Assembly (NCBI GenBank): GCA_016795155.1
Contig: JAEUIE010000046.1
Coordinates: 1 to 43,894 of the forward strand
DNA length: 43,894 nucleotides
Direction: 5' to 3'
From: Planctomycetia bacterium
GTDB lineage: Bacteria; Planctomycetota; Planctomycetia; Gemmatales; HRBIN36
The notes beneath the pieces are model-generated. The model did no database searches, was not told the origin of the DNA, and saw only the letters and a program-made list of their open reading frames with translations. This document shows positions 1-43,894 of the stretch, one piece after another. Each line of letters begins with the position of its first letter. The first letter of the stretch is position 1. A program made the position numbers and the translations under genes.

Positions 1-1
1 A

Positions 2-343
2 GTCATCATGTTCATTCACATGGCATGGATTGTGGTAGCATTACTGTCTGCCTGGTTTCTGGTTCCCGGCCAGGGTGCTGCCGGCGTGGCGCTGGCACTA
101 ATCCTGGCACATTCCGTAGCAGCCATACTGGTGCCACTGGCACTGGAATATCTGGGACACTTGCCTCCCCAGTTGTTTACCATGACGATGGCAGGGATGC
201 TCGGCGGACTGCTTCCTTTGCTGTTGCTTGACTATCGGCAAGCATCGCTGTTTCACTGGTCCAATGCTGCTGCATTGTTGGTCTGTTTCTCGATCATGTG
301 TGGTATCTGGACGCAGGGACGCAAACTGCGAACAGGTGCATAA
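2..343 (+). CDS. C-terminal part of a flippase-like polysaccharide membrane protein (partial)
   Basis: The frame is open to the left edge, so this is the C-terminal end of a longer gene; the first ATG in view is at 8. The visible ~113 residues are almost all hydrophobic, with about four membrane segments and a short basic tail. A Gly/Ala-rich helix (GAAGVALALILAHSV) resembles late helices of oligosaccharide flippases of the MATE/Wzx type. Its stop codon directly abuts the start of the next glycosyltransferase, and glycosyltransferases follow, so a role in moving lipid-linked sugar units across the inner membrane is inferred from context. The family call is tentative because the N-terminal domain lies outside the window; a polymerase or ligase tail is an alternative. 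Confidence 0.55.
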   Translation, partial: VIMFIHMAWIVVALLSAWFLVPGQGAAGVALALILAHSVAAILVPLALEYLGHLPPQLFTMTMAGMLGGLLPLLLLDYRQASLFHWSNAAALLVCFSIMCGIWTQGRKLRTGA

Positions 344-1504
344 ATGGCGGAACGGACATCACAACTGTGGCACGTTCTCGATGCCCGAGCCATTTGGGTG
401 AAGGAACTGGCACATGCCCTGTCGTGTCAAACGCCACTTACAGGCTGGATTCCGGAAATAAGCTGGACTGCCTGTTTATCAAACCAACGGACGACAGAGA
501 ATCACGCTGATCCACAGCTCACCCTGCATCATTTTCCATTGCAGCGTGGCTTCGCCAAATGGCCCATCAGGATTCTCTTTCGAGAAGAAGAAAGAATCAT
601 CCAGCATCTGCGAGCAGTTACCAAGTCAGAAACTGAAAGCGTGTTGCTTTGTGCATCGCCTCATTACGCTGCAGTGGCAGAACTTTGGAAAGGCCCTGTG
701 GTGTATTACATGAGCGATCTGTACTACGCCTGGGGAGAAGATCCTGCCTATGTGAATTATTATGATCGCCGTATGTGTCAACGGGCCGACCTGGTATGCC
801 CGGTTTCCGAAAGAGGCAAAGAATATCTGATGGAACGTGCCCAATGCCCGGCTGAGAATATCACTATTTCTCCGATGGCGACTCGTGCGAGTAATGTACT
901 GCCTGAACCGCTATTGCAACCTATGTCGCTACCTGCAGACATTGCAGATTTGCCTCGGCCTGTCATTGGCATCATAGGCAACCTGGCCAAGAATACAGAT
1001 TGGCTATTTCTGCAGGATGCTGTTCGCAAACTACCTGATTTCTCGTGGGTTTTGGTAGGCTCCACGGAGATGCCTGTGCCGGATCAATCGCATCGGCAGG
1101 CACGTGAACAGCTTCGTCAGCAAGGTGGGAGAGTACGATTCCTTGGCCCGAAGCCTTACTCGCAACTGGCCAGCTATGCACAATCGTTTGATCTGGCTTT
1201 ATTACCCTATCGCAAGATTGAACCAACCTACTCAGGCAGCTCGACCAGGTTTTATGAACACCTGGCAGCTTGCCGACCCATGTTCGCGACCGATGGCTTT
1301 GCTGAGTTACTGACCAAGGAACCTCTCGTTCGTGTAATTCAGAATGCTGATGATTTTGTGCATCGAGTGCTGCAGTTGCAGAAGCAACAATTTCAGGATG
1401 GATTGGAAGCTGACCGATGGAAAGCGAGCCAGCACGAAACCTGGGAGATGCGCGCGAGCCAGATGAGGCAGGCGTTAGAGCAAAGGTTGAAAACCATATC
1501 ATGA
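344..1504 (+). CDS. GT4-like glycosyltransferase
   Basis: A 386-residue soluble protein with the two-domain layout of GT-B glycosyltransferases. The N-terminal half has a YYMSDLYYAW segment (121-130) followed by a VCPVSERGKEYL stretch (151-162), typical of the linker where the acceptor domain ends. The C-terminal nucleotide-sugar domain begins near PVIGIIGNL (206-214) and has LVGS (237-240), RFLGPKPYSQL (265-275) and GSSTRFYEHLAACRP (298-312), the donor-binding helix region. The start ATG immediately follows the upstream TAA, so translation is probably coupled. It presumably adds one sugar to the lipid-linked repeat unit in the cytoplasm; donor and acceptor cannot be read from the sequence. 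A conventional Glu-x7-Glu pair is not obvious. Confidence 0.85.
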   Translation: MAERTSQLWHVLDARAIWVKELAHALSCQTPLTGWIPEISWTACLSNQRTTENHADPQLTLHHFPLQRGFAKWPIRILFREEERIIQHLRAVTKSETESVLLCASPHYAAVAELWKGPVVYYMSDLYYAWGEDPAYVNYYDRRMCQRADLVCPVSERGKEYLMERAQCPAENITISPMATRASNVLPEPLLQPMSLPADIADLPRPVIGIIGNLAKNTDWLFLQDAVRKLPDFSWVLVGSTEMPVPDQSHRQAREQLRQQGGRVRFLGPKPYSQLASYAQSFDLALLPYRKIEPTYSGSSTRFYEHLAACRPMFATDGFAELLTKEPLVRVIQNADDFVHRVLQLQKQQFQDGLEADRWKASQHETWEMRASQMRQALEQRLKTIS

Positions 1505-1532
1505 GTTGTATTGCATCTGATAATTCATCATC

Positions 1533-2705
1533 ATGAAGCCTTCGCGACGACTCAAAGTAGCGCTCCTTTCCTATCGTGACGATCCACGAACAGGCGGAGC
1601 TTTGCGCGTCGCCGAGATGCTGGCTACGCACTTACCAAAAGAAGAAATTGAAGCGCATCTGGTGTTTGCCTACGGACAAGCTGGCCCTGTTGCGAATCGA
1701 GTACCGGTTCCGGTTCATTTCCTTGAAGCCAGTTCATCGAAAGATTTTGCAGCATGGCGTAAGACCCGAAAATGGTTCAGCCAGATGCAGTTTGATGTCA
1801 TGCACTTTATTGATCCTGTCAACTGGGTGTTCTTTGCCACGCTGGGGTTGAAGGCCAAACGCATTGATCATTTTCACGGCTGCCCTGATCTTTCCACGAT
1901 TGCCTCGCGTGACCAGTGCCTGGCCTTGTGCCGTCGCTGGCTCAGTCATGGAGGCATTGCGATTACCCATGGTGCACGCAAAGCCGTAGGCAGAATAGGC
2001 TGGAGGTCGCCTGCGCAAACACATGTGGTGCATAATGGCATCTGTCCTGAAGATTTTGAGACGATGCCAGATAAATTGACAGCCAGGCAGCAATTGAATT
2101 TGCCGCTGGATGCCAAACTGTTTGGTGCGGTGGCACGGTTCAGCGATGGCAGCGGACTCTTGGAAATTTTTCAGGTTCTCAAGTTCTTACCTGAAAACTG
2201 GCATGCGGTGTTGGTGGGAGATGGGCCTTTAAAACACCAATTGCAGAGCGAAGCCAGGCAGCTTGGCTTTGCAGATCGTGTTCATTTTCCCGGCTTATTG
2301 ACCAATGTGCTTCCGGCCTACGCAGCGCTAGATGCAGTGATCCTTCTCGCCCGTTATCAATCATTCTGCCTGATGCTGGCGGAAGCGATGCTGGCACGCA
2401 TCCCCGTCGTTGGTTTGCAGGGAGCTGGTGAATATACCGAAGCGGAGTATCCGTTGATCACCAACGAGAATGCGATCTTTTTCCCACGCGAAAAGCCCTG
2501 GGATTTCTACAGTGTTGAACCCGATGAAAACTACCATAAAGTAGCCTTGGCGTTACAAACGATGATGCTGAATCCGGAAAGTACCCAGCATCGCGTTGCA
2601 CAGGCGCATCGCTGGGTCATCGAGAGGTTTTCTGCTCAGCATCAGGGCAGGCGCTGTGCACAGGTTTATCGACACGTATCAGGTTTGAAGCAGCTATGCG
2701 AGTAA
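1533..2705 (+). CDS. GT4 family glycosyltransferase
   Basis: A 390-residue GT-B enzyme. The N-terminal domain opens with VALLSYRDDPRTGGALRVAEML (residues 9-30), the glycine-rich acceptor-side loop usual in GT4. The C-terminal domain carries GAVARFSDGSG (198-208), LVGDGPL (227-233) and a donor-site helix at 275-293. In that helix the first Glu of the usual E-x7-E pair is Gln276 (with Glu284 kept), a mild departure from the family. It lies 28 bases after the previous gene and its last codons overlap the next glycosyltransferase by 10 bases, so it belongs to the same transcript. It acts in the cytoplasm on the growing polysaccharide unit; sugar specificity is unknown. Confidence 0.9.
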   Translation: MKPSRRLKVALLSYRDDPRTGGALRVAEMLATHLPKEEIEAHLVFAYGQAGPVANRVPVPVHFLEASSSKDFAAWRKTRKWFSQMQFDVMHFIDPVNWVFFATLGLKAKRIDHFHGCPDLSTIASRDQCLALCRRWLSHGGIAITHGARKAVGRIGWRSPAQTHVVHNGICPEDFETMPDKLTARQQLNLPLDAKLFGAVARFSDGSGLLEIFQVLKFLPENWHAVLVGDGPLKHQLQSEARQLGFADRVHFPGLLTNVLPAYAALDAVILLARYQSFCLMLAEAMLARIPVVGLQGAGEYTEAEYPLITNENAIFFPREKPWDFYSVEPDENYHKVALALQTMMLNPESTQHRVAQAHRWVIERFSAQHQGRRCAQVYRHVSGLKQLCE

Positions 2706-3826
2706 TGATTCTGTATGAGCATTGCTCGCCCCACCAGGTCACCGTGCTGGAATCAGCCAGGCAACGATTTCAAACACTTGGCCACACGCTCATCCCCGTT
2801 GAGTTTTATTACGGTTCACTCGATTATGGCTGGACGATGGGCGACAAACCCCGCCCAGCAGAATGGATGTGCCTGTTTCCAGAAGCTCAGTCGATCAGCA
2901 ATTATCAGCGATTTCGAACTGTCTGCAAACTGGTGAAACAGCACAAGATCGATGTGCTGGTGCTTAACGGCTGGTACGGACTGTTTGCCTGGTGGCTGGT
3001 ATTGATCAAGAAATGGCTGGGCTGCAGAATCGTCATGGTGTCCGACTCGGTTCACTGGGATTTTCCACGCACCATAGTGAAGGAATTGCCCAAGAAAATG
3101 TTGATGAAAGGTGTCGATGCAGGATTTGTCGCCGGCGCACCGCAGGCCGAGTACCTGCGTTCGCTGGGAGTTCGTGCTGACCGTTTGACCACCGGCAACG
3201 ATGTGGTTGACAATAATCTGTACGCTCACATACCTGTTCGAAGTGTACCAGAAAACCGCAAGATTATCATTGGCACTGCAGCCCGGTTCATTCCCAAAAA
3301 AAACCTGGCAGCAGCCTTGAAGACATTGGCTCAAGTGGCCAAGCAACATCCTGATGTGCAACTGGAATGGCGACTGGCAGGTCGTGGGCCGCTGGAACAG
3401 GAACTTCAGCAGCTTGCTCAAGAAGTGGGCGCTCCTGTAGTCTTTCGTGGTTTTGTTGGTTATTATGACATGCCAGGGTTTTATGCCGAGTTGGACCTGT
3501 ATTGGCAGCCCAGTTTGAGTGAACCCTGGGGCCTGGTGGTCAATGAAGCAATGGCTTCGGGGTTGCCTGTGCTGGTATCAGATCGCTGTGGCTGTGGCCC
3601 CGATCTGGTGACTAAAGAAACCGGTTGGATACACGGCTTGAGTCAAGAGGACATGGTTGCAGGTTTAACATCCGCCCTCAAGTCTCGGCTGCACTGGCCT
3701 GAAATGGGTGAACAGGCAAGAAAACTGATCGGCAACTGGGACGAAAAACGGTATTCTGAAGGACTCTTGCAGGCCTGTTTTCTGGCAACTGGTCAGCGCG
3801 ATGGCCAAATGAGGTTTTCATCATGA
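2696..3826 (+). CDS. GT4 family glycosyltransferase
   Basis: A 376-residue GT-B glycosyltransferase. The C-terminal domain is a clear GT4 donor site: IGTAARFIPKKNL (192-204), LAGRGPLEQEL (228-238), then SEPWGLVVNEAMASGLPVL (275-293), containing the complete E-x7-E pair Glu276/Glu284. The N-terminal half has a hydrophobic NGWYGLFAWWLVLIKKWLG segment (91-109) that may associate with the membrane around a lipid-linked acceptor. The ATG lies within the last codons of the preceding glycosyltransferase and its own stop overlaps the ATG of the polymerase-like gene (ATGA), so the three are tightly coupled. Function is transfer of one sugar onto the repeat unit; the actual sugar is not predictable. 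Confidence 0.92.
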   Translation: MRVMILYEHCSPHQVTVLESARQRFQTLGHTLIPVEFYYGSLDYGWTMGDKPRPAEWMCLFPEAQSISNYQRFRTVCKLVKQHKIDVLVLNGWYGLFAWWLVLIKKWLGCRIVMVSDSVHWDFPRTIVKELPKKMLMKGVDAGFVAGAPQAEYLRSLGVRADRLTTGNDVVDNNLYAHIPVRSVPENRKIIIGTAARFIPKKNLAAALKTLAQVAKQHPDVQLEWRLAGRGPLEQELQQLAQEVGAPVVFRGFVGYYDMPGFYAELDLYWQPSLSEPWGLVVNEAMASGLPVLVSDRCGCGPDLVTKETGWIHGLSQEDMVAGLTSALKSRLHWPEMGEQARKLIGNWDEKRYSEGLLQACFLATGQRDGQMRFSS

Positions 3827-5340
3827 TGTTACATCCGGGCATCGCCAAGCCACCGCTAATTGCCAGCAAAACATCCAACCGTCGGTGGGATATCCTGACT
3901 GATATTCCTCATATCAGACTGATCAGTGTCATCCTTATGTCGCTGGTGGTGCTGATCGGTTTAATCCGTTCACTGACGTTTGGCTCCGTCGCTCCGCTGT
4001 TGTTGCCCATGCTGGCAACGGTCGTCTCCATCATCTGCATTCTCGCCATTGATTTCAAGGAACGGTATGGCACAACCTATATGAGGCTGGGATTTCATGC
4101 GGGCATTCTGATCTTCATGACTGCGTACCCGATTCTTGCACCGGAAACCGTTCGAAATATTGACGAGAATGTACGATTCACAGCGGGCATGGCGCTGGTG
4201 CTTTGTGTGATTGGTTTTGAACTGGGCTACTGGCTGCTGCGAACTTTTGCAGGTTTGCCCAAGGTGAAGCCACCGTTTTACCTGATGTCGAACAACTACA
4301 GCTGGGTACATCGTCTGCTGCTTGTCGGTATCGCCCTCTATTCGCTGTTCATGATTTATGCAGTTGCATCGTCTGGCAGGTCATTTCTATCGCTGTTGTT
4401 TGTTCTTCGTGGCGAGCTGCTGGTTAACACGGAAGAGGTGCTGATTACTGCAGACGAAAACAGAAATCAGCTGGCAACATTGCTCAGTTACGGCCGCTAC
4501 ATGGCTGCCGCTGCTGCTACAGTCCTTATCCTGTCGCCTAATCCGTATCACTTCGCCATTCCCAAAACCTTGTCCTGGTTTACGCTGATTGCCTGTGCCT
4601 TCATTGGACTGAATCAGGGTAGCGGTGGATCACGCTCTTCGTTTCTTTTGTCATCGGTGCCACTGCTCACCACCTTGTGGATTTATGCTGGTACCTACAA
4701 GAGTTTACGTCAATTAAGACCTTTGCTTGCGCTGATACTGCTGTTCCTGGTTTATTTTGGTTTTCAGTATCTGATTGCCAATCGCAGCCAGGGGAACAAA
4801 CTCGATGATGAGGATGTCCGGTTCAATGTAGAGAATGTCAGCGTGACCGATACGACCAGCTTCATGGCATTCTCCATTTATCGTGATTACGAAGTAGTCA
4901 TCGGGGGCTTTCCGGACAAAGCGCCATTTCAGAATGGAGCATCGCTCGCTCCACTCGTAATCGGCTGGGTACCCCGACGATTCTGGCTCGATAAGCCTTA
5001 TCCCTTCACGCATGTGGCCAACCAGATCATGGGATACAATGTGGCCCAGGTTTCCATTGCGTGCGGCTTGCCCGGGGAAGGTTATGGAAATTTCGGGTAC
5101 ATGGGCGCGCTCATCTGGGGTGCGCTCATGGGGCTTGCGTGCGCCTTTGCCGATTTTAGGCTGAGTAATCTGCGTCCAGGGCACCCGTTGTCGCTTACCA
5201 TGCGTGGTATGATGGCAGTGTGGGCAGCGATTATTGTTCGAGGTGGAACAGCTGAAATGTTCTACATGGGAGTTTTTCCGATCGGCTTCATGTGGATTTG
5301 TCTGTACTTCAGCGATCCCCGGCCGAGGAAGATTCTCTAG
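3823..5340 (+). CDS. Polytopic membrane protein, probable O-antigen/exopolysaccharide polymerase
   Basis: A 505-residue integral membrane protein with roughly ten to twelve hydrophobic segments. The first (ISVILMSLVVLIGLIRSL) begins about 30 residues in, after a cytosolic N-terminus. Between the later helices lies a long polar loop (about 315-395) with conserved-looking Arg, Asp and Pro residues (NRSQGNKLDDEDVRF, WVPRRFWLDKPYPF), as in Wzy-type polymerases, where such loops hold the catalytic arginines. Low sequence conservation is normal in this group, so the call rests mainly on topology and position among four glycosyltransferases and a flippase-like protein. It starts with an ATGA overlap with the preceding gene. 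It would join repeat units on the outer face of the inner membrane. An EpsG-like or ligase role is possible. Confidence 0.7.
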   Translation: MMLHPGIAKPPLIASKTSNRRWDILTDIPHIRLISVILMSLVVLIGLIRSLTFGSVAPLLLPMLATVVSIICILAIDFKERYGTTYMRLGFHAGILIFMTAYPILAPETVRNIDENVRFTAGMALVLCVIGFELGYWLLRTFAGLPKVKPPFYLMSNNYSWVHRLLLVGIALYSLFMIYAVASSGRSFLSLLFVLRGELLVNTEEVLITADENRNQLATLLSYGRYMAAAAATVLILSPNPYHFAIPKTLSWFTLIACAFIGLNQGSGGSRSSFLLSSVPLLTTLWIYAGTYKSLRQLRPLLALILLFLVYFGFQYLIANRSQGNKLDDEDVRFNVENVSVTDTTSFMAFSIYRDYEVVIGGFPDKAPFQNGASLAPLVIGWVPRRFWLDKPYPFTHVANQIMGYNVAQVSIACGLPGEGYGNFGYMGALIWGALMGLACAFADFRLSNLRPGHPLSLTMRGMMAVWAAIIVRGGTAEMFYMGVFPIGFMWICLYFSDPRPRKIL

Positions 5341-5342
5341 CC

Positions 5343-6461
5343 ATGTTGCGTGTACTTCATGTCGTACCCAATATCGACCCCAAGCAGGGTGGCCCGGCAC
5401 GCAGTGTTGCAGCACTCGCAGCAGCGCTCCGAAGGGTTCATGGATTAAAGGTTACCTTAGCAGCAGCGGGCGGGCCTGATCTGGTTGATGTTTCCCTTGA
5501 AATTCGCACGCGCTGGTCCATTCCTACATCTGAATCCAAGAAGCGACTGGAAGCAGCTATTCAGCAGGCTGATGTGGTGGAACTTCACAGTTTGTGGAAC
5601 GGCGTCATCAGTCAATCGGCCAGGATTTGTCAGCGACTGAAGGTTCCGTATCTCTACACGCCGCGAGGCATGCTCGATCCCTTTTGCCTGAACACGCGAG
5701 GCTGGCTCAAAAAGTTATCTGCGTTTCTGGGTGAAGAACGAAATATTGGCAGTGCTGCAGGGTTTCATCTGCTTTCGCAGGAAGAGCATCAGGGCATGGT
5801 GACCGCCAGGCCTTATCTGAAAGACAGGCCATATGTGATCGCACAAAACGGCCTGGGAACGGTTCCTGACGATTTTCCAAAAGGACTGCTTTCGGAAAAG
5901 TTTCCAGAGACAGTTGGGCGGAAGACGCTTCTGTTCCTAGGCCGTCTGGATGAAATCAAAGGCCTGGAGTTACCTTTACAGGCTGTTGCACAGTTAGAAC
6001 CATCACAACGGCCTATGGTGCTGCTGGTGGGTCCTGACTTTGGTGAAGAGTCTAAGCTGAGACAATTAGTGTCATCGCTTGGCATTGCACCGTGGGTAAT
6101 CTTTGCCGGTGCCATCTATGGCAATGATCGTTTCAGCCTGCTGGAGGAAGCTGATCTGGTCGGGCTGACATCACATTACGAATGCAATTCTGTTACTGGT
6201 ACGGAAGCCTTTGCAGTGGGCGGTGCAGTACTGGCGACAGAAGGTAGCAGCCTGCGTGATGCAGCCCAGGCTGGCGCTGCTATGGTGGTGCCTCGAACGG
6301 TGACAGACTATGCCAACGCTATCCAGCAGTTGTTATCGGATCCAATGCGATGCAAGCAGATGAGGAAAACAGCTAAGCTCTATGCACAGCGACAGCTAAA
6401 CTGGGATAAGCTGATTATTCCATTGGTGGAACTCTATCGAAAGATTGCGAAAACCAGCTAA
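5343..6461 (+). CDS. GT4 family glycosyltransferase
   Basis: The chosen ATG lies two bases after the stop of the polymerase-like gene and opens MLRVLHVVPNIDPKQGGPAR, a classic GT4 N-terminus; the in-frame start at 5292 would extend into the upstream gene. The 372-residue product has PYLYTPRGMLDPFCL (102-116), a signature of a GT4 subgroup found in exopolysaccharide loci, LFLGRLDEIKGLELPLQA (197-214), LLVGPDFGEESKL (227-239), and a donor site with the full E-x7-E pair (Glu280 and Glu288). It is the last gene before a hairpin with a U-rich tail, so it probably closes the first transcript. It is a cytoplasmic sugar transferase with unknown donor. Confidence 0.9.
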   Translation: MLRVLHVVPNIDPKQGGPARSVAALAAALRRVHGLKVTLAAAGGPDLVDVSLEIRTRWSIPTSESKKRLEAAIQQADVVELHSLWNGVISQSARICQRLKVPYLYTPRGMLDPFCLNTRGWLKKLSAFLGEERNIGSAAGFHLLSQEEHQGMVTARPYLKDRPYVIAQNGLGTVPDDFPKGLLSEKFPETVGRKTLLFLGRLDEIKGLELPLQAVAQLEPSQRPMVLLVGPDFGEESKLRQLVSSLGIAPWVIFAGAIYGNDRFSLLEEADLVGLTSHYECNSVTGTEAFAVGGAVLATEGSSLRDAAQAGAAMVVPRTVTDYANAIQQLLSDPMRCKQMRKTAKLYAQRQLNWDKLIIPLVELYRKIAKTS

Positions 6462-6553
6462 ATACCTTGAAGGGGCCATAAAGGAACTGCTTTCACACTA
6501 GGCGTTTGTCAGTGCATTCATAATCCAATAATTAATGGCATATTGGCCTGCAT

Positions 6554-6590
6554 ACGCCTTCGGCTGTTCCGCAAGGCGTTCTTTTGTTCT
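6554..6590 (+). terminator. Candidate rho-independent terminator or leader hairpin
   Basis: A 7-bp perfect stem (ACGCCTT at 6554-6560 and AAGGCGT at 6573-6579) encloses a 12-base loop and is followed by TCTTTTGTTCT. It lies after the glycosyltransferase/polymerase operon and ends only 11 bases before the chosen start of the carbamoyltransferase. It may end the first transcript, or act as a 5' leader hairpin limiting read-through into the next gene. The large loop makes it a moderate rather than strong terminator. Confidence 0.5.
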
Positions 6591-6601
6591 TGGGGTTCTT
6601 C

Positions 6602-8308
6602 ATGCTGGTGCTGGGTATACACGATGGGCACGATGCGGGAGCTTGCCTGCTTCAGGACGGCAAGCTGCTCTTGCATTCTTCCGAAGAGCGGCGCCGCAAC
6701 AGCAAAAACTGGGCAGGCATTCCCGAACAATCCATCAAGGAAATTTTTCGTCGGACCGGCATTGATCCCAAAGACGTTGATCTGATTGCGCTGGGTAGCA
6801 AGTTGCGGACGACTTTCCCCACGCGAGGCCACAAGCCTGTTTACAGCGTGTTGAATTTCCTCTCGTGGGCAGGCCGTTCTCACCTGGGCACGCAGTTTGG
6901 TCGCTGGTTGCTTGAGAAAGTCCGCAAGCGCGAAGAACTGATGAGTTGCCTGGAAAGCATGGGCATGGGCCAGAAAACGGTGATGCCCTTCGATCATCAT
7001 CTTTCGCATGCCGCCACGGCTTATTATTTCCGTCCCTGGGATGACCCTGCCACCGTCCTCACGCTGGATGGCGCTGGTGATGGCCTGTGTGCCACGGTCA
7101 ACAAGGCTCAGGGCTTCGATATCAACGTCATTGCTCAAACGCCCAAGTACAACAGCCCCGCTGCCTGGATGTACTCTTCGCTCACTTCCCACCTGGGCAT
7201 GCGGCCTTACGAGCACGAATACAAGCTCATGGGCATGGCACCCTATGGCGATCCCGATTTTGTGGGCGACGGGCACAGCGAATCCTGTGCGGATGTGTTG
7301 CGAAAAGCTTTCAGCGTTGAGGGGCTTGAGTTCCGCAATCACACCGGCCACATTGCAGGTGGCATTCAGGATTACTATGCCAAGAGGCTCTACGCCAGGC
7401 GTTTCGATAATGTTGCAGCAGGATGCCAGCTTGTATTTGAAGAGATGATGTTGAAATGGGTCAAGAATTCCATCGCTGCAACCGGCGTGGCAAAAGTTGC
7501 GACCGCAGGCGGCGCTTTCCTCAATGTGAAAGCCAACAAACTCATTCGCGAGTTGCCTGAAGTGGAAGCACTGTATACTTTCCCTGCCAGCGATGATGGT
7601 GGCACACCCATTGGCGCTGCGGTGCTGGGCTATGTTCATCTTTGCAAGCAGCGTGGCGTAGAGCCAACCATGAACCTGCCCAAAGACATGTACATGGGCA
7701 TAGGCTTCACCGATGATGAATGTGGCAAGGCAGCAGAAAACTCTGGCTTACCCTGGAAGAAGCTGAACAACGTCGCAGATGAAGCGGCACAACTGTTGAC
7801 AGAAGGCAAGATCATCGGCCGGTTTAATGGCCGCGAGGAAGTCGGCCCACGTGCCTTGGGCAATCGGAGCCTACTGGCAGATGCCCGTGATTTGAAAGTG
7901 ATCCGCAAACTCAACTTTGCGATCAAGCAACGCGACTTCTGGATGCCCTTTGCTGCGTCGGTTCTGGAAGAAGATGGCCCACGCTACATCAAGAACCTCA
8001 GCAAGTGGGCTTACTACATGATCGAAGCTTTCGACACCACACCCGAAGGTTTCAATGATCTGGTCGCAGGCACACACCCGTTTGACCAGACAATTCGGCC
8101 GCAACTGGTGAATGAGCTCAACCCCAGCTATCGCGACCTGATCCGGGCTTTCAAAGCCAAGACCGGAGTAGGCGGATTGCTGAACACCAGTTTCAACCTG
8201 CATGGCTCGCCCATTGTAGGCACACCCGAAATCGCCATCGATACGCTCAAGAAGAGTGAACTCGATGCGGTGCTGCTCGGCCCCTATCTGGTCACCAAGC
8301 CAGGCTGA
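6602..8308 (+). CDS. NodU/CmcH-family O-carbamoyltransferase
   Basis: A 568-residue cytoplasmic enzyme from ATG 6602 (MLVLGIHDGHDAGACLL); an in-frame TTG at 6584 would add six residues inside the leader hairpin region. The N-terminal ASKHA-like domain shows the HDGHDA loop (7-12), SSEERR (26-31), DHHLSHAATAYYFRPW (131-146) with the conserved His residues, and TLDGAGDG (154-161). The C-terminal Carbam_trans_C domain includes GRFNGREEVGPRALGNRSLLADAR and a late LNTSFNLHGSPIV motif. The family uses carbamoyl phosphate and ATP to make carbamoyl-adenylate and carbamoylates a hydroxyl, often on a sugar. Placed after five polysaccharide genes, it most likely decorates the glycan or its precursor. 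The length is normal for the family and no catalytic motif is missing. Confidence 0.93.
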   Translation: MLVLGIHDGHDAGACLLQDGKLLLHSSEERRRNSKNWAGIPEQSIKEIFRRTGIDPKDVDLIALGSKLRTTFPTRGHKPVYSVLNFLSWAGRSHLGTQFGRWLLEKVRKREELMSCLESMGMGQKTVMPFDHHLSHAATAYYFRPWDDPATVLTLDGAGDGLCATVNKAQGFDINVIAQTPKYNSPAAWMYSSLTSHLGMRPYEHEYKLMGMAPYGDPDFVGDGHSESCADVLRKAFSVEGLEFRNHTGHIAGGIQDYYAKRLYARRFDNVAAGCQLVFEEMMLKWVKNSIAATGVAKVATAGGAFLNVKANKLIRELPEVEALYTFPASDDGGTPIGAAVLGYVHLCKQRGVEPTMNLPKDMYMGIGFTDDECGKAAENSGLPWKKLNNVADEAAQLLTEGKIIGRFNGREEVGPRALGNRSLLADARDLKVIRKLNFAIKQRDFWMPFAASVLEEDGPRYIKNLSKWAYYMIEAFDTTPEGFNDLVAGTHPFDQTIRPQLVNELNPSYRDLIRAFKAKTGVGGLLNTSFNLHGSPIVGTPEIAIDTLKKSELDAVLLGPYLVTKPG

Positions 8309-8313
8309 TTGAC

Positions 8314-9174
8314 ATGTTGCCCATCACTGTCATCCTGGCTGTCAAGAACGAAGCGGTCAACCTGCCCAAGTGCCTCGCTTCGCTAAAGCAGGCTGAACGA
8401 GTGGTAGTGATCGATTCAAGCAGCACCGATGCTACGCCGCAAATCGTAAAAGATGCAGGTGCGGAACTGGTCCAGTTCCATTACCAAGGCGGGCATCCAA
8501 AAAAACGGCAATGGGCGATTGAAACACTGCAAATCACTACTGCCTGGGTGCTACTCCTCGATGCCGATGAAGTGATGCCTGCAGGATTGTGGACTGAAAT
8601 ACAACAGGCGATTGCCTCACCAACAGCGTCAACCGCTTTCCTGATTACCAAAGGTTTTCACTTCCTCGGCAAACGGCTTACGTTCGGTGGGTTCTCCTTC
8701 CAGGCAGTGTTGCTCTTCAAGACTGGTTCAGCCCGGTTTGAAAAGATACTCGCCGAAGCAGACAGTGGCTTTGACATGGAAGTGCACGAACGACTAATAG
8801 TGAACGGCACAATTGGCTCACTCAAAACTCCGCTGATTCACGAAGATTTCAAAAGCCTGCATGCCTACATCGACAGGCACAACCGTTATTCAACCTGGGA
8901 AGCCCAGGTGCGGACGCGGTTTCTCAAGAAAGGCCAATGGGGGGAGGAAACCGTTAAGCCCAAGCTGTTTGGCAATTCGCAGGAACGCCGTCGCTGGCTG
9001 AAGTATGTCGCACTGAGAGTTCCTTTTGAACCCACCCTCTGGTTCCTGTACCACTACATCTTCAAACTAGGCTTCCTCGAAGGCCGCCGAGGTTGGATCG
9101 CGAGCCGCATCCGGGCACAGTACATTTTCCAGGTACGGGCGAAGATGTATGAGATAGGGCTGAAGACGAAGTAG
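8314..9174 (+). CDS. GT2 family glycosyltransferase of the WaaE/KdtX type
   Basis: A 286-residue GT-A enzyme. It opens with ITVILAVKNEAVNLPKCLASL (4-24), the usual GT2 N-terminus, followed by VVVIDSSSTDAT (30-41) for nucleotide binding and the metal-binding DAD at 83-85 in LLLDADEVMP. The later HERLIVNGTIGSLKTPLIHE and the Tyr/Trp-rich segment with an amphipathic basic C-terminus match the LPS core glucosyltransferase WaaE group, which adds a hexose to lipid A-core or similar lipid-linked acceptors. It begins five bases after the carbamoyltransferase stop and shares its transcript. The substrate here is unknown, since planctomycete surface glycans vary. Confidence 0.9.
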   Translation: MLPITVILAVKNEAVNLPKCLASLKQAERVVVIDSSSTDATPQIVKDAGAELVQFHYQGGHPKKRQWAIETLQITTAWVLLLDADEVMPAGLWTEIQQAIASPTASTAFLITKGFHFLGKRLTFGGFSFQAVLLFKTGSARFEKILAEADSGFDMEVHERLIVNGTIGSLKTPLIHEDFKSLHAYIDRHNRYSTWEAQVRTRFLKKGQWGEETVKPKLFGNSQERRRWLKYVALRVPFEPTLWFLYHYIFKLGFLEGRRGWIASRIRAQYIFQVRAKMYEIGLKTK

Positions 9175-9201
9175 TCCCGGAGCTCAAACAAACTGCTCAA
9201 C

Positions 9202-9720
9202 TTAACAGTTCGAAGAATGATTTTGAAGTATTTGAACCAATACCTGATCGCCAAATGTAGTTGCTAAGTCCATCGGCGACTTGTTGTTGTTATTCTTATC
9301 TTCAGGCCTTGCACCGTTCTGAAGAAGCAATGTGACAAAATCATACTTGCCGCGAGCATCAAACACAGCCCTCCACAATGGTGCGTTGCCAAACTTATCT
9401 TTAAGTGCAATATTAGCCCGATGCTTCAACAATTCAGACGCTATAGCGAACTGCTTCGATTGAATAGCAAGGTGTAATGCAGTCAAACCATTTCTATCCT
9501 GGTGGTCAATTGCTGCTCCATGATTTATAAGCCAACTGAGAATATCAAGTTTTCCATGTATTGAGGCATGAATTAATGGCGTTTGCTCTTCTCCATCTAG
9601 AAGGTCAACTTCACTTTGCTGAATCAACGAAATGGCTTCATCTGGTGACGAATACTGAATGGCCTGTCTGATCTTGTCAGCCATCGGATCATGATTTCTG
9701 GGTCGACCAGGCTGTGCCAT
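9202..9720 (-). CDS. Ankyrin-repeat protein
   Basis: A 172-residue protein starting at ATG 9720, chosen because a GAGGTG Shine-Dalgarno lies 8 bases upstream; an in-frame GTG at 9729 would overlap that site. The middle and C-terminus contain about three to four ankyrin repeats, readable as TPLIHASIHGKLDILSWLINHGA, GLTALHLAIQSKQFAIASELLKHRA, GNAPLWRAVFDARGKYDFVTLLLQNGA and KSPMDLATTFGDQVLVQILQ. No signal peptide or membrane segment is seen, so it is probably a cytosolic protein-binding scaffold. No partner is obvious; the neighbours are unrelated. Single ankyrin proteins of this size often pair with imported effectors or immunity functions, but nothing here supports that. Confidence 0.88.
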   Translation of the reverse strand: MAQPGRPRNHDPMADKIRQAIQYSSPDEAISLIQQSEVDLLDGEEQTPLIHASIHGKLDILSWLINHGAAIDHQDRNGLTALHLAIQSKQFAIASELLKHRANIALKDKFGNAPLWRAVFDARGKYDFVTLLLQNGARPEDKNNNNKSPMDLATTFGDQVLVQILQNHSSNC

Positions 9721-9808
9721 TCGATTCACCTCTGAAAGCTTCTAAGGAAAAGGATATGGCATACTTCGCACTCCAGGCAAGTTGAACTACGAATCTTTCT
9801 TAACAGAT

Positions 9809-11146
9809 CTATACTCGTCTGAACGGCTGTATCTTCCAATACGTTAAACTCCGCCACAGCCATTCCAGTGGGCCGAATAGGAAATAGTGGAGCCAGATGG
9901 GGCTGAGAATCAGTTGGAGTATCCAGATGGCGAAGGCCACAAAGTAAATCTGGTAATACTGCAGTTCGCCGTAGTAATTCAAACCGTAGCCGAAGAAGAA
10001 CAGCGTGCAGATAACCGAATGCATGATGTAATTGGTGAATGCCATTTGTCCCACTGCAATGAGGGAACGGAACAGTCGCGGGAAAACGTTGGCCTTGTAG
10101 AGCAGAATGAGTGCTGAGGCGTGAGCTAGTACTAAGAGGATGCGCTGGAAGGGATAAATCAGATTGACCCATTCAATGGGTACCTGCTCCATGCGTTGAA
10201 GCGATACTTCCATCGTCGGGTTATGAAGAAAATGGTGATAGAAGCTGTAGCTCACCAGAGGCAGGCCGATGCCGTATCCAATGAGCATGGTTTTCCAATA
10301 GCTTCGATTCGACCACTGGCCTGTCAGAAATCCCCAGCGGTAAAGTGCAATGCCCAGCAACATCAAAGCAATCGAATCCCACACCTCAATGACGAGAAAC
10401 TTGGTCTCGAACATCAAGGCAAGAGGCCTAAGGTAACTGCCAACGGTAGCGTAATCGGATTTCATTTTCTGCGTGTTGTCTTTAGCGTCCTGGCGATTGG
10501 GAATCATCGTCTTTTCCAGTTCACGCCACTCTTTCAATGCTCCCTGCTGTGCTTCTGACAGTGGTTTGTTAGCAGCAACAGCAGCGGTGGCATCCACGTA
10601 GGCAATCCGCTGTTCGCGAATGTGCTGATAGAACAAAGTCCCTGCGGTAAAATCGCAGATTGCCACCAGGGGCACGCCCAAAACCAGGTAGATGGGCTTC
10701 ACATTGCGGAACAGATAAACAATCATTCCGCAGATGGCATAGAGATAGAGGATATCGCCAATCCACAAGATTACATGAGCATGAATGAGGCCGAAGAGAA
10801 GCAGCCAGAACATCCTGCGATAGAAGAGGCCTGTCACAGGTTTGCCTGCCTGCTCTTTTTTGGTGACAAAGAGCACAATGCCTGCACCGAAGATCATTCC
10901 GAAAAGCGCCCGCATCTTGCCTTCAAAAAAGACCGAGATGACAGCAGACACCCAGAAGTTGACATTAGTTGGATCGCTTCGATATGCCTCGGATGAATAC
11001 TGGGCCATGGAAAAGCCGGGGATATTCATCAGCAGAATGCCGAGCAATGCCACGCCACGTAGGGCATCAATAATCTTAAGCCGCTGGGGTTCAGCGACGG
11101 GAGCGAGTACGGTGGTGACTGAATTTTCTGTCGGTAATTCATTCAT
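9809..11146 (-). CDS. DUF418 family (YeiB-like) integral membrane protein
   Basis: A 445-residue polytopic protein with about ten hydrophobic segments. The N-terminal RLKIIDALRGVALLGILLMNIPGFSM motif (22-47) is the hallmark of the DUF418/YeiB branch of the acyltransferase-3-like superfamily. The C-terminal half holds the DUF418 domain proper, with GQMAFTNYIMHSVICTLFFFGYGLNYYG and FGPLEWLWRSLTYWKIQPFRR at the end. Between helices is a charged loop (about 180-240) with LKEWRELEKTMIPNRQ. The biochemical role of the family is not established; related acyltransferase-3 proteins move acyl groups to envelope molecules. It lies on the same strand as the ankyrin gene, 88 bases upstream of it, so the two might be co-transcribed. 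Confidence 0.9.
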   Translation of the reverse strand: MNELPTENSVTTVLAPVAEPQRLKIIDALRGVALLGILLMNIPGFSMAQYSSEAYRSDPTNVNFWVSAVISVFFEGKMRALFGMIFGAGIVLFVTKKEQAGKPVTGLFYRRMFWLLLFGLIHAHVILWIGDILYLYAICGMIVYLFRNVKPIYLVLGVPLVAICDFTAGTLFYQHIREQRIAYVDATAAVAANKPLSEAQQGALKEWRELEKTMIPNRQDAKDNTQKMKSDYATVGSYLRPLALMFETKFLVIEVWDSIALMLLGIALYRWGFLTGQWSNRSYWKTMLIGYGIGLPLVSYSFYHHFLHNPTMEVSLQRMEQVPIEWVNLIYPFQRILLVLAHASALILLYKANVFPRLFRSLIAVGQMAFTNYIMHSVICTLFFFGYGLNYYGELQYYQIYFVAFAIWILQLILSPIWLHYFLFGPLEWLWRSLTYWKIQPFRRV

Positions 11147-11399
11147 AAGTTGTAAACATCATCGTGGAAGAAGTGTTGGAGGTGACATTGAGTAGTATTC
11201 GTATTAAAGACGGCAATATTCTCAGTGTCAACGAGAAAGCGAGGCACTGTGTTTGGTACTTCGGAAGTCGTGGAGAAGTTTCAAAACATTAAGCGCGACG
11301 TAAATGCGCCGGTAGCACTGGCAATCGTCTCGCAGCCTGGACGGCGAGTTAACGCTGCGCCGCTCCTGATTTCACTGAGTTATCAACTGCACTTGTTGT
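11147..11399. other. Intergenic region without a supported gene
   Basis: About 250 bases separate the start of the DUF418 gene from the end of argG; both genes are on the minus strand. A short plus-strand ORF (11225-11428) shows no recognisable motif, runs into the argG 3' end and has no clear ribosome-binding site, so it is not called. No strong hairpin or repeat was found. Confidence 0.5.
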
Positions 11400-12638
11400 C
11401 TACTCCGTCAACACCCCCGGCAAATTGAACCCCTTATTACCCGTCAGCAACTGTGTCTGAGCCTGAGTCTGCTGGCTCAAGCCCCACAGGCGGATGAAGC
11501 CCTTGGCTGCTTCATGATCAAACTGATCGCCCTTCTCGTAAGTGGCCAGGTGCTTGCTGTAAAGGGAGAATTCGCTCTTGCGGCCTGCGATACTGACATT
11601 GCCTTTGAACAGCTTCACCCGCACGCGGCCTGTGACATAACGCTGGCTGCTGGCGACATAGGCAGCCAAGTCCTGATGATGTGCGCTAAACCACAGACCA
11701 TTGTAAATCAAATCAGCATATTCATTAGCTACCATCGCTTTGAAACGCATGCTCGGCTTGGACAGACACAGCGTTTCCAGTTCCCGATGGGCCAGGTGCA
11801 GGATCACCGCTGCAGGGGCTTCGTAGATTTCGCGTGACTTGATGCCGACGAGGCGGTTTTCGATGTGATCAATGCGGCCTACGCCGTGCTTGCCACCGGT
11901 TTTGTTGAGCGATTCGAGCAGGGGCACCGCATCGAGTTTAACGCTATTTAACGCGGTGGGTTTTCCATGTTCGAAATCAATTTCGATGTACTCGGGTTCA
12001 TTGGGAGCCTTGCGTGGGTCGGTCGTCCACTGGAAAGCCTCTTCGGGTGGTTCGAAATAAGGGTCTTCGAGAACCCCTGCTTCCACGCTGCGGCCAAAGA
12101 TGTTTTCATCCACGCTGTAGGGGTTCTCTGCTGTGGCGAAGACAGGGATGTTGTGGGCCTTGGCGTACTCGATCTCTTCATCGCGGGTCATTTTCCATTC
12201 ACGAACAGGGGCAATGATCTTGAGCTGTGGCGCCAGTGTCTGAAACGTGACATCAAAACGAACCTGGTCATTGCCTTTGCCTGTACAGCCATGTGCTACT
12301 GCCACCGCACCGTGTTCCTTGGCAGTGTCCACCATGAGTTTGGCGATGAGGGGCCTGCCCAAAGCTGTCGCTAACGGATATTTGCCTTCGTACAGAGCAC
12401 CAGCCATGAGTGATGGCCAGACAAAACAATCGACAAAGAGGTTCCGGGCATCCATCGCTTCTGCAGCAATCGCGCCGGTCTTGAGGGCTTTCTTCTTGAT
12501 GGCTTCCAGGTCGTCCCCCTGCCCCAGGTCGACCGTGAAGGTCACCACATCCAGGTTGTATTTTTCCTGCAGCCAGGGAACCATGACGGAGGTATCCAGG
12601 CCACCAGAATAAGCGAGTACGACTTTGCCACGTGCCAT
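11400..12638 (-). CDS. argG: Argininosuccinate synthase
   Basis: A 412-residue cytoplasmic enzyme that ligates citrulline and aspartate with ATP to form argininosuccinate, the penultimate step of arginine synthesis. The N-terminal PP-loop is VVLAYSGGLDTSVMVPWL (6-23). Further family motifs follow: AVAHGCTGKGNDQVRFDV, AREWKMTRDEEIEYA-like sequence (here PVREWKMTRDEEIEYA), YSVDENIFGRSVEAGVLEDP, and KHGVGRIDHIENRLVGIKSREIYE for aspartate and citrulline binding. The length is close to the usual ~400. The gene stands alone, with no other arg gene in the window. It is divergent from a JAMM peptidase gene with only about 51 bases between the starts. Confidence 0.98.
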   Translation of the reverse strand: MARGKVVLAYSGGLDTSVMVPWLQEKYNLDVVTFTVDLGQGDDLEAIKKKALKTGAIAAEAMDARNLFVDCFVWPSLMAGALYEGKYPLATALGRPLIAKLMVDTAKEHGAVAVAHGCTGKGNDQVRFDVTFQTLAPQLKIIAPVREWKMTRDEEIEYAKAHNIPVFATAENPYSVDENIFGRSVEAGVLEDPYFEPPEEAFQWTTDPRKAPNEPEYIEIDFEHGKPTALNSVKLDAVPLLESLNKTGGKHGVGRIDHIENRLVGIKSREIYEAPAAVILHLAHRELETLCLSKPSMRFKAMVANEYADLIYNGLWFSAHHQDLAAYVASSQRYVTGRVRVKLFKGNVSIAGRKSEFSLYSKHLATYEKGDQFDHEAAKGFIRLWGLSQQTQAQTQLLTGNKGFNLPGVLTE

Positions 12639-12689
12639 GGTTGGAGCTCACAGAAGAACTAACGACAAAAGTGTCGCGCAGCGTATCTT

Positions 12690-13109
12690 ATGGTCATGAC
12701 GCTGCAGATTCCAGCAATGATTTTCGATGAAATGGTAGAACATGCCCGAAGCGAGTTGCCTCATGAATGCGTTGGCATGTTGCTGGGGCAAACTGATGGT
12801 CAGGCAACACATTACATTGCATTGGTGAATGAGCTACAAAGCCCGACCAGGTTTCTGACAGAAGCAATGAGCATGTTGCGTGCAGAAAAGAAACGACGGG
12901 AACTTAACCTCGAAGTGCTGGCCATCGTGCATTCGCATCCCACTAGCGATCCGATACCGAGTCAATATGACAAAGCAGACCATTACAGCAGTGATGTGGT
13001 TTGCCTGATTCTTTCGCTCAAAGAAAAAGAACCCAACCTGCAAGGCTGGTGGATCAATCCAGATGGAGTGATGCCTGCATCGGTGGTTGTTCAGCAAGCG
13101 ACCGCTTAG
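12690..13109 (+). CDS. JAMM/MPN metallopeptidase (Mov34 family)
   Basis: A 139-residue single-domain protein. All JAMM zinc-site elements are visible: Glu26 in LPHECVGMLLG, the HxH pair His81/His83 in AIVHSHPTSDP, and Ser91 with Asp94 in IPSQYD. Bacterial stand-alone JAMM proteins are known to cleave isopeptide or C-terminal extensions of ubiquitin-like sulfur carriers, or act in cysteine and siderophore synthesis with ThiS/MoaD-like partners. No such carrier is next to this gene, so its substrate is open. ATG 12690 is used; a second ATG at 12696 is equally possible, and neither has a clear Shine-Dalgarno. It is divergent from argG. Confidence 0.92.
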   Translation: MVMTLQIPAMIFDEMVEHARSELPHECVGMLLGQTDGQATHYIALVNELQSPTRFLTEAMSMLRAEKKRRELNLEVLAIVHSHPTSDPIPSQYDKADHYSSDVVCLILSLKEKEPNLQGWWINPDGVMPASVVVQQATA

Positions 13110-13126
13110 CTGCACCCGCGTGGGCC

Positions 13127-13219
13127 TCAACCACTGCCCGTGTTTTTGAAGGCACCCCACAGCATCAGGATGCCAAACAGGGCGAATGCCAGCAGGCCAA
13201 AGAGTTGTTGATAGTCCAT
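13127..13219 (-). CDS. 30-residue single-span membrane micro-protein
   Basis: This short ORF encodes a 30-residue peptide: a polar start (MDYQQ), a continuous hydrophobic helix from about residue 6 to 23 (LFGLLAFALFGILMLWGA) and a short polar tail (FKNTGSG). An AGAGG-like ribosome site (AAGAGG) lies 7-8 bases before the ATG at 13219-13217. The composition and helix length fit a one-pass inner-membrane peptide, like small regulatory or stress proteins. It is convergent with the JAMM gene and divergent from the alpha/beta hydrolase, whose promoter region holds a perfect palindrome that could control both. No homology can be claimed from sequence alone. Confidence 0.55.
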   Translation of the reverse strand: MDYQQLFGLLAFALFGILMLWGAFKNTGSG

Positions 13220-13264
13220 GATAATAACCTCTTATGATTCATTTTAGAAAAAAGAAACAAATGG

Positions 13265-13309
13265 TTGACACCGAGGCACGAATATATATTTAGATGATTA
13301 TCTAAATAT
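13265..13309 (+). promoter_or_regulatory. Promoter with overlapping 24-bp perfect palindromic operator
   Basis: A consensus -35 box (TTGACA, 13265-13270) is followed at the right distance for a -10 element by a perfect inverted repeat: ATATTTAGAT (13286-13295), spacer GATT, ATCTAAATAT (13300-13309). The palindrome covers the expected -10 region (TATTTA, 13287-13292, spacing 16), so a dimeric repressor bound there would block RNA polymerase. It lies 15 bases before the hydrolase ATG and about 66 bases from the divergent micro-protein start. ArsR, MarR or PadR-type repressors commonly use such AT-rich palindromes; which family binds here is unknown, and no regulator gene is adjacent. Confidence 0.65.
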
Positions 13310-13323
13310 CTTGGGAGTTTCCC

Positions 13324-14748
13324 ATGTGTGCTTACCTGTTCATGTCGCTGGCTGTCCTGGCTGGTATCTCTGTACCGGTTCAATCTTCCCCTACTGAATC
13401 TCCCGTGGTCGGCCATTGGGAAGGCAAGATCACCCTTGGCGCCATCGAAATGAGAATGGGGCTAACGTTGAAAGCTGATGCTGAGGGCAAGCTTTCAGGT
13501 ACCATGATCAGCGTTGATCAGGGAAATGCAGCGATGGAGATTCCGAAAGCAACATTCAAAGATAGCCTGCTGAAATTCAGCATTCCTAAGGTTGGAGCCA
13601 GCTACACGGGAAAGTTGAACGAACAAGGAACGGAACTGGCAGGCGACTTCATGCAGGGATTGATGAAGATGCCACTCACGCTGAAAAAGGTGAAGTCACT
13701 TACCAAACTCAACAGACCTCAGGAGCCTAAACCACCTTTCCCGTACACTTCGGAAGATGTCACTTACGATAATACCAAAGCGAACATCAAGCTGGCTGGC
13801 ACGCTGACGTTGCCTAAGGGAAGCGGGCCGTTTCCGGTTGTCTTGTTCATCTCCGGCTCAGGGCCGCAGGATCGAGATGAAAGCCTGTTGGGACATAAGC
13901 CCTTTCTGGTGCTGGCTGATTATTTGACAAGAAAGGGCATAGCTGTACTCCGCGTTGATGATCGTGGAACGGCAAAATCGAAGGGAGATTTTGCCAGCGC
14001 CAGCAGTTTTGATTTCGCAGAAGACGTTAAGGCTGGAGTGCAGTATCTCCGATCACGCAAGGAAATTAATCCTCACCGAATCGGATTGCTGGGCCACAGT
14101 GAGGGCGGCTTGATTGCCCCCATGGTGGCCAGCGAATTGGGTGATATCGCTTTTATCGTTCTGCTCGCGGGGCCTGGTCTGCCTGGCGAAGATATTCTCT
14201 ATCTGCAAGGCAAACTCATTGCCCAGGTGGAGGGGGCCAAGCCTGAACAGGTTGCATTCAATGAAGGTGTGCAGAAAAAACTCTTTGCCATCGTAAAAGC
14301 AGAACCAGCGAGTTCCCAGGTTGTGAAGAAACTGCAGCAGGCACTGAAGGAAGAAATTCATAAGCTGCCTGAAGATGTCAAAAACGAACTGGCTAAGAAA
14401 GGAACCTTGTCACAAGCCGAGTTGCAGTTAGCCAGTTTTGCCAAGCCCTGGTTCAAAACATTTATTGAATACGATCCAAGGCCGGCACTAGCCAAAGTCA
14501 AATGCCCGGTGCTGGCTATCAATGGCGAACTCGATCTGCAGGTGCCTTACAAAGAAAATCTGGAAGCTATCAGGCACGCACTGGAAAATGCCGGGAATCA
14601 TCAACATGTCATCAAAGCATTTCCCCAGTTGAATCATCTGTTTCAGACCTGCAAAACAGGCTCACCTACGGAATACGGGAAGATAGAAGAAACCATGAGT
14701 CCTGAAGTGTTGGAGTTCATTGCGAAATGGATTATTTCTGTAAAGTGA
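13324..14748 (+). CDS. Secreted alpha/beta hydrolase with N-terminal beta-rich domain
   Basis: A 474-residue protein starting with a signal peptide (MCAYLFMSLAVLAGISVPVQS). Residues ~25-125 form a beta-rich domain (VVGHWEGKITLGAIEMRMGLTL, GELAGDF-like repeats) of the kind placed before peptidase S9/BAAT-like hydrolases in many Bacteroidetes and planctomycetes. The catalytic domain then opens with LPKGSGPFPVVLFISGSGPQDRDE (oxyanion region), DDRGTAKSKGDF, the nucleophile elbow GLLGHSEGG, the acid region LAINGELDLQVP and a late His in FPQLNHLFQ. It is likely an esterase or peptidase exported across the inner membrane; the substrate is unknown. Its promoter contains a perfect palindrome, so it is probably repressor-controlled. 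Confidence 0.9.
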   Translation: MCAYLFMSLAVLAGISVPVQSSPTESPVVGHWEGKITLGAIEMRMGLTLKADAEGKLSGTMISVDQGNAAMEIPKATFKDSLLKFSIPKVGASYTGKLNEQGTELAGDFMQGLMKMPLTLKKVKSLTKLNRPQEPKPPFPYTSEDVTYDNTKANIKLAGTLTLPKGSGPFPVVLFISGSGPQDRDESLLGHKPFLVLADYLTRKGIAVLRVDDRGTAKSKGDFASASSFDFAEDVKAGVQYLRSRKEINPHRIGLLGHSEGGLIAPMVASELGDIAFIVLLAGPGLPGEDILYLQGKLIAQVEGAKPEQVAFNEGVQKKLFAIVKAEPASSQVVKKLQQALKEEIHKLPEDVKNELAKKGTLSQAELQLASFAKPWFKTFIEYDPRPALAKVKCPVLAINGELDLQVPYKENLEAIRHALENAGNHQHVIKAFPQLNHLFQTCKTGSPTEYGKIEETMSPEVLEFIAKWIISVK

Positions 14749-14870
14749 CAACTCTCATGCCATACTGTTAATACAGGTACTGAATACGTTCAATCACCAT
14801 GCCTCGAAGCGAGTTTCCGCCTTTGAGGCGTTTTCGAAAACAAGATTTTCTTTCGCCACTTGGACAGGCG

Positions 14871-14932
14871 TATAATCCTCTACCCTGTTGCCCCTGGATG
14901 GTTTGTACCCAACGGGGTTGATCAACCGGAGG
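14871..14932 (+). promoter_or_regulatory. -10 box, 5' palindrome and strong ribosome-binding site of the 75-aa gene
   Basis: A consensus -10 hexamer TATAAT lies at 14871-14876, with only a weak -35. The resulting leader of about 55 bases has a perfect 12-bp palindrome (GGTTGATCAACC, 14916-14927) ending directly before a GGAGG Shine-Dalgarno (14928-14932), 7 bases ahead of the ATG at 14940. The palindrome could fold next to the ribosome site or serve as an operator; the sequence cannot decide. Confidence 0.5.
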
Positions 14933-14939
14933 ATCATGC

Positions 14940-15167
14940 ATGTCAAAGCGAATCACCGTGACGGAACGACGTGCCATTTTCCAGGCACTTGTCAGCGCTC
15001 AGGATAATGGTGTGAGTGTTGGCGAATCACGTCAGCATGTGACAAAGCGTTTCCATGTAACCGAATATACCTTGCGAAAAATTGAAGATGAAGGCATTGC
15101 TCGACAATGGCCGCCTCTCGACCAGGAAGTGATTCAAAACAGGTCTCAGCTTGCTGAACGGAATTAA
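14940..15167 (+). CDS. Small basic protein with HTH-like segment, unknown function
   Basis: A 75-residue soluble protein (MSKRITVTERRAIFQALVSA...). I do not recognise it as a named family. The sequence is mostly predicted helix; the stretch from about residue 24 to 50 (VSVGESRQHVTKRFHVTEYTLRKIEDEG) has the pattern of a helix-turn-helix, as in small recombinase-like or sigma-4-like DNA-binding folds. It has a good GGAGG ribosome site and a TATAAT box, so it is very likely expressed. It is convergent with the Hsp20 pair, 13 bases away. A transcriptional or nucleoid-associated role is a guess from the helix pattern. Confidence 0.6.
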   Translation: MSKRITVTERRAIFQALVSAQDNGVSVGESRQHVTKRFHVTEYTLRKIEDEGIARQWPPLDQEVIQNRSQLAERN

Positions 15168-15180
15168 TCACATCTGACTG

Positions 15181-15576
15181 CTAAGCCGATTTCCCTGTTC
15201 GAACTTCAATTTTCCGCGGCTTGGTCTTTGGCGCTTTAGGCAACGTCAGTTTCAATACTCCGTCGCTGAAGTCAGCAGTAATCTGCTCCGTATCCACTTC
15301 ATCGCTAAGGATAAAGGAACGATAGAAATCTTCCTCGCGAATCTCTTCATGAATCAGACGAGCAGTGGCTGATACCGGCCAGGTTACTTTGCCAAACAGA
15401 TGCAACACATTATCCTGGACACGTATTTCCAGATTTTCGGGCTTCACGCTGGGCAAATCAGCTTCCAGAACCAGTCCATCCTCAGTTTCATAAATGTCGA
15501 GTGCCGGTGTGTAGACATGGCGTGGTTCACGCACAGACTGCTGCACTGCATCTGCCTGTTGAATGGGTTCGCTCAT
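15181..15576 (-). CDS. Hsp20/alpha-crystallin small heat-shock protein
   Basis: A 131-residue protein. The alpha-crystallin domain spans about 20-115: PALDIYETEDGLVLEADLPSVKPENLEIRVQDNVLHLFGKV, then a REEDFYRSFILSDEVDTEQITADFSDGVLKLTLPK stretch with the family G-V-L-x-L-x-L-P ending. The N-terminal arm is short and polar; the tail has KPRKIEVRTGK, with an I-x-V motif that docks between dimers in oligomers. It is an ATP-independent cytosolic holdase. Its ATG overlaps the stop of the upstream Hsp20 gene (ATGA), so the two are translationally coupled and likely made in fixed ratio. Confidence 0.95.
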   Translation of the reverse strand: MSEPIQQADAVQQSVREPRHVYTPALDIYETEDGLVLEADLPSVKPENLEIRVQDNVLHLFGKVTWPVSATARLIHEEIREEDFYRSFILSDEVDTEQITADFSDGVLKLTLPKAPKTKPRKIEVRTGKSA

Positions 15577-16070
15577 GATGGACTCCTTTCAACCGCTGGC
15601 AGAACAGCCTCTGGCTGATCATTTTTCCTCACTGCCACTCTTACATGACGTGCTTGCCTTTCAGGCAATTTTGGAATGTGCAGCAGCAATACGCCATGTT
15701 CCAGATTGGCCTGAATTTGTTCAGCATCCGCACGTTCAGGAAGTGGTATCGAACGCACCCAGCGACCCATCCATCGTTCCTGCCGACGGTACTGCTCATC
15801 GTGAATTAATTCTGGGCGTTTGCGTTCGCCTTTAATGGTCAATTGACTTCCAGTCACCTGGATATCGAGATCGTTGACATGAACGCCTGGCATGGGCATC
15901 AGGAACTGATATTCGGTCTCTGTTTCGTAGATATTGCAACTGGGTAAAGGTTGCCAACTGGGGGAGAAATGTTGCTCCACCACGTTAAGCGTCCAATCCA
16001 TCAATCGGTTCATCTGCCTTTGCAGATCATCCATCGCATCCATTCCCGGACGCCAAACCCATAGTTTCAT
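15573..16070 (-). CDS. Hsp20/alpha-crystallin small heat-shock protein, longer paralogue
   Basis: A 165-residue protein; ATG 16070 (MKLWVWRPGMDAMDDLQRQM) is preferred over an upstream in-frame GTG (16079) because an AGGTG ribosome site sits about 7 bases before it. The N-terminal ~40 residues are the flexible Trp/Met-rich arm (MDWTLNVVEQHFSPSW), followed by the crystallin domain: PSCNIYETETEYQFLMPMPGVHVNDLDIQVTGSQLTIKGERKRPE, then RSIPLPERADAEQIQANLEHGVLLLHIPKLPE. It is divergent from the 131-aa paralogue downstream, suggesting a hetero-oligomer pair like IbpA/IbpB. No CIRCE element or clear sigma-32 promoter was seen upstream. Confidence 0.94.
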   Translation of the reverse strand: MKLWVWRPGMDAMDDLQRQMNRLMDWTLNVVEQHFSPSWQPLPSCNIYETETEYQFLMPMPGVHVNDLDIQVTGSQLTIKGERKRPELIHDEQYRRQERWMGRWVRSIPLPERADAEQIQANLEHGVLLLHIPKLPERQARHVRVAVRKNDQPEAVLPAVERSPS

Positions 16071-16160
16071 TGCGTACACCTGCTACACAGACTTCCACGA
16101 ATGAGTAATTGCAATTAGCAGACCATACGCATCAACTATTTGATTATTAGCCATAAGTCA

Positions 16161-16190
16161 TTTACTTTTCATCGTTTACAAATTCATAAT
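16161..16190 (+). promoter_or_regulatory. Possible coaD promoter
   Basis: A TTTACT box (16161-16166) and a CATAAT box (16185-16190) are 18 bases apart in an AT-rich stretch. They lie in the divergent gap between the Hsp20 pair and coaD and point toward coaD. Both boxes deviate from consensus, so this is only a candidate. Confidence 0.3.
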
Positions 16191-16276
16191 AAGGACAATC
16201 CTGAATTCATAGAATGGCGGAATGGCTGAACCGTCAAATTGACAGTCAAGTTCCCGGCTTCTGGTTGAGATTGAAC

Positions 16277-16783
16277 ATGGCAAACGAATTTGCCCAAATT
16301 GCAGTGTATCCCGGCATGTTCGACCCAGTGCACCTGGGGCATGTTGATGTTATCCGCCGTGCCAGCCAATTGTTTCCAAAACTCGTAGTTGGGGTTGGCG
16401 TCAATCCTGTCAAAAAACCTCTTTTTTCCATTGATGACAGGGTTCAGATGCTGCAACTGGCCACCCGAACGTTTACCAATGTTGAGATAAAGCCGTTCGA
16501 CACCCTGGCTGTTCGCTTCGTGAGGAATGAAGGCAGCATGGTCATGATCCGTGGGTTACGGACAGTAACGGATATGGATTATGAATTCAGCATGTCGCTG
16601 ACGAATCAGACACTCGACCCCCATATTCAGACCATTTTTCTCCTTTCCCATGTGCAATACACCCACCTGAGCAGTACGTTGATTCGTCAAATCGTCTCCT
16701 TCGGCGGAGACCTGAGCAAATTCCTTCCTGCCGAAGTAGTCCCGCTGGTTCGCACCAAATTAGCGAACTCGCCTGAGAGTTAA
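16277..16783 (+). CDS. coaD: Pantetheine-phosphate adenylyltransferase
   Basis: A 168-residue enzyme from ATG 16277 ([22 protein letters not shown]). An in-frame ATG at 16214 would add 21 residues before the usual start, unlike the family. It transfers AMP from ATP to 4'-phosphopantetheine, giving dephospho-CoA, the fourth step of CoA synthesis. The nucleotidyltransferase HxGH motif is HLGH (19-22), in a slightly unusual FDPVHLGH context instead of FDPxTxGH. Further motifs are [14 protein letters not shown] (for xNxxKxxxF), the [20 protein letters not shown] stretch and the late [22 protein letters not shown], which matches the ISSTxxR region. It is followed closely by hisI. Confidence 0.95.
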
Positions 16784-16823
16784 TTTCTCTTTGAGACAGG
16801 CCAAAAGTGGAGTGAAATCGATA

Positions 16824-17210
16824 ATGAAAACCGAAGTGGATTTTGCCAAGTCAGGTGGACTCGTGCCGGTGATTGCACAGGATCACGAATCTGGCCAAGT
16901 GCTGATGTTAGCCTGGATGAATGAAGAAGCCTTTCAGGAAACACTCAAAACGAGACGTGCCGTCTACTTTAGCCGAAGCCGAAACAAACTCTGGCGAAAG
17001 GGAGAAGAATCAGGGAACGTGCAACAGGTTAAAGACATCCTGATCGACTGCGATGCTGACACGATCCTGCTGAAAGTGGAACAGATCGGCGGTGCAGCCT
17101 GCCACGAGGGATATGCGAGTTGTTTCTTCAGAAAACTGAATACGGACGGGCATGTGCATGCCACCCTGGGTGAGAGGCTGTTTGACCCGAAACAGGTGTA
17201 TCATAAGTAG
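16824..17210 (+). CDS. hisI: Phosphoribosyl-AMP cyclohydrolase
   Basis: A 128-residue enzyme opening the adenine ring of PR-AMP in histidine synthesis. ATG 16824 ([20 protein letters not shown]) is used; the in-frame TTG at 16791 is less likely. The metal sites are plain: [36 protein letters not shown] holds the D-x-D zinc/magnesium site in DCDAD and the CH-x6-C site. [40 protein letters not shown] is the family N-terminal block. It is a stand-alone HisI without a fused HisE phosphohydrolase domain, so hisE must be elsewhere. hisG follows 52 bases downstream. Confidence 0.97.
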
Positions 17211-17212
17211 AA

Positions 17213-17230
17213 AGCTGACAGCTGTCAGCT
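17213..17230. repeat. 18-bp perfect palindrome between hisI and hisG
   Basis: AGCTGACAG followed directly by its reverse complement CTGTCAGCT, two bases after the hisI stop codon. A related partial copy (ATTAGCAATCAG) follows. With no loop it is a poor terminator hairpin. It could be an operator or a member of a dispersed palindromic repeat family of the host; other copies were not seen in this window. Confidence 0.55.
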
Positions 17231-17262
17231 ATTAGCAATCAGAAGAGGAAAGAGAATTATCA

Positions 17263-18141
17263 ATGTCGAGTCAGATACTCAAGTTGGGACTGCCAGCGGG
17301 AAGTTTGCAGCAGGCCACCGCTGAGCTTTTTGCCAAAGCGGGGTTTAAGATCAATTTCCCCAGCCGCAGCTACTATCCTTCCATCGACGATCCGGAAATT
17401 CAGTGTACGCTGCTGCGGGCACAGGAGATGGCACGCTATGTCGAAAATGGGGCGCTCGATTGTGGTTTGACAGGCCACGATTGGGTGCTGGAAACCGGCG
17501 CTGATGTTGAAGAGATCGCTGAACTCACTTACAGCAAAATCAGCCGCAGGCCCGTTCGCTGGGTACTCGCCGTTCCGAATGATTCACCGGTGCAGACGGT
17601 TCAGGATCTTCAAGGCAAACGGATTGCCACCGAAGTGGTCCATTTGACTCGCCGATTTCTGGCACAGCATGGCGTGGAAGCTGATGTAGAATTCAGTTGG
17701 GGTGCCACCGAGGTCAAACCACCTCGCCTGGCCGATGCCATTGTCGATGTCACTGAGACAGGCAGTTCCCTCAAAGCCAATAATCTGCGTGTAGTAGCAG
17801 AACTTCTGCAATCGACTACTCGTTTCATTGCCAACAAGGATGCCCGCCGCGATCCCTGGCGGAAACAGAAAATCCTTGATGTCGTTATGCTTCTGCAAGG
17901 AGCCATGGCAGCAGAAGGTAAAGTGGGACTGATGATGAACGTCATGCGGAAAGACCTTGAAGCAGTGTTGCAACTGCTCCCTGCCCTGCAAACACCTACG
18001 ATTTCCTCGCTGGCTGACCCCACTTGGGTAGACGTCAATACTATCCTCGAAGAAACAACCGTTCGAACTCTGATACCTAAATTGAAAGCTGCCGGTGCCC
18101 GTGGACTGGTGGAATACCCACTGAACAAAATTATTGACTAG
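17263..18141 (+). CDS. hisG: ATP phosphoribosyltransferase, long form
   Basis: A 292-residue enzyme catalysing the first committed step of histidine synthesis, joining ATP and PRPP. The N-terminal half shows [23 protein letters not shown] and [34 protein letters not shown], followed by the PRPP-binding region with [19 protein letters not shown]. The C-terminal ~75 residues ([28 protein letters not shown]...[13 protein letters not shown]) are the HisG_C regulatory domain, so this is the long, histidine-feedback-regulated hexameric form that does not need HisZ. A GAGGAAAGAG ribosome site precedes the ATG. It sits 52 bases after hisI and 9 before an SDR gene. Confidence 0.97.
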
Positions 18142-18150
18142 GGAACACCA

Positions 18151-18891
18151 ATGGCTCACTTGGAAAATCGCATTAAGGGAAAAGTCGTACTCATCACCGG
18201 CGGTGGCAGTGGCATTGGCCGGGCTATTGCGTGTACATTATCCCGTGAAGGCGCTCAGGTAGCAATCGCCGGCCGAAATCTCGAAAAGCTGGAAGAAACC
18301 AACCAGCTGGCTGGCGGAAAACTACTCGTAGTAGTCTGCGATGCTACGCAACATGCTCAAGTGGAAAACACGGTTTTCCAGGTGATCAAGACGTTTGGAC
18401 GAATTGACATCCTGATCAACAATGCCGGTATGAATATCAAGGAACGCTACATTCGCAATCTCTCACTGGAAGGCTGGCAACAGACGATTCAGGGGAACCT
18501 GGATTCGGCATTTCTGTTCTCCCGAGCCGTGCTTCCTGGCATGCTGCAACATCGCCAGGGGCACATCATCAATATCTCATCTGTCTCGGGCAAACGGGCA
18601 AACAAGCTGGGAGGCACAGCCTACGCAGCAGCCAAATTTGGCATGACCGCGCTCAGCCATGCTATTGGCCTGGAAGAAGCGGAGAATGGCATTCGCACGA
18701 CAGCCATCTGCCCCGGTGAAGTTGATACGCCAATCCTTGAGCAACGGCCCAACCCGGTGAGTGACGAACGACGTGCTATCATTCTGAAGCCTGAAGATGT
18801 TGCCGAGGCGGTGCTGTATGTTGCCAACCTCAGGCCGGGTGTCTCGGTGCCGGAGATGATCATCACTCCGACAGTACAACCCTATGCGTAA
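18151..18891 (+). CDS. Short-chain dehydrogenase/reductase (SDR)
   Basis: A 246-residue Rossmann-fold oxidoreductase. The NAD(P)-binding TGGGSGIG motif is at 16-23, followed by NNAGM near 91, the catalytic Ser in NISSVSG, and Tyr/Lys in TAYAAAKFG. A DA after the beta-strand (VVCDAT) matches the adenine-ring contact. It resembles classical FabG-like SDRs but ends with a PGVSVPEMIITPTVQPYA tail instead of the usual GG-x-x-x, seen in serine/3-hydroxy acid type SDRs of the YdfG-like group. Its substrate is not known. The start lies 9 bases after hisG, so it shares the transcript. The last bases overlap the following gene in one of its possible starts. Confidence 0.92.
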   Translation: MAHLENRIKGKVVLITGGGSGIGRAIACTLSREGAQVAIAGRNLEKLEETNQLAGGKLLVVVCDATQHAQVENTVFQVIKTFGRIDILINNAGMNIKERYIRNLSLEGWQQTIQGNLDSAFLFSRAVLPGMLQHRQGHIINISSVSGKRANKLGGTAYAAAKFGMTALSHAIGLEEAENGIRTTAICPGEVDTPILEQRPNPVSDERRAIILKPEDVAEAVLYVANLRPGVSVPEMIITPTVQPYA

Positions 18892-18913
18892 TTCTCTTGC
18901 GGATTATCTATTG

Positions 18914-19309
18914 ATGAAACAACTCTACCAGTCCCTCGTCCTTGGCTTCATTTGCTACTTCAGCACCGGCTGTTTTGTTGCACCAGGACAGACCCTGCTC
19001 ACTGTACAGATCGAGCAGGATGGAACCAGCATTCTGGAATCATTATGGGGCGTATCGGACAGCCTGACGAAGCCGGAAGCCTGGAAGACTCTCGTAAACG
19101 CCACACTCGAACCAGTCAATGGCTGGCAACCCGCTGCACCCGGTGGGGACAACGCTATCGTAAAGGGACAGGTCACGATTCAGTTGAACCATACTGCAAA
19201 TCCCTACATCATTCTGAAAACCGAGGAGCTGAAACTGGTGAAAGACAAGACAGGCAAATGGAAGTTATCGAAGGAGACCATTGATAAGCTGGCACAGGAT
19301 GTGAAATAG
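18914..19309 (+). CDS. Small putative lipoprotein of unknown function
   Basis: A 131-residue protein from ATG 18914 (MKQLYQSLVLGFICYFSTGCFVAPG); the in-frame ATG at 18884 would overlap the SDR by 8 bases. The start chosen gives a lysine, a hydrophobic core and a Cys within STGC at residue ~20, a weak lipobox, so export with lipid attachment is plausible but not certain. The mature part is a polar domain (TLLTVQIEQDGTSILESLWGV...LKTEELKLVKDKTGKWKLSKETIDKL) resembling small beta/alpha domains with a DKTGKWKL turn. It is likely in one transcript with the SDR. The function is unknown. Confidence 0.6.
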   Translation: MKQLYQSLVLGFICYFSTGCFVAPGQTLLTVQIEQDGTSILESLWGVSDSLTKPEAWKTLVNATLEPVNGWQPAAPGGDNAIVKGQVTIQLNHTANPYIILKTEELKLVKDKTGKWKLSKETIDKLAQDVK

Positions 19310-19319
19310 CCTATAGGCT
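19308..19319. repeat. 12-bp palindrome spanning two convergent stop codons
   Basis: AGCCTATAGGCT is a perfect palindrome. It contains the TAG stop of the lipoprotein gene and, on the other strand, the TAG stop of the asparaginase-like gene, which are one base apart. It has no loop and no U-run, so it is not a normal terminator; convergent transcription simply meets here. Confidence 0.5.
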
Positions 19320-19796
19320 CTCAAATAGACCTAACTGCCTGTTCTTACGCACTTGATTCCAAGGCCAGACTTGCCCATTCATGGCAACGTATACGCCATG
19401 ACATGCACATTGAGCAGCAGCCAGGGCAAAACCCAGGTTGAATAAAGAATCCGATTCAGTGATGGCGTAAGGCACCATGGCGCCTGTCATGATGATGGTC
19501 TTGGCCAGTTGAGCCTCTCCCAGAAGCTTGGCTGTCTCCACCATCGTATCGGTGCCATGCACCACTACTACTGCTTCTTCCGGCGCATTTTGACACGCTT
19601 TAAGGATGCGCTGGCGGTCTTCATCGTTCATGTGCAGGCTGTCTTTGAGCAGGCACACTTCGATAATGATGGGCAGTGTGACGCGAGCCTGCTTCAGAAT
19701 GGCAGGAAGATGGCTTTCACGAAAAGTCAGTTCACCCCGGATGGCATCGTAATACTTGTCAAAGGTACCGCCGGTGATCAAGATGCGCAAACTCAT
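19311..19796 (-). CDS. Asparaginase-like N-terminal-domain protein (short form)
   Basis: A 161-residue protein (from ATG 19796, MSLRILITGGTFDKYY; a TTG two codons upstream is less likely). It has the asparaginase first-threonine motif ITGGTFDK (6-13) and the second-threonine motif VVVHGTDTMVETAKLL (about 77-92), including the HGTDT active-site loop. The whole enzyme family is normally ~330 residues with a C-terminal domain completing the tetramer; here only the catalytic N-terminal domain exists, ending at NRQLGLFESL. Short forms of this kind occur as a separate clade. Amide hydrolysis of asparagine or a related amino-acid amide is probable, but the missing domain makes the true substrate uncertain. 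Confidence 0.85.
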   Translation of the reverse strand: MSLRILITGGTFDKYYDAIRGELTFRESHLPAILKQARVTLPIIIEVCLLKDSLHMNDEDRQRILKACQNAPEEAVVVVHGTDTMVETAKLLGEAQLAKTIIMTGAMVPYAITESDSLFNLGFALAAAQCACHGVYVAMNGQVWPWNQVRKNRQLGLFESL

Positions 19797-19925
19797 GTTC
19801 AATTTCCAGAATGATATCGCGTATTGTAGTTAAACTGAAACCTGTCTAGAAAGTCTGCATTAGTTGCTTGCAATCTTCCCTGCACTAGCGTATCAACAGT
19901 GAATTCATCCCCGGAGTTATTCAAC

Positions 19926-21113
19926 ATGTCTTCTGATACTGTGCAATATGTACTGACCGATACCGTGCATGCCGACAAGTGGATGGATAACTGGAGCCTG
20001 ACTTCACAGCAACTGCCTGGACATCATCCGGTCACACCGTGGAAACTGAGCAAGCGAACGTTGCAGGGCGGCAAACGGCATGGTGTGGACCTGATTGAAC
20101 TTGATAACGGCGCTTTGCAATTGAGCATCCTGCCTACACGAGGCATGAGCATCTGGCGGGGCCAGTATCAATCGATACGACTGGGCTGGGATGCCCCCAT
20201 TCATGGGCCGGTGCATCCGCAATGGGTACATCTGGAAGATCGTGGCGGGCTTGGCTGGCTCGATGGTTTTGATGAATGGATTGTCCGGTGCGGTCTGGCA
20301 TTCAACGGCCCGCCTGGTGATGACCTGGGAAAATTCATCACGCTGCATGGCCGTATTGCCAACACGCCGGCACACTTTGTTGGGGTGAGAGTGCAACAGA
20401 CTCCGCCTTACACCATTGAAGTTGTAGGAAGAGTACAGGAATCCAGCCTGTTTGGAGACCAACTTCACCTGACGACTATTCTGAGTACCACACCTGGAAG
20501 TAACCGTTTTACGATTCAGGATATGGTGGAGAATCGTTCCAGCCGGGAAACGGAAATGCAGATGCTTTATCACTGCAATTTCGGCCCGCCACTCCTGGGT
20601 GCAGGCAGCAGATTGAAAGTGCCTGCTGCGAAAATTACGCCTCGCGATGCTGTTGCAGCAGCGCAGATCGAAAACTTCGAATCTTATGCTGGCCCAACAA
20701 CGGGCCAATCGGAACTTGTCAATTACTATCAACCCAAGGCAGATGAAAAAGGTGAGACACTGGCAGTTCTTCATGCCGCCGACCTGAACAGTGCCTGCGC
20801 TGTCCGGTTCAACACCAGAGAACTGCCCTGGTTCATTGCCTGGAAGAACACAGCATCAATACAGGATGGTTATGTTACGGGTCTTGAGCCAGCCACTGGC
20901 TTTCCGAATTTCAAAGGAGTCGAACGGAAACACCACCGGCTGGTGAAGCTGGCCGCAGGTGCGAAATGGATTGCGAGCCTGACTTTCGAGTTGGAAAACA
21001 ACAAGGTAGGCGTTGAGCGATTGCTCAGCGATGTCGCCAGACTGCAGGGAACGGAATTGCCTCAAGTCTGCAGGCAGCCTGATCCTGTTTGGAGTGGCAT
21101 TGAAGGAAAATAA
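19926..21113 (+). CDS. DUF4432 family aldose-epimerase-like protein
   Basis: A 395-residue protein from ATG 19926 (MSSDTVQYVLTD), chosen because a GGAG lies 9 bases upstream; the in-frame GTG at 19899 is less likely. It has the galactose-mutarotase-like beta-sandwich pattern of DUF4432: LSILPTRGMSIWRGQY (about 64-80), LDGFDEWIVRCGL, FITLHGRIANTPAHFV, and YHCNFGPPLLGAGS with likely catalytic His, plus GLEPATGFPNFKGVER near the C-terminus. The family is thought to act on sugar anomers, but the reaction is not established. No signal peptide is seen, so it should be cytosolic. Neighbours are unrelated. Confidence 0.88.
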   Translation: MSSDTVQYVLTDTVHADKWMDNWSLTSQQLPGHHPVTPWKLSKRTLQGGKRHGVDLIELDNGALQLSILPTRGMSIWRGQYQSIRLGWDAPIHGPVHPQWVHLEDRGGLGWLDGFDEWIVRCGLAFNGPPGDDLGKFITLHGRIANTPAHFVGVRVQQTPPYTIEVVGRVQESSLFGDQLHLTTILSTTPGSNRFTIQDMVENRSSRETEMQMLYHCNFGPPLLGAGSRLKVPAAKITPRDAVAAAQIENFESYAGPTTGQSELVNYYQPKADEKGETLAVLHAADLNSACAVRFNTRELPWFIAWKNTASIQDGYVTGLEPATGFPNFKGVERKHHRLVKLAAGAKWIASLTFELENNKVGVERLLSDVARLQGTELPQVCRQPDPVWSGIEGK

Positions 21114-21164
21114 GAGTACACTAGTTGAGACATATCACCTGGCAGTTTCATACTGGTTATCCTT

Positions 21165-23462
21165 ATGTCCACTTTGATCGACAGGCAGTTGATGAGCCTG
21201 TATGTGACCCTGATGTTGAGCGTAGCTTGCCTGGGCTATGCGGAGTTGGGGCAGCAATTGCCTGAAACGGCAGTATTTTACCCGATCATGTTCCTGGCAC
21301 TGGGTTGTGCCTATTGGGCAGAAGGCAAATTCAGCCTTTCGATCATGGTTTCCAATATCCTCGCGACCGTGGTTCTTCTGGGTAGTTTTATCTGGCTGGT
21401 AATCAACGCAGATCGAAATATCGAAAGTCTCGACGATATGGACACCATCAGAACGCTGGTGGCACGCACCGGACCTATTCTCTGCTCGCTGCTGCTGGCA
21501 AAACTGTTTCGTCCCAAGACCATCAGCGATCAGTGGCTTTTACAACTGCTCGGTCTGGTGCAGGTGATCCTGGCCAGCGTACTGGCGATGAGCAGCAGGC
21601 TCGACCGCGACGCGCCACTGTTCCCTGTGTTGATGCTCATGTACCTGGCCAGTTTGGCCTGGGCGTTTCGGCTTTTTTACATTCGCCAGCAGGTGGAACT
21701 GCTTTCACAATCTTCGGTCTCCAACCAGAAGACGGCGCAGGAAGTGCAGTGGTTCTCGCTGCAGCCTCTGGGATGGTTTTTACTGTGCTTCGTGCTGACC
21801 GTGATTATTTTCTTCTGCCTACCACGAGGTGGAATTGAAGCCAGCCTGCTGCAGGGTTTGGATGGCAGTGAAACCGGAGCCACCTCCAAAATCGATCTCA
21901 ATGCAGAAGGAACCGTGGAAACCAGTGATGAAAAGGTGATGCGTGTGTGGGCCCGCAATACCAGTGGCCCGGTCGCATTGCCGGAAGGCATCAGGTTGCG
22001 AGGCTCAACACTGTGCGTGTTCAACGACAACACCAAAATCTGGGCTCCTTTTCCTGCCTCCTCGGTCATTCCACAGCAGATACCTTCCACGCCGCCCCAA
22101 CTCCAACCCGGAATTACCCGGATGGAGTTTGATATTGATGTGGCTCAGGTGCAGGAACTCGGAAAACCACGCCGCTCTCGATTATCCTCGGAATACACCA
22201 TTCCTCTTTACCTTGCCGATCCACCAGTCACCAACCGCAACATCGCGCGACAATTCAGTATGACTCCCATTGGCAGAATGCCCACGCCAATAAATATCAA
22301 CCTTTTTGAAGGGTTATTCTGGCTCAGCAGTGGCCAGAAAATTCCCACACTTTCTTTGACACACGACTATACTGGCAAATTAAACGCTACCGAGTGGTTA
22401 CAAACCATTCGTGATCTTCCAACCGATTACTTTAATTATCTGAAAATCCTCAAGAAAATTCCGGCTCGGGTTGCTGAGACCGGGAAAATAGCCACACTGA
22501 GTCTGGACGTTTTGAAGAAAGCCAACCTGACTTCAACTTCGCCCGATCGTGACAAGGCATTGGCACTGGAAAAATTCCTGGCATCACCACCTTATCAGTA
22601 TTCACTGGATCGAAAGAAACAGGATACGCAGATCGATCCGACGGAAGATTTTCTGTTCAACGTCAAGGAAGGGCATTGTGAGCGTTACGCTTCGGCACTC
22701 GTCATCATGTTGAGAACTATCGGCGTTCCTGCCCGTATAGTCATTGGCTACCGCGGAGCGGAGTGGAATGATCTCGGCGGTTTTTATACCATCAGGCAAT
22801 ATCACGCACACGCCTGGGTAGAAGCGCTCGTGGGAGAAGAAAGGCTAGCCGATGGCACTACCCAGCTTCGCTGGCAGGTTCTGGATGCTACCCCATTTTC
22901 CACAGCACGACACAACGATGATTCATTCACCACCCCCATCACTTTTGCGAGGTTTCTCTGGGAGTTCTTCATTCTTGATTTTGCCGGGCAGGCACAACGC
23001 AACAAGCTGATGTCGCAATTGCAGAACACCCCACTGGGAAAGCTGTATGCCTGGTGGACATCACTTTCCACCCCGCAAACCATTCTGCTATTAGTGGGAC
23101 TGGTTCTGTGCATGGCTGGCCTGGTCTGGCTACTGCAACGCTGGCGGAGAATCCGGAAACAACGGAAGTTGAACAGACTGAATCACGCAGAGGTCATCAT
23201 TCCCTTTTATGCCCGATTCCTCAGTTGGGCACAATCGCAGGGATGGACAAAATCTAAACATCAGACTCCATCAGAATTTGCTTCGGTAGTGCAAGCGAAA
23301 CTGCAGCAGGCCAAAGTTGCCGATTCCATTGCCAGCATTCCTGCTGCACTTGTACCTCCGTATTATGCGGTAAGGTTTGGTGGCCAGTCATTGAACAGCG
23401 CTGATTCAAGTTCTCTCAACGACCAGTTGAAAACTCTGCAAACCTGTCTGAAATCCACCTGA
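21165..23462 (+). CDS. TgpA-like membrane transglutaminase-domain protein
   Basis: A 765-residue membrane protein. The N-terminal ~200 residues form about six to seven membrane helices (TgpA_N/DUF3488 type), followed by a long periplasmic part. The papain-like transglutaminase core holds the catalytic triad Cys505 (EGHCERYASAL), His549 (QYHAHAWVEAL) and Asp574 (QVLDATP). A last membrane helix (TILLLVGLVLCMAGLVWLLQRW) precedes a cytosolic DUF4129-like tail. This domain order is that of TgpA, an essential periplasm-facing protein in Pseudomonas whose exact substrate is unknown. In many planctomycetes it clusters with a MoxR ATPase and a DUF58 protein; neither is present here, which is a mild oddity. 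Confidence 0.93.
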   Translation: MSTLIDRQLMSLYVTLMLSVACLGYAELGQQLPETAVFYPIMFLALGCAYWAEGKFSLSIMVSNILATVVLLGSFIWLVINADRNIESLDDMDTIRTLVARTGPILCSLLLAKLFRPKTISDQWLLQLLGLVQVILASVLAMSSRLDRDAPLFPVLMLMYLASLAWAFRLFYIRQQVELLSQSSVSNQKTAQEVQWFSLQPLGWFLLCFVLTVIIFFCLPRGGIEASLLQGLDGSETGATSKIDLNAEGTVETSDEKVMRVWARNTSGPVALPEGIRLRGSTLCVFNDNTKIWAPFPASSVIPQQIPSTPPQLQPGITRMEFDIDVAQVQELGKPRRSRLSSEYTIPLYLADPPVTNRNIARQFSMTPIGRMPTPININLFEGLFWLSSGQKIPTLSLTHDYTGKLNATEWLQTIRDLPTDYFNYLKILKKIPARVAETGKIATLSLDVLKKANLTSTSPDRDKALALEKFLASPPYQYSLDRKKQDTQIDPTEDFLFNVKEGHCERYASALVIMLRTIGVPARIVIGYRGAEWNDLGGFYTIRQYHAHAWVEALVGEERLADGTTQLRWQVLDATPFSTARHNDDSFTTPITFARFLWEFFILDFAGQAQRNKLMSQLQNTPLGKLYAWWTSLSTPQTILLLVGLVLCMAGLVWLLQRWRRIRKQRKLNRLNHAEVIIPFYARFLSWAQSQGWTKSKHQTPSEFASVVQAKLQQAKVADSIASIPAALVPPYYAVRFGGQSLNSADSSSLNDQLKTLQTCLKST

Positions 23463-23475
23463 GGTTTTCCATCGC

Positions 23476-24066
23476 ATGGCACATCCGCATCTCGTTTCAT
23501 CGGCAGATACAGGACTGCTGGTCATTGACGTTCAGGAAAAACTGTTCCACATGGTGATCCGGAACGAAGCGGTGGAACGCGATATCCTGTTCATGATCGA
23601 TGCTGCCCAGGCCGTCAACATTCCCATCCTGGCGACGGAGCAGTATCCCAAGGGGCTTGGTGGAACCATTAGCAGTGTGGCCAGCAAGCTGTCTGGTCCC
23701 AAGCCAGACAAGCTCAGTTTCAGTTGCTGTGGCAACCCGGAAGTAGTCCAGTTTTTCAAGAAGGAAGTTCGACCCAAGCTGATTTTGATTGGCATCGAAA
23801 CACATGTATGCGTTCAGCAAACCGCTCTCGATCTGTTAACTCATGGCTTTGAAGTATTCCTGCCTGTCGACGCCGTTTCGTGCCGATATCCACTGGATCA
23901 TCACACCGGGTTAAGGCGCATGGAACAGGCAGGTGTGGTTCTGACCACCGTGGAAGCACTGGCTTTTGAATTGGTTGGTGCAGCGGGTACACCGGAATTC
24001 AAGACAATCAGTAAGCTTGTGCAGGAACGGATGAAACACCTTGCTGCAAACGCTGTAAATCATTGA
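23476..24066 (+). CDS. Isochorismatase-family cysteine hydrolase
   Basis: A 196-residue alpha/beta hydrolase. The Asp-Lys-Cys triad is visible: Asp18 in TGLLVIDVQEKL, Lys79 in KPDKLSFSCC, and Cys112 in IGIETHVCVQQTALDLL, with the usual cis-peptide before Cys. It resembles the YcaC/YecD-type hydrolases of nicotinamidase or hydrolase type rather than true isochorismatase. It begins 13 bases after the transglutaminase stop and could share its transcript. The last 59 bases overlap the end of the convergent peptidase gene. Substrate unknown; the enzyme is cytosolic. Confidence 0.93.
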   Translation: MAHPHLVSSADTGLLVIDVQEKLFHMVIRNEAVERDILFMIDAAQAVNIPILATEQYPKGLGGTISSVASKLSGPKPDKLSFSCCGNPEVVQFFKKEVRPKLILIGIETHVCVQQTALDLLTHGFEVFLPVDAVSCRYPLDHHTGLRRMEQAGVVLTTVEALAFELVGAAGTPEFKTISKLVQERMKHLAANAVNH

Positions 24067-25177
24067 CCGGCAACGCTCGATAAGCATTTTCACAAAGTGC
24101 TACGCCTTGATGCAATACACTGTTTCGCCATGCGAACGAAGGTGGAATGAAGGTTTCCTGAACCAATTTCTTGGCTGCCTGATATCGTTTGTCGTCGGGA
24201 TCAAGTGCGTAGTGTGATCGAAGTTCTTCCACCAGCGAACGCAGCACACGCACGCCTCCATAGGTACCGAACTCAGCAGCAGCATATCGATAGTTGGCCT
24301 GCGGGAAAATGATCTGTTTCATCCAGGGACCTATCGTTCCCCTGGCAAGGTAAGCTGTTGATTGTGAAGTAACTGGTTCCACCATGTCGCGTGGAGCCCA
24401 GGCGTTCCACCACTGATAGTCATCATCACCAACTTGGGAATCAATCAACAGGCGTCCCGAGGCCCATTTGCCAAGACCTGTATGGAAATCGAGATGAACG
24501 ATATTTCGTGCACCGGGCACCACTACTGCAGTTTTCCACTGCAGGTGAGTCAGCGTTTGAGAAGGTGCTTTACCCCCAAAAAAGAGACCTTCGGGAAACT
24601 CATACTGACCCACCGGTAGACTGGCTTGCAATGCCGCTTTGCTGTATCGGCTGATCAGCCACCATGCCTCAAGGTAGAAATTGTGATAGATTCTGCGTGG
24701 ACGATGCGGATTGAAAGTCTGGTAGACATATCGAAACAGTGGATGAGACCCCTGGTACTTCTCACCGGGAAGCAGGAAATTGCGATTTAGATCGATATTA
24801 TCTTCATTGGCCCGACGAACCCAGGCGTAGCCAAATGGGTTAAGCGCATGGAGGAAAAGAATACCCTGATGGGGGTCCGGTTTCTTTGAAGCCAGTCGAT
24901 TCAGCAGTTCCAGTTGCACTGCTGAGCCGAACGGCCCCTCAGTGCCGTGCAAACCCGAAGAAACGATCAACCAATTCGCAGCATGCGGATTTCCCCAGCG
25001 GGCAACATCGATGTTTAATTCAGTCTGCCTGGGGCCCGGTGCCTGAAGAGGCCAGCTTTCCACATCACAATGAGCATGATGAGCAGCTTCAAGAAATCGT
25101 TCGCGAGCCTCCGCATAACCGGAGGGGAATAAGTGCACTTTCAGAGCTGAAGCAGGTTTATGGCGAAGCATGTGCAT
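24008..25177 (-). CDS. DUF2817 / M14-like zinc carboxypeptidase
   Basis: A 389-residue protein from ATG 25177; the frame stays open to 25381, but that start would overlap the divergent PSP1 gene start and remove the promoter gap. The zinc site is VSSGLHGTEGPFGSA (His77 and Glu80), with the third ligand in IVHLDFHTGLG, and the catalytic Glu probably in AAEFGTYGGVRVL. This fits DUF2817, a branch of the M14 carboxypeptidase clan whose substrates are mostly unknown. No signal peptide is seen from this start, so it should be cytosolic. The 3' end overlaps the isochorismatase-like gene tail by 59 bases on the other strand. Confidence 0.88.
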   Translation of the reverse strand: MHMLRHKPASALKVHLFPSGYAEARERFLEAAHHAHCDVESWPLQAPGPRQTELNIDVARWGNPHAANWLIVSSGLHGTEGPFGSAVQLELLNRLASKKPDPHQGILFLHALNPFGYAWVRRANEDNIDLNRNFLLPGEKYQGSHPLFRYVYQTFNPHRPRRIYHNFYLEAWWLISRYSKAALQASLPVGQYEFPEGLFFGGKAPSQTLTHLQWKTAVVVPGARNIVHLDFHTGLGKWASGRLLIDSQVGDDDYQWWNAWAPRDMVEPVTSQSTAYLARGTIGPWMKQIIFPQANYRYAAAEFGTYGGVRVLRSLVEELRSHYALDPDDKRYQAAKKLVQETFIPPSFAWRNSVLHQGVALCENAYRALPVNDLQRLQQGVSSVPAQAY

Positions 25178-25331
25178 GACATCAGCCCCAGTATATTTAA
25201 CTGGAAGAATGAGTCTTGTACCCTCCAGCTTAAACCAAAGAACCCCACAATGCATGAAATCCTGTTGCTTTTTAACTATCTTCCCATCATCATTCCTCGT
25301 TACAATCAGCAAGAGAGAAGTTAAGAATAAA

Positions 25332-25363
25332 GCAGCACCTGAGTGAGTTCGATGCTGCCTTTT
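25332..25363 (+). promoter_or_regulatory. Possible leader hairpin before the PSP1 gene
   Basis: GCAGCA (25332-25337) pairs with TGCTGC (25353-25358), with a 15-base loop and CTTTT after it, 16 bases ahead of the PSP1 ATG. The short stem and large loop are weak, so this is only a candidate attenuator. Confidence 0.25.
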
Positions 25364-25379
25364 GATAATCAGCCCTCGC

Positions 25380-26243
25380 ATGAAATATCTCGTTCGTCAT
25401 GGTGTGAACCGGTTTCTTGGTGAGTTTGAACCTGTTGATGACGCACTCTATCAGCGTTCTCAACATGTAATCATTCAATCGCAACGTGGAACGGAAACCG
25501 GCATCGTGCTGTGTGAAATCGATGATCGCTGCAAGCAGTTCCTGATAGATCCATCTAGCGGAAAAATCCTTCGAACCGTGACAAAAGAAGACCAGCAGAA
25601 ATGCCTGGAATGCATTTCACTCCAAAAGAAAGAATATGATGTCGGGACTGAGATTATTCAGCAGTTGCAGATACCCATAGATCTGGTTGATGTCGAACAC
25701 TTGTTGGGAAATGAACGGATTGTATTTTATTTCCTGGTACGACCGCCAGAAAAGCGCGTGGATTTTCGAGATCTGGTCAAAGAACTGGGACGAGCTTTTC
25801 ACACCAGAATTGAAATGCGACAGATTGGTATTCGGGATGAAGCCAAACTCCTGGCAGATTACGGTGATTGTGGCAAGCCCGTTTGCTGCAATACCCATCT
25901 GACTGTCTTGCCTCCCGTTTCCATGCGGATGGCCAAACTGCAGAAATCGACTCTCGACCCGAACAAGATCTCAGGCCGATGTGGCCGACTCAAATGCTGC
26001 CTGAGGTATGAATTCGATGTTTATGAAGAACTACAGCAACAATTGCCAACCGTTGGCAGCATGGTAGTAACCAAACAGGGCAAAGCCAGAGTACTGGCAT
26101 TGGAACTGCTGGCTCGTAAGTTATTAGTCATGTTGGAAGACAACAGGAAAGTCATGATACCAGCAGAAGATGTCTTAACGGTCCTGCAGACAGAACGTGC
26201 CCAGCGTCATACTGCTGATGACCAGGTGGATGACGAACGATGA
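25380..26243 (+). CDS. PSP1-domain protein, RicT/YaaT-like
   Basis: A 287-residue protein from ATG 25380 (MKYLVRHGVNRFLG). The PSP1 domain shows VIIQSQRGTETGIVL (30-44), IPIDLVDVEHLLGNERIVFYFLV (98-120), and then the family cysteine module: Cys164, Cys169 and Cys170 in GDCGKPVCCNTHL, and Cys201, Cys206 and Cys207 in GRCGRLKCCLRYE. In Bacillus, RicT (YaaT) with RicA and RicF forms a complex carrying [4Fe-4S] clusters, which affects mRNA processing and sporulation. The cysteine set here is complete, so cluster binding is likely. The stop codon overlaps the ATG of the Minf_1886-type gene (ATGA). No RicA/RicF partner is visible nearby. Confidence 0.92.
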   Translation: MKYLVRHGVNRFLGEFEPVDDALYQRSQHVIIQSQRGTETGIVLCEIDDRCKQFLIDPSSGKILRTVTKEDQQKCLECISLQKKEYDVGTEIIQQLQIPIDLVDVEHLLGNERIVFYFLVRPPEKRVDFRDLVKELGRAFHTRIEMRQIGIRDEAKLLADYGDCGKPVCCNTHLTVLPPVSMRMAKLQKSTLDPNKISGRCGRLKCCLRYEFDVYEELQQQLPTVGSMVVTKQGKARVLALELLARKLLVMLEDNRKVMIPAEDVLTVLQTERAQRHTADDQVDDER

Positions 26244-26635
26244 GCGAACCATCACCCCAGCAATTACTGTTGGAACTATGCCGGCGCGATTCACGATATC
26301 CCTTTGAAGCATACGAGTATCTCTTTGCAGCGCTGGGTTACGTACAGCAGGAAATGAAGAAGAGTGGCAAGTTCAAAGATGGGCCTTCACACATTACCGG
26401 GCAGCAGTTGGCCGAAGGCTGCAGGGATTTCGCCATCCAGGAATTCGGCATGATGGCAGGCACCGTTTTTAAATCATGGAATATCCGCTCTACTGCAGAC
26501 ATTGGTGAAATGGTCTATAACCTGATCGATTGCGAACTGATGTCAAAGACCGATACTGATCGCAAGGAAGATTTTCATGATGTTTACGATATAGATCAGG
26601 CCTTTTCACAACGGTACAGCTTTATGCTGGCGTGA
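26240..26635 (+). CDS. Minf_1886 family protein
   Basis: A 131-residue soluble protein. It matches the Minf_1886 family: LCRRDSRYPFEAYEYLFAALGYVQQEM (14-40), HITGQQLAEGCRDFAIQEFGMMAGTVFKSWNIRSTADIGEMVYNLID, and a C-terminal DRKEDFHDVYDIDQAFSQRYSF. The family is widely conserved in the PVC superphylum and has no established function. ATG 26240 overlaps the PSP1 stop codon, so the two are translationally coupled, which suggests a shared process. The last 14 bases overlap the convergent phosphatase gene end. Confidence 0.9.
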   Translation: MSEPSPQQLLLELCRRDSRYPFEAYEYLFAALGYVQQEMKKSGKFKDGPSHITGQQLAEGCRDFAIQEFGMMAGTVFKSWNIRSTADIGEMVYNLIDCELMSKTDTDRKEDFHDVYDIDQAFSQRYSFMLA

Positions 26636-27251
26636 TCATGGCAGGCCAGGTCACATTCAAGCTGATTAAGACAGGCTGTTCATTTTCCACACCGATTAAC
26701 GTAACACCCGCATTGGCAAATTTCATGGTCCGGGCAAACTTCATGGGCAAACCCATTATGTCAGCCACGAATACACGGTTAACAATTTGATGCCCGATTA
26801 CCGCAATCGATTCGCCTGCATGCTGTTTCAGCAGGGAGTGAAACACAGGCCTTACACGTGAAAGCACCTGGTTGAAATTCTCACCCCCAGCATAGCCAAA
26901 GGTGTCGGGGTGATTGATAAACAGCTGATAGGCTTCGGGTTCGTTGGCTTTGATATCAGGCCAGGTGCGATTCTCCCAGCGCCCGACGCTGCCTTCGCGA
27001 AGATCATCCAGTGGTGTAACGGACAGGGCATGTGGCTGTGCAACAATCGAAGCGGTCTGCATGGCTCGCTTCATCGGACTGGAATAGATCGCCCGCAACG
27101 GCACCGATTGCAGCAACTGCTTTGCGCCGAAAGATTGTCTGATACCCAGATCCACGAGCGGTTCATCCACCTCCGATCCCTGAAGTCGGTATGGTGTTTC
27201 GAGATTGAGTCGTGTCGCGCCATGGCGAAGAAGAAACAGACAGGTTTTCAT
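26622..27251 (-). CDS. Histidine phosphatase superfamily (phosphoglycerate-mutase-like) protein
   Basis: A 209-residue enzyme from ATG 27251 (MKTCLFLLRHGATRLN); that ATG overlaps the stop of the upstream HAD gene (ATGA), which fixes the start. The catalytic His10 is in LLRHGAT, with the second catalytic His in SIAVIGHQIVNR, and the acid in LREGSVGRWENRTW. It is a member of the dPGM/SixA/cobC-type branch; the precise substrate (phosphosugar, nucleotide or phosphoprotein) cannot be told. It probably works in the same process as the upstream HAD phosphatase. The gene end overlaps the convergent Minf_1886 gene by 14 bases. Confidence 0.9.
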   Translation of the reverse strand: MKTCLFLLRHGATRLNLETPYRLQGSEVDEPLVDLGIRQSFGAKQLLQSVPLRAIYSSPMKRAMQTASIVAQPHALSVTPLDDLREGSVGRWENRTWPDIKANEPEAYQLFINHPDTFGYAGGENFNQVLSRVRPVFHSLLKQHAGESIAVIGHQIVNRVFVADIMGLPMKFARTMKFANAGVTLIGVENEQPVLISLNVTWPAMITPA

Positions 27252-28093
27252 GAAGTTTGGCCATCCAGAAGCCATCTAAGAAGGAGATCGCTTTGCCGCA
27301 GATCCGGAAGGATGATATCGACCCCTGCCCTGAGCAACTGCTCTTTTCTCCAGGGATTGTATTGGCCAGGCTCGTCATGGTCGTAGGCGATGCCAATAGC
27401 CAGTCCTCCGCGATCTTTGGTCAGCCTGGTTTCGACGTAACCATCACCGATATTCAGAAGAGAAGAACCAGGCGCTTTCTGCCTGCTGAGCATGTCGTCG
27501 CAGGCTTTTGCTTTGGAAAAGCTGCTGGCATCACTTTCCGGCCCTGCAATACCTTCCGTGAAATAATCCACCAAACCAAGGAGCTCCGATTCACTGTGCA
27601 GATCGCGCAAGTCGGTTCCACTGGCCAGTAGCATGGGAATCTGTCTGACTTTCAACTGGTTCAGCATTTCTCTTGAGCCGGGAACCATCCAGGCGTCAGC
27701 CTGCCTGGAATTCAGTATCTGCTGTTTGCGCTGGTTCACCGTGGCTAAAAGCCGTTCCAGGTATCGCACCTTGTACTGGCTCGCAGTTGCAGGAGTGCCC
27801 TGTCGCAACGCCACTTCATCCACCAACGCCTGCATTTGCATGATCGTTGGCTGACCATTCAGCTTCAAAACCCATTCAGTCACTTTGGCTGTCAGATTAT
27901 CCAGAGTTTCGGAGGTTCCCTGCAAAGGCAACAGCTCCTCTACCATCATGGGGATCATGACCTGATCCCAGCCTTCGCGCAGCAGTGATAATGTGCCATC
28001 GAAATCGATCATGGCGACTTTGATGTTTCGCGAATGTAATTCAGGGTTGATGACTTCCGCTTGCAGTTTTTCCGGCTTGTTACTGACATCCAT
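27248..28093 (-). CDS. HAD superfamily hydrolase
   Basis: A 281-residue protein from ATG 28093 (MDVSNKPEKL); an in-frame TTG at 28114 is less likely. Motif I is VAMIDFDGTLSLLREGW, with Asp30 nucleophile and Asp32 acid; motif II is MLLASGTD; and the C-terminal LLNIGDGYVETRLTKDRGGLAIGIAYDHD holds the later acidic motif. The helical region between (about 55-130) is a C1-type cap. It is a cytosolic phosphatase or phosphotransferase of unknown substrate. Its stop overlaps the start of the histidine-phosphatase gene, so the two are coupled. Confidence 0.9.
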   Translation of the reverse strand: MDVSNKPEKLQAEVINPELHSRNIKVAMIDFDGTLSLLREGWDQVMIPMMVEELLPLQGTSETLDNLTAKVTEWVLKLNGQPTIMQMQALVDEVALRQGTPATASQYKVRYLERLLATVNQRKQQILNSRQADAWMVPGSREMLNQLKVRQIPMLLASGTDLRDLHSESELLGLVDYFTEGIAGPESDASSFSKAKACDDMLSRQKAPGSSLLNIGDGYVETRLTKDRGGLAIGIAYDHDEPGQYNPWRKEQLLRAGVDIILPDLRQSDLLLRWLLDGQTS

Positions 28094-28178
28094 CAGGCGG
28101 GTAATCCTTGTCAAAAGAAACTGGACTTTGATCCTTGAGTCATGATAGTGTTAGAGGATAAGTCGGAGTAAAAAACAC

Positions 28179-28850
28179 GTGTCCGCATCCCTGGCAACTG
28201 ACAGGTTTTATCTGGTATCATTTGGCATCAATGGAATGATCGGATGCTTTGCATCATCCGAAACAGACAACGATTACGAACGTGGCACGGAAGTCATGAT
28301 TCAGACCGAACGAGGCAAGGAAAAAGGAGTAATTCTTCGTCAAACTGCCTGGCTGGAGATCGGGTCGCCCACTGTTTCCCTTGGATCTGGCCGCATTCTC
28401 AGCCGATACAATTCATGGCATGAAGTGCCTTTCGAAGAGCATCTTTCACGTTTATTTGAAGGGGCAGGGAAGATCATCCAAACATTATTTCTTCCGGTAC
28501 AGATTGTCGATATTGAACAGATCCTGCATCCGCCAACAATAATCGTTCACATCATTCAGTTCGGTCCTTTTGATGATGTCTCGCTTCGCACCGAGTTGGA
28601 ACGTCGCTGGAATGTCCCGATTCAATTGATGAATCTGACGAACCAGGAGACACTCCTGGAAACACAAGTCGAAACGTGTGGTAACTCGCAGGGGTGTTCC
28701 AGTTGCAGTTCGGGTGGATGTGGCAAGGAAAACTGTGGCAGTGGATTGTGTCACAGCCAGAGTGAATCGCATCAGCATTTTCAGAAGGAATGGCAAAGCT
28801 ACCTGGCAGAGCGTCGCAGCCAGACAGCTTGGAAGGACGATACTGCCTAA
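28179..28850 (+). CDS. Divergent PSP1-like protein with Cys/Gly/Ser-rich tail
   Basis: A 223-residue protein from GTG 28179, with a GGAG about 11 bases ahead. The first 165 residues follow the PSP1 layout: VMIQTERGKEKGVIL (39-53) lines up with the complete PSP1 protein 2 kb upstream, and LPVQIVDIEQILHPPTIIVHIIQFGP (105-130) with its IPIDLVDVEHLL segment. The RicT-type CGxxxCC/CGRLxCC module is missing. In its place is a tail with Cys167, 173, 176, 181, 186 and 191, spaced x5, x2, x4, x4, x4 among Gly and Ser, then His192, 198 and 200. That spacing suggests metal or Fe-S binding. Function unknown; homology to PSP1 is inferred by eye. Confidence 0.72.
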   Translation: MSASLATDRFYLVSFGINGMIGCFASSETDNDYERGTEVMIQTERGKEKGVILRQTAWLEIGSPTVSLGSGRILSRYNSWHEVPFEEHLSRLFEGAGKIIQTLFLPVQIVDIEQILHPPTIIVHIIQFGPFDDVSLRTELERRWNVPIQLMNLTNQETLLETQVETCGNSQGCSSCSSGGCGKENCGSGLCHSQSESHQHFQKEWQSYLAERRSQTAWKDDTA

Positions 28851-28858
28851 GCAAATAG

Positions 28859-29230
28859 CTATTCGGCTTCCTTTTCTTCCATCTGCTCTTTAACCGGCAT
28901 CACAAAGTGAGTGATACTTTTTTCCTTTTTGAGCCGTTCTGCATGTGCTTCGGCTTCGGCTTTGCGTGGATATTCATACTTGGCAACAGCCTGGCTGGAA
29001 TTGTTGAAAACCGTCCAGACAATCCGCATACGGACATTGGCTTTGGAGGATCGCTTGGTTTTCCTGACTTTGGGAGTCGCTGATTTTTCCTTCACTTTTG
29101 CAGTTTTCTTCTTTTTCTTCGTACCGGAGTCATCGTCACCGGCGGCGGTATCCGTATCTTTTTCTTCAAGACGTTCAGCAGCTTCTGCCTGTGCTCGAAG
29201 AGCTTTACGGTCCATTACACGCTTGGCCAT
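28859..29230 (-). CDS. Lys-rich small protein of unknown function
   Basis: A 123-residue protein from ATG 29230 (MAKRVMDRKALRAQ). It has an N-terminal charged helix (RKALRAQAEAAERLEEKDTD), a disordered linker with a run of five lysines (GTKKKKKTAKVKEK), and a C-terminal domain (VRMRIVWTVFNNSSQAVAKYEYPRKAEAEAHAERLKKEKSITHFVMPVKEQM) with the pattern of a small alpha/beta fold. I do not recognise the family. The high charge suggests nucleic-acid or ribosome contact, but that is only inference. It ends 8 bases from the end of the convergent PSP1-like gene. Confidence 0.65.
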   Translation of the reverse strand: MAKRVMDRKALRAQAEAAERLEEKDTDTAAGDDDSGTKKKKKTAKVKEKSATPKVRKTKRSSKANVRMRIVWTVFNNSSQAVAKYEYPRKAEAEAHAERLKKEKSITHFVMPVKEQMEEKEAE

Positions 29231-29326
29231 GTTCTTCTCCGGGTCTAGCTTTCCTGAAATAGGTGCTGCCAATCAAAATGTCAGAGTATTATTACTCAGT
29301 AATGCTGCAAGTGGCGAGGTTGATGC

Positions 29327-30724
29327 ATGTCTGAAATCACTCGGAAACCTGTCTTTCTGACATTTCTCTGCGGTGTACTGGTACTGATAGCAGGGGCAGC
29401 GACGCGGTTTTATTATTTTTCTGAATATCAGCCGGTTGATGCTCCTGGTTTGCAGGCCTGGCAGGTTCAGGGAAGCACGCCAACCAGCCAATCACCTGAT
29501 CTGACGGAAACGGATCAATTGGTCAATAACATCAAGCAGCATGGCTATCTCGACGGGTTTATCGCTCGAACACCACTTGGACCAGATAAAGAAGAGGCGA
29601 CAGCGCATCGAGCACCACTTTTCCCCATGTTTCGTGCTGCAGTGGAATTGGGAGCAGAACAACTCAAGGATTATGTGGAAATCAGCAGTGCTGCTGCATT
29701 GAGATGGGTTCATTTACTGCTCGGCAGTTTGACCTGCCTGCTCTATTACATCATCGCGCTGAGGGGTTTTGGACGTAATCATTTCCTGGCTCTGGTTGTT
29801 GGTTTTGCTACAGCAGCATACCCCTTTTGGATCATCAACACCGGGGAATTGGAGGATGGCGTCCTGGTAACTTTCCTGTTGGCTTGGGCCTTGAGTCTGG
29901 CGATTGGCTTAGGCCAGAAAGGCGGAGTGATTCGTTCAGTACTGTTTGGTCTGGTGCTGGCAGCCCTGGTGTTAACACGTGCCAGCCTGTTGCCGCTGGT
30001 TATTGTCTTTCAGTTGTGGTTTTTCTTACGCTGTCGGTATGTATCGCATGGCTGGCTATGTGGCATTCTGACATTGGCGAGTTTTGCTGCAGGTTTAACC
30101 CCCTGGCTTTTGCATTGTTATCAGCAATTCAAAACACCAGTTCCGGTGGTTACCAGTGCCTGGCTGCATTTGTGGATTGGCAACAATACTGACAGCAATG
30201 GCGGCGAATACCAGTGGAGAATGAAGAACAAACTCGACAAGGACTTGGTCAAAAAGCTCGAGTCCACGCAGCAGGCTGAACGTTATACCATGCTCGCAGA
30301 AACTGTATTGCAGAACATGGTCGAGAATCCGGTTGAAACCTTCAAACGCCGGGTACGTGGCGGATTACAGTTTTTCCTGGGTTCGAACAACTTATCAGGA
30401 GCAGCTTCATTCTGGCCCGGAAACAAAACTATGACTCCGCCAGAATGGCTCAGACCAGTTATGTTGATTTCCATGATGGGCATGTACGCCCTAGTTGTTC
30501 TGGGTTGGCGTTGGTCTTATGGGTGGAAATTTGCTTCTGCACCAGTTTCGCTGGTTATTTACTGGTTGCCTATCCCCTATTTTCTCAGTCATGCCGATGC
30601 GATGCATACATCGCGATTACCCATGGATGGTGTACTGATCCTCTTGGCAGTTATCGGATTGGTCGCCTGGATACCCTTCGTTGGTGGTAAACTGTTACGA
30701 GGAGAGGAAACAGGGAACGCGTGA
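29327..30724 (+). CDS. GT39-like membrane glycosyltransferase
   Basis: A 465-residue integral membrane protein with about nine to ten helices. The first helix (VFLTFLCGVLVLIAGAATRFYYF) is followed by a periplasmic loop with GLQAWQVQGSTPTSQSPDLTETDQ and a HRAPLFPMFRAAVEL segment (about 91-105), the counterpart of the RPPLYPLL region before the second helix of ArnT/PMT-type enzymes. The usual DE catalytic pair of the first loop is not clear, so activity is uncertain. Such proteins use lipid-linked sugars outside the inner membrane. A GAGG site lies 9 bases before the ATG. No partner lies next to it; the downstream kinase has its own leader of about 130 bases. Confidence 0.75.
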   Translation: MSEITRKPVFLTFLCGVLVLIAGAATRFYYFSEYQPVDAPGLQAWQVQGSTPTSQSPDLTETDQLVNNIKQHGYLDGFIARTPLGPDKEEATAHRAPLFPMFRAAVELGAEQLKDYVEISSAAALRWVHLLLGSLTCLLYYIIALRGFGRNHFLALVVGFATAAYPFWIINTGELEDGVLVTFLLAWALSLAIGLGQKGGVIRSVLFGLVLAALVLTRASLLPLVIVFQLWFFLRCRYVSHGWLCGILTLASFAAGLTPWLLHCYQQFKTPVPVVTSAWLHLWIGNNTDSNGGEYQWRMKNKLDKDLVKKLESTQQAERYTMLAETVLQNMVENPVETFKRRVRGGLQFFLGSNNLSGAASFWPGNKTMTPPEWLRPVMLISMMGMYALVVLGWRWSYGWKFASAPVSLVIYWLPIPYFLSHADAMHTSRLPMDGVLILLAVIGLVAWIPFVGGKLLRGEETGNA

Positions 30725-30853
30725 TCGGTACGAAAGTATGGTAATGTGCATGCAATCCGGTTGTATTTGTCCATAAAACAATTACATTCATGATAGCGTA
30801 TTCTCACAATCCTTCCGCAATCATGGAAAACTTCACCAGGTACTGATTCGCAG

Positions 30854-32212
30854 ATGTCAGTAGGTCAACTCATACTTGATGGTCGTTACGAGATCGTAAA
30901 ACTCCTCGGTGAAGGAGGCATGGGTAGGGCATTTCTTGCCAATGATCACAAGTACAAGGCATCTGTAGTAATCAAGGCGATGCATCAGCGCTTTGTGCAT
31001 GACCTGCGATTCCATGAGTTGTTCACACGGGAAATGGAATTCCTGAGTCAGTTTCAGCATCCCCATGTGGTATCGCTTTTAAAGACTGGTGTTGATCCAG
31101 CCATTGGGCCATTTCTGGTTATGGAATTTCTCGATGGTAGACCCTTAGGAGATATTCTGGACGAAACGCCGGTGTTATCCCCCCGGCGGGTTGGCAGGCT
31201 GCTGGTTCAATTATGCAAGGCACTGCAGGCTGCCCATAATCGGGGGATAATTCACCGTGATATCAAGCCAAACAACATGATGATTCTGGCACCAGCTACC
31301 CCCCAGGAGAAGCTCAAGGTACTCGACTTCGGATTGGCCAAGCTGACGGCGGCACCACATCTGACTTTGGAAGAACTGAAAGGACAGAATCGGGGTTTGA
31401 AGGCTGTAGGCACACCTGAGTACATGAACCCGGAGCAGATGCGTGGCAATGAAGTGGATCATCGTGCCGATTTCTATTCTGTTGGTGTGCTACTCTACGA
31501 AATGCTGACAGGTCGCAGGCCTTTTGATCATCCAAAAGAACACGAACTGATGCAGATGCATCTGAAATCAGCGCCACCCACCTTCAAGGAAGCAGGACTT
31601 CCCGCTGGCGCCTGTAAACCCGAAGTGGAACAGGTGGTGATGGCCTGCCTGAGCAAGTACCCCATGGATCGACCGCGGGATGCACGTGAACTGGCTGTCC
31701 GGTTCATGGATGCACTCGGGGAAAAAATCAAAACGGATGGTTTTGAAGAACCGAAATCCGTAACTTCCCGTTCTTCCACTCCCAGTGCTCTGGAAATCGC
31801 ATTGCATAATGCGAAGGACTGTGCTCAACTGGAAGCGTGGATGCCTGAATCGATAGCTGTCTTGAAACTTCGCAGTTTCCTGCTTGAATTTCATGGAGAA
31901 GTGGTAGAAAGTATTCCCGGCCTGGTCCGCAGCAAGTTGTGGATTGGAGGGCCACCTGCCCCACCTCCACAACCTACTCTTTTCATGAAATTGAAGCTGG
32001 CCAAGCCACCGGAAGTACCACCGCCTCCGCCACGGGCTGAACTCGATCTCTTCATGCAGAAACAGGATAACAATGGCAATCGTCTGAATATCACCGTTTC
32101 ATTGCGCAAGCCCGAAGATTGCCCTACCTGGTTGCATACCAAGTGGAAATCGTACTACGACTCAGTGGTGAACGGACTTTGCTCACATCTGATGGCTACC
32201 AAAGTGACGTGA
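30854..32212 (+). CDS. Soluble Ser/Thr protein kinase with unusual C-terminal domain
   Basis: A 452-residue protein. The Hanks-type kinase domain spans ~11-285: glycine loop GEGGMG (19-24), ATP lysine Lys41 (VVIKAM), catalytic HRD 134-136 with IKPNN, DFG 158-160 (VLDFGLAKL), and GTPEYMNPEQM for the APE-like segment. After it, residues ~310-452 form a soluble region with SALEIALHNAKDCAQLEAW, a proline-rich linker (GGPPAPPPQP, EVPPPPPRAE) and a C-terminal KWKSYYDSVVNG helix. There is no membrane helix and no TPR, WD40 or PASTA repeat, unlike most planctomycete kinases. The stop overlaps the GTG start of the HisA-related gene (GTGA), so the two are coupled. Confidence 0.93.
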   Translation: MSVGQLILDGRYEIVKLLGEGGMGRAFLANDHKYKASVVIKAMHQRFVHDLRFHELFTREMEFLSQFQHPHVVSLLKTGVDPAIGPFLVMEFLDGRPLGDILDETPVLSPRRVGRLLVQLCKALQAAHNRGIIHRDIKPNNMMILAPATPQEKLKVLDFGLAKLTAAPHLTLEELKGQNRGLKAVGTPEYMNPEQMRGNEVDHRADFYSVGVLLYEMLTGRRPFDHPKEHELMQMHLKSAPPTFKEAGLPAGACKPEVEQVVMACLSKYPMDRPRDARELAVRFMDALGEKIKTDGFEEPKSVTSRSSTPSALEIALHNAKDCAQLEAWMPESIAVLKLRSFLLEFHGEVVESIPGLVRSKLWIGGPPAPPPQPTLFMKLKLAKPPEVPPPPPRAELDLFMQKQDNNGNRLNITVSLRKPEDCPTWLHTKWKSYYDSVVNGLCSHLMATKVT

Positions 32213-32934
32213 TTGACATTCCACGTGAAATTCTGCCGGTGATTGATCTGAAGAATGGCCAGGTTGTCCACGCGTTTGCAGGCCAGAGAGATTTGTATCA
32301 ACCACTTATCAGCTGCTGGTCGCCGCAAGCTCATCATCCCATCGCACTGACCGAAGCACTCTTCACTCATCTGGGGCTGCGTGAATACTACGTTGCTGAT
32401 CTGGATGCAATCGAACGACGAACCAGTCAGCATGGGGAAATTTTCGAGCAACTAATAGAGCGAGGCTTTTCACTCTGGCTGGATGCTGGGGTTACGAATA
32501 TTGATGAAGTGGAGTTGTACTTCAAGATCGGCATCCACAAGATCATCATTTCGAGTGAGTGCCTGTTAGAGTTGAGTCTGTTGCAGGTTGCAGTTCATCA
32601 GTTCGGGACTGAACGCATTATTTTTTCGTTGGACTTGAAGCATGGTCAACTGCAAGGGTTAAATGCATTGGTAAACCGCGAGCCTGAAAATATCCTCCAA
32701 CAGGCCATGCAATGGGGAGTAGATCGCTTCATACTTCTGGATGTAGCGAACGTGGGCACCGCCCAGGGGCCGTCTTTACTGGATTGGTGCAGAAAACTGA
32801 AAAGTATGAAGCCTGACTGCAAGCTCATTACCGGCGGAGGTGTTCGCCATCGTGCTGATATCAACCTCCTACTGGATGCAGGAGCAGACAGAGTGCTGAT
32901 TTCCACCTGGCTGCATACCAACACCCAGTCCTGA
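32209..32934 (+). CDS. HisA/HisF-related TIM-barrel protein
   Basis: A 241-residue protein. GTG 32209 is chosen because it overlaps the kinase stop (GTGA) and starts VIDIPREILPVIDLKNGQVVHAF. It keeps the two HisA-type aspartates, in VIDLKNG (strand 1) and FSLDLKHGQL (strand 5), and the phosphate site in ITGGGVRHRADINLLLDAGADRVLIST. The AGQRDLYQP loop replaces the QGD-type loop of true HisA. This matches the HisA-related group known from archaea, methylotrophs and planctomycetes, often among tetrahydromethanopterin C1 genes; that link is recalled, not tested. The role in histidine synthesis is doubtful. It is convergent with the acyltransferase gene. Confidence 0.85.
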   Translation: MIDIPREILPVIDLKNGQVVHAFAGQRDLYQPLISCWSPQAHHPIALTEALFTHLGLREYYVADLDAIERRTSQHGEIFEQLIERGFSLWLDAGVTNIDEVELYFKIGIHKIIISSECLLELSLLQVAVHQFGTERIIFSLDLKHGQLQGLNALVNREPENILQQAMQWGVDRFILLDVANVGTAQGPSLLDWCRKLKSMKPDCKLITGGGVRHRADINLLLDAGADRVLISTWLHTNTQS

Positions 32935-32944
32935 CCAGGTTTCT

Positions 32945-33616
32945 TCACCACGATTTGCTGTTCACCCATTGCGTCGCATGATCGGTTGCCTGGTTCATGC
33001 GACGTTTGAGTTCCTGGGCATATTCCTGCATGGCATCGCGGGAAAGATGGGCAGGAACCACCAGAGGTTCACCGGCTATTCCTGCAGCCCGGCTAAACGG
33101 ATATGGGACACCAAATCGATCCCAGCTCCTGGCATACCAGGCATGGTGATAGCTGACGCCGATGGGTACGATGGGAAAACCCGTTCTGGATGCCAGGAAA
33201 ATAGAACCTAACTGTACTTCACGGCGTGGGCCACGTGGTCCATCAGGCGTAATCGCCAGGTGGCCACGATGAGCAGCTTCGAGCATTTTCAAGAGCGCCA
33301 CCACACCGCTGCGGGCTGTTGAACCGCGAACGGTTTTCATTCCCAGTCGCTGAACTACACCTGCTATCAATTCACCATCGGCATGCTGACTGATCAGGAC
33401 TGCCACATTGGAATGATGACCATACCGGCCTGCCATGTAGAGGATGGCTTCATGCCAGAAGGCATAGATGTATCGATGTTGAATGCGCGGATGATCGGGA
33501 CGCAGTTCAGGAGTAGTAAGATATTCGCGCGTGCGCACCGTACTCATCAAACTACGCACGGTGGCAGCGATAGTAAGACTGCCGAATTTGAGCATGCCTG
33601 GATGACGGAGCTTCAT
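32945..33616 (-). CDS. DUF374 lysophospholipid acyltransferase-like protein
   Basis: A 223-residue protein from ATG 33616 (MKLRHPGMLKFGSLTIAATVRSLM), with an AAGGGAAAG ribosome site. The N-terminal hydrophobic helix probably anchors it to the inner membrane. The family blocks are visible: IYAFWHEAILYMAGRYGH, VAVLISQHADGELIAGVVQRLGMKTVRGSTARSGVVALLKML and GHLAITPDGPRGPRREVQLGSIFLASRTGFPIVPIGVSY. In DUF374 a HxxxxD-type motif in FWHEAILY/QHADGE and the PDGPRGP loop take the place of the usual acyltransferase sites. Acyl transfer to lipid A-like or phospholipid precursors is the likely role. Confidence 0.9.
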   Translation of the reverse strand: MKLRHPGMLKFGSLTIAATVRSLMSTVRTREYLTTPELRPDHPRIQHRYIYAFWHEAILYMAGRYGHHSNVAVLISQHADGELIAGVVQRLGMKTVRGSTARSGVVALLKMLEAAHRGHLAITPDGPRGPRREVQLGSIFLASRTGFPIVPIGVSYHHAWYARSWDRFGVPYPFSRAAGIAGEPLVVPAHLSRDAMQEYAQELKRRMNQATDHATQWVNSKSW

Positions 33617-33808
33617 GCTTTCCCTTTCCACCGCTTCTCCCCCTCCCGTATGGGAGAGGGGAGAAGGTGGTTACTGCCAGGAGTCGAGAAGAAACTGACC
33701 TGGCAGCGTTGGCCACTCCCTTGGCCACCACTTTCGAGCATGTTCCGCATTGTCACCTGTGCGAATGCTACGCGATGGCCCCTGCTCTGCCAAGAAGATT
33801 CTTTTATT
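33617..33808. other. Intergenic region with two hairpins
   Basis: About 190 bases separate the DUF1573 gene end from the acyltransferase start, both on the minus strand. The region holds the two inverted repeats noted separately. A minus-strand ORF through it has repeat-derived codons and no recognisable motif, so no gene is called. Confidence 0.45.
33634..33666. repeat. Imperfect GC-rich hairpin repeat
   Basis: CTTCTCCCCCTCCCGTA (33634-33650) faces TATGGGAGAGGGGAGAAG read from the other side, with a few mismatches. It lies 17 bases upstream of the acyltransferase start. Such pyrimidine/purine hairpins with CTCCC-GGGAG arms recur as dispersed REP-like elements in some bacteria; here only one copy is seen, so a family cannot be shown. 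A second hairpin (CTGCCAGG/CCTGGCAG, 8-bp arms, around 33675-33708) follows. Confidence 0.5.
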
Positions 33809-34762
33809 TCATGGATCAACGTTCACCAGGATTTTTAACGGTTCCGTCTGCCCTCGAAGAAACAGACTCACCTTCGCATCGGCTGGCACTTCCTGGGAAG
33901 CATCCAGTTTGATCTGCAGAGTTACCGAAGCTGCAGCCTGGGCTGTCATATTCACGATCAATCCAGGGCTGGCTTCGTATCGTTCAATGTCTACTCCTTG
34001 ACCATGCTGATCACGTACCGTTACCGATCGGCTGGCAGCTACCGACCTCGATAAAGAAACCAGATAGGGCGAGACAACATATCGTGATTTCGCCTTCTTG
34101 ACGACGCTGATAGGTATGCGCAATACAGGATACTCAGCGTCATCGGTATAGATGATTACTTCATGATCATGCCTGCCCGTCGGTATGTCTTCCCGAACAT
34201 TCACTTGCAGTGCATACTGTGGCTGAGGCTGTTTTGCGATTGGCTCAATCCAGCTGACATCCAGATACGGTGAAGTACGTTCCAGCTTCACAGGGCGAAA
34301 AGTCTTGGCCCGTTTGTCCAGAATGGTGATGGTTTGAGGCCGGGGCTTCTCGCCGTAACTGGTAATGGACGTTGGAGTCACAATCAATTCCTGAATAACT
34401 CGCGCAGTGATGACGAAAGGCTGCTCTTTGATTTGACCATTTTCAGGAAACCGAAGTTTCAATCCAAACGTGGTGGGGCCTTCGCTGGCCGACAGCGAAT
34501 TGATTTCAAGTTTCAGAATGCCCGTTGCCCCGGGTGACAAGGTTGAAGGTTCAAGCACCGGTCGAACACAGCCGCAACTGGCCTTGATTTCCTGAACGGA
34601 AATGGGTTCAGCAGAACTGTTCGTCACCTTGATCTGATGTGAAAACACCTGGCCTGTCTTGATATCACCCAGATCAAGATAGGCAGGCGTAAACTGGAGT
34701 TGACCCTGCGCTGGGCAATAAAGCAACAATCCCAAGATGTTTGCCAGCACGAATTTATGCAT
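33809..34762 (-). CDS. Secreted DUF1573 domain protein
   Basis: A 317-residue protein from ATG 34762 (MHKFVLANILGLLLYCPAQG); GGAGG lies 9 bases upstream of it but only 3 from the other ATG at 34768, so 34762 is preferred. A signal peptide ends near CPAQGQ. The DUF1573 domain follows, an Ig-like beta sandwich: LDLGDIKTGQVFSHQIKVTNSSAEPISVQEIKASCGCVRP, with the family CGCxxP motif (about 64-69). The remaining ~200 residues contain two more beta-rich modules (VTPTSITSYGEKPRPQTITI, YVVSPYLVSLSRSVAASRSVTVRD). The role is probably structural or binding in the periplasm; no ligand is known. Confidence 0.88.
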   Translation of the reverse strand: MHKFVLANILGLLLYCPAQGQLQFTPAYLDLGDIKTGQVFSHQIKVTNSSAEPISVQEIKASCGCVRPVLEPSTLSPGATGILKLEINSLSASEGPTTFGLKLRFPENGQIKEQPFVITARVIQELIVTPTSITSYGEKPRPQTITILDKRAKTFRPVKLERTSPYLDVSWIEPIAKQPQPQYALQVNVREDIPTGRHDHEVIIYTDDAEYPVLRIPISVVKKAKSRYVVSPYLVSLSRSVAASRSVTVRDQHGQGVDIERYEASPGLIVNMTAQAAASVTLQIKLDASQEVPADAKVSLFLRGQTEPLKILVNVDP

Positions 34763-34906
34763 GATCATAATCCTCCGATCAACTGAGGTATAAATCGAAA
34801 TTCAATTTCTGGCAACACCAGCATTCAGGCCACCCATTCACATGAACGCCGTCAATTTTTGCCATAGAATAACCAGCGACAGTTCTTTTCCAGCGATGAG
34901 AATGCA

Positions 34907-36466
34907 ATGCAATCTTTCTTCGATCAAGTACTTGAGTTGATTCGTCGTACTTCAACAGTGTTGCCTCAGGATGTTACCAGTGTTGTTGCGGTGAAGCAGG
35001 CACGAGAAACGGCGGGTTCCAAAGCCGATCTGGCATTGCGTCTGGTGTTGCAGAATATCGGCTTGGCTAAAGAGTTGTCGGCTCCGCTCTGTCAGGATAC
35101 TGGCACCATTACGTTCTATATCAAGACACCCGTCGGTTTTGATCAACTGGCGCTGGAAGAAACCTGTTGCGAAGCAGTGCTGCAGGCAACTAAAAAAGGA
35201 TACTTGCGGCAGAACAGTGTTGATTCCATCAGTGGCCGAAATTCAGGCACCAACCTGGGACCAGGCAGCCCGGTATTTCACTGGCATCAGCATCGACAGG
35301 ATAACGTCGAGATCAAACTGATTCTCAAAGGTGGCGGTTGCGAAAATATGTCTGCTCAATATTCACTGCCTACCACTATCAACGGCAAGCGTTTTGATCG
35401 CGACCTGGAAGGGGTTCGCGGTGTCGTACTCGATGCTATCTGGCAGGCTCAGGGTAAAGGCTGTGGCCCAGGGTTTATTGGTGTATGTATCGGAGGCGAT
35501 CGTGCAGTTGGCTTCGAAGCAGCCAAGGAACAATTATTGCGACCGGTGGAAGATATCAATCCACTCGCTGAACTGGCCACGCTCGAAGCCCGACTGTTGG
35601 AAGAAGCTAACAAACTGGATATTGGTCCGATGGGCTTTGGAGGCAAACTCACGGTCGGCGGCGTGAAAGTCTGTGCCCGCAATCGCCTGCCTGCCAGCTT
35701 CTTTGTTACCGTAGCTTACATGTGCTGGGCATATCGCCGCCGCGGTGTAGTGCTGAATACGGCCGGCGAAGTCGTCGAATGGCTATACCAGGCGGATGGT
35801 GAGTTTTCCACTCCACCTGTCCCGCTCGTGAAAGAACAAACCAATACCAGTATTGAACTTCATGTAAAGAACAGAAAGCCTCTTGATCTGGGAGGCGCCC
35901 AGGCTGTATCGCTCACAACACCTCTCAGCGAAAGCGACGTACGTAAGTTGAAAGCCGGTGATGTGGTTCTGCTGTCAGGTACGGTTTACACCGGACGTGA
36001 TGAGGTGCACAAGTATCTTTACAAAGGTGGTGATCTGCCTATCCTCAAGAACGGCGTGATCTACCACTGTGGCCCGGTGGTACTGGAAGAGAATGGCAAA
36101 TATCGAGTGATGGCGGCTGGCCCTACGACTTCCATTCGCGAAGAGCCTTACCAGGCCGATGTCATTGCCAAATACGGCATCAAGGCCGTCATCGGCAAAG
36201 GTGGCATGGGACAAAAGACGCTGGATGCGTGCAAACAGCATGGCTGTGTCTATCTGCATGCCATCGGCGGTGCAGCCCAGGTGTATGCCCAGTGTGTTAC
36301 CGATGTGACGGGTGTTGATCTCAAGGAAAAGTTTGGCAGCCCGGAAGCAGTCTGGCATCTCGTGATAAAAGATCTGCCTGCGGTGGTCACGATGGACAGT
36401 CACGGACGGTCGCTGCATGCTGAGGTGGCAGAAGCCAGCAAAAAAGAGTTGGCTGCGGTTCTCTAA
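34907..36466 (+). CDS. fumA: Class I fumarate hydratase, fused alpha-beta form
   Basis: A 519-residue iron-sulfur enzyme interconverting fumarate and malate in the citric-acid cycle. The N-terminal alpha domain has LCQDTGTITFYIKTP and SISGRNSGTNLGPGSPVFHW, GCGPGFIGVCIGGDRA and MGFGGKLTVGGVKVCARNRLPASFFVTVAY; the cysteines in LCQDTG, GGGCEN and GCGPG are the likely cluster ligands. The C-terminal beta domain has GDVVLLSGTVYTGRDEVHKYLYKGGDLPILKNGVIYHCGPV, AAGPTTSIREEPYQADVIAKYGIKAVIGKGGMGQKT and HAIGGAAQVYAQCV. All catalytic blocks are present, and the length is usual. The symbol is by family; the gene could equally be called fumB. Confidence 0.93.
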   Translation: MQSFFDQVLELIRRTSTVLPQDVTSVVAVKQARETAGSKADLALRLVLQNIGLAKELSAPLCQDTGTITFYIKTPVGFDQLALEETCCEAVLQATKKGYLRQNSVDSISGRNSGTNLGPGSPVFHWHQHRQDNVEIKLILKGGGCENMSAQYSLPTTINGKRFDRDLEGVRGVVLDAIWQAQGKGCGPGFIGVCIGGDRAVGFEAAKEQLLRPVEDINPLAELATLEARLLEEANKLDIGPMGFGGKLTVGGVKVCARNRLPASFFVTVAYMCWAYRRRGVVLNTAGEVVEWLYQADGEFSTPPVPLVKEQTNTSIELHVKNRKPLDLGGAQAVSLTTPLSESDVRKLKAGDVVLLSGTVYTGRDEVHKYLYKGGDLPILKNGVIYHCGPVVLEENGKYRVMAAGPTTSIREEPYQADVIAKYGIKAVIGKGGMGQKTLDACKQHGCVYLHAIGGAAQVYAQCVTDVTGVDLKEKFGSPEAVWHLVIKDLPAVVTMDSHGRSLHAEVAEASKKELAAVL

Positions 36467-36488
36467 GATCTCGTTCGAATGAAGTTTC

Positions 36489-36518
36489 TTGATTCAGTCA
36501 ATGATGCCATGCTACCAT
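36489..36518 (+). promoter_or_regulatory. Possible promoter of the sigma-factor gene
   Basis: TTGATT (36489-36494) and TACCAT (36513-36518) are 18 bases apart in the fumarase-sigma factor gap, about 86 bases before the sigma-factor ATG. The -10 box is weak, so this is only a candidate. Confidence 0.3.
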
Positions 36519-36603
36519 AGGCACGTGCAAATCTTTTACTTTATGCAAAATTCCTGGACCGATTGATCACATCCCAGGCAGTATTGATTGAGAGGTATTT
36601 ACC

Positions 36604-38202
36604 ATGCAAACCCTCTGGAAGGTGTTTCAGCAGAAGCCTGTAGTGCAAGGCGATGCTCAGTTGCTGCATGCTTTTGTTCGCCATAAAAGCGAAGAAGCAT
36701 TCAGCAGTCTGGTGCAGCGTCACGGGGGCATGGTGCTGGGTGTTTGTCAGCGGATTCTGGGACATACCCAGGATGCGGAAGACGCTTTTCAGGCGACGTT
36801 TCTGGTGCTGGCCCGGAAAGCTGGTAGCCTGCATGGCAACAGTACGCTGGGGCCCTGGCTATATGGAGTTGCCAGGCGGGTTGCGATGAAAGCACGTTCC
36901 AAGCGACCGCACCAGACTTCACTGAATGAACTGGATTGCTTCCATGAAGTCGAGGAGGCTTCTGACATGGCCACTTCGAAAGAGTGGTCGGAACTCCGGC
37001 CTATCATCGATGATGAAATTGCCCGTCTTCCCGGGCATTATCAGGAAGTGGTGATCCTGTGTCAGATCAATGGTCTGACCAAACAGGAAGCTGCCAGACA
37101 ACTGGGTTGTCCGGAAGGAACGGTCAGCAGCCGACTCATGCGTGCCAGGGAACTGTTACAGACCCGACTGACCCGACGCGGCATTGCTCTCACTTCACTG
37201 GGCATGCTTGATTTGACTCTGCTGGCCAGCCCTGTGACGGCACAACTGGTGCAGCGGACGGTCAGCACTGCCATGCAGGTTGCATTGGGTGCCTCTCTTA
37301 CTGCTGGTATTTCCACTTCCGTTCTCACACTTGCTCAAGGAGCAACACAAGCCATGTTCATGACTAAGCTCAAGTTGGCAGCGCTCGGATTGACGGTCAT
37401 TGGTGGGTTATCGCTGGGAACCACTTACGTTGCTGGTGGATGGGGACAAGATAAACCCGGCAAAGGGAATAGCACCTCTGCCATCAAACCTGCTTTACCA
37501 CTGCCAGGGAGTTCAACAGGCAAAAGCAATTCCGAACCTGCTGGCAATCTGCCTGATACCGCATTAACACATGCCAAACTCAACAAGATCGACCCCATCG
37601 TATCTAACATGTTCAGTGAAAACCCTTCTCTGGCTGAGGGTCTGGCCAGTATGGAAAGACAAGCTGGAATTCAGTGCATCGTTGATTCCAGTGCCTTCAG
37701 AAAGATCTTTGTTGATTTCGACCAGAAGCTGTTACGCGAACAACAGGTTTCACTGCCTCGCATGCCGAATCAATCGGTATCAACAGTATTGCATGCTCTG
37801 CTCGACAACCTGCAATATCAGCAACAATCCTTGCCGTGCACTTACATGATCAGGCAAGGCACGCTGGTCATTGTTCCTAAATCGTTCATCGCCGAGGCTG
37901 CGAACGAAATTGAAGTGGCATTCAATACCAGGAATGAAGACATCGACCTGGCACAGGCTCTGGAGCGATTGTCGGATGAGAGCGGCGTCTCGATTATTCT
38001 CGATCCACGATCCAAGCCGACTGCGACGGATTGCAAAGTGAATACCACGTTTCGCAATATCAAGCTGATCAACGCGGTGAAACTGCTGGCCAACATGGCT
38101 GATCTGACCGTGATCAACATCGATGGGGCGTTGTATGTTTCCACGTCTGAAAACAGCAGAAAAGTGCAGGAAGAGGTCAATCGCGACCTGCCCAAACAAT
38201 AA
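36604..38202 (+). CDS. ECF-type sigma factor with transmembrane, secretin-like C-terminal extension
   Basis: A 532-residue protein. The N-terminal 195 residues are an ECF sigma factor: region 2 with HGGMVLGVCQRILGHTQDAEDAFQATFLVLARKA (40-73) and region 4 with DDEIARLPGHYQEVVILCQINGLTKQEAARQLGCPEGTVSSRLMRARELL. There follows a linker, a hydrophobic stretch at about 255-277 (LKLAALGLTVIGGLSLGTTYVAG) and a Gly/Pro/Ser-rich spacer. Residues ~420-510 (IDLAQALERLSDESGVSIILDPR...FRNIKLINAVKLLANMADLTVIN) look like an STN/secretin N0-type domain on the far side of the membrane. This built-in sensor layout is typical of planctomycete sigma factors, where the extension likely controls release of the sigma part. 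Confidence 0.9.
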   Translation: MQTLWKVFQQKPVVQGDAQLLHAFVRHKSEEAFSSLVQRHGGMVLGVCQRILGHTQDAEDAFQATFLVLARKAGSLHGNSTLGPWLYGVARRVAMKARSKRPHQTSLNELDCFHEVEEASDMATSKEWSELRPIIDDEIARLPGHYQEVVILCQINGLTKQEAARQLGCPEGTVSSRLMRARELLQTRLTRRGIALTSLGMLDLTLLASPVTAQLVQRTVSTAMQVALGASLTAGISTSVLTLAQGATQAMFMTKLKLAALGLTVIGGLSLGTTYVAGGWGQDKPGKGNSTSAIKPALPLPGSSTGKSNSEPAGNLPDTALTHAKLNKIDPIVSNMFSENPSLAEGLASMERQAGIQCIVDSSAFRKIFVDFDQKLLREQQVSLPRMPNQSVSTVLHALLDNLQYQQQSLPCTYMIRQGTLVIVPKSFIAEAANEIEVAFNTRNEDIDLAQALERLSDESGVSIILDPRSKPTATDCKVNTTFRNIKLINAVKLLANMADLTVINIDGALYVSTSENSRKVQEEVNRDLPKQ

Positions 38203-38279
38203 CGTTCCAAAAAACGCGAAACCTTGCAACCACTCCTGGTGTTGATTGAACTGTCAGACAATATCCAGGAGTATGTCGC

Positions 38280-38636
38280 ATGAGCCGCAAGATAATACTG
38301 AGTATGCTGGCAGTGCTCTGGCTGGGCTGCCAGTTCAGCTTTGCTGCAGATGATCAGGATAAGAAAGTCCGCAAGAAGCCTGATCCCGAAGCGGCATTCA
38401 AGAAATTGGATGCCAACTCGGACGGCAAATTGAGCCGTGAAGAGTTCGATAAGCTGCGCGACAATCTGCCTGAGAAGATCAAGGAACGTGCCCAAGGTAA
38501 AGGCAACGGCCAATTCAGTGGCAAGATGTTTGATCTGCTGGATGCCAACAAGGATGGGTTTATCAGCCTGGAGGAATTCAAGAAAGCGCGTGAGCGTATT
38601 GCAGACCGTGTTAAAAAAGGCAAAGGCGACAAGTAA
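38280..38636 (+). CDS. Secreted EF-hand calcium-binding protein
   Basis: A 118-residue protein with a signal peptide (MSRKIILSMLAVLWLGCQFSFAA) and two EF-hand loops, DANSDGKLSREEF (about 40-52) and DANKDGFISLEEF (about 84-96), with intact Ca-binding Asp and Glu positions. A GGAGTATG ribosome site precedes the ATG. It is typical of the many short EF-hand proteins of planctomycetes, thought to bind calcium in the periplasm or cell surface. It lies 77 bases after the sigma-factor gene on the same strand and could belong to its regulon or transcript; that is inference. Confidence 0.9.
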   Translation: MSRKIILSMLAVLWLGCQFSFAADDQDKKVRKKPDPEAAFKKLDANSDGKLSREEFDKLRDNLPEKIKERAQGKGNGQFSGKMFDLLDANKDGFISLEEFKKARERIADRVKKGKGDK

Positions 38637-38658
38637 CCTGAACTGCTGATCAAGAGAC

Positions 38659-38690
38659 AACAGGTTATCGATAATCCGTAGCCTGTTTTT
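38659..38690 (+). terminator. Candidate terminator of the EF-hand gene
   Basis: AACAGG (38659-38664) pairs with CCTGTT (38682-38687), with an inner palindrome (TTATCGATAA) and a U-run (TTTTT) directly after. The short outer stem gives moderate confidence. It lies between the EF-hand stop and the convergent kinase-gene end. Confidence 0.45.
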
Positions 38691-38762
38691 CATTTCATTC
38701 GCATACTGATTTCCTTGGATCGTCAACACGTGCTGTCAGCAAGTGGACTTTGACTACCATTT

Positions 38763-39467
38763 CTATCCAGGCAACTGAATCGTAAATTTGGTACCTTTGC
38801 CTGGTTCGCTTTGCACCGAAATAGTACCCTGGTGGGCTTCCACTATTTTTTTGACGGTAGGCAGCCCTAAACCAGTGCCCCCCGCGCGCAAGGAATAAAA
38901 AGGCTTGAAAATATTCTGCCGAACTTCGGGTGTCATACCGCTGCCTGAATCTATCACATGAATCACGAGACAGGGTGGATTCATTGACTTATCCATTTCT
39001 GTCTGAATGGTTAAGGTACCACCCTGAGGCATGGCTTGCACTGCGTTGAGCATCAGGTTCAGGAGTCCCTGCTTGAAAGGCTCCACATCGAGTTCGATGG
39101 CAGGCAGATCAGCCTGCAGAAAGGTCTTTATTTCAACATTGGCTTTGCGTGCCGACGGGCCATAGAAATCGACGAGGTCGTCGATGAGATCGTTGATACG
39201 TGTAGGGCTTTTGCTCAATTCCTTCTGCTGGATAAATCGGAGGAAATCATTGGAGAGTTCAGCAAGCCGATCTGTTTCGTGTTTGAGTTTGACAACGCGC
39301 TGATGGGATCGTCGTTCGCGGGGCGTTTCCGGGTCGTGCAGGTCTTCTTCGAGCAACTGGAGATTTAACCCCAGCGTACTGATGTGATTCTTGATGTCAT
39401 GGATCAGCCTGCCGGTGAGTTGAGCCAATTCAGCGTAGGCATCTTGGGGAGAATCAGTTTGTGCCAT
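38763..39467 (-). CDS. Soluble histidine kinase (HisKA + HATPase_c)
   Basis: A 234-residue protein with no membrane segment and no sensor domain. His23 is in LIHDIKNHISTLGLNLQLL, the phosphoacceptor H-box (HDIKN type); the N-box is LLNLMLNAVQAMP, and the G1 and G2 boxes are DSGSGM and GGTGLGLPTVKKIVEAHQG. It lies 5 bases after the adenosyltransferase stop on the same strand, so it is almost certainly co-transcribed with it. A response regulator is not present in the window. Such short kinases may work in trans or be regulated by a partner protein. Confidence 0.92.
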   Translation of the reverse strand: MAQTDSPQDAYAELAQLTGRLIHDIKNHISTLGLNLQLLEEDLHDPETPRERRSHQRVVKLKHETDRLAELSNDFLRFIQQKELSKSPTRINDLIDDLVDFYGPSARKANVEIKTFLQADLPAIELDVEPFKQGLLNLMLNAVQAMPQGGTLTIQTEMDKSMNPPCLVIHVIDSGSGMTPEVRQNIFKPFYSLRAGGTGLGLPTVKKIVEAHQGTISVQSEPGKGTKFTIQLPG

Positions 39468-39472
39468 GTTGG

Positions 39473-40045
39473 TTATCCATGACCTTGACCCGGCTTCCAG
39501 AGCACATCACCTTCGCCATTCTGGTTCAGTGACCGTGCCAGGACAAACAGATAATCGGAAAGTCGATTCAAATAGATGATAACCTGCTGATTGATATTGT
39601 CACGTTGAGAGAGCGTAACCACTTCCCGTTCAGCACGACGGCAAACCGTACGAGCCAGATGTGCCCACGCCGCTGAGGTGCTGCCACCGGGCAGGACAAA
39701 GCTGGTAAGCGGTTTGAGCGTTGCATTGAGCCTGTCAATGCCTTGCTCCAGTCGAGTAACTTGTTGTGCGGTTACTCTCAGTTTCTGCCCTGCTTTTTCC
39801 TGTTCAGATGCTGGCAGACATAGATCAGCGCCTACATCGAACAGATCATTCTGGACCAGTTGGATGAAAGACCATTCCCTGATTCCCTGGTGATATGCGA
39901 GCAACAGACCCAGCATGGAATTCAGTTCATCGATAGTTCCATATGCAGCAACCCGAATATCGTCTTTTGATACTCGCGTAGCATCACCTAGTGCCGTTGT
40001 GCCATCATCACCTGTTTTGGTGTAGATTCGAGACAGGTAGACCAT
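39473..40045 (-). CDS. Cob(I)alamin/corrinoid adenosyltransferase, PduO type
   Basis: A 190-residue enzyme from ATG 40045 (MVYLSRIYTKTGDDGTTALGDATRVSKDD); a TTG two codons upstream is less likely. It transfers the adenosyl group from ATP to reduced cobalamin, forming coenzyme B12. The N-terminal ATP site is YTKTGDDGTTALGD and RVAAYGTIDELNSMLGLL; the C-terminal block is LPGGSTSAAWAHLARTVCRRAEREVVTL, with the conserved Arg-Arg-Ala-Glu-Arg. It is of usual PduO/MMAB size. The downstream histidine kinase lies 5 bases away, an uncommon partner. Confidence 0.95.
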   Translation of the reverse strand: MVYLSRIYTKTGDDGTTALGDATRVSKDDIRVAAYGTIDELNSMLGLLLAYHQGIREWSFIQLVQNDLFDVGADLCLPASEQEKAGQKLRVTAQQVTRLEQGIDRLNATLKPLTSFVLPGGSTSAAWAHLARTVCRRAEREVVTLSQRDNINQQVIIYLNRLSDYLFVLARSLNQNGEGDVLWKPGQGHG

Positions 40046-40128
40046 ATTCAATCCATGAAAAGAATTAATGGTTAATCTAATTCAGCCAGGGTAAATCTTC
40101 CAGTGCATCGGCCAGCAACTTAACAGAA

Positions 40129-40152
40129 CAGGGATACCCGAAGGTATCCCTG
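40129..40152 (-). terminator. Strong terminator with UUCG tetraloop
   Basis: On the minus strand the sequence reads CAGGGATACC, TTCG, GGTATCCCTG, a perfect 10-bp stem with a UUCG tetraloop, followed by TTCTGTTAAGTT. It lies 24 bases after the PEP-CTERM stop and terminates that transcript before the adenosyltransferase gene. Confidence 0.85.
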
Positions 40153-40176
40153 TATCATTTGGATTAAAGTTGCTGA

Positions 40177-41181
40177 TTATCTGCTGACTTCGATGTCCAA
40201 GTCAGCTTGTTTATTCTTGCTGACTTGCCGACGGTAGTAGAGCATCCCACCGCAGGTAATGCATAATCCAATCAGAGCCAGGCTTGCAGGTTCGGGAATA
40301 CTGATGGCATTCAGCGAAAAGTTATCGAAATAAACATCACCTGTGGTAATACCAGCAAAAGAATTGAAATAAGCAGCATATCCATATTCGCGTAATCGAT
40401 CGAAGGGTCCGTTGGCAATGTCACTGTCTCTGAAGGGTACATTGGTCAATGCTTGTCCTGGACCAAAGCCGATCAGTGTGTTGTTTAGAAATACCCGAAA
40501 AGACTGTGATGAGAAATCCATCTGAACGCGAATATCGACCCATGTCTGATTCGCGACTAATCCTGGTGCACTGGAAAGCGTACTGTTGGGAAAAGCATTA
40601 AGTGAAGTAACCTGGATGGTTCCTGTCGGATCAACAGCAACCTGGGTAATCATTCTCTGCAGACCACCTGAACGCAGTCCTTCGAAATACATTCCTTTTA
40701 GGGGAATGTCCGTGGTCAAAACAGCATCATTACGATAAAGGCCTGTCTGTGCAACCACAATTGGTGTGCCACTTGCTACCGGGTTAAAGACATTGCCCGG
40801 AAATTGTGGAGTATCGGGATATCGCCAGTAGAGAGTACCGCCGCCTAAACTAGGATCATCGAAGAGTCGTTCACCTATTACGTGGAATGCCTGCGATCCA
40901 CTTTGTACGATAGTATTCTGCACCAACCCTGCAGCTGGAAAACCAATAAACTGATTTAAGTCAGAAGTAGACCAACCATTCTGAGATCCGGTTCCCTGTC
41001 CACCTGGAGTTCCTGGTGGAGCATTATATCCAGCCAAAGTTGCTCCACCGCCATTGAAAGTTGGAAACTCAAAACCACCGGAATCGTAAAGCAAAATCGA
41101 CTGAGCCGAGGCTGCACCACTCACCAATACCACCGTCATCACCGTCAGCAGCATTCTTCCCTTGCTGGTAATCGAACTCAT
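40177..41181 (-). CDS. PEP-CTERM sorting protein
   Basis: A 334-residue protein from ATG 41181 (MSSITSKGRMLLTVMTVVLVSGAASAQ), with a GGAG 8 bases upstream; frame starts further upstream (to 41235) are not preferred. A signal peptide leads, followed by a large beta-rich, Gly/Asn/Thr-rich domain (SILLYDSGGFEFP...GDVYFDNFSL) like a laminin-G/lectin-type fold. The C-terminus ends with IPEPASLALIGLCITCGGMLYYRRQ, the PEP-CTERM signal: Pro-Glu-Pro, a membrane helix and basic residues. Exosortase normally cleaves it; no exosortase is in the window. It is a surface or extracellular matrix protein, and the ligand is unknown. Confidence 0.9.
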   Translation of the reverse strand: MSSITSKGRMLLTVMTVVLVSGAASAQSILLYDSGGFEFPTFNGGGATLAGYNAPPGTPGGQGTGSQNGWSTSDLNQFIGFPAAGLVQNTIVQSGSQAFHVIGERLFDDPSLGGGTLYWRYPDTPQFPGNVFNPVASGTPIVVAQTGLYRNDAVLTTDIPLKGMYFEGLRSGGLQRMITQVAVDPTGTIQVTSLNAFPNSTLSSAPGLVANQTWVDIRVQMDFSSQSFRVFLNNTLIGFGPGQALTNVPFRDSDIANGPFDRLREYGYAAYFNSFAGITTGDVYFDNFSLNAISIPEPASLALIGLCITCGGMLYYRRQVSKNKQADLDIEVSR

Positions 41182-41479
41182 GTTGTTAACTCCATTGGGC
41201 ATTGGGCAGGCATTCTCTGTATTGCAATTCATCAAATCTAGTCTAAAACTCTTGCTGATACAAAAGAAATGAGGACATAACAGACATTTTCCATCAACAT
41301 TTTGCTACGCATCGTCTAATGAACGGTTTAAGCAAAAGAATACAGTTGTGACAGCTTTTCTCAATTCTCCCAATCGGGTACACTGAAACAGGTGTGAGGT
41401 GTAAGGGGTCAGATGATGATCATGGCATATCTCCCTTGTCCACACAATCCTTGAATTCAATTGAACCTGTGGTAATGTA
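41182..41479. other. Divergent intergenic region
   Basis: About 298 bases lie between the PEP-CTERM gene start and the DUF1501 gene start on the other strand. It is AT-rich and must hold promoters for both. A TTGAAT at 41451 with a TAATGT at 41473 is possible, but the -10 would sit on the DUF1501 start, so no promoter is assigned. No strong hairpin or repeat was found. Confidence 0.45.
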
Positions 41480-42928
41480 ATGCATCCCACCTGGCAACGA
41501 TTGCAACTTCAGACACGGCGGCAGTTTCTCACGCAAGGCGCGTTCAGCCTGGGTGGAGTGGCTCTGTCATCAATGTTACTGCCCAAGGCAGGTGCTGTTG
41601 ATCAAACCTCGGCCCTGGCGCCCAAAAAGCCCATGCATGCTGCCAAGGCGAAGAATGTCATTTATCTGCATATGTCGGGAGCGCCACCTCAGCATGATCT
41701 GTTCGATTACAAACCCAAGCTCAAAGAACTGCATCTGAAACCATGCCCAGAGTCATTATTGAAAGGGCAGCGTTTTGCCTTCATCAAAGGAACTCCTCTG
41801 CTGCTCGGTTCGCCTTATGAATTCAAGCGATGTGGCAATGCAGAAGCCTGGATCAGTCAACTCCTGCCACACTTCCAGAAAGTGGCAGGTGAAGTCTCCT
41901 TCCTCAAAGGCATGCACACCGATCAGTTCAATCATGCGCCTGCCGAACTATTGCTGTTTACCGGGTCACCGAGAAACGGAGGCGCAGCGATGGGTTCATG
42001 GATCACCTATGGACTGGGAAGCGAGAACCAGAACCTGCCCGGTTTCGTCGTTCTCATCAGTGGAGGCACTGACCCCACCGGGGGCAAGGCACTCTGGTCC
42101 ACCGGTTTCCTGCCATCGGTATTTCAGGGCGTGCAATGCCGAACTTCGGGTGAACCCATCCTGTATGCCAATAATCCACCCGGCATGGATCGCGATTCTC
42201 GTCGCAGCAGTCTCGATGCACTTAAAGCTCTGAATCAACTCGAGCATCAGCAGTTTGGCGATCCGGAAACCTTGACGCGCATTAGCCAGTATGAGTTGGC
42301 ATTTCGCATGCAGATGACCGTGCCGGAGGTTATGGACATCAGCAAGGAACCAGCCAAGGTTCAGGAGCAATATAACGCCAAGCCGGGTGCCAACAGTTTT
42401 GCCAACAACTGCCTGCTGGCCAGACGCCTGGTGGAGCGTGGCGTACGCTATGTTCAACTCTTTGATTGGGGCTGGGATTGCCACGGAACCAGCAAGGGCG
42501 ATGACATTATTGAACATCTGCCTCGCAAGTGCAAGGAGATTGATCAACCCATCGCAACGCTCTTGACCGATTTGAAACAGCGTGGGCTGCTGGATGAAAC
42601 ACTGGTTGTCTGGGGGGGCGAGTTTGGTCGTACGAGCATGAACGAAGCTCGGGGTGGCTCAACATTCCTCGGGCGGGATCATCATCCGCATTGCTTCACC
42701 ATCTGGCTGGCCGGTGCAGGCATTCAGAAAGGTATCGTGCACGGACAGACCGATGAACTGGGCTATTTCATCACTGAAGGAAAGACCAGTGTGCACGATC
42801 TGCAAGCTACTATGCTGCAGCTCTTGGGCCTGGATCCATGGAAGTTCCGCTATCCTTACCAAGGGCTGGAACAACGGCTGATTGGCGTGGAAGGCGGCGT
42901 GGAACTGATCAAGGAAGTGATGAGCTAG
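41480..42928 (+). CDS. Tat-exported DUF1501 protein
   Basis: A 482-residue protein with a twin-arginine signal (QTRRQFLTQGAFSLGGVALSSM, 11-32). DUF1501 resembles sulfatase/alkaline-phosphatase folds: NVIYLHMSGAPPQHDLFDYKP (59-79), FLKGMHTDQFNHAPAELLLFTG, LFDWGWDCHGTSKGDDI, ETLVVWGGEFGRTSMNEARGGSTFLGRDHHPHCFTIWLAGAGIQKG with the metal-binding Glu, Asp and His candidates. In Planctomycetes it normally follows a gene with DUF1549/DUF1553 cytochrome-like domains; here none lies next to it. Its substrate is unknown. The stop is tail-to-tail with the SDR stop through CTAG. Confidence 0.93.
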   Translation: MHPTWQRLQLQTRRQFLTQGAFSLGGVALSSMLLPKAGAVDQTSALAPKKPMHAAKAKNVIYLHMSGAPPQHDLFDYKPKLKELHLKPCPESLLKGQRFAFIKGTPLLLGSPYEFKRCGNAEAWISQLLPHFQKVAGEVSFLKGMHTDQFNHAPAELLLFTGSPRNGGAAMGSWITYGLGSENQNLPGFVVLISGGTDPTGGKALWSTGFLPSVFQGVQCRTSGEPILYANNPPGMDRDSRRSSLDALKALNQLEHQQFGDPETLTRISQYELAFRMQMTVPEVMDISKEPAKVQEQYNAKPGANSFANNCLLARRLVERGVRYVQLFDWGWDCHGTSKGDDIIEHLPRKCKEIDQPIATLLTDLKQRGLLDETLVVWGGEFGRTSMNEARGGSTFLGRDHHPHCFTIWLAGAGIQKGIVHGQTDELGYFITEGKTSVHDLQATMLQLLGLDPWKFRYPYQGLEQRLIGVEGGVELIKEVMS

Positions 42929-43692
42929 ACCAGCCAGCCACCCGTAATCGGCAATACCTGCCCGGTGATGTAACTGGATTCCTCAGCAGACAGGAAAAGC
43001 ACGGCATTGGCAATGTCGCTTGGCTGGCCGATTCTGCCGACAGGAATCTGCTTTTCGTATTCAGCCAGCATTTCGGGTTTGATGGTAGCCACCATCTGGG
43101 TTTGTACCACACCAGGGGCAATCGCATTAACGGTGATCTTGCGTTTCGCCAATTCCTTGGCCAGCACTTTCGTCATGGCGATGACACCAGCCTTGGCTGA
43201 GGAATAATTCACCTGTCCATGGATACCAATGAGCCCTGCGACGGAAGAGATGTTAACAATCCTGCCACCTTCGCGAAGAATTTCGGAAGCGTGCTTGTTG
43301 CAGTTAAACACCCCTGTAAGGTTGGTGTTGATGACTGCCTGCCAATCGTCACTGGTCATTTTCTTGATGGTTCGATCACGAATAATACCTGCATTGTTGA
43401 CCAGGATATCCAGTCCACCACACTGCGACTGGACCTGTTTCATCAGTTCAGCCACTGAATCAAACTGGCTGACATCCGCAGCCAGCACATGTACTTCGCT
43501 GGCGCCAAGCGATTTGCATTTCTCGGCGGTTGCCTTGGCATCGATGGCGTTCTGCCCCTCGGTATCTGCAAAATAATTCACGATGCATGTTGCTTTGGCC
43601 TGGGCAAAAGCTTCGATGATGCTCGCTCCAATGCCACGTGAGCTTCCAGTTACCAGAACCACTTTGCCGGTGTAGTCGTATCGAATATTCAT
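42925..43692 (-). CDS. FabG-like short-chain dehydrogenase/reductase
   Basis: A 255-residue classical SDR. TGSSRGIG (15-22) binds the cofactor; NNAGI and NTNLTGVFNC follow, then the catalytic Ser in NISSVAGLIG and Tyr/Lys in VNYSSAKAGV; the tail has SSYITGQVLPITGGW, typical of 3-oxoacyl-ACP reductases. It likely reduces 3-oxoacyl groups with NADPH, or acts on a related substrate. The stop overlaps the DUF1501 stop (CTAG). A perfect hairpin lies just upstream, and an IS element is about 65 bases away, so its own promoter may be disturbed. Confidence 0.92.
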   Translation of the reverse strand: MNIRYDYTGKVVLVTGSSRGIGASIIEAFAQAKATCIVNYFADTEGQNAIDAKATAEKCKSLGASEVHVLAADVSQFDSVAELMKQVQSQCGGLDILVNNAGIIRDRTIKKMTSDDWQAVINTNLTGVFNCNKHASEILREGGRIVNISSVAGLIGIHGQVNYSSAKAGVIAMTKVLAKELAKRKITVNAIAPGVVQTQMVATIKPEMLAEYEKQIPVGRIGQPSDIANAVLFLSAEESSYITGQVLPITGGWLV

Positions 43693-43720
43693 GATGCAAT
43701 TAGGGTAAGTGAAATGAAAT

Positions 43721-43744
43721 GACCTGACGATTTCTCGTCAGGTC
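43721..43744. terminator. Perfect 10-bp hairpin upstream of the FabG-like gene
   Basis: GACCTGACGA (43721-43730), loop TTTC, TCGTCAGGTC (43735-43744) form a perfect 10-bp stem. On the minus strand it is followed by ATTTCATTTCACTT, a partly U-rich tail. It is placed to stop transcription coming from the IS element into the FabG-like gene, or from an older upstream gene now separated by the insertion. Confidence 0.65.
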
Positions 43745-43758
43745 ATCATATTAACTAA

Positions 43759-43894
43759 GAGCATCTAACAAAAAGAACATTAGAGGAAATAGCCGCAGAT
43801 GACGATGCACCCGAGTAGCATGAACGCTTCGTGGATGTCATCGCGTCGTTCATAGCGAACCCGTAAGCGTCGAAATTGATGTAGCCAACTGATG
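43759..43894 (-). mobile_element. 3' end of an IS5-family insertion sequence (cut by window edge)
   Basis: The last bases encode the C-terminus of a transposase (next entry). Just outside the coding part, GAGCATCTAACAAAA (from 43759) looks like a terminal inverted repeat, and the CTAA before it (43755-43758) fits a YTAR-type target site. Only one end is in view, so the repeat and duplication cannot be confirmed. Confidence 0.6.
43780..43894 (-). CDS. IS5-family transposase, C-terminal end (partial)
   Basis: Reading from the right edge on the minus strand, the 37 visible residues are ISWLHQFRRLRVRYERRDDI followed by HEAFMLLGCIVICGYFL and a TAA stop. The RRLRxRYERRxDIHEAF...LGC signature is that of the end of the DDE transposases of the IS5 family (IS427-like group). 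The N-terminal part, with the DDE residues, lies outside the window, so intactness cannot be judged. Confidence 0.85.
   Translation of the reverse strand, partial: ISWLHQFRRLRVRYERRDDIHEAFMLLGCIVICGYFL

Follow-up and report, generated by a model that had tools for sequence, protein, structure and literature searches.

Planctomycetia possess an old, class-wide paralogue of RicT that ends in a Cys-rich tail and is linked by co-loss to RicT and to RNase Y. This short protein is probably an unrecognised part of the RNase Y mRNA-processing machinery. RicT is an iron-sulfur protein that steers the cutting of mRNA by RNase Y in Bacillus. Both proteins are encoded in the window, by which we mean the whole stretch of 43,894 nucleotides from a Planctomycetia bacterium that was analyzed here. 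Literature searches on planctomycete PSP1 proteins, on RNase Y of Gemmata and on YggX and TPR proteins of planctomycetes turned up nothing on the short protein. It belongs to a conserved family, named here, whose members can escape the current Pfam and NCBIfam models.

The ricT/yaaT gene lies at 25380..26243 on the plus strand, from an ATG at 25380 (the mechanical ORF begins at TTG 25362), and encodes a PSP1 core followed by the RicT Fe-S module. Its product matches PF04468 (PSP1) at 1.1e-21 in a Pfam profile search and passes the NCBIfam cut-off for NF041131 (RicT_YaaT) with 219 bits against 70. The full RicT/YaaT cysteine set ascribed to this protein in the preliminary description is indeed present. 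The module C-x4-CC-x30-C-x4-CC (25869..26000, plus strand; residues 170-213 numbered from TTG 25362) reads CGKPVCC-x30-CGRLKCC, identical in its spacing to RicT/YaaT of Firmicutes, across which Cx4CCx30Cx4CC is invariant (PMC6751060). Judged by profile and motif, the 25380-26243 product is a bona fide RicT/YaaT. An RNase Y gene was also found in the genome (G000:C3:221900).

The short gene (28179..28850, plus strand) has a GTG start with GGAG about 10 nt upstream. Its product has no match in Pfam or NCBIfam even at E<=10, and is not over the cut-off of either NF041131 or PF04468. The preliminary description had held that the second protein keeps a PSP1 core, and that a profile search without a PSP1 match would count against this. 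The public profile indeed gives no match; homology of the PSP1-superfamily core is nonetheless apparent in BLASTP against the RicT of the window (E=1e-12, 27% identity over 171 aa) and in profile-profile comparison of the short form with RicT (E=9e-37), and a family profile recovers the protein at 2.6e-54. The public Pfam profile misses it because the protein has diverged, forming a long branch of 1.66 changes per site in our tree, and not because homology is absent. By these comparisons the 28179-28850 product is a genuine paralogue of RicT that has diverged from it. The core occupies 28200..28661 (plus strand; approximately residues 8-161), and its fold was mostly confidently predicted by AlphaFold2, with core blocks mostly above 80 pLDDT, followed by a tail at about 50 and then a helix. 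A PDB fold search with the AlphaFold2 models of both window proteins returned no significant match, and no solved structure was found by sequence. KH-type RNA-binding folds recur among the non-significant PDB matches of both models (uS3, NusA, KH-CPSF, RbfA; best E 0.018), and in these models the PSP1 core may be KH-like.

Beyond the core, a six-Cys Gly/Ser tail (28677..28751, plus strand; residues 167-191), modelled with low confidence and probably disordered when no metal is bound, leads into a C-terminal helix predicted by AlphaFold2 (28758..28838, plus strand; residues 194-220), whose motif is conserved in Gemmatales. The tail has the six Cys spaced 5, 2, 4, 4 and 4, with three His, just as first described. 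To survey the tail, 82 distinct short proteins were extracted across the class Planctomycetia. All 82 carry a Gly/Ser/Cys tail; the preliminary description had named its absence from all orthologues as grounds for giving up the idea. Exactly six Cys were counted by script in 62 of the 82, with 5-8 in most others (a few of these counts take in core Cys) and only 2-3 tail Cys in one branch of family f4. Cys makes up 20.8% of the tail versus 1.5% of the core, and the Cys tail is kept although the core evolves fast. The Cys spacing varies: in Gemmataceae C-x4-C-x6-C-x2-C-x5..11-C-x4-C is met with most often, tails in this family often open and close with Cx4C (22/82 short forms), and the spacing in the window is atypical. 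Since the three His are not conserved in orthologues, we dropped them as candidate ligands. The short forms of G002, G006 and G026 are more diverged, and a third PSP1 copy in G182 has no tail in the stretch seen.

A maximum-likelihood tree was built by a quick search from core columns only of 68 short forms and 51 RicTs. A single branch (SH-aLRT 99) divides all short sequences from all RicT sequences. We propose a Cys-tailed PSP1 family, defined by a PSP1 core of about 150-165 aa with a Gly/Ser/Cys tail and by its place in a clade apart from RicT; the 28179-28850 product has these features. The short paralogue was seen in the class Planctomycetia and in none of the phylum's other classes sampled, which have, as a rule, RicT only. 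On the sequences compared, the simplest reading is one old duplication, no later than the base of Planctomycetia, its exact root unsure because the branches are long. The duplication suggested by the preliminary description is thus supported by tree and profiles, as an old event rather than a local one. In G195 (L230, L236, L240) there are four PSP1 matches, including an adjacent pair, which suggests further PSP1 duplications in that genome.

The short form shares with RicT/YaaT (NF041131; PF04468) the PSP1 core and the first Cx4C of the Fe-S module. The profile-profile alignment spans the core through RicT CGKPxC and ends at its second Cys, before C167. This Cys pair of RicT corresponds to the cluster-1 ligands C161/C166 of Bacillus, and most short forms of Gemmatales have Gly at the position of C167, a cluster-2 ligand. 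The residue-level match of the short-form motif to CGKPxC is putative, both motifs being short and rich in Cys and Gly. The vicinal Cys pairs, the CGRLxCC half and the two C-terminal helices of RicT are all missing from the short form, which has instead its Gly/Ser/Cys tail and one helix; the window copy lacks the six-Cys RicT module with vicinal pairs and falls outside both curated models. Because homology to RicT stops after the first Cx4C, truncation plus elaboration, and not a whole swap, is indicated: the short form looks like a RicT that was cut halfway through its module and later elaborated. The earlier proposals that the second protein lacks the RicT module and has exchanged it for another metal module therefore apply to the second half, which the tail replaces, but not to the first, which is retained in the family. 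We do not equate the tail Cys one by one with the RicT cluster-1 ligands, as the spacing drifts and the tail is of low complexity.

The placement of the two genes 2 kb apart, noted in the preliminary description, is incidental. A phosphatase gene and a HAD-like gene lie between them on the minus strand, so that ricT and the short gene do not form an operon, and in relatives the two are megabases apart or on separate contigs. The pairing is thus without weight, and was rejected as a conserved cassette.

Short homologues occur nearly throughout the order (Gemmataceae and allies; 60 relatives searched), and PSP1 proteins were found in 172 of 199 Planctomycetia genomes, mostly two in each. About 25 of the 199 lack RNase Y (TIGR03319); they fall in several lineages, and almost all of them lack both PSP1 proteins as well. 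Genomes without RNase Y include G022, G029, G033, G050, G061, G076, G079, G097, G100 and G103. PSP1 and RNase Y occur together in 168 genomes and are both absent from 21, with 4 having PSP1 alone and 6 RNase Y alone (Fisher 2.7e-19, kinship ignored; unlisted negatives were recovered by difference). The four genomes with PSP1 and without RNase Y are 81-89% complete, and among the sampled genomes of 90% completeness or more, none has a PSP1 protein but lacks RNase Y. RicT absence in the listed PSP1-negative genomes was checked with NF041131. Joint absence extends over families f2, f3, f4 and f15 (several genera), and both states occur within genus g31, which argues for several independent losses. 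RicT is found without the short form in family f8 (4 genomes) and in G032, and the short form without a detected RicT in G036 only. Presence is thus nested, the short form within RicT and RicT within RNase Y, as expected of an accessory's accessory. This nesting lends indirect support to a heteromer of the two proteins, which the preliminary description put forward as a possibility. These patterns also provide comparative evidence for the dependence of RicT on RNase Y outside Firmicutes.

In Bacillus it is RicA and RicF that deliver RicT to RNase Y. Both are needed for the RicT-Rny complex, as are the clusters; Cys residues in the disordered C-terminal tails of RicA and RicF complete the second [4Fe-4S] cluster together with RicT C167 (PMC6751060, PMC10470536). 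The preliminary description had stated that RicA and RicF are absent, and a search of the window's genome for their domain, Com_YlbF (PF06133), agrees in giving no match; nor does the 28179-28850 product have a Pfam match to Com_YlbF. Control genomes from Thermus, Deinobacterium, Bacteroides and Thermotoga also have PSP1 matches and none to Com_YlbF. Because RicT without RicA/RicF is common elsewhere, and RicT stands alone in other planctomycete classes, the absence by itself calls for no replacement, nor does RicT as such need the short form. The flexible, Cys-bearing C-terminal tail of RicA (YmcA) and RicF (YlbF) (PMC6751060) is likened to that of the short form by function alone; no sequence relation between them was found.

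Most weight is placed on a RicT-dependent accessory role, because the short form combines a RicT-related folded core with a flexible Cys tail, as in RicA/RicF. The reading that we rank first, and hold tentatively, is that the short form assists the RicT-RNase Y mRNA-processing machinery as an accessory protein whose tail binds metal or an Fe-S cluster. Its core would sit beside RicT, and its tail would bind an Fe-S cluster or metal and offer cysteine ligands. The tail might then do for RicT what the RicA/RicF tails do in Bacillus, completing the second cluster with the vicinal Cys of RicT, and might help RicT to reach RNase Y. Here we infer the identity of the metal, the contact with RicT and the role in the hand-off to RNase Y. 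Several observations weigh against this accessory role. RicT occurs without such a partner in the four f8 genomes and in other classes, and so does not strictly need one. The short gene mostly lies unlinked to ricT, and its neighbour in Gemmatales hints at iron trafficking instead (see below). The wide drift in tail spacing is unlike a fixed cluster site, and the f4 branch is poor in tail Cys. A lineage that lacks RicA/RicF and has a remodelled second RicT amounts to a natural rewiring of the Ric/RNase Y machine. It offers a clean test of whether the part of RicAFT that brings RicT to RNase Y is the cluster-bearing tail, and it bears on the role of Fe-S clusters in this system.

Ranked second, as a possibility that we consider less probable, is a role as a carrier of iron or Fe-S: the short protein would load or repair clusters, those of RicT included, together with a TPR-Iron_traffic protein, and would not itself belong to the RNase Y machinery as a subunit. 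In Gemmatales, 45 of 50 distinct loci have a TPR-Iron_traffic (YggX) fusion gene directly upstream of the short gene, on the same strand and often overlapping it; the C-terminal Iron_traffic domain of the fusion scores above the Pfam cut-off (PF04362, up to 3.6e-13). Extra Cys residues were also noted in these fusion proteins. Small TPR genes and biotin synthase recur near the short gene in other orders of Planctomycetia, this Fe-S enzyme in about 11 loci, and a flexible Cys-rich tail would suit a carrier. YggX/Iron_traffic thus shares a Gemmatales neighbourhood and an iron theme with the short PSP1 protein, but it is not homologous to it and differs in phyletic pattern: PF04362 does not follow the nesting of short form, RicT and RNase Y, is kept in Gemmatales that lack PSP1 (G019, G022, G029, G033), and is absent from other orders having the short form. 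Moreover, the main exception to the linkage is the window's own clade, which has left the TPR-Iron_traffic operon; the gene stands elsewhere in the window's genome (57% identity; G000:C32:59216-59815, L139). A broader and somewhat more doubtful proposal is a Ric/Y complex peculiar to Planctomycetia, in which an Fe-S-bridged heteromer of RicT and the short form (RicT') would gate RNase Y, TPR-YggX would supply iron, and RicT' would contribute a Cys tail of the RicA/RicF type.

It is improbable that the tail is a general zinc/copper or redox-sensing tail of metallothionein type, with the correlation to RicT due only to shared ancestry and lineage-wide gene loss. Strong drift of the six-Cys spacing, the Gly/Ser/Cys low complexity and the three nearby His of the window copy would fit such a tail, but the nesting is one-directional over several lineages, genus g31 shows both states, and six Cys are held in 62/82 short forms despite fast evolution. 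Least likely of all is that the stand-in for RicA/RicF is the Minf_1886-family protein (TIGR04138; 26240..26635, plus strand, with a 4-bp overlap with the end of ricT) and that the short PSP1 protein has an unrelated role: the gene comes directly after ricT at nearly every Planctomycetia locus examined, but 19 of the 20 RicT-less genomes checked still have it, and it must therefore have a RicT-independent job. On the other side of ricT, an Obg/DRG-type GTPase-like gene, named by eye, lies upstream in seven Gemmataceae loci (L183, L184, L186, L187, L188, L190, L191).
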